IMG/VR virus record: IMGVR_UViG_3300020405_000020
Coordinates: 1-23,373 of that record
Direction: 5' to 3' (one strand)
From: a virus
Length of the DNA: 23,373 nt
A program made the translations under genes and the position numbers. The notes under the pieces are model-generated. The model was not told the origin of the DNA. It worked only from the letters and a program-made list of their open reading frames with translations, and ran no database searches. Below are positions 1 through 23,373 of this stretch, one piece after another. Within the stretch, counting starts at the first letter, position 1, and every line of letters begins with the position of its first letter.

Positions 1-695
1 TAATGGAAGAGAGAAATGTAGTCAATGCTACAGCTAACAGATACATGGCTTCTGTTAAGGCAGTATTAAACTTTGCATACGCAAAAAGAAAGCTGCCACA
101 TTCCTTTAAATTCATTAAGTTAAAAGAAAATAAAGGTAGACCAAATTGGTACGACAAAAGTACTATTGATGCATATGAACAGGTAGCACGAAGCCTTAAC
201 TTTTGCCGAGATGACCTTGCAGACATCGCTGTCTTTGGTGCATATGTCGGTGCGAGACAGGCAGAGATACTTAATCTTAGATCAATAGATATAGACCTCG
301 ATGCTTACGATGGCAGAGGCAGTATTTATATAGGTGGCCGCCCAGGGTTTTCTACAAAGAATGATGACTGGCGAGAGGTGCCAATGCACACAAGAGTGCG
401 TCCAATAATCTTAAAAAGGATTAACAAAACACACCCGAATACTTTGATATTCGGACATGACTGGGCGAATAAAGATAAATTATTGCGTGAATTTAAAAAG
501 GTGTTAGTTTATTTGGAACAGCCGCCAGTAATGAACTTTCACCATTTACGCCACTCTTTTGGTGTATGGCATGCCGAAGCTGGAACACCGATAAGAACCC
601 TCATGGAACTTATGGGTCACAAAACAATAGAAACTACCATCATGTATGCGAAAGTTTCTAACAAAGCCAGGGCAGATGCAATGGCAAACATCTAA
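1..695 (+). CDS. int: Tyrosine recombinase/integrase, C-terminal part (5' end outside window)
   Basis: Site-specific recombinase of the phage integrase family, which cuts and rejoins DNA through a tyrosine-phosphate intermediate. Numbering from the first in-frame ATG (base 3): the end of the core-binding helical domain (about residues 5-45, pattern ATANRYMASVKAVLNFAY), then the catalytic domain with Arg85 (GARQAEIL), a likely Lys119, the H-x-x-R box at 180-183 (HHLR), His206 (MGH) and the nucleophile Tyr215 (IMYAKV). All catalytic residues are present, so the visible part looks intact. The family normally carries another N-terminal segment, so the gene probably starts upstream and ATG 3 is probably internal. 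It ends 21 bases before the RNA polymerase gene, the arrangement known from P-SSP7-like cyanophages. Whether the phage integrates cannot be seen here; no attachment site lies in the short gap after the gene. Confidence 0.92.
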   Translation, partial: MEERNVVNATANRYMASVKAVLNFAYAKRKLPHSFKFIKLKENKGRPNWYDKSTIDAYEQVARSLNFCRDDLADIAVFGAYVGARQAEILNLRSIDIDLDAYDGRGSIYIGGRPGFSTKNDDWREVPMHTRVRPIILKRINKTHPNTLIFGHDWANKDKLLREFKKVLVYLEQPPVMNFHHLRHSFGVWHAEAGTPIRTLMELMGHKTIETTIMYAKVSNKARADAMANI

Positions 696-716
696 TCAAC
701 TATTGAAAGCATTACT

Positions 717-3056
717 ATGGCTACACCCTCACAAATTGATGAGCAAGTAAAGTTAGAAAGAGAACAAATTAGAAAAGGTATAGATATATTGCGTGACAAC
801 ACGCAGAATCTAGAGAGCAAGTCATATTCTTCTGCAACTATATACGGCGTAACATCTATAAGAGATTTACTACCGTTAGTTATAGACCAGATAAAGACAC
901 GCAAAGACATGCTAAAACGAGGCCACAACGGAGTAGCCTTCAAGGACGTGTATAAATATTTAGACTCTGTTGATACCAATGTGCTTGCATCCATAACCTG
1001 TAAGGTTGTCATGGATAAAGTGTTTAGCACTCGTGATAAGAGTAATTACTTAACTAATATATCTTCCGCAGTTGGCACAGCTGTAGAGGATGAGTGCCAC
1101 ATCACATATTACGAGAAGACTGTGCCTGGATTATTAGATTATATCCAGAAGAATTATTGGCACAAGGCATGTGGTACACATCAAAAGGTTGTTGTCTTGC
1201 GTACATTGATGAACAGGTACAACGTTGAAACTTGGAAGAGATGGAACTCAGCTGTACGTGTACGACTAGGTGCATGGCTTATTGACTGCGTCATTAACTC
1301 ATGTAACTGGTTTGAAAAGAAACGTGTACACATGAGAGGAACAAAATGTCCTAACGCAATAGTACCGACTGAAGCATATCTATCTATTAAAGATAAATTA
1401 ATGGAAGATGCTGAGTTGTTTGCACCTCTATCATATCCAATGTTAATAGAACCAAACGACTGGACTAACGAAAGAAAAGGTGGATATCTTCTTAATGAAG
1501 TTATGAAGGGACATCAGTTGGTACGACAGGGAGAGGTCGGAATAGTACAGGGAGAACTGCCACTTCGTTTCTTAAATAAGATACAGAAGGTTGGCTACAA
1601 AATAAATCCCTTCGTTTATGCTATAGCAGACAAGCTACAGCAAAGAGGTATAGCAGTAGGTAAATTTATTCCTATTGTTGAAATACCATCGACACCACTT
1701 CCAAATAACATGGAAGATCCAAATGTTAAAAAGGATTATTGCAGAAAAGAAGCAGAGGTTCACAATAAACGTGCACTTGTTTACAAAGCTAGTTGTAGAA
1801 CTAGAAAACAAATGGAAGCTGCAAAAATATTTAAAGACAGAGATCGTTTCTTTTTACCTTGGAACTTTGACTGGCGTGGTAGATGCTACCCTATACCAGC
1901 CTATTTGACACCGCAATGTACTGACTTTGGTAAATCATTGTTGGTTTTTGCGGATGCAGTTGATTTAACACCTGACTCTGAGTCATGGATAGAGTTTCAA
2001 GTTGCAACAACATATGGATTAGATAAGGCAACTATGCCTGAACGCCTTGCATGGGCAAGAAACAATCATGCATTGATAACAAGAATTGCTGAAGATCCAA
2101 TAGCTAACTTGCATGAATGGGAAGGCGTTGAAGAACCTTGGCAATTTGTGGCTGCATGTGAAGAAATGTACCATTGCCTTATCAAAAGAGATCGTAAGAC
2201 TACAAGTCTAATGATTGCAATAGATGCTACAGCATCAGGTATACAAATATTGTCTGGTTTAGCAAGAGATAAATCAGCAGCTATGTTATGTAATGTATTA
2301 CCTTCAGATAAACCTGTTGATGCATACAAGATAGTAGCTGAAAAGTCTAAACCATACATACCTATAGTTTTACATCCGCATTGGGATAGAAAATGCACCA
2401 AGAGAACGGTCATGACTATACCTTACAATGCTAAACCTTTTAGTAATAGAACATATATAAGAGATGCTCTAAAAGAAAAAGGTGTAGAGATAACTAAAGA
2501 AGATTTAACACAAACAGTACAGGCTGTACGTAATGCTATGGAAGTAGTTGTACCAGGTCCTATGGCTGTTATGCGTTGGATTGAAAAAGAGGTTGCAAAG
2601 ACTATAAAGCGTGGTGTAGACAAGATTTTATGGGTTACACCATCAGGTTTCGTTGTATCACAGAGATACATGAAAAAAGAAGTAGTTGAAATAAAGATGA
2701 AGTTATTAGGACGTTGTGAGATTAGAGTTGCTACTGACGATACAAATGAAGTTGACCTACTAGGGCATAAGAATGGGACAGCTCCTAATTTAATACATTC
2801 ACTTGACGCAAATACTTTACATTTTACTGTTGACAAGTTCGACAAACCTATAGCTCTCATACATGACAGTGTCTTGTGCAGAGCTACAGATATGACAGAA
2901 CTTTCAACAAAGGTGAGAGAAGTCTACATGCATTTATTTGCAGAGCATGACTATCTCAACGACTTTGCCAAAGCAATTGAAGCAGAGTCTAAACCACCTA
3001 TCATCGGGGACTTAGTGCCCTCAGACGTAATTAATTCCACTTATTTTTTTTGTTAA
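717..3056 (+). CDS. T7-like single-subunit DNA-directed RNA polymerase
   Basis: Single-subunit RNA polymerase of 779 residues (T7 enzyme: 883), expected to transcribe phage genes. Landmarks: the DWRGRCYPIPAYL box at 385-397; the first catalytic Asp503 in DATASGIQ; the finger motif KRTVMTIPY with Lys562, Arg563 and Tyr570 (T7 K631, R632, Y639); HSLDAN at 694-699; and IHDS with His716 and Asp717 (T7 H811, D812). All catalytic positions are kept. The protein ends in YFFC, whereas T7 RNAP ends in FAFA, whose last residues reach toward the active site. The gene starts at the first ATG after the integrase and its TAA overlaps the ATG of the SSB gene by one base. No T7-style promoter consensus was recognised in the window, so its promoters are unknown. 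Confidence 0.97.
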   Translation: MATPSQIDEQVKLEREQIRKGIDILRDNTQNLESKSYSSATIYGVTSIRDLLPLVIDQIKTRKDMLKRGHNGVAFKDVYKYLDSVDTNVLASITCKVVMDKVFSTRDKSNYLTNISSAVGTAVEDECHITYYEKTVPGLLDYIQKNYWHKACGTHQKVVVLRTLMNRYNVETWKRWNSAVRVRLGAWLIDCVINSCNWFEKKRVHMRGTKCPNAIVPTEAYLSIKDKLMEDAELFAPLSYPMLIEPNDWTNERKGGYLLNEVMKGHQLVRQGEVGIVQGELPLRFLNKIQKVGYKINPFVYAIADKLQQRGIAVGKFIPIVEIPSTPLPNNMEDPNVKKDYCRKEAEVHNKRALVYKASCRTRKQMEAAKIFKDRDRFFLPWNFDWRGRCYPIPAYLTPQCTDFGKSLLVFADAVDLTPDSESWIEFQVATTYGLDKATMPERLAWARNNHALITRIAEDPIANLHEWEGVEEPWQFVAACEEMYHCLIKRDRKTTSLMIAIDATASGIQILSGLARDKSAAMLCNVLPSDKPVDAYKIVAEKSKPYIPIVLHPHWDRKCTKRTVMTIPYNAKPFSNRTYIRDALKEKGVEITKEDLTQTVQAVRNAMEVVVPGPMAVMRWIEKEVAKTIKRGVDKILWVTPSGFVVSQRYMKKEVVEIKMKLLGRCEIRVATDDTNEVDLLGHKNGTAPNLIHSLDANTLHFTVDKFDKPIALIHDSVLCRATDMTELSTKVREVYMHLFAEHDYLNDFAKAIEAESKPPIIGDLVPSDVINSTYFFC

Positions 3057-3649
3057 TGGCTAGAACCATCCACTTGACACCTGAACCAGTAGTTCTAACT
3101 GGTTTTCAGGCTATATTAAAACCAAGCAAATTTGGTTACTCACTTAAAGCACTAGTTGGTGAGGATATTATTTCAAAACTAGAAACAGAAAGGGAGGACT
3201 GTCTTAAATGGGCACAGTCTAAACTTAAGAATCCTAAAAGATCTACTCTTAAACCAGAACCCTGGGAAGAAGTAGAAGACGGTAAGTATACCGTTAAGTT
3301 TTCATGGGCAGATGAAAAGAAACCACCTGTTGTAGATACAGAGGGTACACCTATCAAGAATTTAGATACACCAGTTTACGAAGGATCTAAAGTTAAGTTA
3401 GGTTTTCATCAGAAGCCATACGTATTAAAAGATGGCGTTACATACGGCACAAGTTTAAAACTTAGTGGAATACAAATAGTTAGTGTACAAACAGGAGCTG
3501 GTGTAGACACAGGTGACCTCGATGAGGTTGGTGTTGCAGAACTCTTTGGTAAAACAAAAGGTTTTAAAACTGATGAACCAAACGTTACACCTGACTTAGC
3601 ACCTAGCTCAGTAGAAATTGACATTGATCAATATCAAGACGACTTCTAA
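3056..3649 (+). CDS. Single-stranded DNA-binding protein, T7 gp2.5-like
   Basis: Protein of 197 residues that would coat single-stranded DNA at the fork and contact the polymerase and helicase. I start it at ATG 3056, which overlaps the RNAP stop codon as TAATG; a TTG two codons upstream is in frame but is a weaker choice. Supporting features are its place between RNAP and endonuclease I exactly as in T7, its length (T7 gp2.5: 232), and an acidic C-terminal tail ending in an aromatic residue (IDIDQYQDDF), the signature of gp2.5, whose tail contacts other replication proteins. The core is only weakly similar to T7 by eye, so the call rests on position, tail and size. Its stop overlaps the next ATG by one base. 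Confidence 0.85.
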   Translation: MARTIHLTPEPVVLTGFQAILKPSKFGYSLKALVGEDIISKLETEREDCLKWAQSKLKNPKRSTLKPEPWEEVEDGKYTVKFSWADEKKPPVVDTEGTPIKNLDTPVYEGSKVKLGFHQKPYVLKDGVTYGTSLKLSGIQIVSVQTGAGVDTGDLDEVGVAELFGKTKGFKTDEPNVTPDLAPSSVEIDIDQYQDDF

Positions 3650-3999
3650 TGTTTAAATCAGGATTAGAGGAAAAAGTCTCTGATCTTTTATGTGAGTTAG
3701 GTGTTGACTACGAGTATGAGGGTCTAAGTTTACCTTATACAATTAAACACTTATATACACCTGACTTTGTTTTGCCTAACGGCATCGTGTTAGAAACAAA
3801 AGGATATTGGAAACCAGAGGACAGACGAAAGATAAGACAAGTTGTCACTGAAAACCCACACATAGATTTACGAATGGTATTTCAAGATCCTTATAAAAAG
3901 ATTAGTAAGAAATCCAAAACAACATATGCGAAATGGTGCACAAGATACAACATCAAGTGGTGTGCATACCACGCAATACCAGTGGATTGGCTGACATGA
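3649..3999 (+). CDS. Endonuclease I, Holliday-junction resolvase, T7 gp3-like
   Basis: Structure-specific nuclease of 116 residues that cleaves branched DNA and, in T7, helps degrade host DNA to feed dNTP supply. The sequence aligns readily with T7 gp3: the SGLEEKVS start with Glu7, the YTPDF...LPNG box with Asp39, and ETKG with Glu49 and Lys51. These match the T7 catalytic set E20, D55, E65 and K67. The T7 basic C-terminal tail is missing, and the protein stops after the PVDWL segment (T7 PAEWI). The stop codon overlaps the primase-helicase start as ATGA, pointing to coupled translation. Confidence 0.95.
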   Translation: MFKSGLEEKVSDLLCELGVDYEYEGLSLPYTIKHLYTPDFVLPNGIVLETKGYWKPEDRRKIRQVVTENPHIDLRMVFQDPYKKISKKSKTTYAKWCTRYNIKWCAYHAIPVDWLT

Positions 4000-5567
4000 C
4001 TGAAAGCGAATTCATTAGACACGAACCATGTCCAGACTGTGGCTCATCTGATGCACTAGCAGTATATACAGATGGGCATACATTCTGTTTCAGTTGTCAA
4101 ACTAGGACAGCTGCTGACAAACAAGAAAACAAATTATCCATGCAAACAAATGTCAACTTCAAAGGTACCGCTCAACGACTTAATAAAAGAAGAATCAGCG
4201 AACAGACGTGCGAAAAGTACAAAATCTACAGAGATGAGACATACTTACGCTTCCCTTATTTCGATGGCTCTGGACGTATTAAAGGATTCAAAACAAAAAC
4301 CAAACTAAAATCATTTAAGTATGAAGGACATACTACTGACACTTTATTTGGTCAGCATTTGTTTCCTAATTCTGGCAAACGTATTGTTATATTCGAGGGT
4401 GAGCTAGATGCAGCCTCTGGATACGAGGCAATGAATGGTTGGCCAATGGTATCTTTGCCGCATGGTGCAGCAAGTGCTAAAAAAGATGTACAAAAACAAA
4501 TACCCTTTTTACAGGGATATCAAGAGATTGTTTTATTTTTTGATAAAGACGATCAGGGACGCAAGGCGACAGAGCAAGTGGCAGCTGTCTTACCGCAAGG
4601 GACAGTTAAGATTGCTCATCTGGAAGATCCGTACAAGGATGCCAGTGATGCTTTACAGGATAATAATCCAGACGCTATACGCCGTGCGATATGGGATGCG
4701 AAACCTTATAGGCCAGATGGAATCGTTGATGGTAAATCTTTACTGAATGCAGTAACAACACCAAGTCAACCATGTAATCATGAGTATCCATTTGCTGGTT
4801 TACAGGCAATGACCCACGGTATAAGATATGGCGAACTTACAACTATCACGGCTGGTACAGGCCAAGGCAAGAGCAGCCTATGTAGAATGCTCGCAACTGA
4901 GCTTCTTAACAAAGGAGAGAAAGTAGGCTACATCGCATTAGAAGAATCTAACAGGCGAACAGCACTTGGACTTATGTCAGTGGCTGTAGGAAAAGCTTTA
5001 CACTTAGGTGAACATGAATATTCTACTTTGAAAGATGCTTACGATAAAACTATCTTGGGTTGGAACCTTTATCTATACGACCATTTTGGCAGTCTATCTG
5101 CGGATATTATTTACAACCGTATTGAATATATGGCTCTTGGCCTGGATATAAAAGTAGTTTTCCTCGACCATCTTAGTATATTGCTAAGTGGATTAGACGG
5201 AAATATGGATGAAAGACGCACCATAGACAAGACTATGACTGACTTACGTAGTCTTGTTGAGCGTACAGGAATTAAATTATTCTTAGTGTCTCATCTTAGA
5301 AGAGCACAAGGAGATAAGGCAGTTGAAGATGGCCAGCGTGTTTCTATTGGCATGTTACGAGGGTCAGCCAGCATAAGCCAATTATCTGACACAGTCTTAG
5401 CACTGGAAAGAGATCAGCAAAACCCAGATGATTGCTCTACATTACGTGTGTTGAAAAACAGATACAGTGGAGAGACTGGGGTGGCAGCTGAATTGAAATA
5501 TGATAAAACTACCTGTAGATTCAATGAAACTAAGAACACAGTTTTCAATCCCAGCACAGACTTCTGA
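3996..5567 (+). CDS. Bifunctional DNA primase-helicase, T7 gp4-like
   Basis: Replicative fork protein of 523 residues: primes lagging-strand synthesis and unwinds duplex DNA as a hexamer. In order: an N-terminal zinc-binding domain with Cys12, Cys15, Cys31 and Cys34 (CPDCG...CFSC); the TOPRIM primase core with EGELDA (Glu135) and FFDKDDQG (181-188); a linker near 245-275; and a RecA-like helicase with P-loop GTGQGKSS (287-294), Walker B VVFLDH (Asp391) and a late GSASISQLSDTVLALERD motif. The end is STDF, recalling the acidic Phe-terminated tail of T7 gp4. I chose ATG 3996 (ATGA overlap with endonuclease I) over an upstream in-frame ATG at 3933 because the zinc domain then begins as in T7. 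ATG 4140 (Met49) follows the zinc domain and could give a helicase-only form like T7 gp4B, though no clear ribosome site precedes it. Confidence 0.97.
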   Translation: MTESEFIRHEPCPDCGSSDALAVYTDGHTFCFSCQTRTAADKQENKLSMQTNVNFKGTAQRLNKRRISEQTCEKYKIYRDETYLRFPYFDGSGRIKGFKTKTKLKSFKYEGHTTDTLFGQHLFPNSGKRIVIFEGELDAASGYEAMNGWPMVSLPHGAASAKKDVQKQIPFLQGYQEIVLFFDKDDQGRKATEQVAAVLPQGTVKIAHLEDPYKDASDALQDNNPDAIRRAIWDAKPYRPDGIVDGKSLLNAVTTPSQPCNHEYPFAGLQAMTHGIRYGELTTITAGTGQGKSSLCRMLATELLNKGEKVGYIALEESNRRTALGLMSVAVGKALHLGEHEYSTLKDAYDKTILGWNLYLYDHFGSLSADIIYNRIEYMALGLDIKVVFLDHLSILLSGLDGNMDERRTIDKTMTDLRSLVERTGIKLFLVSHLRRAQGDKAVEDGQRVSIGMLRGSASISQLSDTVLALERDQQNPDDCSTLRVLKNRYSGETGVAAELKYDKTTCRFNETKNTVFNPSTDF

Positions 5568-5670
5568 GCTGGATAAATTAAAAAAACCAAACCCACCTAG
5601 TAAACAAGCAGTGAAAAAAGCAAAGTTTCGGAATAAAACTTATGTCGGAAAAGCAAATGCTCGTATTTGA
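5524..5670 (+). CDS. Small basic protein of 48 residues bridging helicase and polymerase genes (hypothetical)
   Basis: This reading frame begins inside the 3' end of the helicase gene, runs open through the 74-base gap between helicase and polymerase, and ends 29 bases inside the polymerase exonuclease gene. The product (beginning MKLRTQFSIPAQTSELDKL) is lysine-rich, with a KKPNPPSKQAVKKAKF middle and no recognised domain. In a genome with almost no spacer DNA, the fact that the frame fills an otherwise empty gap is the main argument that it is real. T7-like phages often carry tiny genes here. No function is claimed. Confidence 0.5.
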   Translation: MKLRTQFSIPAQTSELDKLKKPNPPSKQAVKKAKFRNKTYVGKANARI

Positions 5671-6175
5671 CTGCGAAACTAACGGGTTATTGCATGACGT
5701 TTCTGAAATACATTGCATCGCAATATACGACAACACGAAAGAAGAAACCTTCGTATTTAATAATCAAGGTGGTTCATGCGGACCAATCACTGAAGCTTTA
5801 CATTGGCTCAGTTCGGCTGATGTTCTTGTCGGCCATAACGTTATTAATTACGACTTACCTGTTCTTCGGAAAATTTATTCTTGGTTTGATACTGATGCTT
5901 CTATTGTTGACACTCTTATCTTATCTCGCTTATATCATCCAAACATGATGGAGATAGATAAGAAAAGAAACATAGCAAGAATGCCATTACAGTTGTATGG
6001 TAGACATAGTTTAGAAAGTTATGGCTATCGATTACAAGAATACAAAGGTGAGTTCGGCAAAACAACAGACTGGCAAGAATGGAGCCAGGAGATGCAAGAC
6101 TATTGCGTACAAGACGTTAAAGTTACAACTAAATTATGCGAGCACTTCCGCCCTTACCTGACTGGTGCACGTTAG
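5642..6175 (+). CDS. DNA polymerase family A, 3'-5' exonuclease part (split gene)
   Basis: Proofreading domain of a T7 gp5-type polymerase, 177 residues. All three exonuclease motifs are present: Exo I with Asp10 and Glu12 (FDCET), Exo II with Asn66 to Asp71 (NVINYD), and Exo III with Tyr154 and Asp158 (YCVQD). The frame stops at 6173-6175 just after the domain, where T7 gp5 continues into the polymerase domain. The polymerase part follows in the -1 frame with a 40-base overlap. Joining CTG (6158-6160) to GAC with one base read twice gives the natural-looking bridge HFRPYLDWCTLEH. This suggests an ancestral single gene that lost one base, a programmed shift, or a sequencing error. No classical slippery heptamer is visible. 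Confidence 0.93.
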   Translation: MSEKQMLVFDCETNGLLHDVSEIHCIAIYDNTKEETFVFNNQGGSCGPITEALHWLSSADVLVGHNVINYDLPVLRKIYSWFDTDASIVDTLILSRLYHPNMMEIDKKRNIARMPLQLYGRHSLESYGYRLQEYKGEFGKTTDWQEWSQEMQDYCVQDVKVTTKLCEHFRPYLTGAR

Positions 6176-7398
6176 AACACCAAGTCGCACACATACTTAC
6201 AGAACAAGAACTTCATGGATGGCAATTCGATGAACAAAAATGTCAGCAACTTGAATCACATCTCAGAAGAGAGATGGAAGAAGTTACTGGAATATTACAA
6301 AGACAATTCCCTCTCATTGGAGGAAAGATGTTCACACCTAAACGAAATAACGCATCCCAAGGATATGTCGAGGGAGCAGAATTACAAAGATTAGTTGAGT
6401 TTAATCCAACATCACGAGATCATATAGCATGGATATTAAAGAATCGTCTGAAGATTACATTGACTCAGACTACGAAGACTGGGAAACCAATTATAGACGA
6501 GATCACTCTGACGGAGATATCGAATCCCTTTTGCAAGTTATGTGCGAAAGCTTTGGATCTAAAGAAGAAGCTAGGAATGATATCGCAAGGCGTGAACGCA
6601 TGGCTTCGGTTATGTACGAACTCTAGGATTCATCATCATTGTTCTGTATCGACAAACACATTTCGCTGTGCCCATCGTAAACCAAACGTGGCTCAGTCAC
6701 CAGCAGAAAAAGAATTTAGAGAACTATTTACAGCAAGTCCAGGTAATATAATGGTAGGTGCTGACCTATCAGGTATTGAGTTACGAATGTTAGCTCATTA
6801 CTTGGGACGATATGACGGGGGTCGATACGCCGATATTTTATTGAACGATGATATACATCAAGTAAACGCTGACAAAATAGGAATCACCCGCCGCCAAGTT
6901 AAGACTGTGACATATTGCTTTCTTTATGGTGGGGGAAATATTAAACTAGGTATGAGTTATGATAACTCTTTACAACCCAAGGAAGCCAGTAAAAAAGGAT
7001 CCGAGATTAGAGCGGCTTACGTTGCTGCAATCCCTGGACTCTCCGACTTATTGGCAGCGGTTACAGATAAGGCTGCTAATGGTTACCTCTTGGCATGTGA
7101 CGGACGAAGGGTGCTGGTCGATTCACCACACAAAGGATTGAATTACCTTCTACAATGTTCCGCTGGTATCATCGCAAAACGTTGGATGGTGATAGCAAAC
7201 GGCCAACTACAACCCTTTCACACTAAACAACTTGCGTTCATACACGATGAATTGCAATACGAATGTAATCCAAAATATACAGAAGAGGTAAAACAACAAC
7301 TTGAAAACTCAGCAGTTGACGCTGGAGTGTATTACAAGTTACGCTGCCCAATTGCAGCAGAAGCAAAGTCAGGAAACAACTGGAGCGAAGTCCACTAG
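6136..7398 (+). CDS. DNA polymerase family A, polymerase part (split gene)
   Basis: Polymerase domain of a T7 gp5-like enzyme, 420 residues from ATG 6136. Motif A carries Asp210 (GADLSGIELRMLAHYLGR; T7 D475). Motif B is RRQVKTVTYCFLYGGG with Lys256 and Tyr260 (T7 K522, Y526). Motif C is IHDE at 369-372 with the second metal-binding aspartate, Asp371. The protein ends NNWSEVH; T7 gp5 also ends in His, so the 3' end is complete. A tyrosine at the Y526 position predicts poor discrimination against dideoxynucleotides, as in T7. ATG 6136 lies inside the exonuclease gene and could serve for re-initiation, but its first eight or so residues are only the other frame of the exonuclease C terminus. The next gene overlaps the 3' end. 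Confidence 0.94.
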   Translation: MRALPPLPDWCTLEHQVAHILTEQELHGWQFDEQKCQQLESHLRREMEEVTGILQRQFPLIGGKMFTPKRNNASQGYVEGAELQRLVEFNPTSRDHIAWILKNRLKITLTQTTKTGKPIIDEITLTEISNPFCKLCAKALDLKKKLGMISQGVNAWLRLCTNSRIHHHCSVSTNTFRCAHRKPNVAQSPAEKEFRELFTASPGNIMVGADLSGIELRMLAHYLGRYDGGRYADILLNDDIHQVNADKIGITRRQVKTVTYCFLYGGGNIKLGMSYDNSLQPKEASKKGSEIRAAYVAAIPGLSDLLAAVTDKAANGYLLACDGRRVLVDSPHKGLNYLLQCSAGIIAKRWMVIANGQLQPFHTKQLAFIHDELQYECNPKYTEEVKQQLENSAVDAGVYYKLRCPIAAEAKSGNNWSEVH

Positions 7399-7735
7399 AC
7401 AATGCAGTATATGTAAAGATTTTAAATTATTATCAGATTTTAAAATATCTAATACAACTCCAAAAAAAATACATTATAAGAGTTTTTGTAAAAGTTGTGA
7501 CAGTGTAATATCAAAAGATCGTAGAGAGATACGTAAGAATGCACCACCACAGTCAGAACAATGTGACTTATGTGGCAAAGTGTGTAAAACATATTTAGAT
7601 CATTGTCATAACTCATTATTATTTAGAGGGTGGTTGTGTAACGAATGCAACACTGGTCTAGGTAAATTCAATGAAGATACAAATTTACTCAAAAAAGCAA
7701 TAACTTATTTAAACCCGAATGAAACTACTAATTGA
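7301..7735 (+). CDS. Endonuclease VII-like HNH/His-Me-finger nuclease (possible free-standing homing endonuclease)
   Basis: Zinc-dependent nuclease of the recombination endonuclease VII type. Counting from the most upstream start (TTG 7301), it has a first zinc knuckle with Cys35, Cys38, Cys63 and Cys66. The nuclease module follows with Cys88 and Cys91 (CDLCG), a DHCH core at 100-103, RGWLCNECN with Cys113 and Cys116, then GLGKFNED and a C-terminal helix. T4 endonuclease VII resolves branched DNA, but phages also carry this fold as mobile, free-standing endonucleases. There is no ATG upstream of the first zinc motif: only TTG or CTG starts inside the polymerase gene (7301, 7316, 7322, 7352), so the start is unsure. 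It overlaps the polymerase end by up to 98 bases and the exonuclease start by 17. T7 has no gene at this spot, so an inserted element is likely. Confidence 0.85.
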   Translation: MKTQQLTLECITSYAAQLQQKQSQETTGAKSTRQCSICKDFKLLSDFKISNTTPKKIHYKSFCKSCDSVISKDRREIRKNAPPQSEQCDLCGKVCKTYLDHCHNSLLFRGWLCNECNTGLGKFNEDTNLLKKAITYLNPNETTN

Positions 7736-8483
7736 CTGCGACTACATAGTATACAAATGCTGTGCAGCTGCTGAGACTGAAATTGATTTTGGTGATGATG
7801 TTATATTAGTCACCTCATTATTTAGTGAGGCGTACAGATGTGTACAGAGAGAACTTGATAAGATAAAAAAAGATTTTCCTTTTGCAGAAGATATACTTTT
7901 ATTTTTTACAAGTCCTAATAATTTTAGGAAAAAAATTCTACCTGAATATAAAGGACATCGCAACAGAAAAAAACCCTGTGGATTCAAAAGAGTTATAAAT
8001 CAACTCAAAAAAGATTATAAAGTAATAGTTAAACCTACACTTGAGGCTGATGACAGTCTTGGTATTTATGCTACAAAGTGGAAAGGTAATATCATTGTTT
8101 CACCTGATAAGGATATGAGACAAATACCAGGCAAACTGTATGACTTTAATGAAACCATAGATATCACACCTGAAGAAGGTGCAATGTGGCATCTCACACA
8201 GACACTTTCTGGAGATAACACAGATGGATACAGTGGTGTACCAGGCATTGGTATTAAACGTGCAGAAAAGATTTTCAAAGAGAAAGGATATACCTGGCGA
8301 GCAGTCGTAGAAACCTTTGAAGATAAAGGCATGACTGAAAATGATGCATTAGTAAATGCAAGACTTGCACGAATACTTACAACTGACGATTACGATCATG
8401 AGAAAAAAGAACCAATCCTTTGGACCCCCACCTCCAATTACCAAGTTAACAATGGAGCAAGACTTGAAGCTACGCCAGCTTGA
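7719..8483 (+). CDS. 5'-3' exonuclease, T7 gp6-like (FEN family)
   Basis: Flap/5'-3' exonuclease of 254 residues expected to remove RNA primers and, in T7, to degrade host DNA. Metal-binding acidic clusters are visible: Asp6 and Asp8 (LIDCDY), Glu109, Asp111 and Asp112 (LEADDS), Asp130 and Asp132 (SPDKDM). These are followed by the helix-three-turn-helix region GDNTDGYSGVPGIGIKRA at 165-182. The position after the polymerase matches T7 gene 6. The start overlaps the end of the HNH gene by 17 bases and the 3' end overlaps the next small gene by 32 bases. Confidence 0.94.
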   Translation: MKLLIDCDYIVYKCCAAAETEIDFGDDVILVTSLFSEAYRCVQRELDKIKKDFPFAEDILLFFTSPNNFRKKILPEYKGHRNRKKPCGFKRVINQLKKDYKVIVKPTLEADDSLGIYATKWKGNIIVSPDKDMRQIPGKLYDFNETIDITPEEGAMWHLTQTLSGDNTDGYSGVPGIGIKRAEKIFKEKGYTWRAVVETFEDKGMTENDALVNARLARILTTDDYDHEKKEPILWTPTSNYQVNNGARLEATPA

Positions 8484-8703
8484 AATCATGTTAGCTAAAC
8501 CAGAGACAAGGAAAGAAGATATTGCAACCGTTATGATTGCATTACAAGAGCAAGCCTTTGTCTTATCTAATTGTATAGAAAACCTTATAAAAAAATGGCC
8601 AAAACCACCAACGACCAGGGACCATCATACTACAGAAGAGGGCCTATTGATGTTTGGGATTTTGTTAGACAACAAGAACTCGGATTCCACCTCGGAAACG
8701 TAA
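8452..8703 (+). CDS. Small conserved-looking protein of 83 residues (hypothetical)
   Basis: I start this gene at ATG 8452, although the frame is open further upstream inside the exonuclease gene. The N-terminal half looks like genuine protein: amphipathic helices (QDLKLRQLEIMLAKP, then EDIATVMIALQEQ) ending in NLIKKWPKPP. The last third, from about residue 50, reads as the other frame of the following gene (109-base overlap) and looks unstructured. The functional part may therefore be only the first 50 or so residues. It sits between the exonuclease and the DUF3310-like gene. No domain is recognised and no function is claimed. Confidence 0.6.
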   Translation: MEQDLKLRQLEIMLAKPETRKEDIATVMIALQEQAFVLSNCIENLIKKWPKPPTTRDHHTTEEGLLMFGILLDNKNSDSTSET

Positions 8704-8843
8704 TTAAATATGTATGTCGAGCTGGTTACAAAGACAATGACATAGAAGATTTATCAAAAGCAATCCACTACTTATCAAATGAAATCGAATATAGAACCGC
8801 AAAAAATTGCGAGAACTGGGAGAGTACAATCCTGGATAGATAA
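8595..8843 (+). CDS. DUF3310-like protein (T7 gp1.7-type family)
   Basis: Protein of 82 residues from ATG 8595 (a TTG at 8571 is also in frame). The core GPIDVWDFVRQQELGFHLGN followed by VIKYVCRAGYK, an IEDLSKA segment and a YLSNEIE helix is the pattern of DUF3310. That family includes T7 gp1.7, a nucleotide kinase, and resembles a compact MazG-like helical fold; the exact activity of this short form is not known. Its place immediately before the ribonucleotide reductase genes fits a nucleotide-metabolism role, which is inference. It overlaps the previous gene by 109 bases and the RNR alpha gene by 65 bases. Confidence 0.85.
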   Translation: MAKTTNDQGPSYYRRGPIDVWDFVRQQELGFHLGNVIKYVCRAGYKDNDIEDLSKAIHYLSNEIEYRTAKNCENWESTILDR

Positions 8844-10185
8844 CCCTGGTTCTCGTTTACCAGTTAGTTGTACAATCTTCGTAGTAGAAGACTCAATGGA
8901 GGGTCCAAATGGTATCGAAAAGAGCTGGAGATTTGTGTCGCATGCTCTTCGCTATGGAGCGGGAGTTGCAGTCCACCTGTCGAAACTTAGGCCAAAAGGA
9001 ACAACAACAAATAAGGGACCTGATACGCTCGTTGCGAGCGGACCTGTCTCATTCGCAAAAATCTACTCAACATTAAATGAAATTCTTAGAAGGGGTGGCA
9101 CCTACCGTAATGGTGCGTGTGTTATTCATCTCGATATTACACATCCCGATATTCTTGATTTTATCGAAGCTCCCAGGCATGAACTTCCCTGGATCAAAAG
9201 ATGCATCGATCTCGAAGCCCAAGACTGGTATAATTCAAAACCTGAAGTCAAGGAAGCAATACTTAGAGGAATTGCAAGCGGAGACATTTGGCTCAATAAA
9301 ATAAAACACGATGAACAAGGACAAAGAATATACAGCAACGTCTGTCTTGAAGTTTACTTGCCCTCACGAGGGACTTGCTTGTTACAGCACGTCAATCTCG
9401 GTGCCTGTCGTATCGGCGACTTACGGCAGAGTTTCCGTGAAGGTATGCAATCTCTGTGCAATCTCCATAGTCGGACAGGCGTTGGAGAATCTGGAGAATA
9501 CCTTTCACCAGATGTCGATAGACAAGTCGGACTCGGCATGCTCGGTCTGGCCAACTTCCTCAAAATCAATAATATAACTTACAAAGAGTTTGGTGAAGGT
9601 TTAGAAGCTATTAACAATGGCAACATAACTGATACACTAGCTGGATTTGCTGCGAGAGAGTTATACATAGGTCTTGAGGAAGCAAGCAAAGCAGCAAGAC
9701 AACACAACATGGTGCGAGCTTTTGCCATAGCTCCAACTGCATCATGTTCATATAGAAGTAGAGATTTACAAGGTTATACTTGCACACCAGAAATAGCTCC
9801 TCCTATTGCTAGAACAGTAGACAGAGATTCGGGCGAATTTGGTGTAGAAAGGGTGGAATATGGCAACGTTGAGATCGCATCCGAGGTCGGGTGGGAGAAT
9901 TATAAAAAGGTAGCAGATCAGATAATGATTATGCTTCATAGAACTGGTTTGCTTCATGGCTATAGCTTCAACTCTTGGAGTGATATGGTGACTTACGATG
10001 AGGCATTTGTAGACGAGTGGCTTAAAAGCCCACAAACGTCCCTCTATTATGCATTACAAGTAATGGGTGACGTTCAGGATAAATCAGATGCCTACGCTGC
10101 ACTAGATCAGTCCGATGTTGACGCATACTTGGAAGACATAATGAGCAATAAACCCGATGAAATAGCTTGTGACTGTCAACAATGA
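8779..10185 (+). CDS. nrdA: Ribonucleotide reductase large (alpha) subunit, compact phage class I type
   Basis: Catalytic subunit reducing ribonucleotides to deoxyribonucleotides, 468 residues. Visible active-site set: Cys31 (LPVSC), Asn187, Cys189 and Glu191 (SNVCLE), Cys200 (GTCLLQHVNLGA), the phosphate-binding IAPTAS loop (317-322), and a Tyr423-Tyr424 pair (SLYYALQ) for radical transfer. A C-terminal Cys464-x-Cys466 could be the redox shuttle. It is much shorter than E. coli NrdA (761): the ATP-cone and N-terminal helical domain are absent. The gene immediately downstream encodes a beta subunit, so this is class I rather than B12-dependent class II; P-SSP7 RNR underwent the same reassignment in the literature. 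The first part (about 8850-9560) is clearly richer in G and C than the rest. Confidence 0.95.
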   Translation: MKSNIEPQKIARTGRVQSWIDNPGSRLPVSCTIFVVEDSMEGPNGIEKSWRFVSHALRYGAGVAVHLSKLRPKGTTTNKGPDTLVASGPVSFAKIYSTLNEILRRGGTYRNGACVIHLDITHPDILDFIEAPRHELPWIKRCIDLEAQDWYNSKPEVKEAILRGIASGDIWLNKIKHDEQGQRIYSNVCLEVYLPSRGTCLLQHVNLGACRIGDLRQSFREGMQSLCNLHSRTGVGESGEYLSPDVDRQVGLGMLGLANFLKINNITYKEFGEGLEAINNGNITDTLAGFAARELYIGLEEASKAARQHNMVRAFAIAPTASCSYRSRDLQGYTCTPEIAPPIARTVDRDSGEFGVERVEYGNVEIASEVGWENYKKVADQIMIMLHRTGLLHGYSFNSWSDMVTYDEAFVDEWLKSPQTSLYYALQVMGDVQDKSDAYAALDQSDVDAYLEDIMSNKPDEIACDCQQ

Positions 10186-10895
10186 ACCCCTACGAAAAAT
10201 TATTAAATAGAAAAAGAACCTGGACACCAGTACAAACCACCAAAGGAAAATTTAAACATGGAGCAGAAGAAACCATCTACCGTGCTCTTGCAATACGCCA
10301 TATGGAATTACCAGTTGGCGACTTCATATCAGAAGCTCTCTCTGAAATTCCTGAGAAAGCTAGAAAACTTTTGGAGTCAAATGTAAAGGATGAGATAAAG
10401 CATGACCTTGCTCTTGGATACATCACCAACGCTCATGGCGTTAATGACAAAGCAGAAGCCGAGGCACTACGCCTACGAGATGCCTGGTTATCACATCCTG
10501 ATCATACGATAGCTAAAGCACTAGTAATAGAAAGAGCTATATTTTTCGTGCTATTACCTATGTTTAGATTTAATGGTGATGCTGGATTAGCAACAGTGTC
10601 AGCAGATATATCAAGAGATGAGCAAGTGCATGTAGCTACTAACTCATTAGTATGTGCAGAGCTAGGATTAAAACCTAGCCAGTCACTAGACAAACTTAGA
10701 AAAGCAACAATAAATTGGATTATGCAACCATTGTCTATGGAGCATGACGATAAATATTTAAGCAAAAAATTTTGGCTGGATGCGAGTGATCGCCTCATGT
10801 ATGAAGGTAAAGCTCCACAGTTAAATGGTACCAAAGCTGGAAGAATGCCAGCATTTTTTGAACATGACAACAGAAATCTCCCTAGCTACGCTTAA
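10182..10895 (+). CDS. nrdB: Ribonucleotide reductase small (beta) subunit, class I
   Basis: Di-metal subunit that generates the radical for the alpha subunit, 237 residues (E. coli NrdB: 375). Ferritin-like ligand motifs are present: a likely first carboxylate Glu42 (HMELP), Glu71-x-x-His74, Glu117 (IERAIFF) and Glu147-x-x-His150 (DEQVH). In canonical class Ia enzymes the radical tyrosine lies four residues after the first ExxH histidine. Here that position is Leu78, and a tyrosine appears only at Tyr80. Radical storage may therefore be non-canonical or shifted. The start overlaps the nrdA stop as ATGA, so the two chains are probably made in step. The gene may look unrelated to bacterial NrdB in a simple search because of its small size. 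Confidence 0.9.
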   Translation: MNPYEKLLNRKRTWTPVQTTKGKFKHGAEETIYRALAIRHMELPVGDFISEALSEIPEKARKLLESNVKDEIKHDLALGYITNAHGVNDKAEAEALRLRDAWLSHPDHTIAKALVIERAIFFVLLPMFRFNGDAGLATVSADISRDEQVHVATNSLVCAELGLKPSQSLDKLRKATINWIMQPLSMEHDDKYLSKKFWLDASDRLMYEGKAPQLNGTKAGRMPAFFEHDNRNLPSYA

Positions 10896-11055
10896 GTTAC
10901 ACAACGAGCGATTAGATAAATTACTAACAAGGCTAGAGGAAAATTTTGGTTGGAAACCTATCCATCCTAAAGAAGACGTACAGACCATCATGTACAGAGC
11001 TGGACAAGCCAGCGTTATTGAATACATAAAATCCATAATGGAGGAAGAAATCTAA
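10864..11055 (+). CDS. Small protein of 63 residues before the virion genes (hypothetical)
   Basis: From ATG 10864, inside the last 32 bases of nrdB, the product has a helical N-terminal half (LATLKLHNERLDKLLTRLEE) followed by FGWKPIHPKED and a second helix ending in EEEI. An upstream in-frame ATG at 10825 lies deeper in nrdB and is less likely. It lacks a recognised domain, signal peptide or membrane segment. It joins the RNR operon to the virion module, with its stop codon overlapping the next ATG as TAATG. Function unknown. Confidence 0.7.
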   Translation: MTTEISLATLKLHNERLDKLLTRLEENFGWKPIHPKEDVQTIMYRAGQASVIEYIKSIMEEEI

Positions 11056-11393
11056 TGTGTGCACCAGTCATACCACTATTGGGAGCGATAGGTGGTTTAG
11101 CAACAGCCGCCTCACAACTAGGAATACTAGGCGGAAATAGGAGAAATATGAGTCAACCGCAAAGAGCAATGACCCCAGCTCCTTCAATACAAGGTCCTGG
11201 GCCAGCTGCATCAGCTGCTGGAGATGACGAAAAAACTAAGAAGGTTGATGAGTCAGTTAAGATCCAACAAAACGCAAAACAAAAAAGAGATAAGCAAACA
11301 GTTAAAAAAGGTCTTGGTGCTTTAGGAGCAGCAGCAGCAGTTAATACAGGTGTAGATAGCACCCCAGCTGGCGGAGTTAATACAGGAACATGA
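11055..11393 (+). CDS. gp7.3-like tail/virion assembly protein (low-complexity)
   Basis: Protein of 112 residues: a short hydrophobic N terminus (PLLGAIGGLATAASQLGILG), a proline/alanine-rich middle, a charged lysine stretch (KIQQNAKQKRDKQTVKKG) and an alanine/glycine-rich tail ending GGVNTGT. T7 gp7.3, a small Ala/Gly/Lys-rich virion protein needed for tail fibre assembly, lies at exactly this place, just before the portal gene, and has a similar KK...GGGIN ending. The call rests mainly on position and composition. The stop overlaps the portal ATG as ATGA. Confidence 0.55.
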   Translation: MCAPVIPLLGAIGGLATAASQLGILGGNRRNMSQPQRAMTPAPSIQGPGPAASAAGDDEKTKKVDESVKIQQNAKQKRDKQTVKKGLGALGAAAAVNTGVDSTPAGGVNTGT

Positions 11394-12982
11394 TGCTGGC
11401 ACGTACTAGATATGATCGATTGACACATGGTCGTACCGAGTTCCTTGACACCGCAGTCGATTGTAGTGAGTTAACGTTGCCTTATCTTATAAGAGATGAT
11501 TTAGATGGACCATATCACAAAAGGTTGATAACACCTTGGCAAAGCATTGGAGCTAAAGCCGTTGTTAACCTTAGTGCTAAACTTGGTCTAGCTCTCTTAC
11601 CACCCCAAACTACATTTTTCAAGTTACAAATTAGAGATGATAAACTTGGTGTAGATTTACCAGCAGAAGTTAGAAGTGAACTAGACCTATCTTTTTCTAA
11701 AATGGAAAGGATGGTTATGGATTATATTAATGCTTCTACTGATAGAGTCGTTGTAAATCAAGCATTAAAACATTTAATTGTTTCTGGAAATGCATTAATA
11801 TTTATGGGCAAAGATGGTCTAAAGCACTATCCCCTTAACCGTTTCGTTGTTAATAGAGATGGAAACGGGAACGTGCTAGAGATTGTCACAAAGGAACTTA
11901 TATCACGTCAGGTTCTTGACATAGACTTAGAAGAACCAATAGTCGAGCCTAACTCAGGCATAGATGAGACAAAGTCTGATGAAGATGATGTAGAAGTATA
12001 TACCTATGTGCGTTTAGAAAATGGACGTTGGGTATGGCATCAAGAAGCGTTTGATAAAATAATAGCTGGCAGCAGAAGTAGTGCACCAAAAAATGCAAAC
12101 CCTTGGCTTGTTCTTAGATTCAATACCGTTGACGGTGAGGACTATGGACGTGGCAGAGTAGAAGAGTTTCTTGGTGATTTTAAATCTTTAGAAGGTTTAT
12201 CTCAAGCACTAACGGAAGGCAGCTCGGCGGCTGCGAAGGTAATTTTTCTAGTCAGTCCCTCTTCAACTACGAAGCCAAAAACCCTTGCAGAAGCTGGAAA
12301 TGGAGCAATCGTACAAGGAAGAGCAGAAGATGTACAGGTGGTACAAGTCGGTAAAACGGCAGATTTCCGCACGGCATCTGAAATGATTTCTAATTTAGAA
12401 AGAAGAATTAACGAAGCATTTCTTGTTTTACAAATTAGACAAAGTGAAAGAACTACCGCAGAAGAGGTACGTCTTACACAGTTAGAATTAGAGAAACAGC
12501 TTGGCGGACTCTTCAGTTTGTTAACGGTAGAATTTTTGATACCCTATCTCAATAGAACTCTACACATACTTCAAAGAAATAACGAAATACCTAAGATACC
12601 TAAAGATTTAGTTAGACCACAAATTGTAGCTGGTGTTAACGCATTAGGTAGAGGACAAGACAGAGAAAGCTTAACTCAGTTTGTACAAGTGTTAGCCCAA
12701 ACTATGGGACCTGAAGCACTGATGAAATTTATTGAGCCAAGTGAATATATCAAACGTCTTGCAGCTGCACAAGGTATAGACGTATTAAATCTTGTTAAGA
12801 CACAACAGAAGTTACAACAAGAAATGCAGCAACAACAACAGATGATGCAAGCTAAAGAAATGACTAAACAGGCTGGGCAGATTCTTGGTACACCTATGAT
12901 GGACCCAAGTAAGAACCCTGCAATGATGGAAGGAATGGCTGAAGCAGAACCTGAAATGGAAACACCACCACCAGAAGAATAA
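11390..12982 (+). CDS. Portal protein (head-tail connector), T7 gp8-like
   Basis: Dodecameric ring at the capsid vertex through which DNA is packaged and leaves; 530 residues (T7 gp8: 536). Recognisable are the N-terminal TPWQSIGAKAVVNLSAKLGLALLPP segment (positions 48-72), FFKLQI, the WLVLRFNTVDGEDYGRGRVEEFLGD region in the crown/stem part, and the conserved ERTTAEEVR motif. The C terminus is a glutamine/methionine-rich helix (about residues 465-495, with five Gln in a row) followed by an acidic Pro/Glu tail ending PPPEE. Two adjacent ATGs (11390, 11393) compete as start; the first overlaps the previous stop. Confidence 0.96.
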   Translation: MMLARTRYDRLTHGRTEFLDTAVDCSELTLPYLIRDDLDGPYHKRLITPWQSIGAKAVVNLSAKLGLALLPPQTTFFKLQIRDDKLGVDLPAEVRSELDLSFSKMERMVMDYINASTDRVVVNQALKHLIVSGNALIFMGKDGLKHYPLNRFVVNRDGNGNVLEIVTKELISRQVLDIDLEEPIVEPNSGIDETKSDEDDVEVYTYVRLENGRWVWHQEAFDKIIAGSRSSAPKNANPWLVLRFNTVDGEDYGRGRVEEFLGDFKSLEGLSQALTEGSSAAAKVIFLVSPSSTTKPKTLAEAGNGAIVQGRAEDVQVVQVGKTADFRTASEMISNLERRINEAFLVLQIRQSERTTAEEVRLTQLELEKQLGGLFSLLTVEFLIPYLNRTLHILQRNNEIPKIPKDLVRPQIVAGVNALGRGQDRESLTQFVQVLAQTMGPEALMKFIEPSEYIKRLAAAQGIDVLNLVKTQQKLQQEMQQQQQMMQAKEMTKQAGQILGTPMMDPSKNPAMMEGMAEAEPEMETPPPEE

Positions 12983-12983
12983 A

Positions 12984-13841
12984 ATGGCAGAAACTTTAAC
13001 AGTAAACGATACCCCTGAAGCTGAAGGTCTAAGTGCTGAAGAGCAAGACTCCCTGCAAGTTGGGGAACAAATGGCTGAACAGCAAGGTGAATTACTTGCT
13101 GGTAAATATAAAAATGCTGAAGATTTAGAAAGAGCATACGTAGAGCTACAAAAAAAATTAGGAGAAAAAGATGCCTTATCACAAGAAAGGGAAGGGGAGC
13201 AAGAAACCCAAGAAGTAGAAGAACCTACTGAAACACAGATGTATCATGATGACGGTAACGTTAATTATGAGTCTGTAAAAGAACACTATGGTGAAACTCT
13301 TAGTAGTTTATTCCAACAAAAAGGTGTAGATCCTTACAGTATTGCTGAACATTTTTATAAAAATAATGGTCAGATAACACCTGAAATGCATAACCAATTG
13401 ACTGGAGCTGGTATAGCAAAAGAAGCAGTAGATGCTTATTTAGCTGGACGAGCAAAAGATATGGGTATGAATTCTGCTATACAGCAATCTGATATAAATG
13501 CTATTTATAATTCAGTTGGTGGTGAACAGCAGTATAAAACTCTTATGAATTGGGCAAGTCAAAACTTATCAGAAGATTCTATAAAGTCATTTGATAATCT
13601 TGTAAATACTGGAGATCCTGGTTCTATACAACTAGCAGTAGATGGTTTACTATCTAAATATCAAAATGAAAATGGATATGAAGGAAGAATGTTAACAGGC
13701 AAACCATCTAAGCAAAGTTCAGATGTATTTAGAAGCCAAGCACAACTTGTAGAAGCTATGAGTGACCCACGCTATGATAGAGATCCAGCATATAGACAGG
13801 ATGTCATAGCTAAATTAGATAGATCAGATTTAAAATTTTAA
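12984..13841 (+). CDS. Capsid assembly scaffolding protein, T7 gp9-like
   Basis: Protein of 285 residues expected to fill the procapsid and guide capsid assembly before leaving. It lies directly between the portal and the capsid region as in T7. The sequence is very acidic in its first 100 residues (EAEGLSAEEQD, then REGEQETQEVEEPTETQ). It carries the typical KYKNAEDLERAYVELQKKLG motif of T7-like scaffolds, then a helical middle (IAEHFYKNNGQITPEM) and a basic C-terminal end (DPAYRQDVIAKLDRSDLKF) of the kind that binds capsid. It starts one base after the portal stop codon. Confidence 0.9.
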   Translation: MAETLTVNDTPEAEGLSAEEQDSLQVGEQMAEQQGELLAGKYKNAEDLERAYVELQKKLGEKDALSQEREGEQETQEVEEPTETQMYHDDGNVNYESVKEHYGETLSSLFQQKGVDPYSIAEHFYKNNGQITPEMHNQLTGAGIAKEAVDAYLAGRAKDMGMNSAIQQSDINAIYNSVGGEQQYKTLMNWASQNLSEDSIKSFDNLVNTGDPGSIQLAVDGLLSKYQNENGYEGRMLTGKPSKQSSDVFRSQAQLVEAMSDPRYDRDPAYRQDVIAKLDRSDLKF

Positions 13842-13843
13842 TC

Positions 13844-13984
13844 ATGGCAGTACATAAAAAAGTATTAAAAAAAATTAAAAAGTACATGACAAAAAAGGAG
13901 AACGTATCTCCAACATCTAAGTACATAAGAGCTGTAGATAAAAGGAACAAAGCAATTCAAGATGCATTCAACGGTAACTTCTAA
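13844..13984 (+). CDS. Lysine-rich small protein, 46 residues (hypothetical)
   Basis: First of the small-gene run after scaffold. The product is strongly basic at the N terminus (MAVHKKVLKKIKKYMTKKEN) and ends DAFNGNF. It starts two bases after the scaffold stop and its own TAA overlaps the next ATG. No domain is recognised. The tight spacing and continuous tiling of the region by such frames support it as a real gene; nucleic-acid binding is only a guess from charge. Confidence 0.7.
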   Translation: MAVHKKVLKKIKKYMTKKENVSPTSKYIRAVDKRNKAIQDAFNGNF

Positions 13985-14154
13985 TGATGTATGACATGCA
14001 ACCTCCTAGAGCAACACCTCTAAGAGAGCCACCTAAACAAACAAAAAAATCACCAGCAAAAAAAACTGGCATTAAGTGTCCATCTGGTTTTTATTTTGAT
14101 AAGAAAAAAGGAAGGTGTGTACAGGCTGGTGTTGGTCCAGAATTTAAACCATGA
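13984..14154 (+). CDS. Small Cys-pair protein, 56 residues (hypothetical)
   Basis: Proline- and lysine-rich N-terminal half (PPRATPLREPPKQTKKSPAKK), then a compact motif CPSGFYFDKKKGRC with two cysteines 13 residues apart that may form a small folded hairpin or bind metal. Two adjacent ATGs are possible starts (13984, 13987). The first overlaps the preceding stop, and the gene ends in an ATGA overlap with hli. Function unknown. Confidence 0.65.
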   Translation: MMYDMQPPRATPLREPPKQTKKSPAKKTGIKCPSGFYFDKKKGRCVQAGVGPEFKP

Positions 14155-14348
14155 AGCCTGAAGACTTAGACAAACTATTAAACAATTATCCCTACGAACC
14201 GCCGATAAGAATTATGACCCATCATAACCACGAAAACGATAGATGGCATGTAGCTGAAGAAACAAATGGTCGCCTTGCAATGATAGGCATCATAGCTGCA
14301 TTAGGTGCTTATGCACTAACAGGACAAATTATTCCAGGTATATTTTAA
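14151..14348 (+). CDS. hli: High-light-inducible protein (Hli, chlorophyll a/b-binding-like)
   Basis: Host-derived photosynthesis gene of 65 residues. The diagnostic Hli box EETNGRLAMIG (36-46) contains the Glu, Asn and Arg used for chlorophyll binding and helix pairing. It is followed by the single membrane helix (about 42-58) and the ending ALTGQIIPGIF, typical of marine picocyanobacterial and cyanophage Hli. In cyanobacteria such proteins bind chlorophyll, dissipate excess light and protect photosystem II; in phages they are thought to keep photosynthesis running during infection. The gene lies in the middle of virion genes, as in P-SSP7-like phages, and is translationally coupled to its neighbour (ATGA). 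No psbA is found in this window. Confidence 0.95.
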   Translation: MKPEDLDKLLNNYPYEPPIRIMTHHNHENDRWHVAEETNGRLAMIGIIAALGAYALTGQIIPGIF

Positions 14349-14492
14349 ATGCCATATTCTAAATACTCTGCAAAACAAAAAGGTTTGGCATCTTTAGCTG
14401 GTAATAAAAAGAAGATTGGTGCAGACGATCTAGCAAAACTTAGAGCAATGAAGTCAAATGCCAAGAAAAAACGTAAGCCTAAAACTAGGTAA
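14349..14492 (+). CDS. Lysine-rich small protein, 47 residues (hypothetical)
   Basis: Follows hli with no gap (ATG directly after TAA). Composition is basic, with pattern YSAKQKGLASLAGNKKKIGA, a short helix DDLAKLRAMKS and a KKKRKPKTR tail. The first part resembles small phage proteins with a 'SxKQ+xLAxxAGNK' look, but no named family is claimed. Overlaps the next gene by 35 bases. Confidence 0.65.
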   Translation: MPYSKYSAKQKGLASLAGNKKKIGADDLAKLRAMKSNAKKKRKPKTR

Positions 14493-14700
14493 ACATAAAA
14501 GTAGAACTGGCGGCCTTACAAAAGCTGGTAGAGAAAAATATAACAGAGAAACTGGCAGTAATTTAAAAGCACCCCAGCCAGGAGGTGGACCTAGAAAGAG
14601 ATCATTTTGTGCTCGCATGAAAGGTGTAAAAGGTCCTATGAAGAAACCAAACGGCAAGCCTACACGTAAGGCTTTAGCCCTTCGCAAATGGAAATGTTAA
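14458..14700 (+). CDS. Small basic protein, DUF6321-like, 80 residues
   Basis: Strongly basic protein with the conserved layout GGLTKAGREKYNRETGSNLK (about 18-37), then PGGGPRKRSFCARMKG and a C-terminal LRKWKC. This glycine-tyrosine-arginine and SFCARMKG pattern is widespread in small proteins of marine phages (to my recollection DUF6321); function is not established. The two cysteines (one in FCARM, one at the end) could pair or bind metal. It overlaps the previous frame by 35 bases and ends one base before the next ATG. Confidence 0.8.
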   Translation: MPRKNVSLKLGKHKSRTGGLTKAGREKYNRETGSNLKAPQPGGGPRKRSFCARMKGVKGPMKKPNGKPTRKALALRKWKC

Positions 14701-14701
14701 C

Positions 14702-14851
14702 ATGAGCATACAATCGTATAAAAAAGATGGTAGGAAAAAGCCAAAAAATACAATGGGCAGTAAAATGTTAGGAGGATCATTTCCTATTCCTACAAAAAAG
14801 AAAGCTAAAGCTGCAAAGAAAGTTGTTAAAAAAGCAATGAAAAAAAGGTAG
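14702..14851 (+). CDS. Lysine-rich small protein, 49 residues (hypothetical)
   Basis: Short frame (MSIQSYKKDGRKKPKNTMGS start) with a central GGSFPIPTKKK and an alanine/lysine repeat tail (KAKAAKKVVKKAMKKR), similar in character to histone H1-like tails. No domain recognised. It starts one base after the preceding stop and is followed by another small basic frame. Confidence 0.6.
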   Translation: MSIQSYKKDGRKKPKNTMGSKMLGGSFPIPTKKKAKAAKKVVKKAMKKR

Positions 14852-14854
14852 ATT

Positions 14855-14923
14855 ATGGCACACAAAGGAAAAGGCTCCTGTAAAGGAGGCATGAAAAAAG
14901 GAGGAAAAAAAAATGCCCGCTAA
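14855..14923 (+). CDS. Very small Gly/Lys protein, 22 residues (tentative)
   Basis: A 22-residue frame (MAHKGKGSCKGGMKKGGKKN start) between two better supported genes, overlapping the next by 11 bases. Composition matches the other small proteins. The stretch AAAGGAGG / GGAGG just before the next ATG may be the ribosome binding region of that gene rather than coding sequence. Kept as tentative. Confidence 0.4.
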   Translation: MAHKGKGSCKGGMKKGGKKNAR

Positions 14924-15083
14924 ACGTGGACTCTATGCAAATATACATGCAAAGAGAAAAAGAATAGCTGCTGGGTCAGGTGAAAAAATGAGAAAGCCTG
15001 GAACTGCGGGGGCACCTACTGCTGCTAATTTTAGAAGAGCAGCTAAAACTGCTAAAGGTGCAAAGAGAAAAACTAAGAAGTAA
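14913..15083 (+). CDS. Conserved marine-phage basic protein, 56 residues
   Basis: Begins MPAKRGLYANIHAKRKRI and continues AAGSGEKMRKPGTAGAPT, then an alanine/lysine tail. The pattern 'GLYANIHAKR.RI.AGSGE.MRKPG..GAPTA..F' recurs, from memory, as a small protein in many aquatic phages; its role is unknown. A GGAGG at 14901-14905, eight bases upstream of the ATG, gives one of the clearer ribosome sites in the window. Likely nucleic-acid or capsid associated by charge, but this is a guess. Confidence 0.8.
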   Translation: MPAKRGLYANIHAKRKRIAAGSGEKMRKPGTAGAPTAANFRRAAKTAKGAKRKTKK

Positions 15084-15088
15084 TCTTT

Positions 15089-15226
15089 ATGTCTAATACA
15101 AAACCTACACCAGAACATGATTTTGAAGTTGCTAAACTACAAAAGCAAGTAGAGCAGATATTAGAAAAATATAGACAAGAAAAGATTCCTGTGTATAAAG
15201 AACCAGAAGGTGATCCTTCATTTTAA
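15089..15226 (+). CDS. Small helical protein, 45 residues (hypothetical)
   Basis: Unlike its basic neighbours this product is slightly acidic: a PTPEHDFEVAKLQKQVEQIL heptad-like helix that could form a coiled coil, then KYRQEKIPVYKEPEGDPSF. No domain recognised. It sits in the small-gene run upstream of the riboswitch and capsid. Confidence 0.65.
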   Translation: MSNTKPTPEHDFEVAKLQKQVEQILEKYRQEKIPVYKEPEGDPSF

Positions 15227-15228
15227 AA

Positions 15229-15354
15229 ATGGCTGAGAATGTTAGACACTGGAAACAAACAACTACGGGTAGAAAAAATATACCAATAGTTGCAGAAAAA
15301 CCAGAGAAAAAAAAGCGTGACGAAAAAGGACGCTTTATAAAAGAAGAAGAATAA
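15229..15354 (+). CDS. Small charged protein, 41 residues (hypothetical)
   Basis: Frame starting two bases after the previous stop (MAENVRHWKQTTTGRKNIPI) with a charged C-terminal part, KPEKKKRDEKGRFIKEEE. The DEKGRFIK pattern is common in small nucleic-acid-related phage proteins, but no family is assigned. Last coding frame before the riboswitch leader. Confidence 0.65.
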   Translation: MAENVRHWKQTTTGRKNIPIVAEKPEKKKRDEKGRFIKEEE

Positions 15355-15363
15355 ATGCCACGT

Positions 15364-15416
15364 CCGTTCATCCTGTTATAGGACGCATGAAACCTAGACA
15401 TGGAACGGGGTCTAGG
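15364..15416 (+). promoter_or_regulatory. Glutamine-II riboswitch (Downstream-peptide RNA)
   Basis: The RNA folds as the Downstream-peptide motif known from marine picocyanobacteria. P1 pairs CCGTTC (15364-15369) with GAACGG (15403-15408), six perfect pairs. P2 pairs TCC (15371-15373) with GGA (15381-15383) across a seven-base loop. A perfect seven-pair pseudoknot joins CCTAGAC (15393-15399), inside the P1 loop, to GTCTAGG (15410-15416) just after P1. The conserved-looking GGACGCATGA and GGAACGGGG segments match my recollection of the family, whose members bind L-glutamine. A 17-residue ORF follows, with its Shine-Dalgarno-like GGGAG (15422-15426) six bases after the pseudoknot. Ligand-stabilised folding could plausibly mask or expose that site. 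Ligand and sign of control are inferred from the family. Confidence 0.85.
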
Positions 15417-15433
15417 TATATGGGAGATTACTC

Positions 15434-15487
15434 ATGACAGTAACTTACGTATATCGTGGCGTTGCTTACACTAGAATAGTTAAGTAA
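15434..15487 (+). CDS. 17-residue YRG peptide controlled by the riboswitch
   Basis: The full product is MTVTYVYRGVAYTRIVK. A GGGAG ribosome site lies seven bases upstream (15422-15426), right behind the riboswitch pseudoknot. Downstream-peptide RNAs are by definition followed by very short ORFs (about 17-100 residues), so this is the expected partner. The YRGVxY core resembles the cyanobacterial DUF4278 family of tiny proteins. Function is unknown. A role in nitrogen or glutamine signalling is suggested only by the riboswitch. It is too short for routine gene callers. Confidence 0.75.
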   Translation: MTVTYVYRGVAYTRIVK

Positions 15488-15667
15488 CAACAAAGAAAGA
15501 GAGCACCTCAGAGTCGGACTCTCTTTCAGTTTGGCTTTTGACCCTTACGAGGATACTCACTAGCCGTCATGACGGTGGGATAGACCACGCAACAAATGAG
15601 TCGCATAAGACTCGCAACTTTTCACATGTGAAGACGATTATTTATACCTTAGATTTTATAACTTAAA
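15488..15667 (+). other. Structured non-coding leader between the peptide gene and the capsid gene
   Basis: About 180 bases with no convincing ORF but dense in dyad symmetry. It holds a perfect nine-pair hairpin at 15495-15527, a 12-base palindrome CCGTCATGACGG at 15564-15575, a GAGTC/GACTC hairpin near 15599-15613, and a 12-base palindrome TTCACATGTGAA at 15621-15632. A weak host-type promoter might be formed by TTCACA (15621) and TATACC (15643) with 16 bases between. This would be the natural place for the late promoter driving capsid, or for an RNA-processing site. None of these roles is proven by the sequence. Confidence 0.5.
15495..15527 (+). terminator. Perfect 9-bp hairpin after the peptide gene (terminator or processing site)
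   Basis: GAAAGAGAG (15495-15503) pairs exactly with CTCTCTTTC (15519-15527) around a 15-base loop. Downstream is AGTTTGGCTTTT, not a clean U-tract, so intrinsic termination would be weak. It may instead be a processing or mRNA-stabilising hairpin upstream of the capsid transcript. The fold is seen directly; the role is inferred. Confidence 0.4.
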
Positions 15668-17022
15668 ATGGCTAATGCTAATCAAGTTGCTTTAGGTAGA
15701 TCGAATCTATCTACAGGCACAGGGTATGGCGGTGCTACCGATAAGTACGCCCTTTACCTGAAATTATTTAGCGGCGAGATGTTTAAAGGATTCCAGCACG
15801 AAACAATTGCTAGAGATCTTGTAACAAAGAGAACACTCAGAAACGGCAAATCATTGCAGTTCGTCTACACAGGACGCATGAGCAGCTCTTTCCATACGCC
15901 AGGTACCCCCATATTGGGTAACAGTGACAAGGCACCTCCAGTGGCAGAGAAGACCATCGTAATGGATGATCTACTAATCAGCTCTGCATTTGTGTATGAT
16001 CTTGACGAAACACTTGCTCACTACGAATTAAGAGGAGAAATTTCCAAGAAGATTGGATATGCTCTTGCTGAAAAATATGACAGACTTATCTTCCGTTCTA
16101 TAACAAGAGGAGCTAGATCTGCATCTCCAGTATCTGCAACAAACTTTGCAGAGCCTGGTGGAACTCAAATCAGAGTTGGTAGTTCAACTAACGAATCTGA
16201 CGCTTTTGATGCTGGTGCACTAGTAAACGCATTTTATGATGCTGCTGCTGCTCTTGACGAAAAAGGAGTGAGTTCTGACGGACGCTGTGCCGTGTTAAAC
16301 CCAAGACAATTCTATTCCCTCATACAAAATGTAGGGTCTAACGGACTTGTCAACAGAGATGTACAGGGTGATGCATTACAAGGTGGTACAGGCGTTATTG
16401 AAATCGCTGGAATCCACATATACAAGTCTATGAATATTCCTTTCTTAGGCAAGTATGGTATCAAGTACGGCGGTACAACAGGTGAGACTTCTCCTGGAAA
16501 TCTTGGTGATTTCATTGGACCTACACCTGAGAATGCTAACGCTACTGGCGGAGTAAACAACGACTACGGTACTAACGCTGAGTTAGGTGCTAAGTCTGCT
16601 GGACTCATCTTCCAAAAGGAAGCTGCTGGTGTTGTTGAAGCAATCGGACCACAAGTTCAAGTAACAAACGGTGACGTTTCTGTAAGTTAAATTGCAGCTT
16701 TAATTAGTAATAATTATCGAATAATCGGATGAATTGCTGGAAGCCTAAGTCGAAAGATAAGGTAATCAGCAGCCAAGCCCTTCACGCTTGAAGGGAAGGT
16801 TCAGAGACTACATGGTGTACTAAGCGTAGTACGTAATACATGAATAGCGTCCGACTTCCTAATAGGAAGATGATATAGTCCGTGCCATATTGAAAGATAT
16901 GGATTACACGAATCTACCAAGGTGATGTGATCTTAGGTCGCATGGCTATGGGTGCAGACTACTTAAACCCAGCTGCTGCTGTTGAACTATATGTTGGTGC
17001 TACTGCTCCTTCTGCATTCTAA
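15668..17022 (+). CDS. Major capsid protein, T7 gp10-like, interrupted by a group I intron
   Basis: Shell-forming protein. Exon 1 runs 15668-16683 and exon 2 runs 16911-17022. Joining GT (16682-16683) to A (16911) restores a valine codon and yields 375 residues reading ...VQVTNGDVSV then IYQGDVILGRMAMGADY and ending TAPSAF. Unspliced message reaches TAA at 16688-16690, giving a 340-residue product ending DVSVS and lacking the last 36 residues. T7-like features are FSGEMFKGFQHETIARDLVTKRTL at the N terminus, GKSLQFVYTGRM, AEKYDRLIFRSITRGARS and the ADYLNPAAAVELY C-terminal segment. A strong terminator follows 16 bases after the stop. Codons ending in C (AAC, ATC, TTC) are commoner than in the tail genes, as expected for the most highly made protein. 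Confidence 0.95.
16684..16910 (+). ncRNA. Group I self-splicing intron (IA-like) in the major capsid gene, no ORF
   Basis: The 227-base intron has a complete group I core. P1: exon CTGT (16680-16683) with guide GCAG (16694-16697), giving the required U.G pair at the splice site. P3: TCGGATG (16725-16731) with CGTCCGA (16848-16854). P4: TGCTG (16735-16739) with CAGCA (16767-16771). P5: CCT with AGG. P6a: CCCTTC (16778-16783) with GAAGGG (16790-16795). P7: GACTA (16806-16810) with TAGTC (16876-16880). P8: CTTCCT (16855-16860) with AGGAAG (16864-16869). P9: CCATAT (16885-16890) with ATATGG (16897-16902). Extra helices between P7 and P3' (around 16811-16842) fit a IA-type layout, and the last base is G. 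Exact joining restores the capsid frame, fixing both splice sites. No homing endonuclease is encoded inside. Confidence 0.95.
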
Positions 17023-17037
17023 TTTATACATTTATAC

Positions 17038-17060
17038 GGGAGCTTCGGCTCCCCTTTTTT
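17038..17060 (+). terminator. Strong intrinsic terminator after the capsid gene
   Basis: GGGAGC (17038-17043), loop TTCG, GCTCCC (17048-17053), then C and six T: a GC-rich stem with an extra-stable UUCG-type loop and a U-tract. It lies 15 bases after the capsid stop, just as T7 places its main terminator after gene 10. It would let capsid message be made in excess over tail genes. Confidence 0.93.
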
Positions 17061-17065
17061 ATTTT

Positions 17066-17728
17066 ATGACAACTCCCACAACAATAGATACCGAGACAGA
17101 ACTCTCCGCTGTAAATACAATACTGGGAGCTATCGGTCAATCTCCAGTAACAACATTAGGTAAAGTAACTACAAACGTAACTAATACAGCTTCACAAGTT
17201 GCAAACACTTTTGAGAATCCAGAAATAGCACTTATATTTCAGATACTTAAAGAGTGTAATAGTGACATACAAAATGAAGGCTGGTCTTTTAACAGAGAAA
17301 ATCATGTTAAGTTTAGTCCAGATCCAACAACAAAACATATTGTTATACCTACAAATGTACTGAGATTAGATTCAGAAAATCCTGAAGATAGAACTATAGA
17401 TCCAGTTAGAAGACAAGGAAAATTATATGACAAAGTAAATCATACATATGAATTTGACGATGACATTTTACTAAATGTTGTTTATCTTTTTGAGTATGAA
17501 GATTTACCTTCTGTGTTTAAGAGATACATAACATATAAAGCAGCTGGTAGAGCAGCTACACAAATGATTACAAATGCACAGCTTGTGCAACTAATAGCTA
17601 CACAAGAGCAAATGGCTAGAGCTGCATGTATGGAATATGAGTGTAATCAAGGTGATTATAATATGTTAGGTTTTGGACATAACACACATTATTCAACATA
17701 CAAACCATTTAAAGCATTGCAAAGATAA
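17066..17728 (+). CDS. Tail tubular protein A, T7 gp11-like (gatekeeper)
   Basis: Protein of 220 residues (T7 gp11: 196) that forms the ring joining portal to nozzle. I start at ATG 17066, five bases after the terminator U-tract; the frame is open further upstream but that would run through capsid exon 2 and the terminator. The N terminus TELSAVNTILGAIGQSPV is characteristic of gp11, followed by ILKECNSDIQNEGWSFN and a C-terminal helix region (YKAAGRAATQMITNAQLVQL). It ends one base into the gp12 start. The U-tract near the start leaves no obvious ribosome site. Confidence 0.94.
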   Translation: MTTPTTIDTETELSAVNTILGAIGQSPVTTLGKVTTNVTNTASQVANTFENPEIALIFQILKECNSDIQNEGWSFNRENHVKFSPDPTTKHIVIPTNVLRLDSENPEDRTIDPVRRQGKLYDKVNHTYEFDDDILLNVVYLFEYEDLPSVFKRYITYKAAGRAATQMITNAQLVQLIATQEQMARAACMEYECNQGDYNMLGFGHNTHYSTYKPFKALQR

Positions 17729-20577
17729 TGGCTACAGTTACACAACAAATACCTAACTATATTTTAGGAATATCAGAACAGCCAGATGAATTAAAACTAC
17801 CAGGACAAGTAAAAGATTTAGTAAATGCTATACCTGATGTAACTTTAGGTTGTATAAAAAGACCTGGCAGTAAATTAATAAAAAAAATTACACCAAACAC
17901 TGGTACATTAAGTTGGTTTCATATTTATACAGATGAAGATAATCAGTATATAGGTTGTGTAAATACATCTGGTGATGTGCAAATATGGAGGACAAGAGAT
18001 GGTTTTTCATATCATGATAATAACGGACAAGGAACTAATTTAATTATTTACAAAGATAATGATGCAAATGGGTTACCTACTGTAAATAACAATACACAAA
18101 CATATTTATCTGGTTGGACAGAATCAACTGATATACAGGCACTAACACTTAACGAGCAAACTTTTTTTACTAATAGGAAAAAAGTAACAGCTATGAAAAG
18201 TGGTGCATCTGATTTGTCACCAGCTTTAGTTAATGAAGCAATAGTAGAATTAAAAACAATATCTTATGGTAAACAATACGCATTGAATATCTATGACCCA
18301 TCTAATCCAGGTACACCTATAACAGAAACAAGAGCTACATCAATAGCTGCTCGAAAAGACTTTACTGAAACTAATGGTGCAAATGATGGATCATGTCAAG
18401 CTATGGGTAGAGATGTCATAACATCAACTGCTAGTGGTACAAAAAATTTAAGGTATGAAATAGACGTAAGATGTACACCAGTTGTTGATCCTAATAATAC
18501 TGGTACTTCGAGTGCTGGCCCACAGTATGATGATTCTTATCAACCATTTGCAAAATTACAATTTGGTGGAGAGGGTTATACAACTGGTCAAACGCATACT
18601 TATACAACTGCAAAAAATGGTACAGGCACTATCGAAATAAAATCACATGTCACAATACGTAGTTCTGCTAATATTGCTGCTGTACGTCCAGCTGCTACCT
18701 CTTCTAGTGCTGATGAGGCTGTAACAGCTGCTGGTATACTAGGTGATATGAAATCTGCACTAGACGCTATTTCTGGTACAGGTATTACAGCAACTATAAC
18801 TGGTAACTGTTTGCATTTACAACGCAGTACACCTTTTGCTGTTAGTACACCAGAACCACAATTGATGAATATCATAACTAATGAAGCAAATTCAATTGCA
18901 GAATTACCTACTAATTGTAGACATAATTATGTGGTCAAGATTGTAAACAGTGGTGATGATGATGATGATTTCTTTTTAAAATTTAAACAGTCTAACGCTG
19001 GTACTAGTGGTAACTTTTTTGGTGAAGGTGTATGGGAAGAATGTCCAGCACCTGGCATAGAAATAGAAATTGATAAAGATACTATGCCTGTAAAGATTGT
19101 TAGAGAATCAGCTGGTACTACATATCCACAAGGTAGATTTCGTGTACAAACAATTGACTATACTCTACGTGATGTTGGTGATGACAACACTAACCCAGTG
19201 CCTAGTTTCATAGGAAGTACATTAGAAAAAATGCTATTCTTTAGAAATAGATTAGTTGTATTAAGTAAAGGTAATGTTATATTATCAAAAACTAATGACT
19301 TTTTTAATTTCTTTAGTACAACTGCAATGTCAGAATCTACAGCTGACCCTATAGATATTCAGGCTAGTTCTACTTTTCCAACAACATTATTTGATGGTAT
19401 AGAAGTTAACTCAGGACTATTATTATTTAGTTCTAACCAACAATTTATGTTAACTACAGATAGTGATGCACTAACACCATCTACAGCAAAAATAAATTAT
19501 TTATGTTCCTATAATTATAATCCAGAAACTGTGCCTTTTTCTTTAGGTACTACATCAGGATTTATAAATAGCACTGGTAAAAATAGTAGAATATTTGAAA
19601 TGGCTGATATTAGAAGAGAAGGTGAGCCTACAGTTTTAGAACAAAGCAAACTAATATCAAAAAAATTGCCTATTAATATTAATTTACCTACAACCTCTAA
19701 AGAAAATAGTTTATTATTACTAGGTGCTAGATATGCTGGTACTACTTCACCATCAAATGAAATATGGGGTTTTAGGTTTTATAATAATGGAGAAAAAAGG
19801 GTACAGTCGGCTTGGTTTAGATGGTTATTAAGTGGACAATTAGTACACCATGTAATATTAGATGACGTATATTATGTTGTTGTTTTAAGTGCTGGAGAAC
19901 ATATTTTAGAAGCAATTGATGTTAAAAAACAAGATGACACATCAGTTATAGGTGCAGAAAATTATCCTATACATTTAGATAGACATAGTCAGCTATCAGC
20001 TTTATCTTCTAGCTCATATAATGCAACAACTAAAAAAACAACTTTTGCAAAACCAACTGGATATGCTAGTACTGAGCAACTAGCTGTATATAACAATAAT
20101 TCTGGAAATGATATCGGTAGATTCGCAAAAGCTAATATTGTAACTGGTACACAAAACTTAGAAGTAGAAGGTGATTGGACTGGGTCTACATTAATGTTCG
20201 GTTATTTATATGACTGGTCACTAGAATTACCTACTATATTTGTTACAAAAGCAGCTGGAGAAAAATCAAGATCAGATACGAGATCGTCATTAGTAATACA
20301 TAGATTGCATTTTGCATTTGGTGAAATAGGAAATATTGATACAGTTATAAAGAGAAAAGGTAGAGTTGACTATACAACTAATTTTAGTGCAGCTGAAATA
20401 GATTCTATAAAAGCAAATGAATTACCTGTAGTAGAAGAGTTTATACAAACAATACCAATTTACGAAAGAAATATAAATTTAGATATACAAATTAAATCAA
20501 CACATCCTTCACCAGCTACACTTCACTCATTAAACTGGGAAGGAGATTACAACCCTAAATATTATAGACGTGTCTAA
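17728..20577 (+). CDS. Tail tubular protein B (nozzle), T7 gp12-like
   Basis: Large beta-rich nozzle protein of 949 residues (T7 gp12: 794). The start (TQQIPNYILGISEQPDELKLPGQ at residues 4-26) and VNAIPDVTLGCIKRPGSKLI are typical of gp12. LEKMLFFRNRLVVLSKGNVILS and DPIDIQASSTFPTTLFDGIE (about 490-555) match its conserved core, and the end is NWEGDYNPKYYRRV. Base composition is very AT-rich: 11 G or C in the 60 bases at 19261-19320. A five-Asp run near residue 410 comes from a GAT repeat at 18954-18968. It overlaps the next gene by eight bases. Confidence 0.95.
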   Translation: MATVTQQIPNYILGISEQPDELKLPGQVKDLVNAIPDVTLGCIKRPGSKLIKKITPNTGTLSWFHIYTDEDNQYIGCVNTSGDVQIWRTRDGFSYHDNNGQGTNLIIYKDNDANGLPTVNNNTQTYLSGWTESTDIQALTLNEQTFFTNRKKVTAMKSGASDLSPALVNEAIVELKTISYGKQYALNIYDPSNPGTPITETRATSIAARKDFTETNGANDGSCQAMGRDVITSTASGTKNLRYEIDVRCTPVVDPNNTGTSSAGPQYDDSYQPFAKLQFGGEGYTTGQTHTYTTAKNGTGTIEIKSHVTIRSSANIAAVRPAATSSSADEAVTAAGILGDMKSALDAISGTGITATITGNCLHLQRSTPFAVSTPEPQLMNIITNEANSIAELPTNCRHNYVVKIVNSGDDDDDFFLKFKQSNAGTSGNFFGEGVWEECPAPGIEIEIDKDTMPVKIVRESAGTTYPQGRFRVQTIDYTLRDVGDDNTNPVPSFIGSTLEKMLFFRNRLVVLSKGNVILSKTNDFFNFFSTTAMSESTADPIDIQASSTFPTTLFDGIEVNSGLLLFSSNQQFMLTTDSDALTPSTAKINYLCSYNYNPETVPFSLGTTSGFINSTGKNSRIFEMADIRREGEPTVLEQSKLISKKLPININLPTTSKENSLLLLGARYAGTTSPSNEIWGFRFYNNGEKRVQSAWFRWLLSGQLVHHVILDDVYYVVVLSAGEHILEAIDVKKQDDTSVIGAENYPIHLDRHSQLSALSSSSYNATTKKTTFAKPTGYASTEQLAVYNNNSGNDIGRFAKANIVTGTQNLEVEGDWTGSTLMFGYLYDWSLELPTIFVTKAAGEKSRSDTRSSLVIHRLHFAFGEIGNIDTVIKRKGRVDYTTNFSAAEIDSIKANELPVVEEFIQTIPIYERNINLDIQIKSTHPSPATLHSLNWEGDYNPKYYRRV

Positions 20578-21064
20578 AGTAACTATCCTCCCAGCTACAA
20601 AAGCAGTAGCTTTAGAAGTTGCACAAAACTTACGTTCAGACGACTATCGAGAACTTGTTGAGGGTCATGGATTAACACCTGTTGTCCATGTTCCTCTTTT
20701 CTTAGAATCTGGAGACAATATCTATTTTACGATGCCAAACGGCAAGACTGCTGGATTGGCTGGCGTTTATCCAGATGGACGAATATGGATGATATGTACA
20801 GATGTCATTCATGACTATCCAGTTTCATTTTCTAGAGAAGCGAAACGATGGTTAGATAAACGAACTGAATCTTTGTTGTGGAATATTTGTGATAAACGAA
20901 ATACAACACACTTAAGATTATTAAAATTTTTGGGCTTTAAATTTCTTCGTGAAGTTTTACATGGTCCGAACTTATTACCATTTATTGAATTTTGTAAAAT
21001 ACCATGTGTGCAGGATCAGGAGGAATGTCCGCAGGGATGTCCAGCGGAATCGGCTTCGGACTAG
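20570..21064 (+). CDS. Internal virion protein A, T7 gp13-like (GNAT-like fold)
   Basis: Protein of 164 residues in the T7 gene 13 position, between nozzle and gp14. It begins with GTG (20570) inside the end of gp12. The LRSDDYRELVEGHG start and an acetyltransferase-like middle (KTAGLAGVYPDGRIWMICTDV, then a helix and HLRLLKFLGFKFLRE) match the gp13 family, whose fold resembles GNAT acetyltransferases. The last 20 residues (from PCVQDQEECPQG) are simply the second reading of the gp14 start and are cysteine-rich. Its exact role in the virion is unclear; in T7 it is needed for assembly. Confidence 0.85.
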   Translation: MSKVTILPATKAVALEVAQNLRSDDYRELVEGHGLTPVVHVPLFLESGDNIYFTMPNGKTAGLAGVYPDGRIWMICTDVIHDYPVSFSREAKRWLDKRTESLLWNICDKRNTTHLRLLKFLGFKFLREVLHGPNLLPFIEFCKIPCVQDQEECPQGCPAESASD

Positions 21065-21903
21065 ATGCTTTAGGAGCACTAGGACAATACGGAGAACAAC
21101 GAAGACAAACAAGAGAAGCTAACAGATCTATAGCTATCCAAAATAGATTAAAAATTAATGCTTACGAAACAAAAAATCGTAATGAAGAAAACATTTGGAG
21201 AAACAGTAAAATTGATGGCGACATAGAAGTTGACAACAAATGGCGTGAAACTCAAGATGCATTAGCAGAAGCACAACTAAAAGCTAGACAAGTTGCTGGT
21301 GAAGCTGCTTTATCACAACAAAAAATACTAGCTAAAATGATTAATGCTGGTGGTAGAGAACAAGTTGGACGTAGATCTGGTAGAGGTGGTATAGCTGAAT
21401 TAGGTCAACAATTTGCTGCTGCTGGAGCACAGGCTGCATTTTCTAGAGATAGTGAAATACTATTTAGAGATAAAGCTGGTAGAAATATGGCAGCATTTGC
21501 ACAAGGTAAGTATGTAGAATACATTACTGGAAGACCTAGTCCTGAAGCACCACCATTACTACAAGAGTTTAAACAAGGACCAAGTTTCTTAAATACTGCA
21601 TTATCTATAGCAAGTTCTGGTTTTAAAAGATATCAACAATATCAAGATACCAAAGCACCACAAGTTACTGAAAGTGGAAATCCTTATGAATTTAATCCAC
21701 GACCTAATAATTCAAACATACCATCATTTGGTGATACATATAACTCTGGTGCAAGTATAGGTACAATGGAAGTGCCTCAATATCAAATACCTCAATTTCA
21801 ACAAAATCCATTTTTACAGCAAGAATTAGATGACTATGTTTCTTCTAAAACAATTGATACAGGTCAAAGTCTTGGGTTTGAAACACAAAATACATTCTTA
21901 TAA
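21004..21903 (+). CDS. Internal virion protein B, T7 gp14-like
   Basis: Core protein of 299 residues expected to be ejected at infection and form part of the channel across the outer envelope. It starts MCAGSGGMSAG; a Met-Cys start followed by a small-residue, hydrophobic stretch (about residues 9-25) is typical of gp14. This favours ATG 21004 over ATG 21025. A helical, Glu/Gln/Lys-rich body (RRQTREANRSIAIQNRL, then ALAEAQLKARQVAGEAALSQQ) and the RGGIAELGQQFAAAGAQAAF segment follow. The C-terminal 80 residues are Pro/Gln/Asn-rich. It overlaps the previous gene by 61 bases. Confidence 0.9.
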   Translation: MCAGSGGMSAGMSSGIGFGLDALGALGQYGEQRRQTREANRSIAIQNRLKINAYETKNRNEENIWRNSKIDGDIEVDNKWRETQDALAEAQLKARQVAGEAALSQQKILAKMINAGGREQVGRRSGRGGIAELGQQFAAAGAQAAFSRDSEILFRDKAGRNMAAFAQGKYVEYITGRPSPEAPPLLQEFKQGPSFLNTALSIASSGFKRYQQYQDTKAPQVTESGNPYEFNPRPNNSNIPSFGDTYNSGASIGTMEVPQYQIPQFQQNPFLQQELDDYVSSKTIDTGQSLGFETQNTFL

Positions 21904-21905
21904 TT

Positions 21906-23373
21906 ATGTCATATAAAGAAGTACTAAGAGGACTAACGGCTGGTGAACAACGTAATGCAAGTGATTTTACACGTTATGAATCAATACGTTTAGCTGACGA
22001 CAGAGAAAGAGGTCGTCAAAGACTAGAAGCTCTATCTAAATTTTCTGAAACATTAGATGGGTTTGTAAAAAGCAAATTTGAAGAAACTAAAGAACAAGAA
22101 ATACTGAAAGGCAAACTAGCAGCTATTGAAGAAGATATAGAATCTAAAGAAATAACTGGTTCTACACAAATACCACAAGAAGTATATCAAGAATATGATA
22201 GTAATAAATCTACTATTATAGATAGCAAAAAAAAGTTAAATAGTGTAGCAAATGAAGTTATAGAAGAAGGTGGTACATTTCAACAAGCTGATGAAATAAG
22301 TAATTTGTCTGGGTGGGGTTTATATAGTTACGTACAACAAAAATCTAAAATAGCTGCTGATGGTTATCAAGATTGGTTAGCTGGTGAGATGCAAAATAAT
22401 GAAGATATAAAATTAGAAGCTAATGGAGTTGAATTTACACCAGCTACTGCGGAAACATTAGAACAAAAAAATATAGCATTAAAAGCACTACGTAGAGAAT
22501 ATCTTATACAACAAAATTTAACTGATGTAAATAGAGCATTACTTGATGATCAAGCAGTTGGATTTTATGACAAAGTTCGTAGTGCACATAGTTCTATAAT
22601 GAAAGGTTATGAGCAAGATGATGCAATTGATAAAGGTTTTAGAATAAGAACTGATGCTATAAATGATTTTGTAATTAATAAAGATTTCGAGTCATTATTA
22701 GGTACAATAAAAAGAACTTCTAAAGATGATGGCACATCTTATAATCGTAAAGAAGCTTTAGATGAAACTTTTTCTATATTAGAGAATCTTGCAAAAACAG
22801 GCCAATTAACTGTAGAAGATTTATTAGCACTACAAGAACAAGAAATAGAAATAGATGGTAAACCCTACAAAGTTGGAAGGTGGAAAACAAGATGGTTAGA
22901 TTTGCAAGAAAAATTAGAAACAGCAGCTAGAGAAAAAGCAAAAAATGATCTCAAAGATTTAGAAGCTATTGAAGATGCTATAGAAGTAGAATGGCGTAAT
23001 AAAGTAAAAGAAGGTCCTATTGATGATGACACAAAAGCAGAATATATTACTAGATGGACAAAAGAAACTGGTAATGAAACACCACCAGACTGGATGAGTG
23101 ATTATCTTACTGCTGAAGATAATGATGATGTTGCTTTATTAGAAGAACATTTAGGTGATGATGCCCGTGGATATTTAATTGAATCTGATTTATATGGTAT
23201 GTCAGAAACTGTTAAAGAAAAATATAAAGATAAAGTAAAATCAGATCAAGATGTTATAAAAGAAAACTCATTCAAAACTAAAGCTGATCGTGCAATGAAA
23301 ACACGTATTAGAGCTATATTAGATATGAGTGCTGAAGATTTGGATGGTCCTGAATTTGATACAGCATTAACAA
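21906..23373 (+). CDS. Internal virion (core) protein C, T7 gp15-like, N-terminal part (cut by window end)
   Basis: Open frame of 489 codons from ATG 21906 with no stop before the window ends. It starts MSYKEVLRGLTAGEQRNASD and is almost wholly helical, rich in Glu, Lys, Asp and Gln, with many EE and KE pairs, as in the long gp15/gp16-type core proteins. Conserved-looking motifs include WGLYSYVQQKSKIAADGYQDW (about 137-157) and EYLIQQNLTDV. By position it corresponds to T7 gp15, which with gp14 and gp16 forms the ejected core. It starts two bases after the gp14 stop. Confidence 0.85.
   Translation, partial: MSYKEVLRGLTAGEQRNASDFTRYESIRLADDRERGRQRLEALSKFSETLDGFVKSKFEETKEQEILKGKLAAIEEDIESKEITGSTQIPQEVYQEYDSNKSTIIDSKKKLNSVANEVIEEGGTFQQADEISNLSGWGLYSYVQQKSKIAADGYQDWLAGEMQNNEDIKLEANGVEFTPATAETLEQKNIALKALRREYLIQQNLTDVNRALLDDQAVGFYDKVRSAHSSIMKGYEQDDAIDKGFRIRTDAINDFVINKDFESLLGTIKRTSKDDGTSYNRKEALDETFSILENLAKTGQLTVEDLLALQEQEIEIDGKPYKVGRWKTRWLDLQEKLETAAREKAKNDLKDLEAIEDAIEVEWRNKVKEGPIDDDTKAEYITRWTKETGNETPPDWMSDYLTAEDNDDVALLEEHLGDDARGYLIESDLYGMSETVKEKYKDKVKSDQDVIKENSFKTKADRAMKTRIRAILDMSAEDLDGPEFDTALT

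Follow-up and report, generated by a model that had tools for sequence, protein, structure and literature searches.

Endonuclease-free group I introns, probably of a single IA2-like family, occupy eight positions of the major capsid gene of cyanopodoviruses

Positions 16684 to 16910 of the 23,373-base IMG/VR virus record IMGVR_UViG_3300020405_000020, which was analyzed over its whole length and is called the window here, are identified as a group I intron within the major capsid gene. We regard it as almost certain that this is a self-splicing, endonuclease-free, IA2-like intron, and that its family has colonized eight capsid-gene sites in marine cyanopodoviruses, spreads by recombination, and has moved between positions. 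Within that explanation, splicing of the capsid intron in the cell and the mechanism of its mobility are the parts that we infer, the former from the sequence. Taken alone, the window intron is a clear but unremarkable case of a known ribozyme; the interest lies in its family. The virus is placed with the P-SSP7-like cyanopodoviruses because of its gene order (T7-like RNA polymerase, helicase, split DNA polymerase, class II ribonucleotide reductase, portal, scaffold, capsid, and tail tubes) and because the exon 1 product is 94% identical in amino acids to P-SSP7 gp10.

The capsid frame (15668-16690; the exon, intron, and hairpin features described below are on the plus strand) stops after 340 codons and the C-terminal segment resumes 227 bases further on, as the initial annotation had claimed with coordinates that proved exact to the base. 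An Rfam search, one of the checks it had proposed, returned a full-length match to RF00028 (model positions 1-253) at 16674-16902, with 109.9 bits against a curated cut-off of 50 bits and an E value of 4e-28. The model ends with P9 at 16902, short of the intron end at 16910. Joining 16683 to 16911 yields a single 375-codon frame, ...NGDVSV-IYQGDVILGRM..., with the exact V-S-V-I-Y-Q-G-D reading that had been predicted, and its product aligns without gaps over residues 1-375 with the P-SSP7 capsid protein of solved structure (2XD8). Exon 1 (15668-16683) comprises 338 codons and the GU of codon 339 and is recognized as a PHROG major head protein as well as through 2XD8. Exon 2 (16911-17022), made up of the remainder of codon 339, codons 340-375, and the stop, restores the conserved C terminus. 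The 227-nt intron between them is inserted in phase 2 of codon 339.

Comparison with intronless cyanophage capsid genes, also proposed at the outset, revealed exact empty sites. In the relative L003, the final 60 nt of exon 1 are identical to those of the window and the junction is TTTCTGT followed directly by AATCTACC; in L014, the end of exon 1 and the first bases of exon 2 are identical (TTTCTGT followed directly by AATCTA). The predicted spliced junction of the window capsid mRNA is ...GACGTTTCTGT joined to AATCTACCAAGG.... The 3′ splice site at 16910 was placed on the basis of the frame, the terminal G, and P10. Sites at 16901 and 16892 are likewise compatible with the frame; they were rejected because the residues gained occur in no relative. 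A terminator-like hairpin, by consensus match only, lies 3′ of the capsid gene (17038-17053).

All helices from P1 to P9, together with P10, could be drawn on the window intron, and P2 could also be placed, in agreement with the earlier proposal that the core helices P1 and P3-P9 are present and that the intron has a U.G pair at its 5′ site and a terminal G. P1 (16680-16697) pairs the exon bases CUGU and the intron bases AA (16680-16685) with the internal guide UUGCAG (16692-16697); it has four exon base pairs only, and the splice-site wobble is U16683.G16694. The catalytic core (16725-16854) consists of P3 (16725-16731 with 16848-16854), P4-P6 (16734-16799), and the 5′ strand of P7, GACUA (16806-16810), which pairs with UAGUC (16876-16880). 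P7.1 and P7.2 (16811-16842), an IA2 hallmark, have an invariant GUA(A) linker. The 3′ part (16855-16910) contains P8 (16855-16869), the 3′ strand of P7, P9 (16885-16902), and the terminal G16910. P10 joins AAU, the first bases of exon 2 (16911-16913), to AUU (16691-16693); it is 3 bp long here and 5-6 bp in many relatives. P7.1 and P7.2 joined through GUA, the criterion applied to cyanophage Pf-WMP3 (PMC3428280), point to an IA2-like subgroup, an assignment made on this criterion.

Covariation was assessed on an alignment of 29 capsid introns sharing less than 95% identity. Over these sequences, 92.1% of the cells were paired, compared with 35-42% when the partners were slid, two-sided changes were found in 43 of the 67 pairs, and the covariation score was 0.418, compared with 0.143 for shuffled controls and 0.06-0.10 for slid controls. 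Pairing was high in each helix considered (P3, 97%; P4, 99%; P7, 100%; P7.1, 100%; P7.2, 96%), and the P1 wobble is UG in all 24 sequences that can be aligned there. The exon ends differ between sites (CUGU, GGGU, GUGU, GAGU, CCGU, or GGCU) and the internal guide is altered to match, so that guide-exon pairing is present at all eight insertion sites despite the differing exon sequences. In L301, an exon change (AAGGU) is compensated by a change of the guide to GCCU.

According to this structure, P1, formed by CUGU and the GCAG of the guide, would hold the 5′ splice site of the capsid mRNA, a guanosine bound in P7 would attack after U16683, and the end of exon 1 would attack after G16910, aligned through P10. 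The ligated mRNA would give rise to the normal 375-residue capsid protein. The in-frame UAA located five nt into the intron (16688-16690) would halt ribosomes on unspliced RNA ahead of the ribozyme core. Splicing would be required of every capsid mRNA, and not of every late transcript as the initial annotation had it. That the insertion is degenerate and does not splice, so that the capsid protein is cut to 340 residues and exon 2 is dead or separately translated, seems to us barely conceivable. It is true that the unspliced frame ends after 340 codons, but in all 29 relatives of the alignment the P3-P8 core is preserved and P7 does not vary, and exon 2 has no start codon at its beginning. Moreover, coding constraint is apparent on exon 2 behind the intron (differences among intron-bearing site-339 relatives are mostly synonymous), and the C-terminal segment in question is present in the solved P-SSP7 protein. 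In site-344 exon 2, 63% of the differences fall at third positions, which does not weigh either way. Phage T7 produces two capsid forms by frameshift, and it might be that regulated splicing similarly provides forms of 340 and 375 residues. With an intron at site 339, only the C-terminal 36 residues are lost, and two further sites, 341 and 344, lie close by. Nevertheless, we find such regulation very unlikely, as introns at sites 37, 75, 110, 118, and 214 would yield useless fragments, relatives exist without the intron, and the missing C-terminal segment is among the most conserved parts of the protein.

The family emerged from IMG/VR searches aimed at capsid relatives and at junction patterns between intron and exon. 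Group I introns were detected in the cyanopodovirus capsid gene of 46 further contigs, some of them near-duplicates, making at least 47 with the window. They are inserted at eight positions, residues 37, 75, 110, 118, 214, 339, 341, and 344 in window numbering, with a trend only toward conserved residues (p 0.065). Ten genes harbor two introns each: sites 37 and 75 in L173 and L289, 214 and 339 in L243, 118 and 339 in L245 and L291, 37 and 118 in L253, 75 and 110 in L262, 37 and 344 in L274, 214 and 344 in L308, and 118 and 344 in L313. The host gene may be distant: the capsid gene that carries the L260 intron is Syn5-like and shares only 34% identity with that of the window. The 51 complete capsid introns (39 distinct) measure 195-229 nt, and none of the 51 contains an endonuclease frame. 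An in-frame stop is found within the first five intron nt in 43 of the 51, regardless of phase, as expected if ribosomes must stay out of the core; the importance of in-frame stops in such introns has been discussed (PMC3984707).

The introns are patchily distributed and nearly confined to this gene in the records scanned. They are present in 5 of the 80 best capsid relatives, and RF00028 matched nowhere in 24 relatives with intronless capsid genes (760 kb). In 14 intron-bearing records, 17 RF00028 matches exceeded the cut-off, 16 of them within capsid genes and the last within a gene for the ribonucleotide reductase small subunit; as these records were preselected for capsid introns, the counts speak to the rarity of introns outside the capsid gene and give no frequency for capsid introns themselves. 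No capsid intron was found in sequenced isolates among 50,697 phage records, none of which spans the exons plus the intron. The exceptional match is a second, diverged group I intron (G003:C1:20596-20837, 66.7 bits) of L315, a cyanopodovirus that also bears a capsid intron. The capsid genes of P-SSP2 (L082, 2501-3814) and of L095-L106 encode about 60 extra residues near residue 290, possibly a surface domain. This insertion, also considered in P-SSP3, was rejected as an intron, since it adds protein sequence in frame within a single uninterrupted coding sequence and has no RF00028 match.

At site 339, the window intron is 95% identical to that of L290, compared with 68.5% for exon 1, and 92-93% identical to those of L245 and L291, compared with 61% for exon 1. 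Intron identity above exon identity, together with the patchy presence, suggests that the site-339 intron has been transferred between viruses, although ribozyme constraint may explain part of the higher conservation of the intron. Introns at different sites can also be closer to each other than to those of most other sites. The residue-341 intron of L307 (IMGVR_UViG_2667527327_000001) and the residue-110 intron of L262 are 93% identical and have the same guide and the target GUGU. We built a maximum-likelihood tree of the capsid introns and 80 introns from other contigs, the latter sampled by motif pattern, which biases the tree. In it, a single group (99/97) unites the introns of sites 339, 214, 110, and 341 with six site-37 rows and includes no outside intron; the site-339 introns are paraphyletic with respect to those of sites 37 and 214 (100/99). 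The minimum number of site changes among the capsid introns is eight. Deep nodes are weakly supported, and the placement of the site-344/75 and site-118 groups is without support.

One might suppose that each capsid site independently acquired an unrelated intron from a pool shared by phages. Similar introns do occur in many phages, and neither the site-118 introns nor the deep branches are securely attached to the others. Given the exclusive grouping of sites 37 (in part), 214, 339, 110, and 341 and the paraphyly of site 339, we consider independent capture rather improbable. The data are best explained by a family of IA2-like introns, free of endonucleases, that is transmitted horizontally and shifts from site to site within one gene. 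Recombination would account for its spread between viruses, to which shifts among positions of the capsid gene would be added.

How such shifts might occur was considered from the endonucleases present. The initial annotation had described the intron as devoid of ORFs, and this was borne out. With its 227 nt and a longest stop-to-stop run at site 339 of 42 codons, it is not a mobile intron with its own homing endonuclease, nor is it a trans-homing intron of the psbA type with an adjacent free-standing endonuclease, as none was found in or beside it in the window. The site-to-site movement might nevertheless be due to trans-acting homing endonucleases of relaxed specificity, rather than to reverse splicing at the RNA level, and we consider this possible, if doubtful. 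There is a precedent for trans homing in cyanophage psbA (F-CphI, as cited in PMC3428280), and HNH and endonuclease VII-like genes exist in these genomes. Against this, none adjoins or interrupts the introns, GIY-YIG endonucleases were absent from the 14 intron-bearing records, and the insertions are exact, with no visible flank carried from another site. An association with HNH endonucleases was rejected, as HNH genes are also found in P-SSP7 and in other intronless records, and as commonly (10 of 15 intronless records) as in intron-bearing genomes. Reverse splicing would fit, needing few matching bases in an abundant RNA, but it leaves the return to DNA unexplained, and a guide is shared only by some pairs of sites (37 with 344 and 110 with 341). 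The more specific proposal that a single endonuclease-free lineage moves within one highly transcribed gene, and almost exclusively there, by reverse splicing into capsid mRNA and return to DNA strikes us as unlikely. According to a 2014 review, transposition of bacterial group I introns by reverse splicing was without direct experimental support, with circumstantial evidence from rDNA only (PMC3984707). Eight positions in one protein gene, often with two introns per gene, provide many natural replicates of intron transposition, and the family could render this route testable.

The location in a capsid gene had initially been described as unusual. It has precedents and is less exceptional than that. 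The capsid gene of mycobacteriophage LittleE has a group I intron proven by RT-PCR and N-terminal sequencing (PMC3706429), and a case in lactococcal phage Tuc2009 is cited in the same paper. Phage BAKA similarly harbors a small ORF-less intron in a virion gene (265 bp, tail gene; PMC3706429). Both introns splice efficiently in late infection (PMC3706429), a likeness that for the window intron is predicted from sequence. Unlike the cyanopodovirus introns, that of LittleE is 820 bp long, carries a homing endonuclease frame, and belongs to an unrelated phage group (PMC3706429), and multiple sites in one gene have not been reported for LittleE or BAKA. Group I introns also split the capsid gene of Delta and Zeta crAss-like phages at several places, with one MCP in five fragments (PMC7886860). 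Their detection relied on endonuclease domains, and the genomes concerned have abundant introns and inteins spread over numerous genes (PMC7886860), whereas the cyanopodovirus introns are ORF-less and, among the records scanned, almost limited to the capsid gene. Jug phages have a mean of 18.5 introns per genome, of about 206 nt, in terL, nrdD, polymerase, and other genes (PMC12363816).

Pf-WMP3, a T7-like cyanophage podovirus, likewise has an IA2 intron with P7.1 and P7.2, which splices in vivo and in vitro; it differs by its location in the DNA polymerase gene and its HNH endonuclease, I-PfoP3I (PMC3428280). The psbA introns of cyanomyoviruses S-PM2, S-RSM88, S-SRM01, and S-CBWM1 are similar in their cores (about 70-74% over 150-180 nt), but they lie in a photosynthesis gene and have associated endonuclease genes. 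Group I introns of rDNA, thought to spread by reverse splicing, also show related introns at differing positions of one gene family, in fungal structural RNA genes (PMC1299323) rather than in a phage protein gene. Our literature search, which mostly did not extend to subscription journals, found no paper on capsid introns in cyanopodoviruses. For marine cyanopodoviruses, the capsid protein has been put forward as the marker gene (PMC9860041); in intron-bearing viruses, this marker will be cut short by gene callers.

Several other features of the window were noted. The DNA polymerase (5642-7398) is encoded by two overlapping frames, for the exonuclease and polymerase parts, and is annotated likewise in P-SSP7, for which a split gene or a programmed frameshift was suggested. 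An endonuclease VII-like gene (7301-7735) overlaps the polymerase end at the position of P-SSP7 gene 018, 9 kb from the intron. P-SSP7 has psbA between its hli-like and capsid genes; in the window, psbA is missing from this interval (13842-15667), and small frames, one of them DUF6321, occupy its position. A Glutamine-II riboswitch (RF01704, 56.2 bits) lies at 15362-15417, some 250 nt ahead of the capsid start codon, and P-SSP7 and many relatives also have it before their capsid genes; capsid expression may therefore respond to glutamine. In cyanobacteria, conserved peptides follow this riboswitch. The window has a similar short frame, MTVTYVYRGVAYTRIVK, directly 3′ of it (15434-15487), and the YRGVxY peptide recurs there in relatives.
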